NCBI GenBank assembly: GCA_029688905.1
Contig: JARULB010000001.1
Coordinates: 186,001-250,000, forward strand
DNA: 64,000 bases
Source of the DNA: Balneolales bacterium ANBcel1
Lineage (GTDB): Bacteria > Bacteroidota > Rhodothermia > Balneolales > Natronogracilivirgulaceae
Reading direction: 5' to 3'
Part shown: positions 1 to 64,000 of the stretch, piece after piece
Layout: every line of letters starts with the position of its first letter
Position numbering within the stretch: the first letter of the stretch is position 1
Translations under genes and position numbers: made by a program
Notes under the pieces: generated by a model
Databases searched by the model: none
Told to the model about the DNA's origin: nothing
Seen by the model: only the letters and a program-made list of their open reading frames with translations

Positions 1-1
1 G

Positions 2-1045
2 GACTGGCAGCTGGTCTGGTCCGATGAATTTGGTACAGAAACCCTGGATACCACCAATTGGGAATACATGATCGGTACCGGTTCTCAGTATGGTGTTCCG
101 GCAGGCTGGGGCAACAGTGAGCTTCAGTACTACACCGACCGCGAAGAAAACATCTTCGTCCAGGATGGCAAGCTGCATATTGTTGCCAGGGAAGAATCCT
201 ACAGAACCAGGAACTACACCTCGGCCCGCATCCGCTCTCTTGGCAAAGCCGATTTCCGGTACGGCAAATTTGAAGTACGCGCCAGGATGCCAAAAGGCCA
301 GGGCCTGTGGCCTGCTATATGGATGCTCCCGACGGATAATGTCTATGGCGGATGGCCCCGAAGCGGGGAAATCGACATTCTTGAAATCGTGGGGCATGAG
401 CCACATATCGCCCATGGAACCATTCACTATGGTGAGTCGGCAGGTGCCGGACATTCACTTACCGGGGGACGATACATCCTCAGAGATGGCAGTACCTTCA
501 ATGATGATTTCCACATTTTCTCAATAATATGGGAGCCTGAAAGAATCGAATGGTATGTGAACGGTAATTTATATCACTTTGCAACTCCGGGTCATACCAA
601 TCCCTACCCCTGGGTTTTTGATCAGAAATTCCATCTTTTGCTTAATGTTGCCGTGGGTGGCAACTGGCCGGGCAATCCCGACAACACCACCGAATTTCCA
701 CAGGAGATGGTCGTTGACTGGATCCGTGTATATCAGGATGCGACGCTCACCTCCGCGGGCGATGAAACAGAGGAAAGGCCCGGTTCTTTTACCCTCTCCC
801 AAAACTACCCCAACCCGTTCAACCCAACCACCAATATTTCGTTTGAAATCGCAGAAGCCGGACACGTATCCATCAAGGTGTATGACATGCTAGGCCGTTT
901 GGTCGCCCGGCCGGTCAACGGTGACTTCCACACCGGAAGCCACACCATCAGCTTCGATGCAAGCAACCTGAGCTCCGGCACATACATCTACCGTCTGGAG
1001 TCCGGTGGCTACGAACAGGCGCGAACCATGCAGCTGATGAAATAG
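2..1045 (+). CDS. GH16 endo-beta-1,3-glucanase (laminarinase) with T9SS sorting domain, 5' partial
   Basis: The reading frame is open to the left edge, so the start and signal peptide lie outside the window; about 347 residues are visible. The GH16 jelly-roll domain fills roughly the first 240 residues and carries the family catalytic signature GEIDILE, whose two glutamates are the nucleophile and acid/base. GH16 enzymes of this type cut internal beta-1,3 bonds of laminarin-like glucans. The last 85 residues form a type IX secretion sorting domain (NYPNPFNP, a GRLV turn and an SSGTYIYRL strand), so the protein is predicted to be exported to the cell surface or medium. It is clearly paralogous to the GH16 gene at 3930-6089 but has no accessory repeats between catalytic and sorting domains. 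It is followed by a CotH-like gene on the same strand. Confidence 0.9.
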   Translation, partial: DWQLVWSDEFGTETLDTTNWEYMIGTGSQYGVPAGWGNSELQYYTDREENIFVQDGKLHIVAREESYRTRNYTSARIRSLGKADFRYGKFEVRARMPKGQGLWPAIWMLPTDNVYGGWPRSGEIDILEIVGHEPHIAHGTIHYGESAGAGHSLTGGRYILRDGSTFNDDFHIFSIIWEPERIEWYVNGNLYHFATPGHTNPYPWVFDQKFHLLLNVAVGGNWPGNPDNTTEFPQEMVVDWIRVYQDATLTSAGDETEERPGSFTLSQNYPNPFNPTTNISFEIAEAGHVSIKVYDMLGRLVARPVNGDFHTGSHTISFDASNLSSGTYIYRLESGGYEQARTMQLMK

Positions 1046-1201
1046 GCATTAGCTCCTTATCAGGCGGGCCGGGCACGATCCGGCCTGCATTCTTTGGTTT
1101 TTTTTCCCGGATCAACAAATTCCATCTTCCGGCTATCCTCCTGAAGCCGGACAGATGGGGCAACTTTTTTATTTCCTTTCTCAACCGACTTCTCCGTAAA
1201 G

Positions 1202-3757
1202 ATGTTTCGATTCTTTGGTACACCCTACCTGCTATTTTTAACCCTCTTTCCCCTGTCAGCACCTGGCAATAACGCAGTCTCCCCACCCGGCTTCTCCCTT
1301 CCGGCAGGAACCTACACCGAGCCATTCGGTTTAACTTTTACCGTACCTGAGGGATCAACAGTCCGATACACCACCAATGGCGAAAAGCCATCGGAATCCT
1401 CAAGGGCCTATGAGAATGGCGCATCCGTTGACATATCGGGATCGGTCATGGTGCGGGCACGTGCATTCCGTGACGGATACGAGCCCAGTGATTCAAAAAC
1501 CAAAACGTTTATTCAGTTGCACCCCAATGTGGCCGACTTTGATTCAAATCTGCCGCTGGTCATTGTAAATCAGTTCGACAATGTCATGCATCCGGAGGGA
1601 CATCACCGCAGCACCGTCCATTTTTCCGTTATCGACCTTGATAGCGACGGGCGCGCACATCTTCTCACCGATGATCTGCACCTTCACAGCCGGTCGGAGT
1701 CCAACTACCGGGGCTCCAGCTCACTTGCGTTTCCGAAAAAACAATTCGGGGTTCGATTGATCGACGAGGCAGGCGATAACCGGAATGAATCCATCCTGGG
1801 ATTGCCCTCCGAAAATAACTGGATCATGCACGCGCCATGGGATGACCGAACGCTGATCCGGAACGCTGTCGCCTATCAGCTGAGCAGCGACATGGGTCGA
1901 TATGCCCCGCGTACCCGGTTTGTGGAATTGTTCCTGCACGAGGGTGACGGCCCGGTTACCGCAGGTCATTATCACGGTGTCTATATGCTGGTCGAGCGAA
2001 TCAAGTGGGATAACAATCGCGTGAACATTGAAAAAATCACTCCGGACGACAACTCAGAGCCGGAAATCACCGGCGGTTACATCATCAATTTCGACCGTGA
2101 TGTCCATATTCGAAGCAGAAACCGCAACACCGGCTTTGCCCTTGTGCGTCCACAGGACCATGACATCACCCCGCAGCAGCGCAACTGGATTGAACATTTC
2201 CTTGGTGACCTGGAGGCTGCTTTATTCGGCCCGCAGTTTCATGACCCGGACGAAGGGTACGCGGCCTGGCTCGATCCCGAATCATTCATTGACCACCATC
2301 TCATAACAGAAACCCTGAAAGAGATGGACGGATACCGGCTCAGTACGTATCTGTACAAGGACCGCGGCGGACGGGTGATTATGGGTCCGGTATGGGACTA
2401 CAACCTGAGCCTGGGCAACTATATCACTACCGAGGGCTGGAACGGTCATGATCCCACAGGATGGTACTACACCCATGTCCCTGAGGAGATGTATCTGAAT
2501 GGTTGGTACACCCGACTATTCCAGGATCCGGATTTTGCGCAGCGCTATCAGGATCGCTGGTGGGAGTTGCGGCAAGGGCCTTTTTCAAGCGGCCATATTG
2601 TAAATATGATTCATGATTATGTGGACAAGCTCGGGGAGGCCATTGACCGTAATTTTGAACGCTGGGACATCCTGGGGGAAGATGTCTGGCACTGGAGCCG
2701 CGACGGTTTTGATACCTATGAGGAGGAAATCGACTATATGGTCAACTGGATTGAGACCAGGCTTGACTGGATCGATTCGCAGATGGGGGATCCGCCCGCT
2801 GATCTTCCCGAGTCCAACCTCCGCTATTATTGGTATTTCAGCGATAATATGCCCAACAACACCCCACTTGAAACCGTAGATGCGACATATGCGCTGATGC
2901 ATGACGCCAAAATCCGTTATCACTCCGCTCTGGACGGCTACCCCTTCGATGAGGATCACGCTCATTGGCGCAAAGCGTCCATGGAGCGTCGTAATCGTCC
3001 AACCGATATTAACTACCTGCCGGATGGCAACGAGGGACGTCCGTTCGACCAGGGCAACATGCGCGGACTGCAGGTACGTCAGCCTTTCCGGGGAGATGCC
3101 GGAGAAAATACGCTGATATTCGAAATGCCCACCACTAACATGGAAAAAATCGTATTCCGTTTTGCCGCTATGGACGAAGGAGCAGCTGACGAGCTCGTCA
3201 TCGACTATGCTACGGAACCGGATGCTCCGAATCATGATGCAAGCTGGACGGCAGACGGGATCGCTCAGTCACGTTTTCCGTTGTCGGTTGAGTACCGGGA
3301 AGTTACCATTGATTTCCGGAATATCGGGGATGTGCAAGACAACCCTGATTTCAGGGTTCGTATCCGTTTTGACGGGGACGATATGTCCAGGGATGAAGGT
3401 AACCGCGTAACATTCAATAATATCAGCTTGGAAGAGTACACAGGGGATGGGTCAAGCGTGGATTCACCGAGAGAGGCAGACCCGGAAGGCGCCGAACATT
3501 TCCAACTTGATCAGAATTATCCCAATCCGTTCAATCCTGCTACCGTGATCAGTTACCAAATCCCTCAAAGCGGCCATGTATCGCTGGAAGTCTATGACAT
3601 CCTCGGGCAGCGCGTGGCAACGCTGGTTAACGAGCACGTTCCGGCGGGGCGCCATGATGCTGTATTTGACGCATCCGATCTCTCAAGCGGAGTATACATT
3701 TATCGGCTGGAAACCGGCCGGAAAAGCTTTTCACGCACCATGATGCTGGTGAGATAG
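1202..3757 (+). CDS. Secreted CotH-kinase family protein with T9SS sorting domain
   Basis: This 851-residue protein starts with a signal peptide (about residues 1-22). Residues 25-105 look like a chitobiase/beta-hexosaminidase C-terminal type beta-sandwich (aromatic-rich, YTTNGEKPS). Residues 115-540 match the CotH family, an atypical protein-kinase fold; visible landmarks are YRGSSSLAFPKKQF, the KEMDGYRLSTYLYKD block and GPVWDYNLSLGN near residue 400, where the Asp is expected to bind metal. A further beta-rich region follows, then a T9SS sorting domain from about residue 765 (NYPNPFNPAT). CotH proteins phosphorylate spore coat proteins in Bacillus; the role of secreted forms next to glycoside hydrolases is unknown. 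It lies 156 bp after the partial GH16 gene in the same direction, and a hairpin follows its stop. Confidence 0.85.
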   Translation: MFRFFGTPYLLFLTLFPLSAPGNNAVSPPGFSLPAGTYTEPFGLTFTVPEGSTVRYTTNGEKPSESSRAYENGASVDISGSVMVRARAFRDGYEPSDSKTKTFIQLHPNVADFDSNLPLVIVNQFDNVMHPEGHHRSTVHFSVIDLDSDGRAHLLTDDLHLHSRSESNYRGSSSLAFPKKQFGVRLIDEAGDNRNESILGLPSENNWIMHAPWDDRTLIRNAVAYQLSSDMGRYAPRTRFVELFLHEGDGPVTAGHYHGVYMLVERIKWDNNRVNIEKITPDDNSEPEITGGYIINFDRDVHIRSRNRNTGFALVRPQDHDITPQQRNWIEHFLGDLEAALFGPQFHDPDEGYAAWLDPESFIDHHLITETLKEMDGYRLSTYLYKDRGGRVIMGPVWDYNLSLGNYITTEGWNGHDPTGWYYTHVPEEMYLNGWYTRLFQDPDFAQRYQDRWWELRQGPFSSGHIVNMIHDYVDKLGEAIDRNFERWDILGEDVWHWSRDGFDTYEEEIDYMVNWIETRLDWIDSQMGDPPADLPESNLRYYWYFSDNMPNNTPLETVDATYALMHDAKIRYHSALDGYPFDEDHAHWRKASMERRNRPTDINYLPDGNEGRPFDQGNMRGLQVRQPFRGDAGENTLIFEMPTTNMEKIVFRFAAMDEGAADELVIDYATEPDAPNHDASWTADGIAQSRFPLSVEYREVTIDFRNIGDVQDNPDFRVRIRFDGDDMSRDEGNRVTFNNISLEEYTGDGSSVDSPREADPEGAEHFQLDQNYPNPFNPATVISYQIPQSGHVSLEVYDILGQRVATLVNEHVPAGRHDAVFDASDLSSGVYIYRLETGRKSFSRTMMLVR

Positions 3758-3769
3758 CATCCCGGATAA

Positions 3770-3796
3770 CCGCCATGCCCTCAAAGGGCACGGCGG
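3770..3796. terminator. Terminator-like hairpin between convergent genes
   Basis: The arms CCGCCATGCCCT and AGGGCACGGCGG form a 12-bp stem with one mismatch and a CAA loop. It sits 12 bases after the CotH-like stop and about 130 bases past the end of the convergent GH16 gene. There is no strong T-tract, so it is a weak intrinsic terminator candidate. Confidence 0.5.
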
Positions 3797-3929
3797 CATG
3801 TTTCCGGAACGCCTCATCCAAGCAGCCCGTCACCTCCTGATGCAGAGACATGCTACAGGGCCGAACCTGTTCAAACTGTGTTGCACATCATGACCAGGAG
3901 AGGCATAATTCTCAGATGGCCTTATGCCA

Positions 3930-6089
3930 TCATTTTACAAGCGTAAGACTTCTTGTTAGCTGCATGTCTCCGGCCTGAAGCCGGTAGATATAGGTTCCGC
4001 TCGAAAGTCCGGAGGCATCAAACGTTACCGAATACTGTCCCGATGCCAGGTGTTCGTCTTTCAGCAGAGCCACGCGCTGTCCAAGCAGATTGTACACGGC
4101 AAGGGACGCATGAGCCGATTCAGGCAGTGAGAATGATATGGTTGTGGCCGGGTTGAACGGGTTGGGATAGTTCTGGGCGAGTGTCAACTGGTCCGGTGTC
4201 TGTGTTAATGGATCTCCGACCGAGGTTGGCACTTCAACACCCGAGACATGCAGGTCATCAAAATACCAGGTAAAGTCGGCACTACCGTCTCCAATTTGCC
4301 CGTCCTGCAAGTCGAAAATCAGAGTGATCAGGTCCCATTCGATTGTGGCATCTGCTCCGCTCATATCCCAGGTTAATTCCTCCCACTCTTCACTGGTCGT
4401 GGTTGAAACCGCAACCTCGTATTCCTCGTCACCGTTTTGCTGCTCCACCTTAAACAGGACGGGAACATCCTCCCGCGGTGACCATACTTTCATGGTTACG
4501 GTGTGATTATCGCTGTCAAATGAAAACGCCTGATCAATATGCATGAAGGCGCCGGCCCAGAATGCTCCACCATCCTTGACCATCATACCGACCCAGTCGC
4601 TGTCGTTTACATTGTCGGGATGGGGATTCTCAACAACACCGGCGTTGCCACCGTCAAATCCGAAGAATGCCATATCCCAGTTGAAATCGCGGTCCTCAAA
4701 ATCCAAAGGCAGTGTAACGGGATGCAGGTCACTTGGTGAGTCGGGTCCATCCGGCAGCGGGTCATCCTCCCGGGCTTGCGTGATCTCCAGATCATCGAAA
4801 TACCAGGTAAAGGTATCACTTCCATCCCCCGTCTGACCTTCCTCAAGGTCGAAAATGAGCGTTATCATATCCCAGGTCTCATTGAAACCGGCTCCGCTCA
4901 TATCCCATTCCATCACTTCCCACTCACCGCCGGCAGAAGTCGATACAACCACTTCATGCTCTTCGTCGCCATCAGACTGTTCCACTTTAACCGCAACAGG
5001 AACATCTTCCCGGGGGGACCACACCTTCATCGATATTCCATTGTTATCGGAATCAAAGCTAAACGGGCGGTCCACTTTAAACCATGCCCCACCCCAAAAC
5101 TCTCCGCCATCCTTGACCATTTTTCCGACGCGATCGCTGCTGTTGACCTGATCCGGTGCGGGATTCTCGACAACGGATACCGAACCGCCATCGAAGTTGG
5201 TGAACGCCTCCTCCCAGTTGAAGAACTCATCCTCAAACGTCATCGGCAGTGCCACACGTGCTTCCGCATCGGTATCCTGATACACGCGTACATAGTCGAC
5301 AATCATCTCCTGGGGAAACTCGGTGGTGTGATCCGGGTAGCCCGGCCAGTTTCCTCCCACGGCCACATTCAAAATCATATGGAATCGCTGATCGAACGGA
5401 GCCGGGAAGTCATGTCCCTGCGTGTACCAGTTGTTCTGGGTCTGATAAAGCTCTCCATCAACATACCACCGCATCTCGCCGTGCTCCCATTCCAGTGCAA
5501 AAGTGTAAAAGTCATCGGAAAACCGGCCTTCGTCGAGTTGGTAGTAATCACCGGTGTGGACATTATCCGGCCAGCCACCCCCATAGTGAAGGGTTCCGTG
5601 GACGATATCGGGCTCGTGTCCCAGGTATTCCATGATGTCGATTTCGCCGCTTGCCGCCCATCCGCCATACACATCATCGGTCGGCATCATCCAGATAGCC
5701 GGCCAGAGGCCCTGGCCGATCGGCATTTTTGCCCTGATTTCAAACCGGCCATACCGCCAGTCGCCATTATTGATGGAGCGGATTCTGGCGGAAGTGTAAT
5801 TTTGACCGCCGTAGGATTCTTCCCTGGCAACGATGTGGAGATTGCCATCCCGTACAAAGATGTTTTCCTCCCGATCGGTGTAGTACTGTGACTCGTTATT
5901 GCCCCAGCCGACCAGCCCTTCCGATGCTCCGGTACCGTATTGGTAGGACCATTTTGACTCATCCAGCTCTTCTCCTTCAAACTCATCCGACCAGACCAGT
6001 TCCCAGTTCTGAGCGTGTGCATTGCCGATCAGAAAAGCGGCCATAAACACACACAGCATTGATTGAAGTACAGATTTTGTATAACTCAT
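3930..6089 (-). CDS. Multidomain GH16 laminarinase with two glycan-binding-like repeats and T9SS domain
   Basis: I place the start at 6089 because the protein then begins with a good signal peptide (MSYTKSVLQSMLCVFMAAF, cleavage after AHA at residue 26); the open frame upstream to 6215 looks non-coding. The product is 719 residues. The GH16 domain spans about 28-270 with the catalytic EIDIME near residue 150. Two copies of a roughly 150-residue beta-sandwich repeat follow (about 282-433 and 459-615). Each has a DGG near its start, ENP-DN-SD-VG-MVKDGG, VWSPREDVPV, WDMSG and a closing TWYFDDL. The last 85 residues are a T9SS sorting domain. The predicted role is extracellular endo-cleavage of beta-1,3-glucan with the repeats holding substrate. 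It is downstream of the triple-repeat gene at 6288-8357, with a hairpin between them. Confidence 0.9.
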   Translation of the reverse strand: MSYTKSVLQSMLCVFMAAFLIGNAHAQNWELVWSDEFEGEELDESKWSYQYGTGASEGLVGWGNNESQYYTDREENIFVRDGNLHIVAREESYGGQNYTSARIRSINNGDWRYGRFEIRAKMPIGQGLWPAIWMMPTDDVYGGWAASGEIDIMEYLGHEPDIVHGTLHYGGGWPDNVHTGDYYQLDEGRFSDDFYTFALEWEHGEMRWYVDGELYQTQNNWYTQGHDFPAPFDQRFHMILNVAVGGNWPGYPDHTTEFPQEMIVDYVRVYQDTDAEARVALPMTFEDEFFNWEEAFTNFDGGSVSVVENPAPDQVNSSDRVGKMVKDGGEFWGGAWFKVDRPFSFDSDNNGISMKVWSPREDVPVAVKVEQSDGDEEHEVVVSTSAGGEWEVMEWDMSGAGFNETWDMITLIFDLEEGQTGDGSDTFTWYFDDLEITQAREDDPLPDGPDSPSDLHPVTLPLDFEDRDFNWDMAFFGFDGGNAGVVENPHPDNVNDSDWVGMMVKDGGAFWAGAFMHIDQAFSFDSDNHTVTMKVWSPREDVPVLFKVEQQNGDEEYEVAVSTTTSEEWEELTWDMSGADATIEWDLITLIFDLQDGQIGDGSADFTWYFDDLHVSGVEVPTSVGDPLTQTPDQLTLAQNYPNPFNPATTISFSLPESAHASLAVYNLLGQRVALLKDEHLASGQYSVTFDASGLSSGTYIYRLQAGDMQLTRSLTLVK

Positions 6090-6205
6090 TGTGACATATT
6101 TTGACGGTTTGCTGCAGATTCCAGTCGATGTTTTGAATCCATCGCCCTGGGCGGTTAGTGTTGCTTCATCAGTCCATATAGATTTTCTGTCCGTAAGCAA
6201 GGTTA

Positions 6206-6254
6206 AAACGCACAAAGGGCGCCGGCATAAAACCTGCCGGCTACCCTCTGTGAT
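6206..6254 (-). terminator. Hairpin terminator after the triple-repeat gene
   Basis: GCCGGCA (6221-6227) pairs with TGCCGGC (6235-6241), and outer GGG/CCC and CACA/TGTG pairs extend the stem. On the minus strand it is followed by a short T-tract (GTTTTAA). It lies 34 bases past the stop of the gene at 6288-8357 and ahead of the downstream GH16 gene, so it may stop or attenuate transcription between them. Confidence 0.55.
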
Positions 6255-6287
6255 GTGCTTTTAAGACAATTCTGGTGTCAGATGGTA

Positions 6288-8357
6288 CTATTTCACCAGC
6301 ATCATTTTTTTGGTTTGCGTGAACGAGCCGGCCTGCAGACGGTAGATATAAATACCGCTAGCCATCTCCGACGCGTCAAATTCGACCACATGCTGACCCG
6401 CCTGATACACTCCACCGGCAAGAACGGCGACACGCTGTCCCATGACGTTGAACACTTCAAGGGTTACGTCCGCCTGCTCCGGCAAGCTGAACTGGATGTT
6501 GGTCGTCGGGTTGAACGGGTTCGGATAGTTCTGGCTCAATTCATAAGCAGCCGGCATATTTCGGATGTCGTCATCGGTCGAAGTCGGCAGATCCGACTCA
6601 TCAGCGTTGACTTCAAGGCGATCAAAGTACCAGGTAAAATCTTCGCTTGCGTCACCTTCTGCGCCCTCCTGGAAATCGAAGATCAGTACAACGACATCCC
6701 ATTGCGTGTCCAGGTCGACTCCGCTCATATCCCACTGCATGACTTCCCATTCAACGCTGGTGCTGGTATTGCTGCTGATTTCATACTCGGCGCCACTATC
6801 CTGCTGTTCAACCTTCATCAGAACCGGCACATCGGCGCGCGGCGACCACACTTTCATGGAAACATGGGGGTCGTCGGGATCAAACGAAAAGGGCTCTTCA
6901 AGATGCATGAACGCGCCGGCCCAGAAGGGTCCGGAGCCTTTGACCATGCGTCCGACCCATTCGCTGTCGTTACCGTCACCCTGGTCGGGGTTTTCTACTC
7001 GTGAGGCATGGCCGCCATCAAATCCGAAGAAGGCGAAATCCCAGTTGAATTCCTCATCGTCAAAATCGAGGGGGAGAGAAACCGGGTGAAGGTCTGCGGG
7101 GGTAGCGGGACCTTCTGGACGGTCACTGTCCGGATCCGCGTGATTCACCTGGATATTATCGAAATACCAGGTCCAGTCGGGTCCACCGTCGCCATCCTGT
7201 CCCACATGAAAATCAAAGATCATGGTCAATTGATCCCAATCGATAAGAGGGCTGGCACCGCTATAGTCCCAGGTCATGGTCTCCCATTCACCCTCCGTAG
7301 AAGTAACGGCGAACGAATCATGTTCTCCCTCACCGTCAGACTGTTCAAGCTTGAGGTTGATGCCGACATTTCTTCGCGGGGACCAGACATCCATGGTGAT
7401 GGTGTTGTTCTCTTCATCGAACCAGAACGTTTCTTCGGTCCAGAAGAACGCGCCGGCCCAGTAGATGGACGCGTCTTTAACCATGCGTCCGACCCAGTCG
7501 CTGTCATTATCATCATCCTTGTGCGGGTTTTCGATGACATCAACATGGGCGCCTTCAAATCCAAGGAACACATTGGCCCAGTCGATGGATTGGTCTTCGA
7601 AGTCAACCGGCAGGGGAACCCGGACCAGATCGGGTGCTTCATCGCCATTATCGCCATTATCGTCGGAATCACCGGGATCGCTCGGCTCGCCAGCATCAAC
7701 TACCCCGGCCAGTTCAAAATCATCCATGTACCAGGTATCACGGGCACCTCCCTGTGGGGGATTATCAAAATCCATATCCATAATAACCACAACACGGTCC
7801 CAGGCTACATCCTGGTTGATGCCGCTCAAATCCCATTCCAGCGTATTCCACTCTTCTGCAAGAGTTACCTCCTTAAACAGGTCACCGGTTGAGTTTTGCT
7901 CATCGCGGGTCTCCAGTTTCATCTGGGCATCGATACCGTCCCGGGGCGACCAGATATTCAGGCGGAAGACCGCGTCATCCGTTCCAGAGACTGCTCTTTC
8001 GAGGTGATAAACAAAGCCCGCCCAGGGTTCAGCACTCTCCTGCTTGCTGTACTCCAGGACATGGTCGGAATCATTGCCGGCCGATTTGTCCGGGTTTTCT
8101 ACGACCCGGAGAGCGGCTCCGTCGAATCCATAAAAGGTGTAGCCATCCCAGTCCACATCCACATCATCAATACTAAAGGCCGTCGGGAATCCCTGCATAT
8201 CGGATCGATTCTCCGGGTTTTCGATCGTGACCGGGGCTGAGATGCCACCGTTTTCATCATTCCCGGCAACAACGGCAGTTACTTCGGAAGATTGAGCAAA
8301 TAGCGAGGAAGCAGGCAGCAAAACCGCCATCAACATAATTACAGAATACTTGTACAT
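6288..8357 (-). CDS. Secreted non-catalytic protein with three glycan-binding-like repeats and T9SS domain
   Basis: The 689-residue product has a signal peptide (about 1-21, ending LFA) and no recognisable catalytic domain. Three copies of a beta-sandwich repeat of about 150 residues occupy roughly 58-210, 240-395 and 420-575. All share the landmarks ENP, a DSD/DSE segment, WAGAF or WAGFV, the W-S-P-R motif, a late WD-SG and TWYFD or TWYMD. The same repeat occurs twice in the neighbouring GH16 enzyme. Asp-rich linkers separate the repeats, and a T9SS sorting domain (NYPNPFNPTT) ends the protein. It sits directly downstream of susCD in the same direction, where SusE/SusF-type surface glycan-binding proteins are usually encoded, but it would be exported by T9SS rather than as a lipoprotein. 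I infer a surface glycan-binding role. A T10/G8 tract lies just upstream of its start. Confidence 0.8.
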   Translation of the reverse strand: MYKYSVIMLMAVLLPASSLFAQSSEVTAVVAGNDENGGISAPVTIENPENRSDMQGFPTAFSIDDVDVDWDGYTFYGFDGAALRVVENPDKSAGNDSDHVLEYSKQESAEPWAGFVYHLERAVSGTDDAVFRLNIWSPRDGIDAQMKLETRDEQNSTGDLFKEVTLAEEWNTLEWDLSGINQDVAWDRVVVIMDMDFDNPPQGGARDTWYMDDFELAGVVDAGEPSDPGDSDDNGDNGDEAPDLVRVPLPVDFEDQSIDWANVFLGFEGAHVDVIENPHKDDDNDSDWVGRMVKDASIYWAGAFFWTEETFWFDEENNTITMDVWSPRRNVGINLKLEQSDGEGEHDSFAVTSTEGEWETMTWDYSGASPLIDWDQLTMIFDFHVGQDGDGGPDWTWYFDNIQVNHADPDSDRPEGPATPADLHPVSLPLDFDDEEFNWDFAFFGFDGGHASRVENPDQGDGNDSEWVGRMVKGSGPFWAGAFMHLEEPFSFDPDDPHVSMKVWSPRADVPVLMKVEQQDSGAEYEISSNTSTSVEWEVMQWDMSGVDLDTQWDVVVLIFDFQEGAEGDASEDFTWYFDRLEVNADESDLPTSTDDDIRNMPAAYELSQNYPNPFNPTTNIQFSLPEQADVTLEVFNVMGQRVAVLAGGVYQAGQHVVEFDASEMASGIYIYRLQAGSFTQTKKMMLVK

Positions 8358-8381
8358 ATCAGAGCTTTTTGTGTGTTACTG

Positions 8382-8399
8382 TTTTTTTTTTGGGGGGGG
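8382..8399. repeat. Homopolymer tract T10 followed by G8
   Basis: Ten T and then eight G residues lie 25-42 bases upstream of the start codon of the triple-repeat gene at 8357. On that gene's strand it reads C8 then A10. Such a tract in a promoter or leader can change length by slipped-strand mispairing. Confidence 0.85.
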
Positions 8400-8463
8400 A
8401 TCAGGTGCAGTTCAGAGCCGTACGGATAGCACCCATGCTCTTTGATGAACCTGAAAGTGAAGG

Positions 8464-8517
8464 CAAAAAAAGCCCCGCAACCCGTACAGAGAGGAGAGGT
8501 TTACGGGTCGCAGGGCT
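8464..8517 (-). terminator. Strong intrinsic terminator after susD
   Basis: On the minus strand AGCCCTGCGACCCGTA (8517-8502) pairs along 16 positions, two of them G-U, with TACGGGTTGCGGGGCT (8486-8471), followed by a run of T. It begins 14 bases past the susD stop and so separates susCD from the downstream repeat protein and GH16 genes. Partial read-through would give higher susCD expression. Confidence 0.85.
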
Positions 8518-8531
8518 AAATTGGTTAAGGA

Positions 8532-10079
8532 TCAGTTATATCCGGGATTTTGCACCAGCGTGCGGTCCGAGAGGTTGATTTCGGATTGTGGGATGGGCAA
8601 CAGACCCAGACGTTCCGTGCGGAAGTTAATCCGGATTTCCGCGGTGGCCTGGGCGTTGATTTTCTCGGCGGCTGTATCCAGGCCCATGCGAAGCAGGTCC
8701 CAGTAGCGAATGCCTTCACCGGCAAACTCCAGCCTGCGCTCTTCCATAATGTTTTCGCGTGTTGCTGGAATCTCTTCAAAATCGTCGCCGTATGCCCGCA
8801 TCCTTACCCTGTTGAAATAGTCCTGGGCATTGGGAGAGTTCAGTTCGGCTGCCATAAGCAATACATCGGCAAAACGGATTACCGGGCGGTTGTAGGGCCA
8901 GTTGAACTCAGTATTGACCGATGGGTAGTCCGGGAAGCGGGGGTAGAATTTTTTGAAGGCGTACCCCTGCCACTGGTGCATTTCATCGGCCCTGTGATTG
9001 ACCCCTTCATCCACCGGATCCAGAATACTGTAGAAATAGCGGGCGTCTGCATTCTGGTCAAATGACTCCACAAGATTTGTTGTCACCGGCTGGAACGACC
9101 ATCCCGAAGCATACTCGGCATGAAATCCCACACCTCGCAGACCGGTCATCTGGGATGCCCAGTTGCCGATGGATCCGTTCAGAAAACCCCAGTCTCCGAA
9201 ACTTGTCTCGATATGCTGGACCGAGAAAATCGCCTCGTTGTTGTTGTTTCCGTCAACGCCCCATTGAGCGCCGAAATCATCGAGCAGATCATGACCGCTG
9301 TTGCTGATCACATCTTCCAGGTGTGCGAGCACTTCGCTCTCGGTAACCGACAGGCTTCCAGCGCCGAAGACGGGCTGTACATAATCGCGGTGATAAAGGT
9401 AAACACGTCCGAGCAACGCCTGGGCGGCCCATGAGGTGGCTCTGCCGGCCTGATTTGCGGGCACTACATCGCGCAAATCGGGGATAATATCCACCAGCTC
9501 GGTCACCAGGAATTCATACACATCTCCCGGGTCGGCCTGGGACACCCTGATGTTTTCGGCAACCAGCGGCTCTTCGAACAGCGGTACGTTTCCGAACAGA
9601 CGCACCAGGTCGAAGTAGAACAGTGCCCGGAGAAAACGGGCTTCCGCACCAATCACCACCCGGTCATGTTCGTTTTCAAATCTGATATTGTCAAGATTTT
9701 CAATGAGCAGGTTGGAACGGTAAATACCGGTAAACCGATCCGACCACAGGCCAAGAGCCTTGCTGTTATTCACCGAAATACTATGATCGTTAAACTCCAG
9801 GATTTCGGGCTGGTCACCGGGGCCTGACCCACCGCCATAGGCGTCGTCCGACAGCACATTGGAGACCAGGTCAAACGGATGGAAACCGGTATTATCACGT
9901 CCGTGTGAGAACGAGAGCACTTCATAAGTGGCGAACAGGGCCTGCTCGGCATCGGATTTAGACTGAAAGAAGTTGTCTTCGGTCCGTTGCACCGGCGGTT
10001 TGTGGTCCAGGAAATCATCCACACAGCCGGAGAGCATCAAAAGGCCAAGGAAGGAGATTACTATGGTTAATCGTTTCAT
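8532..10079 (-). CDS. SusD/RagB-family surface glycan-binding lipoprotein
   Basis: The 515-residue product starts with a lipoprotein signal, lipobox LSGC with the lipidated Cys at residue 19. Conserved SusD traits include the early FLDHKPP-TEDNFF segment, a TPR-like helical body, R-FLRALFYFDLVRLFGNVP near residue 150 and the C-terminal ILP-like GLLPIPQSEI before the end. SusD proteins sit as lids on their TonB-dependent partner and bind the incoming oligosaccharide at the outer membrane surface. The gene starts 18 bp after the susC stop, on the same strand, which fixes the partnership. Given the surrounding GH16, GH17, GH3 and GH149-type genes, the ligand is probably beta-1,3-glucan oligosaccharide; this is inferred from context, not from binding residues. 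Confidence 0.93.
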   Translation of the reverse strand: MKRLTIVISFLGLLMLSGCVDDFLDHKPPVQRTEDNFFQSKSDAEQALFATYEVLSFSHGRDNTGFHPFDLVSNVLSDDAYGGGSGPGDQPEILEFNDHSISVNNSKALGLWSDRFTGIYRSNLLIENLDNIRFENEHDRVVIGAEARFLRALFYFDLVRLFGNVPLFEEPLVAENIRVSQADPGDVYEFLVTELVDIIPDLRDVVPANQAGRATSWAAQALLGRVYLYHRDYVQPVFGAGSLSVTESEVLAHLEDVISNSGHDLLDDFGAQWGVDGNNNNEAIFSVQHIETSFGDWGFLNGSIGNWASQMTGLRGVGFHAEYASGWSFQPVTTNLVESFDQNADARYFYSILDPVDEGVNHRADEMHQWQGYAFKKFYPRFPDYPSVNTEFNWPYNRPVIRFADVLLMAAELNSPNAQDYFNRVRMRAYGDDFEEIPATRENIMEERRLEFAGEGIRYWDLLRMGLDTAAEKINAQATAEIRINFRTERLGLLPIPQSEINLSDRTLVQNPGYN

Positions 10080-10097
10080 AACAGATCAATTATGGAA

Positions 10098-13000
10098 TTA
10101 AAAATCAAGATTGATACCCATGGTAAATGTGCGGGCTTGCGGATAGATATTTCGGTCGATGCCCACATTCAGCGCTCCGTAGGAGCCGATTTCAGGATCA
10201 TGACCGGAGTATCCGGTGAACGTCAGCAGGTTCTGGGCAGAAACATAGAGTCTCAGGCGGGAGGCTCCGGCCAGGCTGGAGATGTTCGGTGGCAGCGTAT
10301 ATCCCAGGCTGATGTTTCTGAGTCTGACATAGCTTCCGTCTTCGACAAAGAAGTCGGACGGTCTGGTATAATTCCCGTTGGGGTCGTCGATGGTTACGCG
10401 AGGATGGCTTGTTGAGGGGTTCTCTTCGGTCCATCGGTCGAGTACATCATCCTTCCAGTTGGGCATGGGCAGATCGTGGCGCCGGGTGCCGCCTGTGAAA
10501 ATATCCTGCCCGAATGCGCCGTACCAGAACATGTTCAGATCCCAGTTCTGGTAGCTGAGGTCGATATTGAACCCCATGGTAAAATCGGGATAGGGATTTC
10601 CGATTTTGACACGGTCTTCATCGGTGATCTGTCCGTCATCATTCTGATCGACAAAGATAAGGTCACCGGGACGTGCATTCGGCTGGATCAGTTCACCTTC
10701 GGAATTGACATGCGCCTGGATCTCGGCTTCGTTCTGGAAAATTCCTGCCGTCTCGTATCCCCAGAAGAAAGCGATGGGTTTGCCCACCATGGCCATGGCC
10801 ACATGATCCATCGAAGTTGAAACGCCGGCGCCAAACAGGCGGCCCTCCTCGTTCTCGATTTTGGTCATTTCATTGCTGTTGTAGGTACCGGTCAGGTTGA
10901 GGTTGACGCGCCAGTCACCGAACGTTTGACGGAACCCGGACTCAACTTCAAATCCCCTGTTGCGTACCGTTCCTCCATTAACCGTAGGCGGTGCGTTGCC
11001 AATGAAAGCCGGGATCGGAGCTGCCAGCAGCAGGCCCTTGGTCTCCTTGTTGTAGACATCGAAATTAAAGTAGAGACGGTGGTCCAGGAATGCCGTTTCC
11101 AATCCGATGCTGATCTGCTCGGAAGTTTCCCATCGGAGGTTCGGGTTGGCAATCTGTGCGGGATAAGCCCCGGTTACCACGGAAGGATCCATGCCGAAAC
11201 CGTACCCGGCGTGGGTGGTGATGAGCGGGGTGTAGCTAAACTGACCGATATTGTCGCTGCCATTCTGGCCCCAGCCCGCGCGCAGTTTCAGGTAGCTGAT
11301 GTAGTCGTTGTCCCGCAGAAAATCCTCCCGTGAAATGACCCAGCCCACTGACACGGCCGGGAACATCCCCCAGCGGTCGTCGGGACCAAATTTGGAGGAT
11401 CCGTCAAATCGAAGGACACCTTCCAGCATATACCGGTTGTTGTAGTCGTAATTAACGCGGCCGAAGTAAGATGCCAGCGACTCCAGCCCGAGGCCGCCCC
11501 AGTTTGCCTGGTTTTCCTCGTCCGTACCCACGGAAAGCCATGAATGGTCAAAGGACTCCATGGTCAGGTCGTATGCAACACCACCGAGGTACTCGTTGCG
11601 GTAGTCCAGCAGCTCAAATCCGGCCAGTACACTGAAGTTGTGATCCGATATCTGATCCTGGAATCTCAGCACGTGGCTGGTTTGCCAGGTGATCCACTTG
11701 TTCTGTTCCTGGGTGGCTGAGGTTGTTGAGTTGGAAACATTCCCGCCAAGGTTATAGATGGGATTGAATGAGCGGGTATTACCATAGGCAAGATCCAGAT
11801 CCAGAGTGGATCTGAGGCTCAATCTGTCAGAGAAATTGAAGTTCCCGAAAAGCCCGCCGACAAATTTGTCCTCTTTCCATTCGGAGTTGATGATTTCGAT
11901 AGCTGCCACCGGGTTCACCACCTCCTGGGAAGCGAAGGGAGAACCGGCGAAGTTGCCATCTTCATCATAGACCGGTGTGACCGGATCGATGTTGGCGACA
12001 CGGGACATGATCCCGCCGAACTCCTCGTTGGGGTCAATTCCACGGGTTGTCTTGTTTGTATAGGTAAGGCGTGTTCCGTATTCAAGCCGTCCCCTCTTGT
12101 GGTTGGAGTTCACACGAAAAGACATCCGCTCAAATTTCGATTTTCCTTGCGCCACGATACCGTCCTGATGGCGGTATGACATGGAGGCCATGTAGGTTGA
12201 GGTCTCAGTACCGCCCGAAAGCCTGAGAGTGTGATCTGTGACCGGCGCATTGTAGTAGAACACCTCGTCCTGCCAGTTTGTGCCCGATCCGATTTCCGCC
12301 ACGCGGTCGTCGATATCAGGAAAAGGAATGGCCCGTCCGTCGTTGGCATAACTTTCGTTCATGATCTTCATGTAGTCCGGGGCATCCAGCAGATTGGTTT
12401 CCCGCCACGGGTTCTGGAAACCGACATAACCCGTGTAGTTTACCTGCAGGGGTCCGGGAGAGCCCTGCTGCGTGGTGATCATGACCACCCCGTTGGCTCC
12501 ACGCGCACCGTAAATGGCTGTGGCGGAAGCATCCTTTAGAACTTCAATAGATGCAATATCGGCGGGATTAAGGTAATCAATACCGCCGACCGGCATTCCG
12601 TCAACCACATAGAGCGGTTCGGCATCGCCCGTTGTTCCAATACCGCGGATCCTGACCGTGGCGCCGGATCCGGGCTGACCGGAGTTCTGCATCACCGTCA
12701 CTCCCGCCGTGCGGCCCTGAAGCGCCTGTTCAACCCGCAACGGAGCCGCCTGCTCGATATCGCTCGCCTCAATGCGGGATATGGCTCCCGTCACAAGGCT
12801 CCGCTGTTGCAGGCCATATCCAACTACGATCAGCTCGTCACCGTAGATCACGTCAGGTTCCAGATCAATATCGATCCGCTCCCGTCCGTCTATACTGACC
12901 CGCTGTGTCACAAAGCCAACGTAACGGAACACCAGGGTTCCCTCAAGATCAGGGACATTGAGAGTAAAATCACCCTCCATACCGGTTGTCGTTCCAATAT

Positions 13001-13151
13001 TGGTTCCGTGAAGCATTATGTTGACACCAATCAGGGATTCGCCCGTCTCGGCATCAACTACCGTTCCTCTGACGGTCTGTGCATCGGCATTAACCGCACC
13101 GAAAAACACTGCCGCCACTAAAAAAAGTAGTATCGATTTGTAATTGTTCAT
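10098..13151 (-). CDS. SusC/RagA-family TonB-dependent outer membrane transporter
   Basis: The 1017-residue product has a signal peptide (about 1-24, ending ADA). A carboxypeptidase-regulatory-like domain follows at about 26-110 (VRGTVVDAETGESLIGVNI), then a TonB-box-like stretch (DELIVVGYG), a plug domain to about residue 230 with the SusC signature KDASATAIYGARGANGV, and a long 22-strand beta-barrel ending in the aromatic F-x-x-GINLDF strand. It imports oligosaccharides across the outer membrane using TonB energy. It is the first gene of the susCD pair. The intergenic region upstream is long (about 720 bp) and shared with the divergent MFS transporter gene, so both promoters and any operators must lie there. 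Confidence 0.95.
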   Translation of the reverse strand: MNNYKSILLFLVAAVFFGAVNADAQTVRGTVVDAETGESLIGVNIMLHGTNIGTTTGMEGDFTLNVPDLEGTLVFRYVGFVTQRVSIDGRERIDIDLEPDVIYGDELIVVGYGLQQRSLVTGAISRIEASDIEQAAPLRVEQALQGRTAGVTVMQNSGQPGSGATVRIRGIGTTGDAEPLYVVDGMPVGGIDYLNPADIASIEVLKDASATAIYGARGANGVVMITTQQGSPGPLQVNYTGYVGFQNPWRETNLLDAPDYMKIMNESYANDGRAIPFPDIDDRVAEIGSGTNWQDEVFYYNAPVTDHTLRLSGGTETSTYMASMSYRHQDGIVAQGKSKFERMSFRVNSNHKRGRLEYGTRLTYTNKTTRGIDPNEEFGGIMSRVANIDPVTPVYDEDGNFAGSPFASQEVVNPVAAIEIINSEWKEDKFVGGLFGNFNFSDRLSLRSTLDLDLAYGNTRSFNPIYNLGGNVSNSTTSATQEQNKWITWQTSHVLRFQDQISDHNFSVLAGFELLDYRNEYLGGVAYDLTMESFDHSWLSVGTDEENQANWGGLGLESLASYFGRVNYDYNNRYMLEGVLRFDGSSKFGPDDRWGMFPAVSVGWVISREDFLRDNDYISYLKLRAGWGQNGSDNIGQFSYTPLITTHAGYGFGMDPSVVTGAYPAQIANPNLRWETSEQISIGLETAFLDHRLYFNFDVYNKETKGLLLAAPIPAFIGNAPPTVNGGTVRNRGFEVESGFRQTFGDWRVNLNLTGTYNSNEMTKIENEEGRLFGAGVSTSMDHVAMAMVGKPIAFFWGYETAGIFQNEAEIQAHVNSEGELIQPNARPGDLIFVDQNDDGQITDEDRVKIGNPYPDFTMGFNIDLSYQNWDLNMFWYGAFGQDIFTGGTRRHDLPMPNWKDDVLDRWTEENPSTSHPRVTIDDPNGNYTRPSDFFVEDGSYVRLRNISLGYTLPPNISSLAGASRLRLYVSAQNLLTFTGYSGHDPEIGSYGALNVGIDRNIYPQARTFTMGINLDF

Positions 13152-13875
13152 GCCTGGTTAGCTTTGGGTTTATGGAAACGCTTTTTTCCTGTTGTATACT
13201 ATTTCACTAAAAAATGTGACTGTGCCCCTCACACCGGGGGCGTAAATGCTTTGAATTTTGTTGAAGTGCCAGGTTATCTGATGTCGCACTATCCTTGTTC
13301 ACAGATCATGCATCATTTGATTACGCATCCCCGCCAGCAAATAATGATCGACACTGGTATATACAAAATATTTGCTCTTAGTGCAACTTTAGTAAAATTT
13401 ATTTCACCGATTTCTTGGGGGATAAAAAAACTTCACCAGGGCTCGTATCTCACCTCTGAAGCTCCGGACCAGGCGGCTCCGCTGATGCTGCATCACCTGT
13501 CCATACCGCTGCTATTTATTACAATTCGACGATTTAACATGCCTTTGAGGCAGTCGAAGCGTTGCATCCGCAAAACCTCCTCCCAAAAACGAACACCGGA
13601 ATGGCACGGTTTCCGGAGCTTGCGGATCCCTCTCAAACAGGGTGATATCGATGACAGCACCGGGGGTACCATCAGTGCAACTTTTTTTATTTAGGGAATA
13701 TTTTGCATTATATTGCATCAACAGAAAGCCAAAGCGCGCTAATTCGCATCATATTCATGGCGTTTTTTTGCCTTCCTGCTTATGAGTGCGGCTTAACGCG
13801 GTTCTTTCGGACTTTTTTAATCCCCTTTGATCTATTACATTTGCAAAATATTTGCTTTTCACCAACCCCGATTCC
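13152..13875. promoter_or_regulatory. Divergent control region between susC and the MFS sugar porter
   Basis: This 724-bp stretch holds no gene I can support; the open frame at 13164-13694 has an unlikely composition and no recognisable domain. A/T-rich palindromic sites are at 13363-13375 (ACAAAATATTTGC), 13696-13706 (GAATATTTTGC) and 13843-13855 (GCAAAATATTTGC). A Bacteroidota-type -7 box TACATTTG (pattern TAnnTTTG) is at 13836-13843, about 33 bases before the porter start. A LacI-family-like half site with a central CG (GGAAACGC) lies near 13174-13181, close to the susC start. None of these has been tested. Confidence 0.5.
13836..13843 (+). promoter_or_regulatory. Candidate -7 promoter element (TAnnTTTG) of the MFS sugar porter
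   Basis: TACATTTG matches the TAnnTTTG -7 consensus known for the primary sigma factor of Bacteroidota. It would place the transcription start near 13850, inside the palindrome at 13843-13855, and leave a leader of about 25 bases. No convincing -33 TTTG lies at the usual distance, which lowers confidence. Confidence 0.4.
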
Positions 13876-15447
13876 ATGAACAGCAAACAGTTCCTGATTG
13901 TACGTATCACTGCCATTGTTGCCCTGGGCGGCTTTCTGATGGGCTTCGACGCTTCTGTCATTTCGGGTGTCGTAAGATTTATTGAGCCCGAGTTTGGCCT
14001 CTCCAAGCTGCAACTGGGTTGGGCGGTCGGTTCATTGACGCTTACATCCACTCTGGCTATGCTGCTGGCAGGCCCGCTGAGTGACCGTTTCGGGAGACTT
14101 GCCATTCTCAAGGCAGCAGCTGTTCTCTTCGGCGTCTCCGCCATTGCATCGGCCCTCGCGCCCACTTTTACCATTCTCGTGATCGCCCGGATGATCGGCG
14201 GATTGGGAGTCGGGGCATCATTGATCGTCGCCCCCATGTTTATTGCCGAGATATCCCCTCCCAAAATGAGGGGAAAAATGGTGAGTGTGAATCAGCTCAA
14301 TATCGTGATCGGTATTTCCGCCGCCTTTTTCACCAATTATCTGATCCTGCGCTGGGGACAGTCCGAAGCCTTTTTGGCTCAGACGCTGATGTTCGCGGAG
14401 TACAACTGGAGATGGATGCTCGGACTGGAAACCCTGCCTGCCATCATTTACTTCATAGGCCTGTTTTTTGTACCGCAAAGTCCCCGCTGGCAGATCAGAG
14501 CAGGTAAAATCGACGAAGCCAGGCAAACCATGAACCGTCTGTACGGGGAGGAAGATGCGGACAAGCAAATCACCGATGTTATCAACAGCCTGGAAGCGGA
14601 CAAACACAAGGAGAACGTTTCCGTCACCGAACTTCTCCAGCCGGCGTTGCGCTTTGTCCTGATCATAGGCATTTCCCTCGCCATTTTGCAGCAAATTACC
14701 GGAATCAACGCGGTTTTCTTCTATGCCCCCATGATCTTCGAGCAATCCGGAATCGGCACGGATGCTTCCTTCATGCAGGCTGTTCTGGTTGGACTGACCA
14801 ATCTCGTATTTACCATCCTGGCCATCATGTTCATTGACAGGTTCGGGAGAAAACCGCTGCTTTTGTTCGGCATGACCGGAATTGCCCTCATGATGATTCT
14901 GCTCTCCTACGGGTTCCACTCTGCCTCCTATGAACTCACACCAGAAAGCATCGAAACCCTCGATGAGACCATCGACAGGACCGCTTTGGTGCAAAACATG
15001 AGCGGAACCACATTTCCGAACGATGTCGTTTTCAAACAGGCCCTGGCTGAAACCATCGGCCAGGAGGCGGCGATCGAACATGAATCCGCAATCATCACCG
15101 CGGCGATCGATATCAATCCGACACTGATCCTGTTGGGGATACTGGGCTTTGTGGCCTCATTTGCCATCTCTATCGGACCGGTGATGTGGGTCATGTTCTC
15201 GGAGCTGTTCCCGCTGCGGGTACGGGGGCTGGCGATCTCCCTTGCCGGATTTATAAACTCCGGAGTGAGTTTTCTGGTGCAGCTTGTATTTCCATGGGAG
15301 CTGGCTACCCTTGGTAACAGCATGACATTCCTTATCTACGGACTTTTTGCCATTGTCGGCCTGCTGCTAGTTTGGAAAGTCGTTCCTGAAACCAAAAACA
15401 AGTCGCTCGAAGAACTCGAGGAGCAGTTGGTCAGAGTGCGGGAATAA
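13876..15447 (+). CDS. MFS sugar porter (SP family)
   Basis: I start at ATG 13876 (MNSKQFLIVR), since the frame upstream uses only a TTG inside a palindromic control site. The 523-residue product has twelve predicted membrane helices and sugar-porter motifs: DRFGR in the first cytoplasmic loop, a second DRFGRKP loop after helix 8 and the C-terminal PETKNKSLEELEE, close to the family PETKG signature. An insertion of roughly 70 polar residues sits between helices 9 and 10 and would face outward. It likely imports glucose or short glucans released in the periplasm. It is divergent from susC, and its end faces the GPH transporter gene. Confidence 0.88.
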   Translation: MNSKQFLIVRITAIVALGGFLMGFDASVISGVVRFIEPEFGLSKLQLGWAVGSLTLTSTLAMLLAGPLSDRFGRLAILKAAAVLFGVSAIASALAPTFTILVIARMIGGLGVGASLIVAPMFIAEISPPKMRGKMVSVNQLNIVIGISAAFFTNYLILRWGQSEAFLAQTLMFAEYNWRWMLGLETLPAIIYFIGLFFVPQSPRWQIRAGKIDEARQTMNRLYGEEDADKQITDVINSLEADKHKENVSVTELLQPALRFVLIIGISLAILQQITGINAVFFYAPMIFEQSGIGTDASFMQAVLVGLTNLVFTILAIMFIDRFGRKPLLLFGMTGIALMMILLSYGFHSASYELTPESIETLDETIDRTALVQNMSGTTFPNDVVFKQALAETIGQEAAIEHESAIITAAIDINPTLILLGILGFVASFAISIGPVMWVMFSELFPLRVRGLAISLAGFINSGVSFLVQLVFPWELATLGNSMTFLIYGLFAIVGLLLVWKVVPETKNKSLEELEEQLVRVRE

Positions 15448-15508
15448 ATTGCAAACGAAACTCCGGTTCCCGAACGTGAATCTGGATCCGGGCCTGTTTT
15501 CATCTCCG

Positions 15509-15561
15509 GGCCCGGGTCCATATCCTGCTGGGGTCTCTGTGTCCGGCCCGGGTCCATATCC
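15509..15561. repeat. Two 17-bp direct repeats
   Basis: GGCCCGGGTCCATATCC occurs exactly at 15509-15525 and 15545-15561, 36 bp apart. A diverged third copy (CCCGGGTCCAAACC) starts near 15613. They lie in the 218-bp gap between two convergent transporter genes. The inner CCCGGG sites are self-complementary. I see no gene here, and the function is unknown. Confidence 0.75.
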
Positions 15562-15665
15562 GGCCGGAGATCATATCAGAACCTTGATCCATCTGCGGGT
15601 CTGTCCCCTCCCCGGGTCCAAACCTGACCCGAAGAATATCACATCACCCAACAGGTACTACATCT

Positions 15666-17096
15666 CTACAGCTCCCCTCTGCGTCGCACCAGCTCTTCTT
15701 TAATTTCGTTGGCCTTTTTCTCTGACAGGTCGTACCCCCACATGACCCAGATGGCCAGTGCGGCGGTGAAGGCGGGTATCAGAATATCGGCAATTCTCAG
15801 GTGGGTCATTGTTTCCGCGGTCTGAACGGCTGCGTTCTGGTCAAACCCTACCAGCTTCAGCACAAGGCCACTCAGTACAAGCGATACGCCATGACCCAGC
15901 TTCACCATCCACCAGTAAATAGCACCAAATGTTCCCTCCTTGCGTGGCATTCCGTTATAATACTCATCCAGATCACACACATCCGCCGTCATACTCATCA
16001 TCAATGTGAACAGGCCACCAATTCCAAACGACATCAGCGGGATCGGCATGAACATCAGCCACGGGTTATCCGGCGAAAAGCCCCACCACTTCAGCATGTA
16101 CCCGGCAATTGATATCAATGTCGAAATCACAAAGGCATTGCGCTTTCCGACTTTGTTCGCGATCCACGTGATGATCGGAATCACAAGAAATGCCGTAGTA
16201 GCGGCACTGACGGTTGAAAACCAGGCAGGCCAGGATCCGGCGTCGCCGTAATCCCCATTGAAAATGTAGAACAGAATGATGAAATAGCTGAACGATGCCA
16301 CCATCTGGAAGCCGTTGAACACCAGAAACGTTGCGCCGCAAAGGCGTACAAAGGGCCTGTTTTTTGCAACCTCGACAATCTTCGACAACAGGTCTTTAAA
16401 ATTCTTCGCGATCGATTTTACATTGAGCTCAGCCCTGTTTGTGATCCGGGACTGATCGACCTCCTTGCAGAACAGACCGGGCAGTATCCCGATCAGCATA
16501 CAACCGGCACCCACAATGACAGCCAGCTGATGCACGCCTTCTGCCTGGGTGTCAAACAGATCCGGATTGGCGATAATAACCCAGAACCAGGGCACAATCA
16601 TCCAGGCGAACTGCCCAATCGTTTGCGCAAAACCCATGAGCCGGGTCCGCTCTTTATAGTCAGGGGTCATCTCATACCCGAGACCGATCAATGGGGTGGA
16701 AAAAATAGTATTTGCTGTAATGAAGAGAATCGAAAAGAACAGAAAATACCAGAAATTATACGCCTGTGTCCCATCGGGATCGAGCTGCCAAAGCAAAATA
16801 AACATAATACCGGCCAGGATAGCGCCCACGAAAATATACGGCTTCCTTCGTCCGAACCGGGATTGCGTGTTATCGGTGATATATCCCATGATCGGATCCG
16901 TGATGGCATCCCACAGCCTGGGCAAGCCGCCAAGCAAACCGGCCAGAAACGGGTCAATACCAAACGCCGTAAGCAGAAAGAATTGAAAAACACCAAGAGC
17001 CCCCGGCAACAAGTTATTGACGAGATGGCCTGCACCAAATGCAGCCTTTTCGAGGATAGGTATTTTATACTTTTGGGGAGTCGTTTGGTCTGACAT
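15666..17096 (-). CDS. GPH-family glycoside-cation symporter (MFS)
   Basis: The 476-residue product has about twelve membrane helices and the hallmarks of the glycoside-pentoside-hexuronide:cation symporter family: the N-terminal AFGAGHLVNNLL, the DPIMGYITDNTQSRFGRRKPYI block at about 65-86 and a central loop with KNRPFVRL. Members move oligosaccharides or glycosides with Na+ or H+ into the cytoplasm. It is the last gene of a tight minus-strand run (GH-A hydrolase, GH149-like phosphorylase, GH17, this gene) with gaps of 27, 8 and 18 bp. I infer that it feeds beta-1,3-gluco-oligosaccharides to the cytoplasmic phosphorylase. Confidence 0.9.
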   Translation of the reverse strand: MSDQTTPQKYKIPILEKAAFGAGHLVNNLLPGALGVFQFFLLTAFGIDPFLAGLLGGLPRLWDAITDPIMGYITDNTQSRFGRRKPYIFVGAILAGIMFILLWQLDPDGTQAYNFWYFLFFSILFITANTIFSTPLIGLGYEMTPDYKERTRLMGFAQTIGQFAWMIVPWFWVIIANPDLFDTQAEGVHQLAVIVGAGCMLIGILPGLFCKEVDQSRITNRAELNVKSIAKNFKDLLSKIVEVAKNRPFVRLCGATFLVFNGFQMVASFSYFIILFYIFNGDYGDAGSWPAWFSTVSAATTAFLVIPIITWIANKVGKRNAFVISTLISIAGYMLKWWGFSPDNPWLMFMPIPLMSFGIGGLFTLMMSMTADVCDLDEYYNGMPRKEGTFGAIYWWMVKLGHGVSLVLSGLVLKLVGFDQNAAVQTAETMTHLRIADILIPAFTAALAIWVMWGYDLSEKKANEIKEELVRRRGEL

Positions 17097-17114
17097 AATT
17101 CTCTGTTTTAATAA

Positions 17115-18416
17115 TTATTCGGAATCACCTGCTTCCATAATTTCGGCCATGGTTGGTGGTACCAGCACATCCTGCATCAACGAGTCCAGATCGCCACCAT
17201 ACGTTTTTGTGATGGGCATACCGTCACGGGTCAATCCGTCAAAAACACCCTGATCCACCAGATCCCAAATCGGGTATTTGGCCTCTGCATCCAGATTGAT
17301 CAGCCCGAAATGATTTTCGGAGCCGAGCGGGTTTCCGGCATCTTTCCATGGCTCATCGAATGCTTCGAAATAGAATACCGAGATCCCTTCGCGATTGGAC
17401 CAGTCTCTGATATGGTGATAATAGAGCCCGGACTTGTACTCATCCGCAGCGCGGGACCCATCCACTCCGTATCCGTCTGTTGAAACCGTTGCCCATCCGG
17501 TCTCACCGACATGCACCGGCTTGTCCACACCAAGCCCTTCCATATAGTCGACAACACTCTCATATTGCGAGATGGCATATTCCCGGGATCGCTCCATTGC
17601 CGCGTGAATCTTTTCCAAATCGCCCAGGTGCTCTTCCTCTTCGGGAACCCCCCAGAACTCCGGGTTATAATGTGTATCGTGCATCGGGTAGGTGTGCATG
17701 GAGATGAAATCCACAGCACGAATCAGCTCGTTCAGGTCCTCGTTGTGATATTCCTCACCCCCGCCGCCCCAGGAGGCGAAATTATCGGAGCTGGTGATCC
17801 AGAGTGTTTCGGGTAACTCCCCCTGCCGCTTCAAATCCTGCAGATAATTAACCCATCGCAGGATGATCGCCGGTTCTACATAATACTCCCATGCCCAGTG
17901 CACCATGGCCTCATTTCCTACGGCAATGATCTTGACGATTTCCGGATATTGCTGCGCCAGCTCAACGGCACGGGCGATTTCTTCAGCGTTTCGCTCACTC
18001 TCTTCATCCCGGATGCGGTCGGGCTCATCCGTCCAGGCATTTTTGCAGTCGATCCAGGCGCCCAGCATCAGGTACATTTCAAACTCCGGATCCTCATCCA
18101 TCAACTCACGAATCACTTTCAGCAGATTCTCCGCTTCATCATAATGCACATTGTACGTTCGGAGCAGCCGTACGCCCATGGCATGCAGCAGCTTCACATC
18201 CTCCCTCAACTGAGGAAGCGTAGGCTGGACGTCCCGCGTGGTGTCGCGGTAGGCGCCGAAGGATATGGCCTGATACTCAGGGTCGCCGAGGATATCCTCA
18301 GCCGTAACCTGGATAGAAGAGAAGTCGTGAACATCCTGCCGGGTACAGGAGAACACAAGCACGGCTGCCAGAAAAGGGATCAGCAGCAAATATGGTTTCT
18401 TGTTGATGGGAGTCAT
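17115..18416 (-). CDS. GH17-like beta-1,3-glucan hydrolase lipoprotein
   Basis: I choose ATG 18416 over the upstream TTG because it gives a clean lipoprotein signal (MTPINKKPYLLLIPFLAAVL, lipidated Cys 24). The 433-residue product is a TIM-barrel enzyme of GH17 type. The acid/base is expected at Glu 166-167 in VGNEAMVHW, and the nucleophile near residue 303 in VHVGETGWAT, a very characteristic GH17 strand. GH17 enzymes hydrolyse beta-1,3-glucans or oligosaccharides; bacterial ones from marine Bacteroidota trim laminarin. The protein is anchored in the envelope. It starts 8 bp after the phosphorylase gene and is followed 18 bp later by the GPH symporter, so it is probably co-transcribed with them. 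Confidence 0.88.
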   Translation of the reverse strand: MTPINKKPYLLLIPFLAAVLVFSCTRQDVHDFSSIQVTAEDILGDPEYQAISFGAYRDTTRDVQPTLPQLREDVKLLHAMGVRLLRTYNVHYDEAENLLKVIRELMDEDPEFEMYLMLGAWIDCKNAWTDEPDRIRDEESERNAEEIARAVELAQQYPEIVKIIAVGNEAMVHWAWEYYVEPAIILRWVNYLQDLKRQGELPETLWITSSDNFASWGGGGEEYHNEDLNELIRAVDFISMHTYPMHDTHYNPEFWGVPEEEEHLGDLEKIHAAMERSREYAISQYESVVDYMEGLGVDKPVHVGETGWATVSTDGYGVDGSRAADEYKSGLYYHHIRDWSNREGISVFYFEAFDEPWKDAGNPLGSENHFGLINLDAEAKYPIWDLVDQGVFDGLTRDGMPITKTYGGDLDSLMQDVLVPPTMAEIMEAGDSE

Positions 18417-18424
18417 AGCGTATA

Positions 18425-21400
18425 TCAATCCTGGTTAATAAAAATCGAATCCGGCAGCGAGACTCTGATTTCGCTGATTTCACCCGATCTTCGGAAAACG
18501 TGCCTGCTCGTCTCATCGTCAAGCTGACTTCCGCTGACCTTCCCGGGTTCCTTGTCAAAGTACCGCACCTCTACCGCTTCCTCTTCACCGATATGATATA
18601 TCACCGGAACCTGGCAGTATGAGAAGCAGAGTGCATTTTCCGGCAGATCAATTTGCTGCGTTTCCTGTTTGACATTCACGAATTCCAGGCTGCCGCCATC
18701 GGTTAGAAACTCGCTCTTTTTCAGCAGTCCGGGGCGGAAGGCAAGTCTGCCGTGGTTGATGGAAACGCCAAGCTCACCGATACTTACCAGAATATCCTCC
18801 TTCACCTGTCCGGTCATACCCGGTTGCTGCGCTCCCCGGTGGCTGGGTGTGTGGGAGTAGGGATCCGTCGGGAACGCCCCGTACTCATCCGGAGATTTGT
18901 GAATTCCGATACCTTCGCCGATCTCATGGAAATGGGAAATCAGGCCACTAATAACAGGCTCCTGTTCATTTTCCTGGTAGGCCTTCTCAAAAATCTCCTG
19001 AACGGCAAGATGGAGTTTTGATACCATGTGCCAGTAGATGGATCCGAGGCCTTCATAGGCGAAAAATGTGCCGGACCGTCCCGTGAAGGCTTTGTGGTTG
19101 AACACTTCCTCGAAAATGGAAAGCACCAGCTCCGTTTCCTGCTCTACCAGCTGTCCAAAGCCCTTCTCCTTCAACTGCATCAGTGCTGTCCGCACATCAC
19201 CGGAATTCCGGAAATTCCCGTTGAAATGGTATCCTCCGGTTACATCCCGGTTGATCAGACTGGTATCTCCTTTTTCCAGGAGCAATTGCAGCAGCCGGGA
19301 CTTGTTTACCGAGCTCTCCGAAATATTGTTTTTCTCAAGAAAGCGCGGCAGCTCTTTTTCGGGATAGAGTATGTAGCTGTTTTGATCTTCCCGGTACAGA
19401 GCGCTGTTCCTCAGTGCATCCAGTATTTGCACCGCTTCCTCGGGCCCGGGATAACCCGAGCTCAGTACCGCAACCTGGCCCTCCAGCATCTCACTTAAGT
19501 ATTCGATGGATATGCCGTCTTTGTTCATACTCATGATGTTATAAGCATGATACAGGTGATCCGGCCGGCGGTTGACTTCAATGGTGTGTTCAAGGTGTTT
19601 CAGAGCCGAGTCGATGAAACCGGCCAGTTGGTCCATCTTCAGACTTGCCTTGTCACCACTGAATCCGTGATCATAAATTTTGGTGCGATACGCGCCACCG
19701 GCCTGACCAAGCGCATCGGTTATCCGTTTCCGGTCCGGATCGTCGATACGGCCGCCAAGTACATCCTCATACCTTTCAAATACACCGGCCAATTGGTCAA
19801 AAAGCTCTACAAGCTCTATCGATGCCTGAATTTCATCAACCTTTGTATTCCGGATCAGATCTTTGAAGAATGTGAGTAAACGCCTGAGATAGTACAGGGT
19901 GACCATCGAGACACCATTGCCCACCAGCGCGTTGTTAGCATCATTCCATTCCGGCCGCTGGGTATTCATCCATATTCCGCCTTCCGGAATATAATTGGAT
20001 AGCTTGGAAAGCATCGTTGCAAGGATTTTTTCCATGAAGTTGACATGGTGAATATCACTTGCCTGGCTGCCGATCAATGAGGCGTCAGCGCCTTTTGCGG
20101 CAACATTCTCGCGGATCGCCTTGTCCAGTGCGGCGTCAAAATCAATCGTGTTTTTCGGATCCCTGGCGATATCTTCATAGGGCTTGATGCGATAGGGCAC
20201 GTTTGCGTACACGAAGTATTCGCTGTCAAACAGCTTTTCAAGTGCCTCCGGTTGATACCTGTTGTAAAACTCCAGAAACTTGAGCAGATAAATAATCTGA
20301 TGATCCCCCCAGTAGCCGATGTAGGACCAGGGATTGTCCGGCTCGATGGTCTCCCAGTCGAAGCCCCCTTTTGTGACACGGTAGGGATTGTATCCATCGA
20401 ATGTAGTGGCATTCAAAAACTTGAAAATCATCCCTTCGATGAAATCCGGGTAGGATTGGACGAGTGCTTCCCAGTTCTGGAACAGGTCCCGCCAGTTGCC
20501 CTGATAATCCAGTATCTTCGAGCCATCCAGTTCACTGTGGGTGTTGATGGAGAACTGATTCCAGGGACGGCTGGGATCTCCATGCCGCCGGCTGAACTTT
20601 AATGGCAGGTACTCTTTGCAAAGCCGGTACAGATCAGCATCATCGGATCCGGCCAGACGGCTATAGAGCTCCTGTGCATCAAATATCTCCGGTAAATCAT
20701 CCAGGAAACTCCGGCTTCTTTCGACAACCTCCCGGCTTGCATTGGAGAGATAAGAAACCAGATCCTGTTTTTCGATCCGGTAGTTCCGGTCCGGGGTACC
20801 ACCGCGCATGATATTGAACAGCACATTTGAGTAGTGGCGGGCGTCTTTTGCCGGATCTGCGGTCAGTCGTGCAGCATCGGCGCCGGATGTAAGCTCGGTC
20901 AGTTTTACGGTACCTCTTTCGATATCCTGCTCGACTAGCCGGTCGAGATCATCGTTCTCTTTGATGGCCTGGATCAGCTCAACGACGCCGGCATGGTTCT
21001 GGTTCACATTGGCAATGATTTTCCAGCTCTGTGACTCGTTGTTGCCCAATTTAATATCCGTGTGTACGAAATAGGCTCCCTTTTCACCTTTGATATCGTT
21101 TTCATTGTGCACTGACTCCCCTTTCCGAAAGCTGTCCAGCTGCAGCGACGAGACCAAACGACCGGGGCGGTCAAAACCGAGTGACCAGGCGACATTGGCT
21201 TTCAACGCTTCGCTGGGCTCCGCCTTGTCAACTATGATCGCGCTAAGCGCATAAATACCCAGTCCGGCTTCCTCAATCAATTCATTTCTTTTATAGGCGT
21301 CGACCAGGTTGCTGTAGGCATTTTGCATGTCCGGTCCGATCCCGTACGGTAAAAGGTTCTGAATACCATCCAGCAAAGTAATGTCGTACTCTTTTCCGGA

Positions 21401-21847
21401 AACATTCTCAAGTTCCGCTTTGCGGACAAAACCATACATGTTACTCGAATTCCACTGGTAACGGAACACCAGCCCCAGGTCCCGGTTGACCTCTTCAAAC
21501 AGGACCTTGTTCCCATGGAAGTTCTTGTAAAGGTTCCGCTGGATGTCATATGCGTCCCTGTTTCGATCGGAAAAAGGTTCCCAGACATGAACCTGATCGT
21601 CTGAGCGAACCTGAAAAACCGTCTTGCTGCCTGTTATATCCGCAGATTCCGTGATTTTGTCATCCGTATAATACGGAAAGAGGGCATACTCACTGTTTTT
21701 CCGTCCGGCGGATAGTCCGCCATTGCTTGAGATGAACATCCAGTGGTTGGATTCGCTGACCACGTTCATGAAAAACGGACGCATCGCGTCACTGTTGGTG
21801 ATCTTGAACCAGGTCTCTTTATCGAGGTTAATCGTTTTGATATCCAA
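18425..21847 (-). CDS. GH149-like beta-1,3-oligoglucan phosphorylase
   Basis: The 1140-residue product has no signal peptide and should be cytoplasmic. Its architecture fits the GH94/GH149/GH161 phosphorylase group: an N-terminal beta-sandwich (about 1-300), an alpha-helical catalytic barrel and a C-terminal beta domain. The segment QRPEWNDANNALVGNG at about 631-646 matches the catalytic block of these enzymes, with Asp 636 as the likely general acid, comparable to DWND in GH94. The length and the glucan context favour GH149, which phosphorolyses beta-1,3-glucans to alpha-glucose 1-phosphate. GH161 is the main alternative. The gene lies between the GH-A hydrolase (27 bp upstream) and GH17 (8 bp downstream), all one strand. 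The function comes from motif and context, not from alignment. Confidence 0.72.
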   Translation of the reverse strand: MDIKTINLDKETWFKITNSDAMRPFFMNVVSESNHWMFISSNGGLSAGRKNSEYALFPYYTDDKITESADITGSKTVFQVRSDDQVHVWEPFSDRNRDAYDIQRNLYKNFHGNKVLFEEVNRDLGLVFRYQWNSSNMYGFVRKAELENVSGKEYDITLLDGIQNLLPYGIGPDMQNAYSNLVDAYKRNELIEEAGLGIYALSAIIVDKAEPSEALKANVAWSLGFDRPGRLVSSLQLDSFRKGESVHNENDIKGEKGAYFVHTDIKLGNNESQSWKIIANVNQNHAGVVELIQAIKENDDLDRLVEQDIERGTVKLTELTSGADAARLTADPAKDARHYSNVLFNIMRGGTPDRNYRIEKQDLVSYLSNASREVVERSRSFLDDLPEIFDAQELYSRLAGSDDADLYRLCKEYLPLKFSRRHGDPSRPWNQFSINTHSELDGSKILDYQGNWRDLFQNWEALVQSYPDFIEGMIFKFLNATTFDGYNPYRVTKGGFDWETIEPDNPWSYIGYWGDHQIIYLLKFLEFYNRYQPEALEKLFDSEYFVYANVPYRIKPYEDIARDPKNTIDFDAALDKAIRENVAAKGADASLIGSQASDIHHVNFMEKILATMLSKLSNYIPEGGIWMNTQRPEWNDANNALVGNGVSMVTLYYLRRLLTFFKDLIRNTKVDEIQASIELVELFDQLAGVFERYEDVLGGRIDDPDRKRITDALGQAGGAYRTKIYDHGFSGDKASLKMDQLAGFIDSALKHLEHTIEVNRRPDHLYHAYNIMSMNKDGISIEYLSEMLEGQVAVLSSGYPGPEEAVQILDALRNSALYREDQNSYILYPEKELPRFLEKNNISESSVNKSRLLQLLLEKGDTSLINRDVTGGYHFNGNFRNSGDVRTALMQLKEKGFGQLVEQETELVLSIFEEVFNHKAFTGRSGTFFAYEGLGSIYWHMVSKLHLAVQEIFEKAYQENEQEPVISGLISHFHEIGEGIGIHKSPDEYGAFPTDPYSHTPSHRGAQQPGMTGQVKEDILVSIGELGVSINHGRLAFRPGLLKKSEFLTDGGSLEFVNVKQETQQIDLPENALCFSYCQVPVIYHIGEEEAVEVRYFDKEPGKVSGSQLDDETSRHVFRRSGEISEIRVSLPDSIFINQD

Positions 21848-21874
21848 GTCGACTCGGGATTAATGTATTATGAT

Positions 21875-23167
21875 TTAATTTCTTGTCTGTTTGGCTCTTC
21901 GCCAGGCGTCCTTCAGGGAGATGTTATCAAAATGCTCTTCGAGCATTTCCGGTGTTGCATCCGGCGCATAGGGGTCGAATAAGTGGGCCTCTTTGAGCAC
22001 ATAATAGGCGGCTCTGGGGTAAAGTGGATAGTGCCCCAGGGAGTCTGTCGGGCCTTTGGCCATGACTCCGAACCACTCTTCGTTCATATTGTTCTCGCCT
22101 TCCACATAGTCACATTCATAGGCGGCGTTGGCCCATGTCGCTTCGGTGTTGTGCACGTCCAGATCGTAGGTCTGGCCATGCTTCCACCAGCCGTCACTGA
22201 ACTGAAAGGTGAACCCACCGACAGAGTTGCCGGTTTTCCCCATTCCAGCGGCATATTCATAGACCTCCTGCCAGTTACCGTGTACATAGTAGGCCTGGCA
22301 AAGTTGGTCTTCCTCCTCTGTTTTCGCGTTGTACGCATCGGCGCCGAATTCCGTAAGCAGCACCGGTTTATCATATTTTTCTTTCACACGGTCGTACAAA
22401 TAGGTAAAGGAGACTCCGCGGTAAACATTGGCCCCGAAGATATCCATGTCCGGGACTTCCTCCGCGATGATATCCAGAAACAGCAGATCCCCGTTTGCCA
22501 TGGCGACCGGCCGGTTTGGATCGATCTCCTTCATGGCAACGGCTGCCTTGTTAAACAGGCGGTACATATGCCGGGCCCTCTCCCGCGCCACGGGATCTTC
22601 CTCCGGAATATCCTCCGTTTCGGCACCACTCCAGAAGAGTCCATAGTTATTCTCGTTGCCAAGCAGGTACAGCAGCAGGCCGCGTGTTCCCCTGAACTCC
22701 TCAGCCAGATCGGCCACTTCCTGCATCAGCATGTCTATAACTCGTTGATCCGAGTAGTCCGTGTCTGCAACCCACTCGTCTTCAATGGTTAACCCGTACC
22801 GGCCAAAGGAGTGGTTCAGCATGGTGTAGATACCGAAGTTGTCGTATATATAGGTAATCCATCGGGGCGGGATACCCTTGTAAACACGAATGGCGTTCAC
22901 ACCAATGTCTTGCAGCAATCCCATCTCATGATCGAGGGCTTTTTTGATGAAGTCATCGGACTCGTCCCACACCACATACTCATAGTTGGTGCCAATCGGG
23001 AAGTAGTCCCAGTTCATGCCGTTTACCATCAGGGGCTTGTTGTCCACCAGCAAAACCCATCCATCCGGACCTTCGGAAACCTCCACGACCTGCCCGGCAA
23101 ATCCCGGGGAAGCCGGAAGCACACACATGAAACAGAATATCAAAACTTTGGCTACTCTTTTCATCAT
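21875..23167 (-). CDS. Secreted clan GH-A TIM-barrel glycoside hydrolase (GH2-like catalytic domain)
   Basis: The 430-residue product begins with a signal peptide (about 1-25, ending GFA). A single TIM-barrel follows. Glu about 173 in LLGNENNYG is the likely acid/base and Glu about 272 in LLTEFGADA the nucleophile, which is the usual clan GH-A spacing. The barrel looks like the GH2 catalytic domain, but the N-terminal jelly roll and immunoglobulin-like domains of GH2 are absent, so it may belong to a smaller family such as GH158 (beta-1,3-glucanases) or an unclassified one. It is the first gene of the minus-strand set with the phosphorylase, GH17 and GPH transporter, which suggests action on beta-1,3-gluco-oligosaccharides in the periplasm. 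Confidence 0.72.
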   Translation of the reverse strand: MMKRVAKVLIFCFMCVLPASPGFAGQVVEVSEGPDGWVLLVDNKPLMVNGMNWDYFPIGTNYEYVVWDESDDFIKKALDHEMGLLQDIGVNAIRVYKGIPPRWITYIYDNFGIYTMLNHSFGRYGLTIEDEWVADTDYSDQRVIDMLMQEVADLAEEFRGTRGLLLYLLGNENNYGLFWSGAETEDIPEEDPVARERARHMYRLFNKAAVAMKEIDPNRPVAMANGDLLFLDIIAEEVPDMDIFGANVYRGVSFTYLYDRVKEKYDKPVLLTEFGADAYNAKTEEEDQLCQAYYVHGNWQEVYEYAAGMGKTGNSVGGFTFQFSDGWWKHGQTYDLDVHNTEATWANAAYECDYVEGENNMNEEWFGVMAKGPTDSLGHYPLYPRAAYYVLKEAHLFDPYAPDATPEMLEEHFDNISLKDAWRRAKQTRN

Positions 23168-23806
23168 ATCTGTATTTCACTCATATTCGCGGGATTACAC
23201 CACCCGGAAGCAGATCCGGGCAGATCGCGACAACGGGTACTCCCCGGATCCATAGTGCCTGGGTATTCGATGAATCATGAAATGCCTCATCACCAGCCAA
23301 TAATTGTGTACCGCCCCCACCCTGCTGCCGGCTGAAAATATGAGATATGGAGGCATATGAAAGGTATATCCCGCCCGCAAACAATGCAAATAATTTTTAC
23401 TAATAATGAAAATTTATTGTTGATTTTTCTCTCCGCGCTCCCTAAGGCGTATGGCTGAATGATCATGCCGGCGTGCCGCTCCCCTCTCTCTGCAGGAACC
23501 CCCGGAGTTCTTCATTCGGTACAACTTAGCCGTTATAAACCGAAAAAAGCACTGTACTCAATTCACACAGGCCTCCACACCGTTTCTCTTTCATCCTTCA
23601 GACCACACAATAGAGGAAGCAATACCTCGGCCGGAAAAGCGTACAAATTCAGTGGAATAAAAGCAAAATATTTTCCATTTTTGCAGAAGCGAAAAACATG
23701 AAGCCGGAATAATACGAAAACAAACCTGTTGCCTGCATGTCCTGCTCTCCCCGATCCGGCGGAGGAAGGATGCCCGGGGCTTCACATTATTATATCAACA
23801 GCAGAC
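23168..23806. promoter_or_regulatory. Divergent control region between the GH-A operon and the GH3 genes
   Basis: No gene is supported in this 639-bp gap. A site related to the susC/MFS palindrome is at 23663-23676 (GCAAAATATTTTCC), with an A/T-rich stretch around 23385-23425 that includes GCAAATAATTT. The position fits promoters for the two divergent glucan operons. Assignment as an operator is inferred from sequence recurrence only. Confidence 0.45.
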
Positions 23807-26092
23807 ATGAGACATTCGGAGTCAAAAACGGATCCCGGAACGAAGCGGGACGGGGAGCATCACAAAACCGTACCCTACAGAAATGCGTCTCTGCCGGTCA
23901 GTGAGCGGGTTGAAGACCTCCTGTCACGAATGACGCTGTACGAGAAGATCGGTCAGATGACTCAGCTTGACATCACCCTGATCAACACCACCGGGGAACA
24001 GAGGGATGTGGAGCTTGATCCTGAGAAAGCTCGGGACTTTATCCTGAACCATCACATCGGCTCGTTCTTAAATGGGGAAGCGGTTTCGGCCGGGGCCTGG
24101 TATGAGTTCATGAAGGAGCTTGCCCGTATCGCTGTGGAGGAAAGCCGCCTGGGCATACCCATTATTTACGGCATTGACCATATACATGGGGCAAGTTATC
24201 TGGAAGGAGCCACATATTTTCCTCAGAGCCTTAATCTTGCAGCAACATTCAACCCCGAGCATGCCCAGAACACCGGCAAGATCACCGCGCTGGAATCAGC
24301 CGATCTGGGACATCACTGGATATTCGCACCTGTGCTTGACCTTGGTGTAAATCCGCTCTGGCCGCGTCTGTGGGAAACGTTTGGAGAAGATCCGTATTTG
24401 GCCGGTGTGATGGGCGCCGCATATGTCACCGGACTGCAAGACAACGACGACACCGCTCCCTTCAAACAGGCTGCCACCGGCAAGCATTTTCTCGGTTATT
24501 CCGACCCGCGGTCGGGATGGGATCGCACTCCTGCTCATCTGCCCATGCAGCAGATACATGAATTTCACCGCCCGGCCTTCCAGAAAGCTGTTGATGCCGG
24601 ACTAAAAACCATAATGACCAACAGCGGCGAGGTGAATGGTATCCCGGTTCCGGCATCGCACGAGCTGCTGACCGTGCTTCTTCGCGAAAAAATGGGTTTT
24701 GACGGCGTAATCGTAACAGACTGGGACGATATCGGCAAGCTGACAGACTTCCATTACACGGCCGATAGTTTCAAGGAAGCAACCCGCCAGTCGGTCATGG
24801 CAGGCATCGACATGAGTATGACCCCGCTTCACCTCGATTTCAACACATCCCTGCTGGAACTTGTGGAGGAAGGGCAAATTCCGGAAGAGCGGATCGACGA
24901 ATCCGTGCGAAGAATCCTCAGGCTGAAGTTTGAACTGGGCCTTTTTGAGCACCCCTTACCGCGCAACGACCGTTTCGACCGAATCGGTCATGCGGATAAC
25001 CGGCAAAAAGCGCTTGATGCCGCCCGGGAGTCCATCATCCTGCTGAAAAACGATAATGAACTGCTGCCGTTGTGCCGCCCGGCAAAAATCGGTGTCATGG
25101 GACCATCCGCCGACAGCAAAAGAAACCTGTCCGGTGGCTGGACCATAGCCTGGCAGGGAGGCCATGAATCACAGTATCCGGAAGAGATGCGCACCGTGTA
25201 CAGCGCTTTGAAAGATTCGTACCCGGATGCCGAAATCGTGCTGTTTGGGCGGGATGACATCCCTGATGCCGGGAATGCATCGGATTCGGACCGCAAGTCT
25301 TTCCTCGACAAAGTGGACGGGCTGGACGCGGTAATCTACGCAGGTGGCGAAAAACCGTACTGTGAGTTCGCAGGCAATATCAACGACATCAATCTCCCAC
25401 AGAAACAGATTGATGAGCTGGGGATGCTGGCACAGTCTGAGACACCGGTCATCCTGGTACTGATCCAGGGCCGGCCGCGCCGAATCAGTGACATTCTGGA
25501 GAGTACAGACGCCATCCTCTACGCCGGGTTACCCGGATTTGAGGGAGCCCGTGCCATCGCCGATGTCATCAGCGGGAAGGTCAACCCGAGTGGCAAAATG
25601 CCGGTCACCTATCCAATGGAACCGAATCACTTTCTGCCATACAATCATAAAAAAAGCAATCTCTACTTTTTTGATCCGGCCCGGGCAAATCAGATCATCC
25701 AGGGAGAACTTACGACTTCCACGTTCCCGTTCGGATTCGGCCTTAGCTATACCACGTTCGAATATTCCGACCTGAAACTCAGTGCGGATTCCATGGACGA
25801 AAACGGCAGTATAGAGGCCACCGTAACCGTCACCAATACCGGACGGGCGGAAGGCAAAGAGACGGTTCTCTGGTTCATTTCTACCCATACGGGGCGTATT
25901 ACCCGCCCTGTAAAAGAGTTGAAACACTTCGAGCGGACTACTCTGAAGCCGGGCGCATCGGCTGCACTCACATTTGTCATTACCCCGGATCAGTTATCCT
26001 ATCCAGATGAAAACGGAGAGATGATACTCGAAAAAGGTTCGTACAGTGTCCGGGTCGCCGAACTGAAGAAAGATTTCAAAATCATAGCCTAA
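23807..26092 (+). CDS. GH3 beta-glucosidase, predicted cytoplasmic
   Basis: I take ATG 23807 (MRHSESKTDP) as the start; the longer frame from a TTG at 23729 adds residues that look non-coding. The 761-residue product lacks a signal peptide. It has the GH3 TIM-barrel with the nucleophile Asp about 305 in GVIVTDWDD, the KHFLGYSDPRSGWDR block, the alpha/beta sandwich (GPSADSKRNLSGGW) and a C-terminal fibronectin-III-like domain (FGFGLSYTTFEYSDL). This layout is that of BglX-type beta-glucosidases that release glucose from the non-reducing end of beta-linked oligosaccharides. A paralogue starts 24 bp downstream but is a lipoprotein, so the pair appears to divide the task between cytoplasm and envelope. 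Confidence 0.9.
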   Translation: MRHSESKTDPGTKRDGEHHKTVPYRNASLPVSERVEDLLSRMTLYEKIGQMTQLDITLINTTGEQRDVELDPEKARDFILNHHIGSFLNGEAVSAGAWYEFMKELARIAVEESRLGIPIIYGIDHIHGASYLEGATYFPQSLNLAATFNPEHAQNTGKITALESADLGHHWIFAPVLDLGVNPLWPRLWETFGEDPYLAGVMGAAYVTGLQDNDDTAPFKQAATGKHFLGYSDPRSGWDRTPAHLPMQQIHEFHRPAFQKAVDAGLKTIMTNSGEVNGIPVPASHELLTVLLREKMGFDGVIVTDWDDIGKLTDFHYTADSFKEATRQSVMAGIDMSMTPLHLDFNTSLLELVEEGQIPEERIDESVRRILRLKFELGLFEHPLPRNDRFDRIGHADNRQKALDAARESIILLKNDNELLPLCRPAKIGVMGPSADSKRNLSGGWTIAWQGGHESQYPEEMRTVYSALKDSYPDAEIVLFGRDDIPDAGNASDSDRKSFLDKVDGLDAVIYAGGEKPYCEFAGNINDINLPQKQIDELGMLAQSETPVILVLIQGRPRRISDILESTDAILYAGLPGFEGARAIADVISGKVNPSGKMPVTYPMEPNHFLPYNHKKSNLYFFDPARANQIIQGELTTSTFPFGFGLSYTTFEYSDLKLSADSMDENGSIEATVTVTNTGRAEGKETVLWFISTHTGRITRPVKELKHFERTTLKPGASAALTFVITPDQLSYPDENGEMILEKGSYSVRVAELKKDFKIIA

Positions 26093-26116
26093 ACCAACCT
26101 GTCTACCACCAATATC

Positions 26117-28465
26117 ATGAAAAATCATCCCCTCGAAATATCCCTGAAAAACGTCCTCGCGATCTTTGTTTTGATACCACTGATTGCCCTCGCTTCCGCC
26201 TGCTCATCGGCAGTCGAGGATGAACCCGACTACCTGAATCCGGATGTACCCGTTGAACAAAGAGTGGAGGATCTGCTCTCCCGAATGACCCTCGAGGAGA
26301 AAATCGGGCAGATGACCCAGATTAATATCTCGGAAATTAACACGGATGAACAGCACAAAGTGGAGCTTGATCCGGACAGAGCAAGGCATGTGGCATCCAC
26401 CTATCAAATCGGTTCATTTCTCAACGGTTTCGCCTATCCGGCGGAGGACTGGCACGCTTTCATCCACGAGTTGCAGACCATCATCATCGAAGAATCCCGT
26501 CTGGGGATACCGATGATCTACGGCATCGACCACATGCACGGGGCAAGTTACCTGCTCGGTAGCACCATCTTTCCGCACAACATCAATATGGCCAACAGTT
26601 TTAATGTGGATATGGCCAGAGCCATGGGCGAAATTACAACCATTGAATCGGCACCTCTGGGCCATCACTGGAATTTCGCGCCGGTCATGGACATCGGCAG
26701 GGACCCGCGCTGGGCCCGGTTCTACGAAACGTTCGGAGAGGACCCCTACCTGGCATCCGTGCTCGGCCGCGCCTATACGGAAGGGCTGGAAGGTGAAACA
26801 TCAGTTATGCCTTACAAAATGGCGGGAACGGCCAAACACTTTATCGGATACTCGACGCCCCATTCGGGCTGGGACCGGTCCCCCGCCGAAATCTCGCAGC
26901 AAGCGCTTCAGGAGATTCACCGTCCGCCGTTCCAGGCTGTCGTTGACGCGGGAATCAAAACGGTCATGATCAACAGCGGTGAAGTCAACGGTGTTCCGGT
27001 GCACGCCTCCAAGCCCCTGCTCACCGACCTGTTGCGTGGACAAATGGGCTTCGAAGGCGTTATTCTGACCGACTGGGCCGACATCATCAAACTGACCACC
27101 TACGATGTGATCGGATACCAGCAGCAGCACTATCACCATATCGCCGAGACCGAGAAGGAGGCCACCAGGATGGCCATCTCCGCCGGTATCGACATGAGCA
27201 TGACTCCACAGTCGTTCGATTTTGTGTACTATATGAAAGAACTGGTTGAGGAAGGACTTCTGACCGAAAGCCGCATCGACGAGTCGGTTCGACGGATACT
27301 TCGGCTCAAGTTTGATCTGGGCCTGTTTGAACACCCCTACCCCACAACCGAGTTTATCGATTTGATCGGTGCCGAGGAGCACAAGGAAAAAGCATTGCAG
27401 GCCGCCAGGGAGTCGCTGGTTCTGCTTGAAAACCGGGATAACCTGCTTCCGCTCGATCCCGCCGAGACCGGAAACATTCTGGTAGTCGGACCTAGAGCCG
27501 ATTCAAAACGGGATTTGAGTGGCGGATGGACTCTGGAGTGGCAGGGCGGTCCCGAGGAGATGTATCCGGATGATATCCACACCATCTTTTCCGGCCTTCA
27601 GGAGCAGTTCAACAGCTCTGAGGTCACGTTGATGGAGCAAATCGGCAGGCCGGGTGAATCGCAGCATGACCGGTTCCTGGCTTCCGCCGAGAGAGCGGAT
27701 GTGATTGTGATGGCACTCGGCGAAGAGCCCTATACCGAGTATGTTGGTGATCTGGAAGACCTTACCCTCTACCGTGACCAGCTCGAGATGGCGGAGCTTG
27801 TGGCTGAAACCGGCACGCCTGTTGTCCTTGTGATTGTTGGCGGAAGGCCGCGTGTCCTTTCAGATACCGCACGTGACAGCGAAACGGTTATATTTGCGGG
27901 TCTGCCAGGATTCAAAGGAGGAGAAGCGTTTGCCGATGTCATTTCAGGCAACTTCAACCCAAGCGGAAGGCTTTCATTTACCTATCCGGCCGAGCCGAGT
28001 CATTTTGCCACCTATGATCACAAGCCGACCAACCGCACAACCGCCGCATGGGAGTTCGGCCACGGGTTAAGCTATTCAGAATTCTCCGTAGATAATCTGC
28101 GGATCGACTCCGACAAGATCAACGAGAACGAGACTATCACGGCAACGATTGATGTCACCAACCAGGGACCGGTTGCCGGACAAAAGAACTTACTCTGGTT
28201 TCTCAGAAATGAAGTCAGCCTGATAACGCGTCCGGTTAAACAGCTGAAACATTTCGAAAAAGTGGAATTGGAGCCCGGAGAAACCGTAACGCTCTCCTTC
28301 CGCATCTACCCCGAAAAGCATCTTTTTTATCCGGATCACACCGGAGAGATGGTTGCGGAAAGCGGATACTACACGATTATGGCGGGAGAACACTCGGATC
28401 GCTTCTATCTAACTGTCTCCGAAAACCGTCATAGAAGTCCGGCTGCGGGGCCATCTTTCAGATAA
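26117..28465 (+). CDS. GH3 beta-glucosidase lipoprotein
   Basis: The 782-residue product opens with a lipoprotein signal: a long hydrophobic stretch and lipobox ASAC with Cys 29; the following SS gives no inner-membrane retention signal. GH3 domains are in the usual order: TIM barrel with nucleophile Asp 319 in GVILTDWADI, alpha/beta sandwich (GPRADSKRDLSGGW) and a fibronectin-III-like end (FGHGLSYSEFSVDNL). It closely resembles the upstream GH3 protein along its length, consistent with tandem duplication. It is predicted to release glucose from gluco-oligosaccharides in the periplasm or at the outer membrane. The C-terminal 20 residues (rich in R, S, P) have no counterpart in the paralogue. 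Confidence 0.92.
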   Translation: MKNHPLEISLKNVLAIFVLIPLIALASACSSAVEDEPDYLNPDVPVEQRVEDLLSRMTLEEKIGQMTQINISEINTDEQHKVELDPDRARHVASTYQIGSFLNGFAYPAEDWHAFIHELQTIIIEESRLGIPMIYGIDHMHGASYLLGSTIFPHNINMANSFNVDMARAMGEITTIESAPLGHHWNFAPVMDIGRDPRWARFYETFGEDPYLASVLGRAYTEGLEGETSVMPYKMAGTAKHFIGYSTPHSGWDRSPAEISQQALQEIHRPPFQAVVDAGIKTVMINSGEVNGVPVHASKPLLTDLLRGQMGFEGVILTDWADIIKLTTYDVIGYQQQHYHHIAETEKEATRMAISAGIDMSMTPQSFDFVYYMKELVEEGLLTESRIDESVRRILRLKFDLGLFEHPYPTTEFIDLIGAEEHKEKALQAARESLVLLENRDNLLPLDPAETGNILVVGPRADSKRDLSGGWTLEWQGGPEEMYPDDIHTIFSGLQEQFNSSEVTLMEQIGRPGESQHDRFLASAERADVIVMALGEEPYTEYVGDLEDLTLYRDQLEMAELVAETGTPVVLVIVGGRPRVLSDTARDSETVIFAGLPGFKGGEAFADVISGNFNPSGRLSFTYPAEPSHFATYDHKPTNRTTAAWEFGHGLSYSEFSVDNLRIDSDKINENETITATIDVTNQGPVAGQKNLLWFLRNEVSLITRPVKQLKHFEKVELEPGETVTLSFRIYPEKHLFYPDHTGEMVAESGYYTIMAGEHSDRFYLTVSENRHRSPAAGPSFR

Positions 28466-28577
28466 TTTCTGGCAATACCGCCGCCCTTCAAGTTTTTTAG
28501 ATAAAACAGCTATTGTCACGCAATTCGTTAGGCCGTTGCGTCATATGTAAAAAATAAAGAAACAAGCACATTTTCAG

Positions 28578-28670
28578 TAACCGTTGCAAACGACATCCGT
28601 ATGTACTCTGGAAGGGCATTTTGCCCAACCGGTTCAAAACGGCAATGCAATGGCTGAACTGCAACGGTTA
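28578..28670. repeat. Inverted repeat with internal hairpins in the GH3-UxaE gap
   Basis: TAACCGTTGCA (28578-28588) and TGCAACGGTTA (28660-28670) are perfect 11-bp inverted copies around a 71-bp interior. The interior contains a GGGCA-TTT-TGCCC hairpin. No coding sequence is visible. It could be a structured RNA, a small relic element or a folded 3' end of the GH3 transcript. Confidence 0.55.
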
Positions 28671-28804
28671 TTGCTACACAGCGTTTGGATGAAGTCCGGG
28701 AGTTTTCACAGTCTGTACCGGTTGTACCCGCCGGCACATTTTTCTCACGGAGCCATCCATTGATCCGATTGGATCCCAATTATACATGTCCCTGTAACAT
28801 AGCA

Positions 28805-28855
28805 AGCCTGAATCTCTTTGACCGGAGTTCAGGCTTTTTTTTTAAAAAAAGCCTG
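28805..28855. terminator. Bidirectional intrinsic terminator
   Basis: AGCCTGAA (28805-28812) pairs with TTCAGGCT (28828-28835) and is followed by nine T, a plus-strand terminator for the GH3 pair. An overlapping inverted repeat, CAGGC-T run against A run-GCCTG (28830-28855), can serve the convergent UxaE-like gene, whose stop is at 28907. Confidence 0.75.
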
Positions 28856-28906
28856 GTTCAATATATGAATATCACCGAAAAGAAAAACTCTCCCGCGGTC
28901 TGCGAA

Positions 28907-30466
28907 CTATTCCTCCTCCCGGCCTTCTCCGGTCCAGAGCCGATAGGTCTCAAGCAATGCTTCGGTATACAGCATCTCATGAGCCTGCAGAAAGGCCATC
29001 AGCTTCTGTCTGAGGTACCGGTTTCCGGTCTCATCGCGGTCCGTCATAACCACCAGAAGGGAGACTTTCAAAAAGTCATCGGTGTTTGGAGTCTCCAGAA
29101 TTTCCGCCAGGTTATGGTCCGAATAATCCTTAACCGAAGGGATGTGGTGAATTTTCAGTGAGGTAAGCGATTCACCTCCGACATCCTGAAACCTGTTTCG
29201 CGAGGTCTCCCAGATCTTCCGAAACAAGTCCGGTTTTTTTTGCACAATACAATGCAGAGCTGTCCGGTAACTGATATCCGGGTAGATGCCATGCATGGTA
29301 AGTGGAAACTCCTCATGTATGGTATCAAGGACCTGGCCGGCTTCTCCGGTCAGTCCATACCCTTTGTTGAGCCAGGCTACCAGCTGATGTTCGAGCGTTA
29401 TCTCGCCGGGAGCAAAATAGTCGGGGTGCACATCCCGGCGGAACAGTTCATTGATCACAAAAAAGTGCTCAAAGGGAGTCAGATTGCCGCCGGCTCGTGA
29501 AAAGGATACCTCCAGGGTTACTTTGCTGCGGCATTTGCGGCGCACCAGAACCTGCTCCATGGCCGTAACCTGACATATGGTCTCTGCATAAATCCCCATT
29601 GCCGCCAGTACTTCCTTTTCGGATGGGATGATAACCAGCGGATCCCGTTCCGTTTCATCCCCCGGCCAGGCGGCCTTTTCCGGCTCAGGCAAATCGATTC
29701 GCCTGTTGATATAGCGGTTGAACATGAGCTCAAATTTGTCGCGCAGCTCAATCCAGGGTAGCTGAAACATCCGCTCAAGCAAATTGCGCTTGGACTCTTC
29801 TCTCAGCGAAAAAAGGCACGGATTTGCGGGTTCGACCGAGAACCGGGTGAAGCCGGCATCCAGCATCTTCTCAAGATCTTCCGGGGTGGTAACCTGACAC
29901 GCCTCGGCGGCATATCCGCCATCGTATCCCTCCTGAAAAACCGACCAGGTGACCGCATCAAGCGCGTCTTCCGGGTCGAGTTCCAGCCGGGACAGCTGAT
30001 GCACGCACTGCCTGGAAAAGATCAGATCGGCGGTTCCTGAAAAAGCGAGCATCTGCGCCTTTCCGGCCATACCAAGCACATCCCCAAACGCGATGCTGAG
30101 ATTGCCATTTTGCCTGCCTGTGGGAGCGCAGTGTGGAAAATCCTCACGGAGCTGCCGCATAATGTTCCTGGTAAGCCTGCATTTTTTTATGATGGCATCC
30201 GGAATTCTGGCAATCTTTCGGCCGGCATAACGCTCCATCACCTTGAGACCGGCATCGCCCACGATAAAGAGGGCATTCCTGCGGTTGTAGTTGCCCGCGA
30301 CAAATAGCCCTCCCCTGGCCGATTTCCTGATGGATTTTGGGTAAACCTCCCACTCACCCTGCCCGTCAGGCAGTATTACAGTCAACGGCTTGTTGGCCTT
30401 GCCCTTTGCCGCCTTCTCCAGACGGTTGAAGAGATCGCGCCGATTGCTGAATTCTGATATCGTCAT
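28907..30466 (-). CDS. UxaE (tagaturonate/fructuronate epimerase) family homologue, divergent
   Basis: The 519-residue product has no signal peptide. The order of several segments matches UxaE-family epimerases, which convert D-tagaturonate and D-fructuronate. These are IAFGDVLGMAGKAQM (family: FGDRLGLATPGH), IFSRQCVHQLSR (family: FAQQSIRENSR), WSVFQEGYDGGYAAEACQV (family: W-VFQEGW-G-GADADHL), AGFTRFSVEPANP, LTPFEHFFVINELFRR and, near the end, FPLTMHGIYPD followed by ALHCIVQKKPDLFRKI. The acidic and His residues of the GADADH segment are replaced by AEAC, so catalysis or substrate may differ from true UxaE. No uronate genes are nearby. It is 41 bp downstream of ctaA on the same strand. The family match is by eye and the substrate is unknown. 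Confidence 0.65.
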   Translation of the reverse strand: MTISEFSNRRDLFNRLEKAAKGKANKPLTVILPDGQGEWEVYPKSIRKSARGGLFVAGNYNRRNALFIVGDAGLKVMERYAGRKIARIPDAIIKKCRLTRNIMRQLREDFPHCAPTGRQNGNLSIAFGDVLGMAGKAQMLAFSGTADLIFSRQCVHQLSRLELDPEDALDAVTWSVFQEGYDGGYAAEACQVTTPEDLEKMLDAGFTRFSVEPANPCLFSLREESKRNLLERMFQLPWIELRDKFELMFNRYINRRIDLPEPEKAAWPGDETERDPLVIIPSEKEVLAAMGIYAETICQVTAMEQVLVRRKCRSKVTLEVSFSRAGGNLTPFEHFFVINELFRRDVHPDYFAPGEITLEHQLVAWLNKGYGLTGEAGQVLDTIHEEFPLTMHGIYPDISYRTALHCIVQKKPDLFRKIWETSRNRFQDVGGESLTSLKIHHIPSVKDYSDHNLAEILETPNTDDFLKVSLLVVMTDRDETGNRYLRQKLMAFLQAHEMLYTEALLETYRLWTGEGREEE

Positions 30467-30507
30467 AGTGTCAAATTATTGTGCAGCGGCCGGCCGGGTG
30501 CCCTTGC

Positions 30508-31464
30508 TTAAACGGTTTTGCGTTTGGAAGCATCTGCAACCAGTAAAAGTGCAACAAACAGCACAACGGTTGAAAACGCGGCTATCCACAGGTGCAGTAC
30601 CTGAAATGCCGGTGGGATGGCAAGATAAACAAGACCTGCGCCGACAGCAATCTGAAGTACAACCGATGCGGTTGTGAGCAGTGCAAGCAGCCGAAGATAC
30701 GGTTCGGCGTTAAATCTGCGAACCAGCAGCTGGAACAGGAATGCCAATATCAGGACGACCCACGAAAAGCTGCGGTGCACATCATCCACCCATCCGACCC
30801 GGTCGATCCAGCTGCCCCTTTCCAGTCCGGGATAGGCCGCTTTGACGGCCTCCAGTCCCTCTCTGACCTGTGTTCCCAATACAATCTGAATGAACATGAC
30901 CAGAAGAAACAGTACCAGCACCACGGTCAGTTTTCTGCGTACCGGCGCTTCAAGTGTAAACGTAATCCTGTCGCGGACAGAGCGGTAGTAGGTCCATACC
31001 AGCACATTTAAAATCACCAGCGCGGTCACCATGTGCAAAGTAATCATGTAGCCTTCGAGTCCGCTGAGCACGACCCTGCCGCCAAGCCATCCCTGGAACA
31101 GAACCAGCACGAACGCGAGCAGTGCGCCGAGGAAAACCGGGGTACTGCGGGATAGGTACCGAAATGAAAACAGAAACGTGAGCAGTATCAGAAAACCGAC
31201 CACCACCCCAACAAGGCGATTGACATACTCCATCCAGGTTTTAAACACATTGAACTCGGCCGGGTCGTAGGGAGCCGGGAGGTCGGCGGCCGAAAGCGGA
31301 GGAATCCACAGGCCGAAGCATTTGGGCCAGTCGGGACAACCCAGGCCCGCCCCCGTGGCACGCACCAGTCCACCGATAAAAATCAGCAGAAACGTTACGG
31401 CTATGGTTATCAGTGCGGTTTTTTGAAATACATTCAGCCTGCTGAACAGTGTGCTCCAGGTCAT
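30508..31464 (-). CDS. ctaA: Heme A synthase (COX15/CtaA)
   Basis: The 318-residue integral membrane protein has about eight helices. Family marks are GGLVRATGAGLGCPDWPKC near residues 31-49, the RLVGVVVG helix, the histidine helices TLHMVTALVIL and DDVHRSFSWVV, and HLWIAAFSTV near the end; these histidines bind heme. It oxidises the methyl group of heme O to the formyl group of heme A for cytochrome c oxidase. The paired Cys of the first loop is present (CPDWPKC). It is divergent from the heme O synthase gene, and the 211-bp gap between them must hold both promoters. Confidence 0.93.
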   Translation of the reverse strand: MTWSTLFSRLNVFQKTALITIAVTFLLIFIGGLVRATGAGLGCPDWPKCFGLWIPPLSAADLPAPYDPAEFNVFKTWMEYVNRLVGVVVGFLILLTFLFSFRYLSRSTPVFLGALLAFVLVLFQGWLGGRVVLSGLEGYMITLHMVTALVILNVLVWTYYRSVRDRITFTLEAPVRRKLTVVLVLFLLVMFIQIVLGTQVREGLEAVKAAYPGLERGSWIDRVGWVDDVHRSFSWVVLILAFLFQLLVRRFNAEPYLRLLALLTTASVVLQIAVGAGLVYLAIPPAFQVLHLWIAAFSTVVLFVALLLVADASKRKTV

Positions 31465-31675
31465 GTTATCATGTGTTTAAGTTTTTTTTTCATAATGTCA
31501 CATGCAGCATCCATGGATATGATCATTCGCCTGTGTGTCCTGATTCCAGCCCGGTCATGATCATTTCATGTATTATCATGGTTAATTGAGACCAAAAAAT
31601 AGCGCATTTTTTTGTATAATATGAACCAGTTTTGATTGCTGCACGTAGAACCCTGTCCATACCCTCTATAACACG

Positions 31676-32584
31676 TTGGCTACCATCTCCCCGCTCGATC
31701 TGCAGAACATCCGAAGCACCTTTTCCGATTATCTTACCCTTACCAAGCCCGGTATCACATTGCTGGTACTGGTGAGCATGAGTGTCGGTTTTTTTCTCGC
31801 ATCGGGAAGCGAACCCTCTCTCGTGTTGTTTCTCCATGCGTTTTTCGGCACCATGCTGATAGCCGGGGGCACCGCCGCGCATAACCAGTACATCGAGCGG
31901 GACCTCGACAAACAGATGGTGCGAACGGTGAAACGCCCCCTTCCGGCCCGCAAGATCCCGCCGGGAAATGCACTCGTGTTCTCTCTATCTCTGATGGGGA
32001 TAGGCTTTCTGTACCTGCTCTTGCTGGTCAATCCGCTCACCGGACTCATCTCGGCGCTCACTTCGGTACTTTACCTCGCTTTTTACACCCCCCTGAAACG
32101 GCTCAGCTTCGTAAATGTGATGGTCGGAGCCGTTCCCGGCGCCCTGCCCCCGGTCGGTGGCTGGGTGGCCGCTTCCGGAGCACTTGCCGATCCTGTCCCG
32201 TGGATTCTCTTTGCCATCGTTTTCCTGTGGCAGGTTCCCCACGTGGTCGCCATCGCCTGGCTTTGCAACGACGACTATGTGGCGGCCGGTTTCTACATGC
32301 TCCCCAAAAGCGACAGCTCCGGGTTGATTTCGGCCCTGACCATCACCCTGTGCCTGATCCTTATCCTGCCCGTGAGCTTTATGCTTTACACCTTTGACAT
32401 GACCGGCATCACCTATCTTGCAGGAGCTCTCGCATCCGGACTCTTTTTCCTCTATACCGGCCTGCGCTTTCAGTGGAGCCGATCGATCGGCAACGCCCGA
32501 AAAGTGCTGTACGGGTCCCTTATTTACCTGCCGGTCGTCTGGGTGTTCATTTTTGCAGACCTGCTGATCGTCCGCTTTTTCTGA
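31676..32584 (+). CDS. ctaB: Protoheme IX farnesyltransferase (heme O synthase)
   Basis: The frame has no upstream ATG and an in-frame stop at 31646, so the likely start is TTG 31676, giving 302 residues. This UbiA-family prenyltransferase has about nine membrane helices and the substrate motifs NQYIERDLDKQMVRTVKRPL, in which the Asp residues bind Mg-farnesyl diphosphate, and YTPLKRLSFVNVMVGAVPGA. It farnesylates heme B to heme O, which CtaA (divergent neighbour) converts to heme A. Together they supply heme for aa3-type oxidases; oxidase genes themselves are not in the window. Confidence 0.93.
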   Translation: MATISPLDLQNIRSTFSDYLTLTKPGITLLVLVSMSVGFFLASGSEPSLVLFLHAFFGTMLIAGGTAAHNQYIERDLDKQMVRTVKRPLPARKIPPGNALVFSLSLMGIGFLYLLLLVNPLTGLISALTSVLYLAFYTPLKRLSFVNVMVGAVPGALPPVGGWVAASGALADPVPWILFAIVFLWQVPHVVAIAWLCNDDYVAAGFYMLPKSDSSGLISALTITLCLILILPVSFMLYTFDMTGITYLAGALASGLFFLYTGLRFQWSRSIGNARKVLYGSLIYLPVVWVFIFADLLIVRFF

Positions 32585-32822
32585 GCCTGCAGCAGGGCAC
32601 CCTTCACGCACACATCCTGCCCTGCCTGCGAACTCTTCTTGTGCATCTTTCGCATGGATCCTACCAATGCATCCTGCCAGTACTTTCTTCGCACGCATCC
32701 TTCCCGTGCAACAACGGCACGCTTGCTCGTGCAACGTGGCGATTACCCTGGTGCTTTTTTCAACCTGAGACCCTCTCCGAGCGGCAGCAGCGCGCCTGCG
32801 CCATCCCGCATTCCGAAATAAA
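32585..32822. other. Gap between ctaB and fumC terminator
   Basis: No gene is seen. The stretch contains several loosely similar GCATCCT/GCACGC words (near 32611, 32655, 32670 and 32696) but no clean repeat unit. Confidence 0.4.
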
Positions 32823-32861
32823 AAAGCCTCTCCCCAGCCGAACGGCCGGGTAAGAGGCTTT
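32823..32861 (-). terminator. Intrinsic terminator of fumC
   Basis: AAAGCCTCT and AGAGGCTTT form a 9-bp stem with an inner CCC/GGG-rich helix. On the minus strand the hairpin is followed by a run of six T, 42 bases past the fumC stop. It may also act on ctaB transcripts from the other side. Confidence 0.85.
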
Positions 32862-32902
32862 CTGTTGATATCCGTTTATCCGCGTACTGCGGCGGTATCG
32901 GT

Positions 32903-34300
32903 TTATTCGGTAAACCCGCCTTTGGTCATCTTCATCGGGTCAAGTGCCTTGTCGAGTTCCTCTTCGCTGAGGTCGGTCATCTCGAGGGCCACCTCTTTCA
33001 GCGGACGATCGTCTGCGAAGGCGGTTTTGGCGATTTTGGCGGCCAGGTCGTACCCGATAATCGGGTTGAGCGCCGTCACCAGAATCGGATTCTTTCCGAT
33101 TTTATCTGCGATCGCCTCTTTCTTGACAATAATGCCGGATACCGACTGATCTGCGAAGTTGCGGGCCGCATTGGCCAGCAGCACGATGCTTTGATTCAGG
33201 TTGTATCCGACCACCGGCAGCATCACATTCAATTCGAAGTTACCCGACTGCCCGCCGATGGTGATGGTTGTGTCGTTGCCGATAACCTGTGCGCAGACCA
33301 TGGCCACCGACTCTTCAATCACCGGGTTCACCTTGCCGGGCATGATGGAGGATCCGGGCTGAAGCGCCTTCAGCTGCACCTCGCCGAGGCCGCTGTTCGG
33401 GCCGGAATTCATCCACCGCAGGTCATTGGCGATCTTGATCATGCTCACGGCAATGGTCTTCAGCTGGCCGCTGGTCTCCACAGGAGCATCGATCATGGCC
33501 TGTGCCTCAAAATGGTCCACGGCCTCCACAAAAGAGGCGCCGGTGAGTTCCGAGATCTTTTCGGCGAAACGCTTGCCGAACTCCTCATGCGTATTGATGC
33601 CGGTTCCGATGGCCGTGCCTCCCTGGGGAAGCTCCGCAAGCCGCGCGAGTGCGGATTCCAGTCGCTTCACACCCAGCTCAAGCTGCCTCTCGTAACCGCC
33701 GAACTGCTGGGCGATGGTCAGAGGCATCGCGTCCATCAGGTGGGTACGACCGGTTTTAACCACATCGGCATACTCCTGTCCTTTCTCGTGAAACGCCTTG
33801 CGGAGGTAATCCAGTGCCGGAATAAGCTGATTCTGAGCGGCGAGCAGCGCAGAAACACGGATGGCGGTCGGAAACACGTCGTTGGAGCTCTGACCAAAAT
33901 TGACATGGTCGTTGGGATGGATCTTCACCTCAACACCGTCCTGGGCGGCCAGCCAGTTGGCCCGGTTGGCGATAACCTCGTTGGCATTCATGTTGGTGGA
34001 GGTACCGGAACCGGTCTGGAATACATCGACGACAAAGTGCTCGTCCAGTCCACCGTCCACTACCATCTGAGAGGCCTTGACGACATATTTTGCTACATTT
34101 TCGGGAAGCAGCCCGAGGTCCTGGTTGACCAGTGCGCAGGCCTGCTTGACATAGCCGACCGCCTGGATAAAGGCGCGATCGAAGCGCATTTCACTGATGG
34201 GGAAGTTCTCTTTGGCTCGCTGTGTCTGGGCGGCGTAGAAGGCGCTTTCCGGCACCTTCACCTCGCCCATGGAATCCTTTTCAATACGGAATTTTGTCAT
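32903..34300 (-). CDS. fumC: Class II fumarate hydratase
   Basis: The 465-residue product matches class II fumarases over the expected length. It carries the superfamily signature GSSIMPGKVNPV (about residue 317), the TGRTHLMDAMP active-site block with the catalytic His region and SSNDVFPTA. It interconverts fumarate and malate in the TCA cycle without an iron-sulfur cluster. Start ATG 34300 (MTKFRIEKDSMGEVKVP) agrees with the family N-terminus. The E1 dehydrogenase gene lies 72 bp upstream on the same strand, so the two may share a transcript, and a strong terminator follows. Confidence 0.96.
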   Translation of the reverse strand: MTKFRIEKDSMGEVKVPESAFYAAQTQRAKENFPISEMRFDRAFIQAVGYVKQACALVNQDLGLLPENVAKYVVKASQMVVDGGLDEHFVVDVFQTGSGTSTNMNANEVIANRANWLAAQDGVEVKIHPNDHVNFGQSSNDVFPTAIRVSALLAAQNQLIPALDYLRKAFHEKGQEYADVVKTGRTHLMDAMPLTIAQQFGGYERQLELGVKRLESALARLAELPQGGTAIGTGINTHEEFGKRFAEKISELTGASFVEAVDHFEAQAMIDAPVETSGQLKTIAVSMIKIANDLRWMNSGPNSGLGEVQLKALQPGSSIMPGKVNPVIEESVAMVCAQVIGNDTTITIGGQSGNFELNVMLPVVGYNLNQSIVLLANAARNFADQSVSGIIVKKEAIADKIGKNPILVTALNPIIGYDLAAKIAKTAFADDRPLKEVALEMTDLSEEELDKALDPMKMTKGGFTE

Positions 34301-34372
34301 GGTAGAAATACGTAATTGTATTGGGGTTACTAACTTTTTTTACTACGCCTGAATATGGCAAAAATTGATGAA

Positions 34373-36445
34373 TTAATAATGAATCAGCTCATCAAGAGCC
34401 TGCCGTATATCACTGTCGTTGGGCAGGACGACATCCTCCAGCTGAGAGGCGTAGGGAATGGGTGAGAATTTGGCGGCCACCCTTCGTATAGGTGCGTCAA
34501 GCGCTTCAAACACATCCGAAGAGATGCGGGCGGCAATTTCGGCTCCCAGTCCCATGAACTCATAATCTTCGTGCAAAATAAGCACGCGTCCGGTTTTGGC
34601 AGCCGAGGCCAGTATGGTTTCGGTATCCAGCGGCTGAATGGTTCGGATATCCAGCACCTCCAGTTCGACCCCTTTGGCCGCATACTCCTTGGCGGCATTC
34701 AACGCTTTCTGCACCATGGCACCGTAGGTGACGATGGTCGCGTCGCGCCCTTCCCGCACCACCGCCGCCTTTCCGATGGGCAGCAGGTAATCGGGACCGG
34801 GCTCGGGGCGCCGGGCGAATCCCTGGCGATAGAGAGCCTTGTGCTCCAGAAACAGAATCGGATCATCGCTCCGGATCGCGGACTTCAGCAGGCCTTTGGC
34901 ATCGGCGGCATTGGACGGCATTACCACCTTCAGGCCGGGGAAATGGGCAAAGGTCGATTCGATATTCTGGCTGTGGCAAAGTCCGCCGTTGATGTAGCCC
35001 CCTACCGGCACCCGGATCACCATGGGCGCGCTGAACTCGTTGTTCGAACGGTAGCGGAGTGAGTCAATCTGGTTCTTGACCATCTCCATGGCAGGCCAGA
35101 TATAATCACCGAACTGGATCTCGGGCACGGGCTTCATCCCACGGATAGCAAGGCCACAGGCGGTTCCCAGGATAGAGGCCTCGGAAAGCGGACTGTTATA
35201 GCATCGCTCCTGACCAAACTTTTCGGTAAGCCCCCGGGTCGCGGTAAACACCCCGCCTTTGTTTCCGGCGACATCCTGCCCAAATACCAGCACCTTGTCG
35301 TTGCGCTCCATCTCCTCGCTAAGCGCATGGTTGATGGCATCCACCATCACCGTGAGTTCCCCGTCCGGCTTGCCATTTTCATAATTCAGCTCGGCGGGCT
35401 TATCGGAGACCACATGCAGCAACGCTTCCTCCGGTTTGGGGGAATCCTGCCTGTTGCACCATTCCGTGTCCTTTTCAACATGGTTGAAGACATCTTCTTT
35501 CAGTGATTCCAGCTCTTCCTCTTCTGCTATTCCGGCTTCAAGCAGACGCTGTTTGAGCTTGAGCAAGGGGTCATGCATCCATTCCCGCTCCATTTCTCCG
35601 CTGTCACGATATTTTGTCGGGTCATCAGACGAGGAGTGCGGAACCAGCCGAACCACATGCGCATGAACCAGTACAGGCCCCTCTCCGCTGCGTGCCCTAT
35701 CAACCGCCTTCTTCATTGCGGCGAGTGAATTAAAATAGTCGGTTCCATCGGCCTCATAGATGGCCAGGTTTTCAAACCCCCTGACGGTTTTTGATATACT
35801 CTGGTTGCTGGTTTGTTCGGCCAAAGGCACACTGATGGCGTATTTGTTGTCCTGCACCACCAGGACCACCGGGGCCTTGCACAGGGAAGCCCAGTTCAGC
35901 AGTTCGTAAAACACTCCCTGCGAGGTTCCGCCTTCGCCGGTAGAGATATACACGACATCATCCTTGCCCTCCTTTACGGCCGCTTGCGCCACGCCGAGGC
36001 CGGGAAGGAACTGGGCGCCGATAGAGCTGGAAACGGAGACAATGTGGTGCTTTCTGCTGTTAAAATGGGACGGCATCTGCCGCCCGCCCGAGGGGTCGGT
36101 CACCTTGCTGAGGTGGGCCGAGAGGATATCACGTGACGTCAGGCCGAATCCGACCGAAAAAGCCAGGTCGCGGTAATAGGGCATCGCCCAGTCCTGCTTC
36201 TTTCTCAGCGCGTGCGCGGAAGCCAGCTGAATCGCCTCGTGTCCGGAGCATCCGACATGAAAATGGCCCCTTCCCTGCTTAAGCAGGATCAGCATCTTTT
36301 CGTCGAGCCTTCTGACCAGAAGCATCTCCCTGTAAACAGCCAGCAGCTCCTCTTTCGACAGTGATGAAATCGGTGTTGAGCGAACCTTGAACTCGGAATC
36401 CTGCTCTACCAGGGAAGATAGCTTTGAGGGGGTTTTAACAGTCAT
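34373..36445 (-). CDS. Fused alpha-beta E1 subunit of a 2-oxoacid dehydrogenase (branched-chain or pyruvate type)
   Basis: The 690-residue product joins both E1 subunits in one chain. Residues about 25-320 are the alpha part with the thiamine diphosphate site (GEGGTSQGVFYELLNWASL and DNKYAIS). Residues about 365-690 are the beta part (LVFGQDVAGNKGGVF, GLAIRGMKPVPEIQF, ILHEDYEFMGLGAEIAARI). It decarboxylates a 2-oxoacid and passes the acyl group to a lipoyl E2, which is not encoded here. Sequence features are closer to 2-oxoisovalerate dehydrogenases than to single-chain AceE. Branched 2-oxoacids would yield branched acyl-CoA primers for fatty acids, but the substrate cannot be fixed from sequence alone. 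Confidence 0.88.
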   Translation of the reverse strand: MTVKTPSKLSSLVEQDSEFKVRSTPISSLSKEELLAVYREMLLVRRLDEKMLILLKQGRGHFHVGCSGHEAIQLASAHALRKKQDWAMPYYRDLAFSVGFGLTSRDILSAHLSKVTDPSGGRQMPSHFNSRKHHIVSVSSSIGAQFLPGLGVAQAAVKEGKDDVVYISTGEGGTSQGVFYELLNWASLCKAPVVLVVQDNKYAISVPLAEQTSNQSISKTVRGFENLAIYEADGTDYFNSLAAMKKAVDRARSGEGPVLVHAHVVRLVPHSSSDDPTKYRDSGEMEREWMHDPLLKLKQRLLEAGIAEEEELESLKEDVFNHVEKDTEWCNRQDSPKPEEALLHVVSDKPAELNYENGKPDGELTVMVDAINHALSEEMERNDKVLVFGQDVAGNKGGVFTATRGLTEKFGQERCYNSPLSEASILGTACGLAIRGMKPVPEIQFGDYIWPAMEMVKNQIDSLRYRSNNEFSAPMVIRVPVGGYINGGLCHSQNIESTFAHFPGLKVVMPSNAADAKGLLKSAIRSDDPILFLEHKALYRQGFARRPEPGPDYLLPIGKAAVVREGRDATIVTYGAMVQKALNAAKEYAAKGVELEVLDIRTIQPLDTETILASAAKTGRVLILHEDYEFMGLGAEIAARISSDVFEALDAPIRRVAAKFSPIPYASQLEDVVLPNDSDIRQALDELIHY

Positions 36446-36653
36446 AATGCTCTGATTTATCGGTGTGACGCCGTTCCTCCGTCATTCCATCGAACGTCTA
36501 AATAAGGCAAAACAGCACTCTTTTACAAGTGACACGGTGGTATTTCTGCGAGTCTCCGGCTCTGCCTGCGGTATCGGCACGCAGAGAATCCTGCAGAGGC
36601 ACTCCACTACACGAACGGAAATATAGGGCATTTTTTTGAAATCAACGCAAGAA

Positions 36654-37814
36654 TCAGCCAAGCGGCTGGCTGTACATGCGATAGGCCTTTTCGCGAACCG
36701 CGCCGACCTTTTCTACGACTCGCAGGATGCCGGTGTTGTTCTCGAGCAGCCACCCCACTTCGGACGACCGTATCCCCCGGCGGAGTCCGTTAATTATGGA
36801 TTCGCGAATTAAGACGGCATCAATCCCGCGTCCCTGGAACTCGGGGGCGACGCCGGTCAGCGCCGTGCGTATGGCATTGATTTTTCTACGCTTCCAGAGA
36901 AGCTTGAATATACCGGTTGGAAACAGGGTTCCGTCCATATCCTTGAACACCTGGTTGTAATCGGGCAGGGCGATTGAAAAACCTGCCGGTTTGCCGCCTA
37001 CCTCGGCCACATGGGCTAAATCGGTATCGACGATCATGCGCAGGCCTTTGGCCATATGCTCGATCACTTCGCGGTTGATCTCATAGAACCCCCAGTTATC
37101 CTTCCAGGTCTCATTGAAAAGCCGGTGGATGATATCCACTTCGCTTTTGAACTTTCGCAGATTTACAGGGCGGATGGTCAGATCGGGTGTCCGTTTTCTG
37201 ACGATGTCTACGGCCCGGTTCATGCGATTAAGAGCCAGGTTTTCGTCGGTCACCCTGTAGGCCAGCAGGTCCATCTCCTTGACGAGGCCCGCTTTGCGGA
37301 TCATCGGGTCGTACCACGGTTTGGAGTGCGGCATCATGATGGAGGGGCGATGATCAAAACCTTCGATCTGGATCCCGATTTCATCCAGCAAACCCGGGCT
37401 CATGGGTCCGAGCAGCCGGGTGCATCCGCGGTCACGGAGCCAGTCGCGCACCACGCGAAACAGCAGGTCAACCACCATCTGGTTGTCCACCGATTCAAAA
37501 AAACCGAAAAAGCCGGCTGTATCGTTATTGTGCCGGTTATAGGCATGGTTGTGGATGGCGGCGATGCGGCCGGCGACCTCCCCATTGCGGTAGGCCAGGA
37601 ACAACGCTATCTCTGCATCGTTATAAAACGGATTTTTGCGTGTATCGATGAGCTCCTTTTGCAGCATCCTGAGCGGGGGCACCCAGTTCGGATCATCTGC
37701 GTAATGCCGGTAGGGAAGTTCCAGAAACTGTCTGCGCTCATCATCGGTGGTCACCAGGGTAACGCCCAGAAGGTCTTTACCACGAACCTGTTCACTGCCC
37801 GCCACCTTTTCCAC
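36654..37814 (-). CDS. GNAT-fold acyltransferase, probable bacterial ceramide synthase (bCerS type)
   Basis: The 386-residue soluble protein has the two-part GNAT-like layout of the Caulobacter ceramide synthase family. The characteristic N-terminal segment LPYRHYADDPNWVPPLRM and RKNPFYNDAEIALFLA are present at about 33-75, RLLGPMSPGLLDEIGIQIEG is in the middle, and GVAPEFQGRGIDAVL near 320 is the acyl-CoA-binding GNAT motif. In that family the enzyme N-acylates the long-chain base to form ceramide. The gene begins 3 bp after the serine palmitoyltransferase stop on the same strand, which supports this role strongly. Similar proteins exist whose function is untested, so the specific reaction is inferred from family and neighbourhood. 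Confidence 0.68.
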   Translation of the reverse strand: MEKVAGSEQVRGKDLLGVTLVTTDDERRQFLELPYRHYADDPNWVPPLRMLQKELIDTRKNPFYNDAEIALFLAYRNGEVAGRIAAIHNHAYNRHNNDTAGFFGFFESVDNQMVVDLLFRVVRDWLRDRGCTRLLGPMSPGLLDEIGIQIEGFDHRPSIMMPHSKPWYDPMIRKAGLVKEMDLLAYRVTDENLALNRMNRAVDIVRKRTPDLTIRPVNLRKFKSEVDIIHRLFNETWKDNWGFYEINREVIEHMAKGLRMIVDTDLAHVAEVGGKPAGFSIALPDYNQVFKDMDGTLFPTGIFKLLWKRRKINAIRTALTGVAPEFQGRGIDAVLIRESIINGLRRGIRSSEVGWLLENNTGILRVVEKVGAVREKAYRMYSQPLG

Positions 37815-37817
37815 CGG

Positions 37818-39059
37818 CTAAACCTCGATCAGGGAATGGCCGTTGGTGTCGATAATGCCGCGTTTTATCCCCACCTTTCTGAAGGCGGCCAGGATGGCGT
37901 CCAGCTGTTCATCGGTGTGTGTGGCCATGTAGCTGGTGCGTATCAGGGATTGTCCTTTCGGGACGGCCGGCGGCACCACCGCATTGGCATAAACCCCTGT
38001 TTCAAACAAATCTCTCCAGAAGCCGAGACAGTCCATGATCTCGCCGATGACTACCGGGATAATCGGTGACTGGCTTGTCCAGATGTTGAAGCCCAGCTCT
38101 TTGAGCCCCCTGCGCATGTAATTGGAGATCTCCTCGAGGCGCTGCAGCCGCCACTGCTCCTCCTGAAGCACTTCCAGCGCCTTGAGTACGGTGGCCACGT
38201 TGGCGGGCGGCATGGATGCGCTGAAGATGTGGGCCGGGGAGTGATGTCGGATATATTCGATGACAGCGCGATCACCCACCAGAAACCCGCCGAGGGAGGC
38301 GAATGACTTGGAAAACGTGCCGCTGATCAGGTCTACATCATCCAGAAGCCCGAACGAGGAAGCCGATCCCCTTCCGCCCTCGCCGAGCACGCCGATCGCG
38401 TGGGCGTCATCCAGATAAATACGGGCGTTAAATTCCTTGCCGAGTGCCACCAGTTCAGGCACCTTTGCCAGCGTCCCGGACATGGAGAAAACGCCGTCAC
38501 TTACGATTATTTTTCCGGTGGATTCGTCCTCGCGCTCCAGAAGCTTTCGAAGATGACCCATATCATTGTGATGATAACGGACGGTACGGGCGTTGGAGAT
38601 GATGGTTCCGATGACGATACACGCGTGGTTGTCCTTGTCGGAGAAGATCACGTCGTTACGACCGGCGATGGTCTGGATGGATCCCTCGTTGGTCTGATAG
38701 CCGGTGCTGAAAAGGACACAGTTTTCCTTATTCATAAATGCGGCGAGCTTGTCCTCAAGCTCAAGGTGCAGATCAAGCGTACCATTCAGATACCGCGAAC
38801 CCGTACAGCCGGTGCCATACTTTGAGATAGCCCCCTGTGCCGCTTCCATCAGCCGCCGGTCGTTGGTAAGTCCCAGGTAGTTGTTGGAGCCGGCCATAAT
38901 AACCTCATGCCCCTCGATAACAACCACATTTCCGTCGGTGTCGGTAAGCGGTTTGAAATAGGGATACAGGCCCTGGGCCTTGACCTCATCAGCAGCAGTA
39001 AACTGATGGACTTTGTCAAAGATGTCGGCTTTTTGAATACTTTGGTCGCTGTTCGCCAT
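37818..39059 (-). CDS. spt: Serine palmitoyltransferase (alpha-oxoamine synthase)
   Basis: The 413-residue PLP enzyme shows the alpha-oxoamine synthase fold. The segment GTGCTGSRYLNGTLDLHLELE-like at about 95-115 (TGSRYLNGTLDLH), the N-terminal PYFKP and NNYLGLTNDRRL are the usual marks of bacterial serine palmitoyltransferases as opposed to glycine C-acetyltransferase or BioF. Lys 251 in SGTFSKSFASLGG binds PLP, and DDAHAIGVLGEGGRG lies upstream of it. It condenses serine with an acyl-CoA or acyl-ACP to 3-ketosphinganine, the first step of sphingolipid synthesis. It is the first gene of a two-gene operon with the ceramide-synthase-like gene, and a CerR-like reductase lies 1.6 kb away. Confidence 0.87.
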   Translation of the reverse strand: MANSDQSIQKADIFDKVHQFTAADEVKAQGLYPYFKPLTDTDGNVVVIEGHEVIMAGSNNYLGLTNDRRLMEAAQGAISKYGTGCTGSRYLNGTLDLHLELEDKLAAFMNKENCVLFSTGYQTNEGSIQTIAGRNDVIFSDKDNHACIVIGTIISNARTVRYHHNDMGHLRKLLEREDESTGKIIVSDGVFSMSGTLAKVPELVALGKEFNARIYLDDAHAIGVLGEGGRGSASSFGLLDDVDLISGTFSKSFASLGGFLVGDRAVIEYIRHHSPAHIFSASMPPANVATVLKALEVLQEEQWRLQRLEEISNYMRRGLKELGFNIWTSQSPIIPVVIGEIMDCLGFWRDLFETGVYANAVVPPAVPKGQSLIRTSYMATHTDEQLDAILAAFRKVGIKRGIIDTNGHSLIEV

Positions 39060-39360
39060 TTAGCAAGGTGTCCTTTGGGCTCAATAAAACTTTAAAAATA
39101 ATCAAAAAAACAGTTCACCTGCAATTAAAACTCATTTCTTACCCGGAGAGTCGTCAACAGGCCCCGTTTCATTAATTTGCCGGAATGAGTGGTTCACAGA
39201 ATTGATAGCTGGTTCACGGAATCCGGGTTCCATAGCCATTATCGGTGGAATTTACCTTCCGGCTTAAAATGACCTTCCCGCTCCTCCAGAGTACAATAAC
39301 ACAAAAAATGTGGTTAAACAACAGGTAAAGCTCAGAAGATTTCCCCTTCCCGGCAGAAGA
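39060..39360. other. Intergenic gap upstream of spt
   Basis: This 301-bp stretch has no supported gene. It is A/T-rich near 39090-39125 and should contain the spt promoter; I see no clear -7/-33 pair or operator. Confidence 0.4.
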
Positions 39361-40488
39361 CTAAATCACCTCGTTATAACAGGCGACAAGAGAGTCCATG
39401 ATCCGTTCCCAGTCGTATTGTAACGATTTTTTCCGGGAAGCTACCGCCATATGATTTCGAATATCCTCATTTTCCGAAATATGAAGGATATGTTCGAGGA
39501 AAGCTTTCTTGTCCATCGACCCCGCCCGAAATCCATTTTCATTGTTTTCTACCAGCGACCTGCTTCCAGAGGCTTCCGCCACTACCGCAGGCAGACCTGA
39601 AGCCATCGCTTCAAGGGTCACATTCCCAAAGGACTCGGTATCGGAGGGGAAGAAAAACAGATCGCTGCAGGCGTAGGACCTTGCAAGTTCCTCGCCTTCC
39701 AGATGGCCGGTAAAAACCGTATCGGGCAGTATTTCCGACAACTCCTGACGGGCAGGACCATCCCCCACTATCATGGTGCGGATCGCAGGGTTTCGCCTGC
39801 GCAGCTCCTGAAATATTTCCGCGACCACCATCAGGTTTTTCTCCCAGACCAGCCGTGAAACAAATGTCACCACAAAATGCCCCTCCTTAAACCCTTTTTC
39901 TGCCCGCCAAGCTTCGTTTTTCTTGTCCGGATTGAACAACTCCGTATCCACCCCCCTGCTCCAAAGCTTCAGCTCGGTTTCCACACCCAGCTTCTTGAGA
40001 TCTTCCAGCATGGAGGGAGAAGGGATGTACAGATGCTCGCAATGCCTGTAGAACCAGAGGAGATAAGTCGTAAGCAGGGGCGCGATGAACCCCATCCGGT
40101 AATACTTCAGATAGCTTGAGAAATGGGTATGATAGGATGCTACCGCCGGTATGCCGTTCTTCATCGCGAACCGCAATGCCATGAAACCGAGAATATCGGG
40201 GGTTGCGATGTGAATCAGGTCGGGTTTGAACTCCCGGAGCAGCTCCTTTTCGGTCTCCGGCAAACCCATGCTGATCCGGTACTCCGGGCGGCCGGGCGCC
40301 GGTACCGCGTAGACCGGGATGTAGGTGCCGTTATGCTCGATAACCGGGTCGGGTGACCATGGCCCGAATACGCGTACCTCGAATTCCTTTGCCTCCAGAT
40401 GGCCTACAAGTCTGTTCAGAGTATTTGAGACCCCATCGCGAATGTGGTTGTAATTCCCGGTAAAAATAGCGATACGTCGCTTACGCAT
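39361..40488 (-). CDS. GT4-family glycosyltransferase, possibly glycolipid-forming
   Basis: The 375-residue product has the GT-B fold. The N-terminal domain (TGNYNHIRDGVSNTLNRLV, HIATPDILGFMALRFA, ASYHTHFSSYLKYY) resembles SQD2/MgtA-type enzymes that glycosylate lipids. The C-terminal domain carries FVSRLVWEKNLM, MIVGDGPARQEL and the nucleotide-sugar EX7E-type block SDTESFGNVTLEAMASG. Donor and acceptor cannot be read from the sequence. Because it lies between spt and the CerR-like gene, with its start codon about 175 bp from the divergent reductase start, head-group glycosylation of ceramide or diacylglycerol is a reasonable guess. There is no signal peptide; it probably acts at the cytoplasmic membrane face. 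Confidence 0.8.
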   Translation of the reverse strand: MRKRRIAIFTGNYNHIRDGVSNTLNRLVGHLEAKEFEVRVFGPWSPDPVIEHNGTYIPVYAVPAPGRPEYRISMGLPETEKELLREFKPDLIHIATPDILGFMALRFAMKNGIPAVASYHTHFSSYLKYYRMGFIAPLLTTYLLWFYRHCEHLYIPSPSMLEDLKKLGVETELKLWSRGVDTELFNPDKKNEAWRAEKGFKEGHFVVTFVSRLVWEKNLMVVAEIFQELRRRNPAIRTMIVGDGPARQELSEILPDTVFTGHLEGEELARSYACSDLFFFPSDTESFGNVTLEAMASGLPAVVAEASGSRSLVENNENGFRAGSMDKKAFLEHILHISENEDIRNHMAVASRKKSLQYDWERIMDSLVACYNEVI

Positions 40489-40663
40489 GGTCGGTTGTTC
40501 TCGGTATTATCGGCATTATATCGCTTTATTCCCTTGCGGGATCGCGATATATTCCAGCTGTATCTTAACGTCTGTTTTCGCACATTCCCATCCGGTTATG
40601 TGCAACGATGAGATCATCATCCAAAATAATTGGAAAAACATACCCCAAGTATACAAATTTTTC

Positions 40664-41635
40664 ATGAAAGCATTTGTTACCGGTGGAACCGGATTTATCG
40701 GAAGTCATCTTGTCGACGAACTCCTGAAAAAACCGAATGACCAGATCCGTTGCCTGGTGCGGTCAAAGGACAAATGGCTGCACGACAAGGATATCATCCG
40801 AATAAAAGGGAATCTGCAGGATCTTGACGCCCTCGAGGAAGGCATTGCAGGCGCGGATGTCGTTTATCATATAGCCGGACTGGTGATGGCATCCAGCCAG
40901 GATCAGTTCGACAAGGCCAATGTGGAGGCGACCGAAAATGTACTCCGGCTTGCCATGAAGCACAGGGTTCCCAAAATGGTTGTGCTGTCCTCGCTGGCGG
41001 CAGCCGGACCCAGTTTTAAACGCCCGGTCAACGAAGAGGATGAGATGATGCCCGTGACCCGCTACGGCGAATCCAAAAAACGGATGGAGGAGATGATCCG
41101 GAATGTTGCCGACGAACGCATTTCCGTGACCATCATTCGCCCACCGGCCGTATATGGCCCCCGGGAAGACCAGATTTTCAGCGTCTTTCAAATGGCCTCC
41201 TGGCGCCTCTTTCCGATTATCGGTGACGGACAAAGCGCCCGCATCTCCCTGATTCATGTCGATGACCTGGTCGCCGGCATTCTGCTGGCCGCCGATGAAA
41301 AAGAGGCGGGGACCGAGACCTACTTTATCTCCAGCGAAACGGACTACACCTGGGATGAAATCCGTCATGCCACCCAGGCCGCCTTCGGCCACAAACTTTT
41401 CACCCTGAACATCAAACCGCGAATTGTCGAACATATCGGTGCCGCAGCAGAATTTGCCGCATCATTAATCGGCCGCTACCCCGTTATTAACCGCGACAAG
41501 GCGAAGGAACTGGGCATGCAGTGGACCTGCTCGGTCGGGAAGGCTTCCGGCCGGCTCGGCTTCCGGCAGAAAGTCTCGCTGAGCGACGGCATCGCAGACA
41601 CCATCGCCTGGTACAAACGTCACCACTGGCTCTGA
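40664..41635 (+). CDS. NAD(P)-dependent extended SDR, probable ceramide-pathway reductase (CerR-like)
   Basis: Start ATG 40664 gives MKAFVTGGTGFIGSHLVDEL, a standard Rossmann N-terminus with the TGGTGFIG dinucleotide-binding motif; the open frame upstream to 40487 is not coding-like. The 323-residue product has the catalytic Tyr-Lys pair in YGESKK (about residue 142) and an upstream Ser in LSSLAAAGP. It belongs to the NAD-dependent epimerase/dehydratase superfamily, as does Caulobacter CerR, which reduces the keto group of the sphingolipid precursor. Sharing a neighbourhood with spt and the bCerS-like gene makes that role likely, but a nucleotide-sugar or other SDR function cannot be excluded. 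Confidence 0.65.
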   Translation: MKAFVTGGTGFIGSHLVDELLKKPNDQIRCLVRSKDKWLHDKDIIRIKGNLQDLDALEEGIAGADVVYHIAGLVMASSQDQFDKANVEATENVLRLAMKHRVPKMVVLSSLAAAGPSFKRPVNEEDEMMPVTRYGESKKRMEEMIRNVADERISVTIIRPPAVYGPREDQIFSVFQMASWRLFPIIGDGQSARISLIHVDDLVAGILLAADEKEAGTETYFISSETDYTWDEIRHATQAAFGHKLFTLNIKPRIVEHIGAAAEFAASLIGRYPVINRDKAKELGMQWTCSVGKASGRLGFRQKVSLSDGIADTIAWYKRHHWL

Positions 41636-41655
41636 ACCGACTCGACCCCATCACC

Positions 41656-43230
41656 ATGCATTTCCAGCTACCACGCATCTTTTTCTTTTTTGCTCTCACG
41701 CTTTTGGCGGCCGCACCCGTATGGGCCGACAATGGCGCGCCTCGGCTCATCAAAAGTCCGGATTCCATGATGGAAATCCCCGGAATCCGGTATGTTACCG
41801 CCAGCGAATCCCACATGTATGTGCTGTCCGACCGGGAAGGACTGGTGGTCTTTCGCACGTCGGCCGACTCGCTCCAGTGGCTCTACTCCTCCTCGGGGCT
41901 TTCCGGACGCGGCGACCGCATGGTGGCCGACATCCGGTTCTCCTACCTGTTTGGAACCGACGGCAGGCTTACGGTAATCGAGCCCACCTCGGTGCTCGGC
42001 GTTTATTCATCCACCCGCCTCTCTTTCGATCCGAACGATCTGGTGCGCCTCGGCGACGACCTGTTCCTGGCCGACAGCAGCCTGGGCATCCAGAAGCTCT
42101 CCCTGGCCACTTCCGAATCGGTCGACAGAGAACCCGAATCCGCCCATGAGCACAACCGGCCGGTAGTTTCGCTGGCCCGCATATCCAACCGGCTTCTGGC
42201 CCTCGACAGCGATAACCGACTTCTGGTGTTTGAGAACCGGGACGGCACACTCGCACTGTCCGATGAGTTCGAACTGTCCGGCAGCGGGGGCAGGCTGCAC
42301 ACCATCGGCAGCCGCCTGTACCTGACCACCGAAGGCGGAGCCGTCTACCGGGTGCGCCTGGACGGTCGCGCCGACCTGCTGTTTGAAACCGGGGAACCGA
42401 TCACCCACCTCAAACTCTGGAACGGCAACTACCTGATCCGCGGTGAAAGCAGCCGTATCCGGATCGCCCGCCAGGGACTGCGCCCGACTCTGTTTCGCGA
42501 CGACCCCTCCGCAGGCAACCACATCGCCACCTTCAAGCAGCAACTCTGGATCAGCGAATACCGGGAACTCAGCCGCTGGCTGGATTCGGGCGATTTCGCC
42601 GAGCTCGACACCGCCGGAACCGGAGCACCGGATGGGCAGCCGTCCGGCTCGGCAACAGCCGGAGAGCCGCCGCGCCTGGCGGAAATCGGCGACCTTGTCA
42701 TCCCTTACCCCCGCCCTCTTCTGATGACCCTCGAGCTCGAAAGTGATCACTCCCCCGAAGAGGTCCGTTTCCAGCAGCGCTCCAACATCGACCGCATCCG
42801 GATTCGCGGCAACGGACTCTACTGGCAGCCCTCGTCATCGGATGTCGGCACGCACATCATATCACTGATCGCAAGCACGCAGGACGGCCTTACCGACAGT
42901 ACGTCGTTTCAGGTGACCATCCGGCCGTTTAACAGTCCGCCGAGATTCTCACCGCTCCGAACCCTGTCCATCGCGGTGGATGAGGAGTTCACTATCCCCA
43001 TAAGGGCCAGCGACCCCGACGGCAGCGACCCCGACCTGATCCGCTACATCGGCGTGGACCTTCCCGATGGTGCCTCGCTGGATGAGCGCAGCGGCGATTT
43101 CACCTGGACACCCACGCGCCGCCAGACCGGCGAGCACGAGTTTCAGGTCATCGCCACCGACCAGTACGGCGCGGCGTCATCAACCGACGTCCGGATCACT
43201 GTTGTGGATCTGGCCCGCGGTGAATCATGA
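41656..43230 (+). CDS. Secreted protein with beta-propeller-like and cadherin/He_PIG-like domains
   Basis: ATG 41656 gives MHFQLPRIFFFFALTLLAAA, a clear signal peptide ending VWA (about residue 23); the 524-residue product is exported. Residues 30-340 contain repeated beta-rich blades (for example MYVLSDREGLVVF, DDLFLADSSLGIQKL, SRLYLTTEGGAVYRV), suggesting a beta-propeller. Residues about 370-520 hold two immunoglobulin-like domains; the second has ASDPDGSD and SGDFTWTPTRRQTGEHEF, typical of He_PIG/cadherin-like repeats. No catalytic or sorting motif is visible. The stop overlaps the mutY start (ATGA), so it is translationally coupled to a DNA-repair gene although the functions seem unrelated. 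I do not recognise a named family. Confidence 0.75.
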   Translation: MHFQLPRIFFFFALTLLAAAPVWADNGAPRLIKSPDSMMEIPGIRYVTASESHMYVLSDREGLVVFRTSADSLQWLYSSSGLSGRGDRMVADIRFSYLFGTDGRLTVIEPTSVLGVYSSTRLSFDPNDLVRLGDDLFLADSSLGIQKLSLATSESVDREPESAHEHNRPVVSLARISNRLLALDSDNRLLVFENRDGTLALSDEFELSGSGGRLHTIGSRLYLTTEGGAVYRVRLDGRADLLFETGEPITHLKLWNGNYLIRGESSRIRIARQGLRPTLFRDDPSAGNHIATFKQQLWISEYRELSRWLDSGDFAELDTAGTGAPDGQPSGSATAGEPPRLAEIGDLVIPYPRPLLMTLELESDHSPEEVRFQQRSNIDRIRIRGNGLYWQPSSSDVGTHIISLIASTQDGLTDSTSFQVTIRPFNSPPRFSPLRTLSIAVDEEFTIPIRASDPDGSDPDLIRYIGVDLPDGASLDERSGDFTWTPTRRQTGEHEFQVIATDQYGAASSTDVRITVVDLARGES

Positions 43231-44309
43231 CGGTTTCAAGCGACATCAGTGCTCTGATTTCGTGGTATCACACTAACAGGCGCGACCTTCCCTGGAGAGC
43301 GTCCGGCGACCCTTACCGGATCTGGCTTTCCGAGGTGATGCTGCAGCAGACCCGTGTCGACCAGGCCCTGCCCTACTACCGGCGGTTTACCAGGCGTTTT
43401 CCCGATGTTACCGCGCTGGCGGATGCCGATATTGACGAAGTCCTGCGCCTCTGGGAAGGGCTCGGCTACTACTCCAGGGCGCGCAACCTGCACCGGGCGG
43501 CCCGGCAGATCGTCGAGCGCCACAACGGCCGTTTTCCGGACACGTACAAGGATGCCCTGGCCCTGAGCGGCATCGGGCCCTATACCGCCTCGGCCGTGCT
43601 GAGCATCGCTTTCGGCAAGCCGCATGCCGTCGTCGACGGCAACGTGATCCGTGTCGTGAGCCGGCTGTTCGCGATCGGCGGGGATGTCCGCGGCACCGGG
43701 GTTCAGAAAGAGATTCAGCGCCGTGCGGATGGCCTCATGGACCGCGAGCGGCCCGGCGATTTCAACCAGGCAATGATGGAGTTGGGAGCCACGGTCTGCA
43801 CTCCCGCCGCGCCCGACTGCGGTTCGTGCCCCCTGCAGCTCTCCTGCAAGGCGTTTCAGCTTGGGCGAACGGGCGATTTCCCGTGGAAGTCGCCGGCCAA
43901 AAAGCGGCCGCATTATCAAATTGCCGTGGGTGTGGTCAGCGACGGCTCGGGTCGCCTGCTGATTGCCCGACGTCCGGAGAAGGCCATGCTTGGCGGACTC
44001 TGGGAGTTTCCCGGGGGCAAGCAGGAGCCGGGGGAGACACTCCCCGAAACCGTCCGGCGCGAGCTGCGCGAAGAGCTGGGGATCGACGTTGCCGTAGAGC
44101 CCGAGCCATTTGAGGTGATCCGGCATGCCTACAGCCATTTCGCCATCACCCTGCACGCGTTTTTCGCAAACCTCCGGGAGGAATCCGACCCGCCGGAATC
44201 GAAGAGCGGCGAACCGGTGCTCTGGGTCGACCGTACCCGCCTCACCGAGTACGCTTTCCCGAAAGCTAACCGGAAAATCACCGAAGCACTTGAAACCTAC
44301 CGGGCATGA
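43227..44309 (+). CDS. mutY: A/G-specific adenine DNA glycosylase
   Basis: The 360-residue product shows the HhH-GPD glycosylase domain: MLQQTRV, the helix-hairpin-helix LSGIGPYTASAVLSIA and catalytic Asp in VVDGNVIRV. An iron-sulfur loop with four Cys (CTPAAPDCGSCPLQLSC) follows. The C-terminal domain from about residue 230 is Nudix-like and keeps a nearly complete Nudix box (GKQEPGETLPETVRRELREE), where many MutY proteins have a degenerate one. MutY removes adenine opposite 8-oxoguanine. The start overlaps the previous stop by 4 bp, and its own stop overlaps the next gene by 4 bp (ATGA), so the three genes form one unit. Confidence 0.95.
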   Translation: MTVSSDISALISWYHTNRRDLPWRASGDPYRIWLSEVMLQQTRVDQALPYYRRFTRRFPDVTALADADIDEVLRLWEGLGYYSRARNLHRAARQIVERHNGRFPDTYKDALALSGIGPYTASAVLSIAFGKPHAVVDGNVIRVVSRLFAIGGDVRGTGVQKEIQRRADGLMDRERPGDFNQAMMELGATVCTPAAPDCGSCPLQLSCKAFQLGRTGDFPWKSPAKKRPHYQIAVGVVSDGSGRLLIARRPEKAMLGGLWEFPGGKQEPGETLPETVRRELREELGIDVAVEPEPFEVIRHAYSHFAITLHAFFANLREESDPPESKSGEPVLWVDRTRLTEYAFPKANRKITEALETYRA

Positions 44310-45154
44310 CACCACCGGCACCCCTTCCCCCGCTCAATCCTGCTCCGGAAGACGCAGCCATGCGGCTAAAGGCGTTTCTGGATCCGGTAGTGGAACAGGT
44401 GGAAGTCCCGGAATACATCGCCGCCGATCCCGTAGCATTCATGCACCGATATGATGACGCGGAGAACCGGAATCTCGCCGGCTTTCTGTCGGCCCTGCTC
44501 GCCTGGGGAAGGCGTGATATCGTGATCGCGAAGATCGCCGATCTGCTGGCGCGTTTCGGCAGCAGCCCGTCCGATTTCATCGGGAATCTCTCCCCGGCCG
44601 ATGAGGTCCGGCTCGAGGGGTTCAAACACCGCACCTTCACCGCCGAAGATATCCGCTGGATCGTTCGCGGCCTCTCCCTGATTTTGCGGGAGCACGGCTC
44701 CTTCGAATCCTTCTGGCGCCGGTGCTACCGGGATTCCGGTCCCGGCCGGCCCCTGCTCTCCCTGTTCCATGAACGTTTTTTCGGGATGATTCCGGACGCC
44801 CCGGTCCGCGTTCGCAAGCACATCTCCTCACCGGATAAAAACAGCTCCTGCAAACGGTTGTGGCTCTTTTTGCGGTGGACCGTCCGCCAGGGCAGTTGTG
44901 TTGATCCCGGTACCATGCCGTTCATGCCGCCCTCGGAGCTGATGGTTCCGCTGGATGTCCATGTAGCCCGCTACTCGCGCATGTTCGGACTCCTGACCCG
45001 CCGCGCCAACGACGGCAAGGCGGTGGCGGAAATTACCGGCCATCTCCGCAGAATGGATCCGGACGATCCTGCCAGGTACGATTACGCGCTATTCGGACTC
45101 GGTGTGAACGCCATTCCCATCCCGCAGGAGTTTGTGGTCAACACACCGGTGTAG
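44306..45154 (+). CDS. TIGR02757 (DUF2400) family protein
   Basis: The 282-residue product is recognisable as TIGR02757: FLSALLAWGRRDIVIAKI near residue 65, the FIGNLSP and FKHRTF segments, then KRLWLFLRWTVRQ and the LDVHVAR motif in the second half. The family is helical and confined mostly to Bacteroidota-type and some other bacteria; weak similarity to DNA glycosylase folds has been noted for the family, and its function is unknown. Overlap with mutY by 4 bp supports a DNA-related role by association only. It ends 9 bp before the convergent ABC-F gene. Confidence 0.85.
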   Translation: MTPPAPLPPLNPAPEDAAMRLKAFLDPVVEQVEVPEYIAADPVAFMHRYDDAENRNLAGFLSALLAWGRRDIVIAKIADLLARFGSSPSDFIGNLSPADEVRLEGFKHRTFTAEDIRWIVRGLSLILREHGSFESFWRRCYRDSGPGRPLLSLFHERFFGMIPDAPVRVRKHISSPDKNSSCKRLWLFLRWTVRQGSCVDPGTMPFMPPSELMVPLDVHVARYSRMFGLLTRRANDGKAVAEITGHLRRMDPDDPARYDYALFGLGVNAIPIPQEFVVNTPV

Positions 45155-45163
45155 CCGCCGGCG

Positions 45164-47335
45164 CTATCGCCCGCTCAGGACCTCCTCGAGCGCTTCGGAA
45201 AAACGCTGCTCCAACGCTTCCAAGTCCGCCGACGCTTCGGCCCAGCTATCCCAGCTGCGCTCCAGGCGCCGCTCCAGGTCGCTGTGCCGTTTCAGCACCT
45301 CACCGGCATCGCCCGACTCATAAAACTGCGGATCCGCCAGCTTCTCCTCGATTTCGGTTTTCTCCTGCTCCATGCCCTCAATGTCGGCCTCCAGTTTGGA
45401 GAGCCTGGTTTTCAACGGTTTCATTTCACTTCTGAAACGGTTGCGCAGCTCCGCCTCGGCCCGTTTGACCTCCTTGGATTTGGGTCCGCTGCCGCTGTTG
45501 CTGCCGCCCGCACTTCCGCTCCCACTTCCACGGCTGCCATCCCCGCCATTGGCACGTCCCGGCGCACCGTCACCGCCCGCGCCCGCTCCATTGCCGGATC
45601 CCCCGGACCTGACTGCTTTCGCGCTGTACCCGGACAGGCCGGATCCCGCCGAACCGGATCCGGTGCCGGAACCGCTCTCTCCCCCTGCCTCGCCGCCCGC
45701 CTGCTGCTGTCGGGATTTCCACTCGTAGTAGCTGAAATCGCCGGGGTACTCGAAGACCCGGCCGCCGCCGACCCGCCACACCTTGTTGGCAAACCCGTCC
45801 AGGAAATAGCGATCGTGGCTCACCGCCACCACCGTGCCCTGGTACTGATCCAGCGCCCGCAGCAGCACCTGCTTGGAGCGCATGTCGAGGTGGTTGGTCG
45901 GCTCATCAAGAATCAGCAGGTTGGCCGGTTCCAGCAGGCTCTTCGCCAGCGCCAGGCGGCTCCGCTCCCCGCCGCTGAGCACACCAACGCGCTTGAACAC
46001 ATCATCCCCCGAAAACAGAAACGCCCCGAGAATCCCCCGGATACGGGTCCGGGCCTCCTGCGAACGCGCCGAGGCCTCCATCTCCTCCAGAACGGTACGC
46101 TCCGAGGCAAGCACATCGGCCAGGTGCTGCGCGAAGAAGGTCATGATCACGTTGTGGCCCGGCACGCGCTCGCCGCCGAACGGTTCGTTGCCGTTGATGA
46201 TGCGTGCGAGCGTCGACTTCCCCGCGCCGTTCGCACCGATCAGCGCGATTTTATCGCCCCGCTCGATTTCGATATCCTGCCGTTCCGTGAACACCGGCAC
46301 CGGCTTCTGCCCTTCGGGATCGTAGGTTTTATCCAGGTTCCGAATCGCCATCACGGTGATGCCGCACCGGGGCGGGTCGGGGAACCGGAAATCGATGGTG
46401 GCCGTCTCCTCTTCGGGCGCCTCGACGCGCTCCATTTTGTCGAGCTGCTTGATCTTGCTCTGCACCTGGCGCGCCTTTGTGGCCTTGGCCCGGAAGCGGT
46501 TGATGTACCGCTCGGCCTGTTCCAGCTCCTTCTGCTGGTTTTCATACGCCTGCTGCTGAAGCAGCTTCTGCTGCTCGTACTGTCGCTCGTAATCGTCGTA
46601 GTTGCCCTTGTAGAGCGCTATTTTGCGGAGTTGAAGGGCGGCGATATGGGTGACCATGCGGTTGAGGAACATGCGGTCGTGACTGACAATCCAGATGGCG
46701 CCGGGATAGCCCGGAAGGTACCGCTCCAGCCAGTCGATGCTGTCGATGTCGAGGTGGTTGGTGGGCTCGTCAAGCAGCAGGATGTCGGGTGCTTCCAGCA
46801 GCAGCTTTGCCAGCAGTGCACGCATCTGCCAGCCACCGCTGAAGGTATGCAGGGGATCATCCAGCTCCGCCGGAGCGAAGCCCAGGCCGGTGAGCGCCTC
46901 CTCCACTTTCGCCTCGCGCTTGCCACCGTCGGTTATGCGGTACTGATCCTGGAGCGACTCCAGCCGCGTCAGCAGGCGCGTGTACTCCTCCCCCTCGAAC
47001 GAATCAAGTTCGGCGATTCGGGCCGACAACTCCTCGATCTCCTTCTCCAGCCGGTTCGACTCGGCAAACGCCTCCATCACCATCTGCCTGACCGTCTGCT
47101 CCCGCGACACCTCCAGCGACTCCTGCTGCAAATATCCGATGCGCGTGGAGGACGGCCATTCGCACATCCCCTCCTCCGGTTCCAGTTTCCCGGTCATAAT
47201 GCGCAGCAGCGTCGTTTTTCCCGCTCCGTTCGGCCCCACAAGGCCGATCCGGTCCCCCTTCTGAAACGTCAAAGAAACCTTGTCAAAAAGTGGGCGATTT
47301 GAAATATAAAATGTTATATTATGAAGTCTGTACAT
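45164..47335 (-). CDS. ABC-F family ATPase with long Gly/Ser linker and C-terminal coiled coil
   Basis: The 723-residue product has two ATP-binding cassettes and no membrane part. Cassette 1 has GLVGPNGAGKTTLLRIM, signature FSGGW and LLLDEPTNHLD; cassette 2 has LIGANGAGKSTLARII, LSGGERSRLALA and LILDEPTNHLD. The interdomain linker with YERQYEQQKLLQQQ is the ribosome-reaching arm region. ABC-F proteins act on ribosomes (translation factors or antibiotic protection). Unusually, residues about 545-625 are a low-complexity stretch of Gly, Ser, Ala and Arg before a coiled-coil tail (626-723). The gene is divergent from rpsU with only 45 bp between starts. The subgroup (Uup or other) is not certain. 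Confidence 0.92.
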   Translation of the reverse strand: MYRLHNITFYISNRPLFDKVSLTFQKGDRIGLVGPNGAGKTTLLRIMTGKLEPEEGMCEWPSSTRIGYLQQESLEVSREQTVRQMVMEAFAESNRLEKEIEELSARIAELDSFEGEEYTRLLTRLESLQDQYRITDGGKREAKVEEALTGLGFAPAELDDPLHTFSGGWQMRALLAKLLLEAPDILLLDEPTNHLDIDSIDWLERYLPGYPGAIWIVSHDRMFLNRMVTHIAALQLRKIALYKGNYDDYERQYEQQKLLQQQAYENQQKELEQAERYINRFRAKATKARQVQSKIKQLDKMERVEAPEEETATIDFRFPDPPRCGITVMAIRNLDKTYDPEGQKPVPVFTERQDIEIERGDKIALIGANGAGKSTLARIINGNEPFGGERVPGHNVIMTFFAQHLADVLASERTVLEEMEASARSQEARTRIRGILGAFLFSGDDVFKRVGVLSGGERSRLALAKSLLEPANLLILDEPTNHLDMRSKQVLLRALDQYQGTVVAVSHDRYFLDGFANKVWRVGGGRVFEYPGDFSYYEWKSRQQQAGGEAGGESGSGTGSGSAGSGLSGYSAKAVRSGGSGNGAGAGGDGAPGRANGGDGSRGSGSGSAGGSNSGSGPKSKEVKRAEAELRNRFRSEMKPLKTRLSKLEADIEGMEQEKTEIEEKLADPQFYESGDAGEVLKRHSDLERRLERSWDSWAEASADLEALEQRFSEALEEVLSGR

Positions 47336-47380
47336 ATACGTTTTTCAACCACAAAAACCATCTGAAATTCTTATTACAAC

Positions 47381-47578
47381 ATGCTCGGAGTAAAAGTCAA
47401 AGATAACGAAAGCATTGATCGTGCCATAAACCGTTTCAAGAAAATGATGACCCGTTCCCGTGTTCTGATGGAATACAAGGAGCGCCAGCAGTTTATCAAG
47501 CCTTCGGAAGAGCGTCGTGAAGCGCACAAGAAGAGTGTCCGGGAAGAGCGCAAGCGTCGCCGCGACGAGTGGCGGTAG
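47381..47578 (+). CDS. rpsU: 30S ribosomal protein S21
   Basis: The 65-residue product has the S21 pattern throughout: MLGVKVKDNESIDRAINRFK at the start, a basic helix and an Arg/Lys-rich tail. It is part of the small subunit near the anti-Shine-Dalgarno end of 16S rRNA. The upstream sequence is A/T-rich without a Shine-Dalgarno motif. Hairpins lie just downstream. Confidence 0.97.
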   Translation: MLGVKVKDNESIDRAINRFKKMMTRSRVLMEYKERQQFIKPSEERREAHKKSVREERKRRRDEWR

Positions 47579-47599
47579 ATTTCGGGTGCTGTTGCCGCA

Positions 47600-47642
47600 C
47601 AGCAGGCTTCATAGCCTGCTGATGCTGTCGCCATCGCGATGG
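47600..47642. terminator. Hairpins between rpsU and radA
   Basis: CAGCAGGCT (47600-47608) and AGCCTGCTG (47613-47621) form a perfect 9-bp stem with a TCAT loop, and CCATCGCGATGG (47631-47642) is a perfect palindrome. Neither has a T-tract. They lie between two convergent stops and may limit read-through both ways. Confidence 0.5.
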
Positions 47643-47692
47643 TGGCGGTGAGGCAAATGGCCAATCAGGGGCAGCGGATGTCGTAAGTTGCC

Positions 47693-49066
47693 TCAATCCA
47701 GTCCGCATTCCCGAAGCGCCTGTTCTACATTTTTTACGGGACTCGTCCGCACTCTTTTTTCGCGCGTGTGATTCGATCCGGCGGGAACGACCGCGCGCGA
47801 GAACCCCATATTCCCCGCCTCTTCCAGCCTTCGGGTGAGCCGGGTCACCCTTCTCACTTCCGCCCCGAGCCCCACTTCACCGATGATTACAATCGGTTCT
47901 CCGGTAGCCTTTCCGGAGATGGACGAAACCAGCGCGCAGGCCACGCCGAGATCACAGGCCGTCTCCGAGAGTTTCATCCCGCCCGCCACATTCAGAAACA
48001 CATCATGCTGGTGAAATGCCATGCCGCACCGTTTTTCAAGCACGGCCAGCAGCAGGGAGAGCCGGCGCTGGTCAAACCCCGAAGCGGTGCGCTGGGGCAT
48101 GGCGTAGGATGCCGGGGCCACGAGTGCCTGCACTTCAATCAGTAGCGGCCGGGTGCCCTCCATGGAACAGACCACGGCGTTGCCGCTCACAGCGGGATCC
48201 AGCTCCGACAGAAACAGCTCCGAGGGGTTGGCCACTTCCCGCAGGCCGTCGTCGTTCATCTCAAATATGCCCACTTCGTGCGCCGGACCAAACCGGTTTT
48301 TGAGGGTGCGGAGAATACGATGATGCGACTGTTTGTCGCCTTCGAACTGCAACACGGTGTCCACCATATGCTCCAGGATGCGCGGGCCCGCCAGGTCGCC
48401 CTCCTTCGTGACGTGGCCGATGGCGATGACGGTCGTATTCTCCTGTTTGGCAAACTGCATGAGCAGCGCGGCACATTCGCGGATCTGCGCGGTGGTGCCC
48501 GGCATGCTCTGCAGGCCCGAATGATAGACGGTCTGGATGGAGTCGATCACCAGGATGCCCGGCTTCTCACTCCGCGCCGTTTCGATAACCCGCATGATTT
48601 CGGTTTCGGTATAAATCAGGAGCGAGTCGGAGTGCAGTCCCAGGCGGCCCGACCGCTGACGAATTTGCGCCAGCGACTCCTCGCCTGAGACGTAAAGCGT
48701 TTTCTGGTCATCCAGCATGACCGAACACTGCAGGGCCAGGGTGCTTTTTCCGATGCCGGGATCGCCGCCAAGCAGAATGAACGAGCCCGGTATCACCCCG
48801 CCGCCGAGAACCCGGTCCAGTTCCCCGATGCCGGTTTGGTGGCGGCTCGCCTCGGAAGCAGGTATCTCACTGAGGGCAAGCGGCCTTGCAGGCGCATCAT
48901 CAGGCCGGGCCAGCCGGGCCTTGTGCGGCTTGTCCGCCACCGGATCCCGGTCGGGAACCTCCTCCATCGTATTCCACTGTGAGCAGGAGTCGCAGTTTCC
49001 CATCCAGCGGGAAGATTCCCAGCCGCAATTGGTGCATACAAAACGGGTACGGTTCTTTTTTGCCAT
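47693..49066 (-). CDS. radA: DNA repair protein RadA
   Basis: The 457-residue product has the four-Cys zinc finger CTNCGWESSRWMGNCDSC at the N-terminus, a RecA-like ATPase with GGDPGIGKSTLALQ (Walker A, about residue 100), the RadA-specific KNRFG motif (about residue 258) and a Lon-protease-like C-terminal domain. RadA is a ring helicase that promotes branch migration in recombination. Start ATG 49066 (MAKKNRTRFVC) places the zinc finger correctly. It is 107 bp downstream of the flippase-like gene, same strand. Confidence 0.95.
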   Translation of the reverse strand: MAKKNRTRFVCTNCGWESSRWMGNCDSCSQWNTMEEVPDRDPVADKPHKARLARPDDAPARPLALSEIPASEASRHQTGIGELDRVLGGGVIPGSFILLGGDPGIGKSTLALQCSVMLDDQKTLYVSGEESLAQIRQRSGRLGLHSDSLLIYTETEIMRVIETARSEKPGILVIDSIQTVYHSGLQSMPGTTAQIRECAALLMQFAKQENTTVIAIGHVTKEGDLAGPRILEHMVDTVLQFEGDKQSHHRILRTLKNRFGPAHEVGIFEMNDDGLREVANPSELFLSELDPAVSGNAVVCSMEGTRPLLIEVQALVAPASYAMPQRTASGFDQRRLSLLLAVLEKRCGMAFHQHDVFLNVAGGMKLSETACDLGVACALVSSISGKATGEPIVIIGEVGLGAEVRRVTRLTRRLEEAGNMGFSRAVVPAGSNHTREKRVRTSPVKNVEQALRECGLD

Positions 49067-49173
49067 GGTTTTGATTGGGTCTGTTATGCCGGACGGAGTC
49101 GGTCAGCTTGACGGGGATATCCGAATCCGGGCCGTTCGGCCGGTGTCCCGGATTTCGGGTATCAGAAAAGCGT

Positions 49174-50331
49174 TTATCCGGGGCGATGCCTGTCCGTATC
49201 CGCTTGACCGGTATTTGCGGAAGGGTTACCGGCACCTGACCGCTTTTCGTTCCGGTTGTTCTTTGTCTCTACAATTTTCACATTCAGGTACCAGCTCATG
49301 GCCATCATTCCGGCGCCCACCAGGGTATAGAAGCTGATGATGCGCCACATGAATACCGCGATGCCCAGAAATTCCCGCCGCTCCATAAGGGGACCGATAA
49401 ACAGGGCGTACAGTCCCTCCACGCCGCCGCTGCCGCCGGGTGTCGGCATGAACATCCCCGCCAGGGTCATGGCCATGCTGCGAAGAAACGAGAGCACCAC
49501 ATCGGCGGGAACAAAACTCAGTATCACAATCGCCGGCAGGGACATCTTGGCGAGCCAGGCGAGTGTGGACAGGCCGAACGCCTTATACAAAAAGGATTTC
49601 GGTTTCTTGCGCAGTTCGTGGGAATACTCCTCCAGCTTTTCCGCCTCCCGCGCGATCTTGTAGCGGTACTTCCGCAGCAGCGGCATGCTGAAAACGAAGT
49701 TAACCGTGCGTTTGAGCAGGGCGGGATCCCGGAACACCCCGTAGGTCAGGAACAGCGCGTAGCCAAGCAGGGCCATGTAGATGAGGAACATGGCGCCGTG
49801 GCCGGCCCATCCCGCGTTTTCCGGGATGACGGCAAAAAAAACGCCGAGAAGAACCAGCAGGGGGATGATAAACACCAGCAGCAGCTGGTCGAGCATGATG
49901 CCGTAAATCACAATGGCACTTGACTGGCCCAGTGAGAGCTTTTCGCGGGTCATCACATAGGTGGCCATGGGTCCGCCGCCAATGGTGGACGGGGTTATCG
50001 ACGAGGTGAACTCCCAGCACAACACCACCCGAAGGGACGCAACCCAGCTGAGGCGCTGCTCGGAGAGATACCGGATTTTCATGCTCAGAAACCATATGCG
50101 CAGGCACACTACAAAAAGCGCGATAAACAGGCCTGGGGTCCGGTTCCAGTACAGCCGGTCGAACAATCCGGGGGAATAGGTGAGGTAGATGAGCACCCCC
50201 ATACTGGTCAGGCTCAGCAGAATCGAAAGCACCAGGTACTTGCCGGAAATGACCGATGTGACGCCTGAATCCGGCCCTGGGCCGTTGTCTCGAGGTGTTT
50301 CGGGAACAGTATGGGTGTGATGGGCAGCCAA
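49174..50331 (-). CDS. Flippase-like integral membrane protein (LPG synthase TM-domain family)
   Basis: The 385-residue product has about eight membrane helices and the features of the UPF0104/lysylphosphatidylglycerol synthase membrane-domain family: WEFTSSITPSTIGGGPMATYV near 110-130 and FMPTPGGSGGVEGLYALF near 290. Family members move or modify lipids or glycolipids; without the soluble LPG synthase domain this one is most likely a lipid or polyprenol transporter. It has a polar, charged tail after the last helix. It sits between the aldolase and radA genes. Its substrate is unknown; a link to the sphingolipid genes 10 kb away would be speculation. Confidence 0.75.
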   Translation of the reverse strand: MAAHHTHTVPETPRDNGPGPDSGVTSVISGKYLVLSILLSLTSMGVLIYLTYSPGLFDRLYWNRTPGLFIALFVVCLRIWFLSMKIRYLSEQRLSWVASLRVVLCWEFTSSITPSTIGGGPMATYVMTREKLSLGQSSAIVIYGIMLDQLLLVFIIPLLVLLGVFFAVIPENAGWAGHGAMFLIYMALLGYALFLTYGVFRDPALLKRTVNFVFSMPLLRKYRYKIAREAEKLEEYSHELRKKPKSFLYKAFGLSTLAWLAKMSLPAIVILSFVPADVVLSFLRSMAMTLAGMFMPTPGGSGGVEGLYALFIGPLMERREFLGIAVFMWRIISFYTLVGAGMMAMSWYLNVKIVETKNNRNEKRSGAGNPSANTGQADTDRHRPG

Positions 50332-50367
50332 AAACGGAAATATTTAAAAATCACCGGAAACAAAAAA

Positions 50368-50414
50368 AGGCCCTGTACCAGCCGGCCGGTTAATCGGCTT
50401 CGGGCACAGGGCCT
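50368..50414 (-). terminator. Intrinsic terminator of fbaB
   Basis: AGGCCCTGT (50368-50376) pairs with ACAGGGCCT (50406-50414) with an inner GCCG/CGGC-rich helix. On the minus strand it ends in a run of seven T. It lies 43 bases past the fbaB stop, separating the aldolase from the flippase-like gene. Confidence 0.9.
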
Positions 50415-50457
50415 AAAATACTACCTAATTGCAACTGCTACAAGAAGCAGTCTGGCA

Positions 50458-51537
50458 TCAGGCGATGGTGATGTCTTTGTCGAGATAGACATCCTGGATG
50501 GCGTTGAGCAGGCCAACACCTTCTTTCATCGGACGCTGGAACGCTTTCCGGCCGCTGATGAGTCCCATTCCGCCGGCACGCTTGTTGATGATGGCGGTCT
50601 TGACGGCATCTGCCAGATCGCTCTCGCCGGAGGAAGCGCCGCCGGAGTTGATCAGACCGGCGCGGCCCATGTAGCAATTGGCTACCTGGTAGCGGGTCAT
50701 GTCGATCGGGTTGTCGCTGGAAAGTTCGGTGTACATTTTTTCATCAAGCTTTCCGTAGGAGGAGTCGCCGGCGTTAAGCGCCTTGAAACCGCCGTTCAGT
50801 TCGGGAAGCTTTTGTTTGATGATGTCGGCCTCGATGGTTACGCCGAGGTGGTTGGCCTGACCGGTGAGGTCGGCAGCCACGTGGTAGTCCTTGCCGTCTA
50901 CCTTGAAGGCGTTGTTCCGGGTGTAGCACCACAGGATGGTTGCCATGCCCAGCTCGTGCGCGTAGGAAAACGCCTCGGCTACTTCCACAATCTGTCGGGC
51001 TGACTCATCGGATCCGAAGTAGATGGTTGCGCCGATGGCGGCGGCACCCATATTGTACGCTTCGTCGATGGTGCCGAACATGATCTGGTCGAAGGTGTTC
51101 GGATAGGTCATCAGCTCGTTGTGGTTGATTTTTACCACGAAAGGAATTTTGTGGGCGTATTTGCGGGAAACCGCGCCAAGCACACCATAGGTGGAGGCTA
51201 CGGCGTTGCATCCGCCTTCGTAAGCGAGTTTTACAATGTTCTCGGGATCGAAGTAGGCCGGGTTCTTGGCGAAAGATGCGCCGCCGGAGTGCTCGATACC
51301 CTGATCGACCGGAAGAATGGAAACATAGCCGGTTCCGCCGAGGCGGCCGTTGTCAAACAGGCGCTGAAGGTTGGCCAGTACACGGTTGTTGCGGTCCGAG
51401 TGGGTCCAAATCGTATCGACAAAATCTCCCGAGGGAAGGTGCAGCTGGTCTTTGGAAATGGTTTTACACTCGTGGTTCAGCAGGCTGTCGGCTTCGGCGC
51501 CAAGCAGTTCCTGCACTTTTTTTACTCCAATTGACAT
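50458..51537 (-). CDS. fbaB: Class I fructose-bisphosphate aldolase (FbaB type)
   Basis: The 359-residue product matches the DhnA/FbaB class I aldolases of bacteria: [13 protein letters not shown], the [10 protein letters not shown] strand whose Lys is the expected Schiff-base residue region, [11 protein letters not shown] and [13 protein letters not shown] near the C-terminus, which binds phosphate. It cleaves or forms fructose 1,6-bisphosphate in glycolysis and gluconeogenesis without a metal. A textbook Shine-Dalgarno AAAGGAGG (51546-51553) lies 8 bases before ATG 51537, unusual among the genes here. A strong terminator follows. Confidence 0.94.
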
Positions 51538-51545
51538 ATGAGGTT

Positions 51546-51553
51546 CCTCCTTT
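51546..51553 (-). promoter_or_regulatory. Strong Shine-Dalgarno site of fbaB
   Basis: On the minus strand AAAGGAGG precedes the ATG by 8 bases. Most other starts in the window have A/T-rich leaders without such a motif, so this gene appears set for high translation. Confidence 0.85.
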
Positions 51554-51931
51554 GGTAAGGTGTGGTTAATAGTATTTCAAAAAGGCGCGTAGCATGGCCT
51601 GCCTACGTCATAATCGATAAGAAATCCCTGATTTTTTCTCCAGTTTCCTATATCTCTGTAAGATAACGATTTTTGTATGAAATCTCTATTAAGAATCGGC
51701 AGTAGACGGTCACCTGTTTCGTGTTTTTTTCGTATTTTAGGGATTCGGTGGTGGACATTTCGGTCCGACTTTTATGGTGCTGTACGAATACGGCGCCCGG
51801 CTTATTGCCTGCATCCGGCGTGCCGGGCGATATCCGCCCGTGTTCCCGGAAACTCCAAACCCGAACCCTCATACCACGCCGGCGGTACCGCCACGCGCGA
51901 TCCGTTGCCGGCCCATTCAAGCAGTAAAACC
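51554..51931. other. Gap between fbaB and dusB
   Basis: The dusB frame stays open back to 51677, but residues before 51932 are rich in Arg, Ser and Pro and match nothing typical of the family. I treat it as a divergent promoter region; no clear promoter is visible. Confidence 0.45.
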
Positions 51932-52972
51932 GTGAAACCAGGAACCCCGTCAGATAACCGCATCCCTGCGACCCGCCCCGCGGTGGAGGCGCCCGTCCTG
52001 AAACCGGGCAGCCGGTGCGTTGTGCTGGCCCCGATGGAGGATGTCAGCGACTCCCCGTTCCGCCTGATGTGCCGGCAGCAGGGCGCCGACATGGTGTACA
52101 CCGAGTTCATCAGCTCGGAAGCGATCATCCGCGAGAACGAAGCCTCCAGACACAAAATGGGTTTTGAGGAGGCGGAACGTCCCATCGGCATCCAGATTTT
52201 CGGTGGACGGGAAGAGGCCATGCACGGAGCGGCGAAGGTGGCCGAGGCCGGCAACCCGGATGTGGTGGATATCAACTTCGGATGCCCGGTCTACAAGGTG
52301 GTGAAGAAAAACGCCGGTTCGGCCTGTTTGCGTGACCTTGGCATGATGGAACGGATGGCCGGCACCGTGGTAGACGCGACCCGCCTGCCGGTGACCGTCA
52401 AAACCCGCCTGGGTTGGGACGAAAAGACCATCCGCATCTCCGAAGTGGCCCTGATGCTTCAATCGGTGGGCGTGAAGGCGCTTACGGTCCATGCCCGCAC
52501 CCGAAGCCAGGGCTACAAGGGCGAAGCGCAATGGGACTATTTCCGGATGCTCAAAGAGACCCCCGGCCTGCACATTCCCGTCATCGCCAACGGCGACATC
52601 ACCGAGCCCGAACATGCCCGGTACCTATTTGAGGAGACCGGCGTCGACGGCATCATGGTCGGCCGGGCAGCCATCGGCAACCCCTGGATTTTCCGCGACA
52701 TCAAACATTATCTGGAAACCGGCAAGCAGCTCCCCGCCCCCACCATTGAAGAGCGGCTGCGGATGTGCGCCGAACAGCTTCGCGCCTCAGTAGACCATCA
52801 CGGCGAGCGCTACGGCGTCATCATGATGAAAAAGCATTACGGCAACTACATCAAGGGTATCCGCAACGGCAAACACCTGCGCATGGAGATCATGGAGAAG
52901 GACCGTATGGAGGATATTCTTGAGCTGCTCCTCAACTTCAGGGAACCCGCCGGCACTGCGGTCGCCGTGTGA
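51932..52972 (+). CDS. dusB: tRNA-dihydrouridine synthase
   Basis: I favour GTG 51932, which gives 346 residues beginning about 24 residues ahead of the conserved LAPMEDVSDSPFRLMCRQQG. Further Dus marks are YTEFISSEAI, IQIFGGREEAM, DINFGCPVYKVVKKNAGSA with the catalytic Cys in the GCP...K block near residue 110, KTRLGWD, LTVHARTRSQ and VIANGDI, then GRAAIGNPWIF. It reduces uridine to dihydrouridine in tRNA using FMN. An in-frame ATG at 51677 would add 85 residues with no family match. It is divergent from fbaB and convergent with serS. Confidence 0.9.
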   Translation: MKPGTPSDNRIPATRPAVEAPVLKPGSRCVVLAPMEDVSDSPFRLMCRQQGADMVYTEFISSEAIIRENEASRHKMGFEEAERPIGIQIFGGREEAMHGAAKVAEAGNPDVVDINFGCPVYKVVKKNAGSACLRDLGMMERMAGTVVDATRLPVTVKTRLGWDEKTIRISEVALMLQSVGVKALTVHARTRSQGYKGEAQWDYFRMLKETPGLHIPVIANGDITEPEHARYLFEETGVDGIMVGRAAIGNPWIFRDIKHYLETGKQLPAPTIEERLRMCAEQLRASVDHHGERYGVIMMKKHYGNYIKGIRNGKHLRMEIMEKDRMEDILELLLNFREPAGTAVAV

Positions 52973-53148
52973 CATCCCGTGTGACATCAAGGCCAACGGG
53001 TATCTAACCGGGCGTAATGAAATAACGGCTCTAGCCGCACTCGCCGTCTGAACCGGCCGACCAGCGGCCGGGAGCCCCTGCACCGCTGTATCCGCTCCCA
53101 TAAGCACAGCCTCTTATTCTCCGGCCGACACCCGATTTTCCAGAACTG

Positions 53149-54450
53149 TCACAACGCCAGCTTGTCAGCACGCAGCCAGGGCTGCAGCGCTTCGGGAATG
53201 GCCAGCGAACCATCCTGCTGCTGATGAGTTTCCAGAAAGGCGGCCATCACCCTGGGCAGCGCGAGTCCGCTCCCGTTCAGGGTATGCAGGATTTCGATAT
53301 TGCCCGATTCGTTTTTATGGCGGATTTTCATGCGGCGCGCCTGATAGTCCTCGAAATTGGAACACGAGCTCACTTCCAGCCAGCGCTGCTGTCCGGGACT
53401 CCAGACCTCCAGGTCGTATTTCTTGCTCTGGGTGAATCCCATGTCGGCGGTTCCCATCAGCAGAGTGCGGTAGGGAAGCTCCAGCGCCTCCAGAAGCTCT
53501 TCGGCATCGCGGCGCAGCGACTCAAGTTCGTTGTAGGACGATTCGGGCGTTACCAGCTTGACCAGTTCCACCTTGTCGAACTGGTGGAGCCGGTTCAGTC
53601 CGCGCACATCGCTGCCGTACGACCCCGCCTCCCGGCGCCAGCACGGTGTGTAGCAGACGTACTTCAGCGGCAGGGATGCCGCATTCAGCACCTCGCCACG
53701 GTGGTAGTTGGTAACCGGTACCTCGGCGGTCGGGATGATGAAATAGCCGTCGCGGGGCACCACATACATCATATCTTCCTTGTCGGGGATCTGTCCGGTT
53801 CCGCGGGCGGAATCCTCATTCACGAAATAGGGCGCCATCAGCTCCAGATACCCCTTGTCGACGGCCTTGTCGATAAAAAACTGAATGAGTCCGCGCTGCA
53901 GACGGGCCACCGGACCCGAATAGAACGGAAAACCGGCGGCGGTAACCTTGGAGCCCCGTTCAAAATCAATCCACCCGCCGGCAGCCACCAGCTCCCAGTG
54001 CGGTTTAAAGCCATCGGGCGCGGCGGCACTGCCATCCTCGCCCATTCCTGCCGGTGTGCCCCAGGTGTGCACGGTCTGGTTGCCCGACTCGTCGGTGGTC
54101 ACCGGCACCGACTCATGTGCGGCATTCGGTATCTTCAGCAGCATTTCATCACGCAGTGCAAGCTGCTCCCGCTCCCGGGTCTCCAGCTCCTTGATCTTCT
54201 GCTTCATCTCACCGGTCTGACGAATCACTTCCTGCGCTTCCTCCTTTTTACCCTGACCCATAAGCGTGCCGATCTCTTTGGCCCTGGCGTTGCTCTCCTT
54301 GCGGAGCAGGTCCAGTTCATGAACCGTGACGCGCCACTTCTCGTCGGCCTCAATGACAAGGTCCACTACTTCGGTTTCGGTTTCGCCTTTGGCCTTCATG
54401 GCCTGTTTCACCTCATCAGGGTGCTTTCGGATACGTTGGATATCAAGCAT
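53149..54450 (-). CDS. serS: Seryl-tRNA synthetase
   Basis: The 433-residue product has the N-terminal tRNA-binding coiled coil (about 30-105) and the class II catalytic core with motif 2 (CWRREAGSYGSDVRGLNRLHQF) and motif 3 near residue 390 (LNGSGLALPRVMAAFLET). It charges tRNA-Ser. Length and start (MLDIQRIRKHPDEV) agree with the family. The gap to the divergent Lrp-type gene is 245 bp and carries a palindrome. Confidence 0.97.
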   Translation of the reverse strand: MLDIQRIRKHPDEVKQAMKAKGETETEVVDLVIEADEKWRVTVHELDLLRKESNARAKEIGTLMGQGKKEEAQEVIRQTGEMKQKIKELETREREQLALRDEMLLKIPNAAHESVPVTTDESGNQTVHTWGTPAGMGEDGSAAAPDGFKPHWELVAAGGWIDFERGSKVTAAGFPFYSGPVARLQRGLIQFFIDKAVDKGYLELMAPYFVNEDSARGTGQIPDKEDMMYVVPRDGYFIIPTAEVPVTNYHRGEVLNAASLPLKYVCYTPCWRREAGSYGSDVRGLNRLHQFDKVELVKLVTPESSYNELESLRRDAEELLEALELPYRTLLMGTADMGFTQSKKYDLEVWSPGQQRWLEVSSCSNFEDYQARRMKIRHKNESGNIEILHTLNGSGLALPRVMAAFLETHQQQDGSLAIPEALQPWLRADKLAL

Positions 54451-54626
54451 AGGTCAGTGTTTCGGGTCTCAAATCGGGTCGAAAATTCAGTAACAAACCG
54501 CCATGTAACCTGCAGAAATCGGTTCCGGCGGCGTAATCGGTACAAGAACCCGGCCTACCGGTGCGGTGCGAAGCCAAAGATACAACAATAACCCGTGAAG
54601 CGGAATCCCCCGCAAATCCTTGCTAC

Positions 54627-54641
54627 CCTAAATTATTTAGG
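54627..54641. promoter_or_regulatory. Palindrome upstream of the Lrp-type gene
   Basis: CCTAAAT-T-ATTTAGG is a perfect 15-bp inverted repeat 55 bases before the Lrp-type start and in the serS-lrp gap. Lrp/AsnC proteins often control their own gene, so this is a candidate operator. The match rests on symmetry and position only. Confidence 0.45.
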
Positions 54642-54695
54642 CTATATTAGTTTGATATAATAATTTCTTCAGAAACCCTTTTCTCTGGACACACG

Positions 54696-55160
54696 ATGCA
54701 TCATCTCGACGCCACAGATATCGCCATTTTAAAGCACCTGCAGCAGAACGGCCGCGCCCAGCGCAACCGGCTGGCAAAAATCGTCAACCTCTCGGTTCCA
54801 TCCGTATCCGAACGGATGCGCAAACTGGAGGAGAAAAAACTGATTGACGGATACCACGCCGTATTGAATCCACAGAAATTCAATTTCGACATCGTCGCTT
54901 TTATTTTTGTGGAGGTGGACAATTCCAGCTATCACACGCCGTTTGTCGACAAGGTGATCGAGGAGCCCGAAGTACAAGAGTGCCATTCGATTACAGGTGA
55001 CGGATCTCACATCCTGAAGATCGCCACGCGCAATACCGTTTCGCTTGAAAAGCTGCTCTCGCGGATACAATCGTGGGAAGGAGTCAAGAAAACCCGTTCC
55101 AACATCGTGCTTTCCTCGTTCAAGCAGACGCGTGAAATCCCGATCGATAACGAATACTGA
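54696..55160 (+). CDS. Lrp/AsnC family transcriptional regulator
   Basis: The 154-residue product has the N-terminal winged helix of the family (LDATDIAILKHLQQNGR, then SVPSVSERMRKLEEKKLIDGY, residues 3-50) and a C-terminal RAM ligand-binding domain with VQECHSITGDGSHILKI near residue 90. Such proteins sense amino acids or related metabolites and form octamers on DNA. The ligand is not readable. It is followed 22 bp later by a membrane protein gene on the same strand, which may be its co-transcribed target. Confidence 0.92.
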   Translation: MHHLDATDIAILKHLQQNGRAQRNRLAKIVNLSVPSVSERMRKLEEKKLIDGYHAVLNPQKFNFDIVAFIFVEVDNSSYHTPFVDKVIEEPEVQECHSITGDGSHILKIATRNTVSLEKLLSRIQSWEGVKKTRSNIVLSSFKQTREIPIDNEY

Positions 55161-55182
55161 TTCGCGGCACCCGGTATTGTTC

Positions 55183-56697
55183 ATGAAGCTTGCCCTCCGG
55201 ATCCTCCCCCTGTTACTGCTGCTGGAGATTCTGGCGCTGTCGCCTGACACAGCTTTCGCGCGCCAGCAGTTCGGCATGTTCTACCAAGACTCAGCGGCCG
55301 AAAATATTACGGCGGATGAGCTTGAATGGCTCGAAGACGCCGGCTTTACCTGGCTGATGGTCAGGGAACCGCTGACCCCCGAACAGCGCCGTCTGATCCA
55401 TGAAACCGGGTTTTCGGTCTACGTATTGATTCCGGAAGAGTTTGCCATACCTGCCCGTCTTGCAAAGGCCTCCCGCCGGTACTTTGAACGCGCCGATTCG
55501 CTGATGCGCTATTTCCGGCACGACCCGTTCGTCAAGGGATACGGCATGTTATCTTTCAGCGACTGGCAAGAAGCTCCCCTTCCCGACCGCCTGGAGTCGC
55601 TGGCCGCACCCTATCGTGAAAACCGCTGTCTGTTCGTCCTCGACACCCGCCCATTCAACGGCCCCTCCCTGGATCCGTTCGACCGTGTCATGCTCTACTC
55701 ACGCAGTGCAGCGCGGCTGGAGCACCAGCTGCGGCACGATCCTCCGCTGAGCGGCGTCCTCTACCGCCCCGAATCGCAGCAGGCGGACATCCGCGATATC
55801 CAGAACGCCATCGCGCTGCTGTCCGGCGACAACCGTCCGCCCCTGTTTTTTGAACGCGAATGGTTCCTGCGAAATGCCCAGGGCGACACCATCGCCAACG
55901 GCACCGGCCTTGACCGCCTCACCGCCTTCCATGCCCGCGTACCCGATGCCCGGCTTGCCAACCCGGCCCCTCCCGACAACGCCGACCTGCTGGACTACTC
56001 CATTCTGATGCTGTTTCTCATCTGGGCCGCCTACACCGCCTTCTACCGGCTCAACCCCATCTACCGGAAATCGCTGAGCCGCTACTTCCTGAACTACGAC
56101 TTTTTCGTCAACGATGTACTGATGCGGCGCATTCGCCTTCCCGGCGACGCGACTGTGCTGTTCATCCTGTGGGGTGTCGTCGGCGGCTTAATGGCGTTCA
56201 CCACCGCGCATATCTATCTGGACCGTCTTTCGATGGGGGCGCTGCTCACCTACATGCCCATCATACCCTCCGGATGGGTGCATCCACTCCATTTCTTCGG
56301 CTTTTTCTTTCTGATCACCCTGCTGGTGAACACGATTCAGATCGGATGGATCCGGATTGCCAACTACAAACACAGCCATCTTTCCCAGATTGCGACGTTC
56401 GTTCTCTGGGCCCAGCATCTCAACCTCCTGATCGTCTCGGCGGGCGTCATCCTGCTCCGAATTGTTCCCTCTGAAATCGTGGTGGTTTCCATGTTCCTGC
56501 TGTTCTGGGTGAACATCTTCGCGAGCTTCTTCCTCACCGCCTACAACATGCGCCGCATCACCCCGACCTCCCCCATGTACATGGCCGGCACCTACGCCCT
56601 CTTTGTGCTGGTCGTCAGTACCCTGGTGTTCTGGTTTGTCTTCGCGATGGACATCATGCCGGCTTGGAAGCTTGCCTCCGGCCTGGCAGCCTACTGA
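55183..56697 (+). CDS. Unknown protein: signal peptide, soluble domain, six membrane helices
   Basis: ATG 55183 gives a signal peptide (MKLALRILPLLLLLEILALS, cleavage near FA-RQQ), and the product has 504 residues. Residues 30-265 form a soluble, presumably periplasmic domain with alternating strands and helices (ELEWLEDAGFTWLMVRE, DPFVKGYGMLSFSDWQ, PPLFFEREWFLRN) that resembles a degenerate TIM-barrel. From about residue 268 six hydrophobic helices follow; the part around YRKSLSRYFLNYDFF and the helices after it recall the DUF4271 membrane region of Bacteroidota, with low certainty. Its gene begins 22 bp after the Lrp-type regulator. I do not know its function. It converges on rpoN with a 7-bp gap. 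Confidence 0.7.
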   Translation: MKLALRILPLLLLLEILALSPDTAFARQQFGMFYQDSAAENITADELEWLEDAGFTWLMVREPLTPEQRRLIHETGFSVYVLIPEEFAIPARLAKASRRYFERADSLMRYFRHDPFVKGYGMLSFSDWQEAPLPDRLESLAAPYRENRCLFVLDTRPFNGPSLDPFDRVMLYSRSAARLEHQLRHDPPLSGVLYRPESQQADIRDIQNAIALLSGDNRPPLFFEREWFLRNAQGDTIANGTGLDRLTAFHARVPDARLANPAPPDNADLLDYSILMLFLIWAAYTAFYRLNPIYRKSLSRYFLNYDFFVNDVLMRRIRLPGDATVLFILWGVVGGLMAFTTAHIYLDRLSMGALLTYMPIIPSGWVHPLHFFGFFFLITLLVNTIQIGWIRIANYKHSHLSQIATFVLWAQHLNLLIVSAGVILLRIVPSEIVVVSMFLLFWVNIFASFFLTAYNMRRITPTSPMYMAGTYALFVLVVSTLVFWFVFAMDIMPAWKLASGLAAY

Positions 56698-56704
56698 TTA
56701 CTTT

Positions 56705-58414
56705 TCATCCGAGGTCTTTGCGGAGGCGTGCCACCGGAATATTGAGCTGCTCCCGGTACTTGCTGATGGTCCGTCGGGCCACGGGATACCCCTTCCGCTC
56801 AAGAGCCTCGGCCAGCGCCTGATCGCTCAGGGGCCGCGATTTTTCCTCTTTGGTGACCAGTTCCAGCAATATGTTCTTGATCTCCCGGTTGGACACGGAC
56901 TCCCCGGTATCGGTCTCCAGCCCCTCGGTGAAGAAGTATTTCAACTCATACACCCCGAACGGCGTCTGCACATACTTTCCGTTGACCACCCTTGATACGG
57001 TCGAGATATCCATCTGAATCCGTTCGGCGACATCTTTCAGAATCATCGGACGGATGCCCTTGCCGGTCCGGAAGAACTCCTCCTGCAGAGCGACGATGGT
57101 GCGCATCACCGACATCAACGTGTTCCGCCGCTGCTGGATGGAATCGATAAACCACCGGGCCGACTCCATCTTGTCACGTATGAACTGCCGCGCCTCCTTG
57201 GCCTCACGCGCCTCCTTGCTCTCCCTCGACTCGTATTCGCCGTTTGTCTCCCTTCCACCGGCGTCCCGTGGTGTTCCGGCTGCCGGGTGTCCGCTTTTCT
57301 GTGGATGATCTCTTCGATCCTGCTCACCGCTTCCCGGAACTTCGCCCGCACGGGTGCCCCGTCCGCCATTGCCGGGCTCGCCACCCCGCCTGCGCGGACC
57401 GCCCATGGCGTCCCACATCTCTTTGTAATGACGCGAAATGCGGATATTGGGCATGTTCCGGTTGTTCAGACGGATGACAAACTCACCGGCCTCGGTATCG
57501 GATCCATCCAGGGCCTCTTCGAAGTAAACCTCAAAATCGGGTACGATAAACTGATCGGGATTGAGGTATTCGTCCGATTCGCCCGGCTTGGGATCGAGCA
57601 GCAGAATCACCTGGTTGGCTTCCCGCAACTGCGTTTCTGTCAGGTTCAGCTTGCGCCGGATTTTGTCATAGTGCTTTTTCTCAAACAGTGGCCAGGCTTT
57701 TTCCAGGATCTCCATGGCCCATTTCCGGCTGGGGTGGGAAGTCTCCATAACCTGCAGCTGAATCATCAGGCACTCCTGGAGGCTTCTCGCGGCCACTCCG
57801 GGAGGATCGAGCCGCTGAATCTGATGAAGCACCTGTTCGGCTTCGGCACCGGTAACCAGCTCCCCGTCGTTAAACGCCACCGCGTCGATGATCGCGTCGA
57901 GGTCACGGCGCAGGTATCCGTCCGAGTCGATGGATCCGATGATCTGATCGGCAACTTTCTGCTGCCGCTCGTCCAGGTTGAGCAGTTCCACCTGCCGTTC
58001 CAGCTGCTCGGTAAAACTGGTGCGGTAGGGTTTGGGGAGATCCCGCCAGTCCTCCTGCTCCCTGTTGTAAGCGGGCACGTATTCCTGGTCGTCATCGGCG
58101 AAAAAAGAATCCCAGTCGATCTCATCGTTTTCATCAACCGCCGCGACGTCCTCGTCGCCGGTATCCCCGGAGCTCTCCTCTTCGCTGGTGTCCGCACCTT
58201 CGGCCTGCTCAGAATGATCGGTCTGCTCCTCGCCGGTCTGCTCGTCAAATTCGTCCTCCATTTCGAGGACCGGGTTGGTCTCCAGCTCCTGCTTGACCCG
58301 CTGCTCGAGCATCAGCGTGGGCAGCTGCAGCAGCTTGATATACTGAATCTGCTGCGGCGACAGGCGCTGCTGCAACGATTGCGTTTGTCGTATGGATTGT
58401 GAAGGGCGTATCAT
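56705..58414 (-). CDS. rpoN: RNA polymerase sigma-54 factor
   Basis: ATG 58414 overlaps the stop of the DUF3109 gene (ATGA) and yields 569 residues starting MIRPSQSIRQTQSLQQRLSP, the Gln-rich activator-interacting region I. An acidic stretch (about 60-110) follows, then the core-binding region and the RpoN box ARRTISKYRE near residue 550. The factor directs polymerase to -24/-12 promoters that need enhancer-binding ATPases. Between about residues 335 and 400 there is a low-complexity insert rich in Gly, Arg and Glu, lying just before the conserved KEARQFIRDKMESARWF segment. No sigma-54 activator is encoded in the window. Confidence 0.95.
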   Translation of the reverse strand: MIRPSQSIRQTQSLQQRLSPQQIQYIKLLQLPTLMLEQRVKQELETNPVLEMEDEFDEQTGEEQTDHSEQAEGADTSEEESSGDTGDEDVAAVDENDEIDWDSFFADDDQEYVPAYNREQEDWRDLPKPYRTSFTEQLERQVELLNLDERQQKVADQIIGSIDSDGYLRRDLDAIIDAVAFNDGELVTGAEAEQVLHQIQRLDPPGVAARSLQECLMIQLQVMETSHPSRKWAMEILEKAWPLFEKKHYDKIRRKLNLTETQLREANQVILLLDPKPGESDEYLNPDQFIVPDFEVYFEEALDGSDTEAGEFVIRLNNRNMPNIRISRHYKEMWDAMGGPRRRGGEPGNGGRGTRAGEVPGSGEQDRRDHPQKSGHPAAGTPRDAGGRETNGEYESRESKEAREAKEARQFIRDKMESARWFIDSIQQRRNTLMSVMRTIVALQEEFFRTGKGIRPMILKDVAERIQMDISTVSRVVNGKYVQTPFGVYELKYFFTEGLETDTGESVSNREIKNILLELVTKEEKSRPLSDQALAEALERKGYPVARRTISKYREQLNIPVARLRKDLG

Positions 58415-58998
58415 ACGGCTACTCCGATTCGTTGACGCACCTCTTCGCACGCGACCCGAAATTCTTCGTACCAGGCTTCACCGTAAGCGCGGACAAGGGC
58501 GTCCTTCAAAAAATCCGCCAGGTAAATGCCTTTCGCGGCGCCGCGATCGCAGGCGGGACTGCAGATGGAGGGGACATACTCCATATTCAAATATTCGCGG
58601 TTGCCGACTTTCATGACGCGCACCGGGAACAGATGACAGCTGAGCGGTTTCATCCAGTTGAAACGCCCTTCCTGCCAGGCCTTCTGAATGCCGCATACGG
58701 CGACATCGTTGGAGTCATAGGTCACAAATACGCACTCCGCCCCGTCGGTGCAGTTGAGCTCGGGATCGCGGTTACGGTTGCGTATGAGGCCATGGACATC
58801 GACCACTTGCCGGGCCCTGGGCCGCATTTCGTCGCGGAGGGTCCGCCAGGCCTTGTTCAGTACCGGAATTTCATTTTGCGTAACCGGGGCGCCGGCATCG
58901 CCCACAACACAGCATGCCCCCTTGCAACGCAGCAGATCGCATGCGAAGCGGAATGTGGCGACATCATCGGAAATAATGGTATGCTGCACCTGGAACAT
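58411..58998 (-). CDS. DUF3109 family Cys-rich protein
   Basis: The 195-residue product matches DUF3109: early TIISDDVATFRFACDLLRCKG followed by ACCVVGDAGAP, later CVFVTYD, CGIQKAW, CHLFPVR and CSPACDRG. The spaced cysteines suggest metal or iron-sulfur binding, as in the related YkgJ-type proteins, but no function is established. It overlaps rpoN by 4 bp, implying coupled translation. It lies 72 bp downstream of dprA in the same direction. Confidence 0.88.
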   Translation of the reverse strand: MFQVQHTIISDDVATFRFACDLLRCKGACCVVGDAGAPVTQNEIPVLNKAWRTLRDEMRPRARQVVDVHGLIRNRNRDPELNCTDGAECVFVTYDSNDVAVCGIQKAWQEGRFNWMKPLSCHLFPVRVMKVGNREYLNMEYVPSICSPACDRGAAKGIYLADFLKDALVRAYGEAWYEEFRVACEEVRQRIGVAV

Positions 58999-59070
58999 GA
59001 AGAACCGGTCTGGTTATCGGATTCCTTGAAACTGCTTAAAAATAAGCAAAAAATGGGTAGTTACCCACTT

Positions 59071-60270
59071 TCAGGCGGCTGTAAATTTTTTACCCGGCTT
59101 CTGGGCCACGAGTCCCGCCAGCTCCAGTTCCAGCAAAACCGACAACAGTGCCGGTGCCGGCCTGTTCAGCGCAGCCGCCAGTTCGTCTATCTGCCGTTCC
59201 CGGCCGTCCAGTTCCCGGCAGAGGCGCTCTCCCATCCCCCCGGCCGCCCGATGCCATGCCTCCGGTCCCGTGATACGGGTACGCATGATGGATTTTGAAC
59301 CAAATGCAGGGTGGTTCCCGCCGGATCCCGCGGCATCATCCGGCAAAGGCCCGGCCGTGTGCCCGGTGTATCCCGGCAGCTCCTCAAGGATGTCCGCGGC
59401 ACAGGTTACCAGCTTTCCCCATCCCCGCTGAATGAACACATTGCAGCCGTACCCCGACGGCCGTCGTATGTCATGCGGCACAATGAACACCTCCCGGCCC
59501 TGGTCGAGCGCCTTGTCGATGGTGATGCGGCTTCCGCCCCGCGGACCGGTTTCGGTGACCAGCACTCCAAGGGCCATCCCGCTGACGATCCGGTTACGAA
59601 CCGGAAAGTGATGGGCGTCGGGCTTGCTTCCCGGCGGATATTCACTCACAACCGCCCCGCCTCCTTCAATGATTTTGTGCGCCAGGCGGGTGTTATCGGC
59701 CGGATAGATACGGTTCACTCCGGATCCCAAAACCGCTACGGTGCATCCCTGTTGTTCCAGGGCGGTACGGTGCGCGAGGGTGTCGACACCGCGTGCCAGT
59801 CCGCTGATGATGGCCAGATCGCCCGCTTCAAGCAGTTCGCGGGTAAACCGGACGGTTGCTTCGCGTCCGGAGGTGGACGGATTTCTTGTGCCGACAACCG
59901 CCAGGCCCGGCCTGTTCAGCGCTTCCAGGGCTCCCCTCACCCAGAGCATCAGCGGCGGATCGGGGATCTCGCGGAGCAGCGCGGGGAAGTCGGGATCCTG
60001 CGGGACAAGCAGCTCAATGCCCTGTTGTTCCGCCTGTTCCAGCACCGCGTCCACGCGGCCCCACTGCCGGAACGCCCGGATGGCCCCGGCGATTGATCCG
60101 CCGATACCGGGCACCGAGGTAAGCGCCTTGCGATCCATGGAGAACACCGATGAGAGGGGCGAAAAAGCACGGGCCAGCCGGCCGATCTTGGCCGCGCCCA
60201 GGGAGGGAATCATCGACAGGGCCAGCAGTGCCCGAATGTGTGGCAGACGGTCAGGGCGTTCGGTTTCCAT
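59071..60270 (-). CDS. dprA: DNA processing protein DprA
   Basis: The 399-residue product has an N-terminal helical HhH-like region, the Rossmann-like DprA core (AVVGTRNPSTSGREATVRF, ISGLARGVDTLAHRTAL, AVLGSGVNRIYP, SEYPPGSKPDAHHFPVRNRI, VTETGPRGGSRITIDKAL) and a C-terminal winged helix (about 335-399). DprA protects incoming single strands and loads RecA in natural transformation. Its start overlaps the end of obgE by 20 bp. An insert of about 50 residues rich in Gly, Pro and His lies before the winged helix. Confidence 0.94.
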   Translation of the reverse strand: METERPDRLPHIRALLALSMIPSLGAAKIGRLARAFSPLSSVFSMDRKALTSVPGIGGSIAGAIRAFRQWGRVDAVLEQAEQQGIELLVPQDPDFPALLREIPDPPLMLWVRGALEALNRPGLAVVGTRNPSTSGREATVRFTRELLEAGDLAIISGLARGVDTLAHRTALEQQGCTVAVLGSGVNRIYPADNTRLAHKIIEGGGAVVSEYPPGSKPDAHHFPVRNRIVSGMALGVLVTETGPRGGSRITIDKALDQGREVFIVPHDIRRPSGYGCNVFIQRGWGKLVTCAADILEELPGYTGHTAGPLPDDAAGSGGNHPAFGSKSIMRTRITGPEAWHRAAGGMGERLCRELDGRERQIDELAAALNRPAPALLSVLLELELAGLVAQKPGKKFTAA

Positions 60271-61234
60271 GAAGCAGCTCCCAGATCTGTTCCTTCAGCC
60301 GGTCCATTTGGTGGCCCGTCACGGCCGAGACCGGGATCAAAGGCACATCCAGTGACACCTCCTGTTCCAGCTCATGACCGGGAAAGAGGTCCATGTGGGT
60401 GACCGCGACCATACGCGGCTTGTCGAGCAGGTCCTTGCGGTAGGCACCAAGTTCGTCACAAAGAATACGGTATTCGGCAGCGATATCGTTCGCGCCGCTG
60501 ATCACGAACAGCAGCACGTTGTTGCGCTCGATGTGCCTCAGGAAGGTGAGTCCGAGGCCCTTGCCCTCATGCGCCTTTTCGATGATACCGGGAATGTCGG
60601 CCATCACAAAGCTGCGGTGGTCCGGCATTTGGACCACGCCCAGGTTCGGTTCCAGCGTTGTAAACGGATAGTCGGCGATTTTGGGCCGGGCCGCCGAAAC
60701 CGCGGAGAGCAGCGTGCTTTTTCCCGCGTTGGGAAAACCGACCAGGCCGACTTCGGCGATCAGTTTCAGCTCGATCTCCACGACGATCTCCTCACCGGGT
60801 TCACCGGGCTGGGCGTATTGCGGAGTCTGGTTGGTGGCGGTCTTGAAATTGGCATTGCCGAGGCCGCCCTTGCCGCCTTTGGCGATCACCAGCCGGTCGC
60901 CGTGGTTTATCACCTCACCGAGAAACCGGCGCGTTTCATGCTCGTAGGCTACCGTACCCAGCGGCACGGGCAGCACGACATCCTCCCCCCTTTTTCCCGT
61001 TTTCAGGGAAGAGCCGCCCGGCTGCCCCTTTTTGGCTTTCAGGAATTTGCGGTAGCGGAGGTCGAGCAGGGTGTTCATGTGGGAATTGCCCTCCAGGACG
61101 ATGTTGCCGCCGTCGCCGCCGTCGCCGCCGTCGGGCCCTCCTTTGGGCACATACTTCTCCCTCCGGAAATGAGCCATTCCGGGTCCGCCGCTTCCTGCGG
61201 TGAGGTACAGTTTCGCGTAGTCGGCAAATCTCAT
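60251..61234 (-). CDS. obgE: Obg family GTPase
   Basis: The 327-residue product has the glycine-rich Obg fold (GSGGPGMAHFRREK, GGPDGGDGGDGGNIV, GGKGGLGNANF) and the G domain with GFPNAGKSTLLSAV, DIPGIIEKAHEGKGLG and VTHMDLF. The C-terminal OCT domain of longer Obg proteins is missing, as in many Bacteroidota. Obg acts in 50S ribosome assembly and the stringent response. The gene overlaps dprA by 20 bp and precedes it in a same-strand run with the DUF3109 and rpoN genes. Confidence 0.96.
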   Translation of the reverse strand: MRFADYAKLYLTAGSGGPGMAHFRREKYVPKGGPDGGDGGDGGNIVLEGNSHMNTLLDLRYRKFLKAKKGQPGGSSLKTGKRGEDVVLPVPLGTVAYEHETRRFLGEVINHGDRLVIAKGGKGGLGNANFKTATNQTPQYAQPGEPGEEIVVEIELKLIAEVGLVGFPNAGKSTLLSAVSAARPKIADYPFTTLEPNLGVVQMPDHRSFVMADIPGIIEKAHEGKGLGLTFLRHIERNNVLLFVISGANDIAAEYRILCDELGAYRKDLLDKPRMVAVTHMDLFPGHELEQEVSLDVPLIPVSAVTGHQMDRLKEQIWELLHGNRTP

Positions 61235-61330
61235 AAAAAAACAAATATCGGGTGGGCCACTATAAACGCCAGGTCAAAGTTACGCAATACGGTGTTTCCA
61301 AACCGGGCTATTTGGTGCAGATTTGTAGCC

Positions 61331-61894
61331 TCACCGGTTACGCTCCTCATACCAGGAGCGCAATCCGGGGTACATATCGCAAACGACCTCTCCGTCAGCG
61401 TCGACGGCCCGGCGCCAGTAGCGCCCGGCTTGCTCACCCTGACCCATACTATAGTATATCGACCCTTTCAGGGCATACAGGTCGGGCGAGTCGTTGACGG
61501 CGATCCCCTCTCGAACCAGCTCCAGGGCGGTATCGAAATCCCCGGAAAAATAGGCGGTCTGCGCCTTCACGTAGAGTGAAAGCGACTTGTTGGTCCGTTC
61601 AAAATAGTTTTCTTCGAGCTCCTGCTCCCGCCGGCGTATCTCTTCGGCCGCGCGTTCACGTGCAAGGCGCAGCTCCTCCAGGCGCGCCTCTTCCTGCTCG
61701 CGCTCCTCCTCCGTCAGCGGTGTATCGGCATCCCGATCATCGGCCCCGTTCGCCATACGCGTGGTATCGGCCACGTCCCGTTCCTGCGCGTTCCGGATGG
61801 AAAGCGGCACCTGGCTGGTCGATGTGCACGAAACCACGCCGCCGGCCATCACCACCATCATCACGGCAACAGCCGTTCTTTTTAACCCAATCAT
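61331..61894 (-). CDS. TPR lipoprotein next to the LysM/FliF-FliG-like protein
   Basis: The 187-residue product has a lipoprotein signal with lipidated Cys 23 (VVSC). An Asp/Thr-rich spacer and a charged coiled coil of about 45 residues follow (EEREQEEARLEELRLARER), then a TPR-like region from about 105 (LYVKAQTAYFSGDFDTALEL, ALKGSIYYSMGQGEQAGRYW). The TPR region is clearly paralogous to the partial protein at 63542-64000. Its start overlaps the upstream gene's stop by 4 bp (ATGA). I infer a periplasmic, membrane-anchored partner of the upstream protein. No named family recognised. Confidence 0.82.
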   Translation of the reverse strand: MIGLKRTAVAVMMVVMAGGVVSCTSTSQVPLSIRNAQERDVADTTRMANGADDRDADTPLTEEEREQEEARLEELRLARERAAEEIRRREQELEENYFERTNKSLSLYVKAQTAYFSGDFDTALELVREGIAVNDSPDLYALKGSIYYSMGQGEQAGRYWRRAVDADGEVVCDMYPGLRSWYEERNR

Positions 61895-63429
61895 TCGCTC
61901 CCCACGGTTTTGCCTTCTCCTAATTCCGGTCGGCGGTCTTCATATGACCGAAGGGCCTCGCGCACTTTTTCGCCCAGTTCCGTGACCAGCGACTCCAGCT
62001 GCCGGATATACGTTTCCCGCTCCATCTCAGGCATTCTTCCGATAATCGCCGCCATTTGTTCCACATCCCGGTCGGTGATCTGTGTCTCTCCTCCAACTGA
62101 CTGAAATCCCCTGTTTGAGAGACGCGCCGCGATTTTCTCGTATTCGTAGAAAGTGAGGTTACGCACCTGCGACAACGAAAACAGAATGCGGCCGGCTTCT
62201 TCCATACCATACTTTTTAAGCACGCCGCTTTTGCGGTCATCGGGCAGGTGACTGAGCACCAGCGCCTTAACCCGTTCTTTTTCGGATGAGAGAAGCTCCA
62301 TAAGCTGTTCGTCGCTCAGGTAGTGCACAAAATTAAAGGTGTGGAGGATGGAGAAGCCGGTTGAAGCGGCACTCGCGGTGGAGGCCAGTGCCATTTGCTG
62401 CTCGTGTTCAATGCTGTCATGAACGTTTCCCCCCGCTACCGCGTGTCGGCCTTCTTTTTTTTTTTTTCGCGAAAGCATGACCATCAGGTACCAGACCAGC
62501 AGTGCCAAAAGCAGCGCAAGCAATACGGCGGCAGCCAGCATCAGGTAGAAGAGGCGGTTGGAATCGGCGAAAAGACCTTCGGGGGCGGGCGCTTCGGCCA
62601 CTGCAGGCTCTTCGGTGCGCAGATTCCGCCTGACCAACTCGAACGTGTCGCCGCGCTCCGGATCTATGTCGATGCGGGAGGTGACCGTCTCGCGCATCAG
62701 CTCGAGATCCTGCTCGGTCAGCATCGAATCAACGCGCACAAGGATGTGCATCCGCTCCAGTTCGGGTACGCGGGTCTCCACCACCTCGACACCTTCCTGC
62801 TGTACCCGCGATGTTGTTTCGCGCTCACGAATCAGGTCACGCGGGACAAACGGCAGGCCCGGAAGTCGTCCTTCGGGTTCTGCGGTCTCTTCAGGGGCCG
62901 CGGCAACGGGCACTTCCCGGCGCAGGGTGCGCACCGACATTTCCACTCCGATTCTAAGCATATAGTCCTCCGGCCTGAAAAACCGGTTGATCGCCTCGGT
63001 AAGCACCTCGTAGAGCTGCTGCTCCAGCTGCATGGTCTCCAGGGCGGTGAGCTCTCCGTCGGAGAGGTCGCTTCGGCGGACTGCGGTCCGGTCGCCTTCA
63101 TCGGCGGCGGCAAGCAGCGCCTGATTGGCGGCGGTCACCGGAATACGAAGGGTACTGCCTGCAGCGAGGCCCTCCCCGCACTGCGGATTGATGGCGCGCA
63201 CGCGATCCGGCGATACCCGATAGGCCCGGGCAATGCCGAAGCAGTTCTGCCCCGGCCGCACCGTATGGATGAAAAAGTCGGCGCCGTCATGCCGCTCCAG
63301 GGTTTCGGTGATCGACACACGAGCCTGGCCCGCGGCGCTCTGTACAGCCGGCGTCAGGGTTACGGATGCCAGCAAGATCGCAATCACGCCTGTAAACCGT
63401 CGTTTTTGGACTAATGGTTTCGGTATCAT
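61891..63429 (-). CDS. LysM protein with FliF-like and FliG-like regions around a transmembrane helix
   Basis: The 512-residue product opens with a signal peptide or anchor (about 13-33). A LysM domain spans about 53-98 (HTVRPGQNCFGIARAYRV), typical for peptidoglycan binding. The segment from about 190 to 275 (RERETTSRVQQEGVEVVE, HILVRVDSMLTEQDLELMRE, IDIDPERGDTFELVRR) resembles the FliF region that precedes its last membrane helix. A membrane helix lies at about 293-319, followed by a Lys run encoded by A13. The C-terminal part from about 365 (LSDEQLMELLSSEKERVKA, LVLSHLPDDRKSGVLKK) resembles the middle domain of FliG, without its EHPQR motif. Topology is therefore periplasmic LysM and FliF-like parts and a cytoplasmic FliG-like part. 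The resemblance is by eye. It is flanked by two paralogous TPR genes. Confidence 0.75.
   Translation of the reverse strand: MIPKPLVQKRRFTGVIAILLASVTLTPAVQSAAGQARVSITETLERHDGADFFIHTVRPGQNCFGIARAYRVSPDRVRAINPQCGEGLAAGSTLRIPVTAANQALLAAADEGDRTAVRRSDLSDGELTALETMQLEQQLYEVLTEAINRFFRPEDYMLRIGVEMSVRTLRREVPVAAAPEETAEPEGRLPGLPFVPRDLIRERETTSRVQQEGVEVVETRVPELERMHILVRVDSMLTEQDLELMRETVTSRIDIDPERGDTFELVRRNLRTEEPAVAEAPAPEGLFADSNRLFYLMLAAAVLLALLLALLVWYLMVMLSRKKKKEGRHAVAGGNVHDSIEHEQQMALASTASAASTGFSILHTFNFVHYLSDEQLMELLSSEKERVKALVLSHLPDDRKSGVLKKYGMEEAGRILFSLSQVRNLTFYEYEKIAARLSNRGFQSVGGETQITDRDVEQMAAIIGRMPEMERETYIRQLESLVTELGEKVREALRSYEDRRPELGEGKTVGSE
62455..62467. repeat. Poly(A)13 coding tract
   Basis: Thirteen T on the plus strand (A13 in the gene) encode Arg-Lys4 directly after the membrane helix of the LysM/FliF-FliG-like protein. 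Length change or polymerase slippage here would separate the membrane part from the FliG-like part. Confidence 0.85.
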
Positions 63430-63541
63430 TGGTTGGACAATGGTTTCGATGGCTGAATATTATTATCTGCCGGAATTACTTCCAGGGAATTGTTGCTCTC
63501 CGGCAGCCCGAAAATGCTGCTGCATAGACAAATACATACGA

Positions 63542-64000
63542 TCAGTCTCGTATTTCAGAAAAATCAAAATCTCCGTTTTCACCTGCTTGAATGATTCTTT
63601 CCAGTTCCTCCACATCGGGGATCTCCAGTTCGGGGCTGCGTTCGGCGGCACGATCCCAGTACTGCTGCGCCGCCTCACGCCGTCCGTGAACAAACAGTAA
63701 CGAGCCCTTGAGCGCCAGTCCGTAGTCGGTTTCGTAACGCTCCAGCGAGGCGTCGATCAGCTCCAGTGACGCGCCGAATTGACCGCGGTAGAACGCCTCC
63801 TGCGCACTCACATAGAGGCGGATGGCTTCCATGGATTGCCCCGCCAGGGCCCGTGCCAGCTGCTCCTCATCCCACTCGGGCTCCGGATCTGGCTCGGGTT
63901 CGGGTTCCGGCGCCTCCCGCGGCAGCAGCATGATATTCAGGCCCTCCAGAAAATCGCCGTGCGCGAGTGCCTGCACTTCAAATTGGAGTACCGGCGGCTC
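63542..64000 (-). CDS. TPR protein, 5' partial
   Basis: The frame is open to the right edge, so the N-terminus is missing; at least 152 residues are visible. A Glu/Pro-rich linker (REAPEPEPEPDPEPEWDEEQ) precedes a TPR-like region (LYVSAQEAFYRGQFGASLEL, ALKGSLLFVHGRREAAQQYW) that mirrors the lipoprotein at 61331-61894. Extended Glu-Pro linkers often bridge distance in the periplasm. It is followed 112 bp later by the LysM/FliF-FliG-like gene on the same strand. I do not recognise a named family. Confidence 0.78.
   Translation of the reverse strand, partial: EPPVLQFEVQALAHGDFLEGLNIMLLPREAPEPEPEPDPEPEWDEEQLARALAGQSMEAIRLYVSAQEAFYRGQFGASLELIDASLERYETDYGLALKGSLLFVHGRREAAQQYWDRAAERSPELEIPDVEELERIIQAGENGDFDFSEIRD

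Follow-up and report, generated by a model that had tools for sequence, protein, structure and literature searches.

Predicted ceramide synthesis genes with closely coupled spt and cerS form a divergent cluster in Balneolales bacterium ANBcel1

Does a group of neighboring genes in Balneolales bacterium ANBcel1, a member of the Bacteroidota class Rhodothermia, encode a route to ceramide? The genes are located in a 64,000-nucleotide stretch of contig JARULB010000001.1 (positions 186,001 to 250,000, hereafter the window), which is part of a genome of 3.3 Mb that is 98% complete. According to the original prediction, this stretch encodes all three activities of the known bacterial ceramide route, which are those of Spt, bCerS and CerR, and the results of the sequence tests named with it were all in its favor. 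Overall, the original prediction is largely supported, and it is highly probable that the locus represents the bacterial ceramide (dihydroceramide) pathway of this member of the Rhodothermia. The open reading frames were confirmed at the following positions.

36654-37814, minus strand: bcerS, GNAT N-acyltransferase gene, 386 amino acid residues as called from a GTG start; assigned from PF00583, the Caulobacter matches and the tree
37818-39059, minus strand: spt, serine palmitoyltransferase gene, 413 amino acid residues with the PLP lysine K251 and A281; assigned from the PDB matches and the tree
39361-40488, minus strand: GT4 glycosyltransferase gene between spt and cerR; assigned from PF13439/PF00534
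40664-41635, plus strand: cerR, extended SDR reductase gene, 323 amino acid residues with TGGTGFIG and YGESK motifs; assigned from the reciprocal best hit and the tree

On the minus strand, the GTG called as the start of the GNAT gene (37814) follows the stop codon of spt (37818-37820) at 3 bp, which is the gap that had been noted. This GTG start is uncertain, as the alignment of relatives begins only at about residue 15-18. The SDR open reading frame opens at 40487, and the Rossmann motif and all homologs begin at the ATG at 40664, which gives a polypeptide of 323 residues. The SDR gene was also said to be 1.6 kb away across the GT4 gene, and the starts of spt and the SDR gene were indeed 1604 bp apart. 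Given that the SDR gene is on the opposite strand, the gene set is a divergent cluster and not a single operon. A scan of the locus for consensus promoters and terminators found nothing above chance.

When the spt product was compared with all solved structures in the PDB, the closest solved enzyme was SPT of Sphingobacterium multivorum (3A2B) with 408 bits, followed by the next family with 283 bits, and the two cysteate acyltransferases scored 238 and 230 bits. The window protein possesses the alpha-oxoamine synthase residues K251, H145, D218, H220, R374 and A281, and the PLP residues and A281 are common to it and the S. multivorum enzyme. Lys281 of the cysteate enzyme versus Ala of Spt was reported as the discriminating residue (PMC9304779). 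Ala was found at SulA position 281, which has the same number in the window protein, and it was conserved in every Spt relative examined, whereas four flavobacterial-type enzymes had Lys. As a positive control, the one flavobacterial K281 enzyme checked matched the solved cysteate acyltransferases in the PDB. In the Spt tree, the window protein was placed inside a Bacteroidota clade (support 99/96) and together with Spt of S. multivorum and Caulobacter on one side of a branch (85/60), apart from Kbl, BioF and the cysteate acyltransferases. Thus, the alpha-oxoamine synthase is identified as Spt, for which a serine-dependent condensation is predicted.

All curated SPT models scored below their thresholds with the window protein, including NF047600 (489 bits versus a cut-off of 640 bits), NF047599 and NF047603, so that automatic annotation would not name this gene spt. 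Given that the Caulobacter control genome was likewise under the NF047603 cut-off, the low scores limit automatic naming but do not exclude the function. A class relative encodes an extra alpha-oxoamine synthase (L126:1459-2646; G003:C1:832384-833523), which has Ser at position 281 and whose NCBIfam match was the BioF/Kbl-like subfamily TIGR01825.

The same enzyme superfamilies would also serve a sulfonolipid (capnine) route, with a cysteate acyltransferase as the synthase and ketocapnine as the substrate of the GNAT and SDR proteins. Salinibacter and its allies have been reported to contain halocapnines (PMC5167729), SulA of Alistipes and the flavobacterial cysteate acyltransferases belong to the fold superfamily of the window Spt, and related GNATs are combined with K281 cysteate-type enzymes in flavobacterial genomes, adjacent in one case. 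However, SulA and the flavobacterial enzymes contain K281, are about 35% identical to the window Spt and form a separate clade, whereas the window protein contains A281 and clearly clusters with Spt. Moreover, the flavobacterial genomes checked lacked a close SDR. No K281 enzyme was detected in the ANBcel1 genome, and as Kbl was the only other alpha-oxoamine synthase detected at this level of completeness (98%), a sulfonolipid route looks absent. Residue 281 and the tree led to the rejection of this route, which is extremely improbable.

Another alternative concerns the substrate, as a synthase preferring alanine or glycine would produce 1-deoxysphingolipids by an otherwise unchanged pathway. 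Both amino acids are used by SPT, though poorly (PMC10196870), and a Black Sea study reported Bacteroidota-linked 1-deoxyceramides (PMC11334938). The close similarity of the window Spt to a serine-preferring SPT, however, speaks against this alternative, which we regard as very unlikely.

PF00583 was found in the GNAT protein with 23.9 bits versus a cut-off of 20.7 bits, and in the last third of this protein, the family profile matched acetyltransferase (GNAT) structures. An AlphaFold2 model of this protein made without an alignment had a pLDDT of 33 and was discarded. For comparison with Caulobacter, three genomes of close Caulobacter species stood in for C. vibrioides, and in each of them the best matches of all three window proteins were at one locus, in line with the predicted relationship. 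The SDR match was beside spt and the GNAT match was about 7 to 9 kb off in these three genomes, as published (PMC11324152). The identities of Caulobacter CerS and CerR to the window proteins were only 31–34%; the GNAT match, at 33–34% identity, was the sole one in each of the three genomes and was part of the spt/cerR locus. The GNAT family was present in 285 of the 296 genomes of the phylum, in strong and weak forms. Caulobacter CerS clustered with the strong form. Flavobacterial genes from genomes with the cysteate enzyme are among those of the weak form, although this form is not confined to such genomes, as it is located between Spt and SDR genes in G033. In the tree, the window GNAT, which had been predicted to be of the bCerS type, joined Caulobacter CerS, apart from the flavobacterial GNATs. 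The GNAT protein is thus identified as bCerS, a predicted N-acyltransferase of the sphingoid base. In G103 (G103:C1:3472093-3474496), a Lys281 cysteate-type acyltransferase gene adjoins a CerS-related GNAT gene on the opposite strand, and this GNAT would be a candidate N-acyltransferase for sulfonolipids.

The SDR had been described as CerR-like, and it was the reciprocal best hit of Caulobacter CerR. Its best matches in the three Caulobacter genomes scored 100, 92 and 84 bits, with the next matches at 61, 40 and 52 bits, and in the reverse search Caulobacter CerR matched the window SDR with 103 bits and the next protein with 33 bits. The TGGTGFIG and YGESK sequences correspond to the TGxxGxxG and YxxxK motifs. 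Pfam and NCBIfam class the protein with the extended SDRs, and its best NCBIfam match was HpnA with 136 bits, far under the cut-off of 368 bits; it could therefore be a nucleotide-sugar epimerase or a hopanoid-type enzyme that serves the GT4 protein instead of CerR. Grouping with nucleotide-sugar epimerases would have spoken for such a role, but the window SDR was placed with Caulobacter CerR and the Spt-adjacent SDRs of Bacteroidota, apart from 30 other epimerase-type SDRs. The clade with Caulobacter CerR had moderate support (84/92), and one long-branched Caulobacter paralog was beside CerR. Spt-adjacent SDR orthologs are present in other Bacteroidota, including distant loci in which no gene like the window GT4 was found. 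With the reciprocal hits and this context, a nucleotide-sugar epimerase role was rejected, and an epimerase or hopanoid-type SDR is highly improbable. Moreover, the SDR ortholog tracks Spt, as the two flavobacterial genomes checked that lacked a close Spt also lacked a close SDR. Among the genomes listed, 20 had no SDR match, and a close CerS was missing in 19 of these. The SDR is thus identified as CerR, a predicted ceramide reductase.

The sequences show the identity, clustering and orthology of the three genes, and we infer from them that the enzymes catalyze the predicted steps in the proposed order, that the membrane contains ceramide and that the GT4 protein acts on it. On the same grounds, the bacterium is very probably a sphingolipid producer.

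The arrangement of these genes is conserved. In all 23 order relatives inspected, spt and cerS were on one strand and the SDR gene was divergent with GT4 in between; the gap between spt and cerS was at most 23 bp, or the two genes overlapped, in 22 of them. With 23 of 23 order relatives sharing it, the arrangement is not a product of chance. Synteny within the order was not counted by itself as functional evidence, as mutY, a DUF2400-like gene and others are also syntenic there. Among class relatives outside the order, spt and cerS were together in most, with the SDR gene elsewhere. In 17 more distant loci, which were selected for diversity and not for context, spt adjoined cerS in 10. Furthermore, 32 loci from other Bacteroidota classes, selected because their SDR and GNAT genes lay close together, all had spt between the GNAT and SDR genes in the divergent layout of the window, without GT4. 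The window locus thus corresponds to the module common among Bacteroidota, into which a GT4 gene has been inserted between cerR and spt, and the ceramide cluster is widespread in Bacteroidota and not special to this lineage.

Similarities and differences were also found between the window and characterized systems. The three activities predicted for the window genes are those of spt (CC_1162), cerR (CC_1164) and cerS (CC_1154) of Caulobacter crescentus. In Caulobacter, however, cerS is in a separate operon about 8 kb off and aasR and acpR accompany spt (PMC11324152), whereas in the window cerS follows spt by 3 bp and cerR is divergent. In Proteobacteria, acpR and aasR are companions of spt (PMC9386255); neither was found beside the window spt. 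The ceramide genes of Bacteroides include BT_0870 for SPT and, in B. fragilis, BF9343_4218 for CerS and BF9343_4240 for CerR, and a classical-SDR ketosphinganine reductase, BT_0972, is additionally present in B. thetaiotaomicron (PMC9278070). The genomes of group f24, which were taken to be Bacteroidaceae, contained orthologs of all three genes, with the SDR gene divergent beside spt as in the window; different from the window, their cerS was elsewhere in the genome.

While the window set belongs to the known bacterial ceramide pathway, its unusual point is the tight coupling of spt and cerS. A published statement that bacterial cerS and spt "always" belong to separate operons (PMC11324152) is contradicted by the spt-cerS operon. 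Similarly, the three genes of sphingolipid-producing Bacteroidota were stated not to lie near one another (PMC11334938), which the clustered genes contradict. Moreover, natural fusions of Spt followed by CerS, as single open reading frames of 795–830 amino acid residues, were identified in three genomes, and no earlier report of them was found in a short literature search.

L047:8090-10582, plus strand: Spt-CerS fusion open reading frame of genome G208
L226:851-3313, plus strand: Spt-CerS fusion open reading frame of genome G164
L227:1203-3590, minus strand: Spt-CerS fusion open reading frame of genome G128

These fusions are the strongest sign that the two enzymes may act in sequence. In the proposed pathway, Spt would condense L-serine with a fatty acyl thioester to form 3-ketosphinganine, bCerS from the spt operon would N-acylate 3-ketosphinganine to ketoceramide, the divergently transcribed CerR would reduce the 3-keto group, and the GT4 protein could possibly add a sugar afterwards. 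Which of the last two core steps comes first is a matter of dispute in the Caulobacter work (PMC11087976, PMC11324152), where acylation before reduction was argued for, versus reduction first as in eukaryotes. Given that spt and cerS are coupled at 3 bp, that cerR is on a separate divergent transcript and that fusions occur in relatives, acylation before reduction is favored on the basis of gene arrangement. The coupling and the fused proteins of relatives make the disputed order testable.

The product of 39361-40488 contains the GT4 domains PF13439/PF00534 and lacked a match in the PDB at 1e-15. Between spt and GT4, 20 of the 23 order relatives have a second, distinct GT4 gene; in the window, the 300-bp gap at 39060-39360 contained neither this gene nor a detectable remnant. 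As the ceramide galactosyltransferase of Bacteroides fragilis is a GT4 enzyme (PMC9692976), ceramide is a plausible acceptor. Among the relatives' loci examined, however, no such GT4 gene was seen near spt outside the order, which weakens the case, and the GT4 protein is a plausible but weakly supported candidate ceramide glycosyltransferase. These observations can be combined in a joint reading, which we offer tentatively and at somewhat under even chances. In it, Spt and bCerS of this branch of Bacteroidota would be physically coupled, in an operon or, in a few relatives, as fused proteins, and 3-ketosphinganine would pass directly to the acyltransferase, with acylation preceding the CerR step; one or more GT4 genes between cerR and spt would encode dedicated ceramide glycosyltransferases, and glycosphingolipids not recorded so far would come from this order. 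A search of the open literature, with most subscription journals outside its reach, found no report on sphingolipids of this order. As no such report was found in the literature searched, the cluster provides a concrete lipid prediction for this group.

Finally, 208 bp separate cerS from a downstream gene of the same strand, which encodes a fused E1 alpha/beta 2-oxoacid dehydrogenase (window 34373-36445, minus strand), and a close relative of it is adjacent in some order relatives only. This dehydrogenase might be a source of branched primers for acyl chains.
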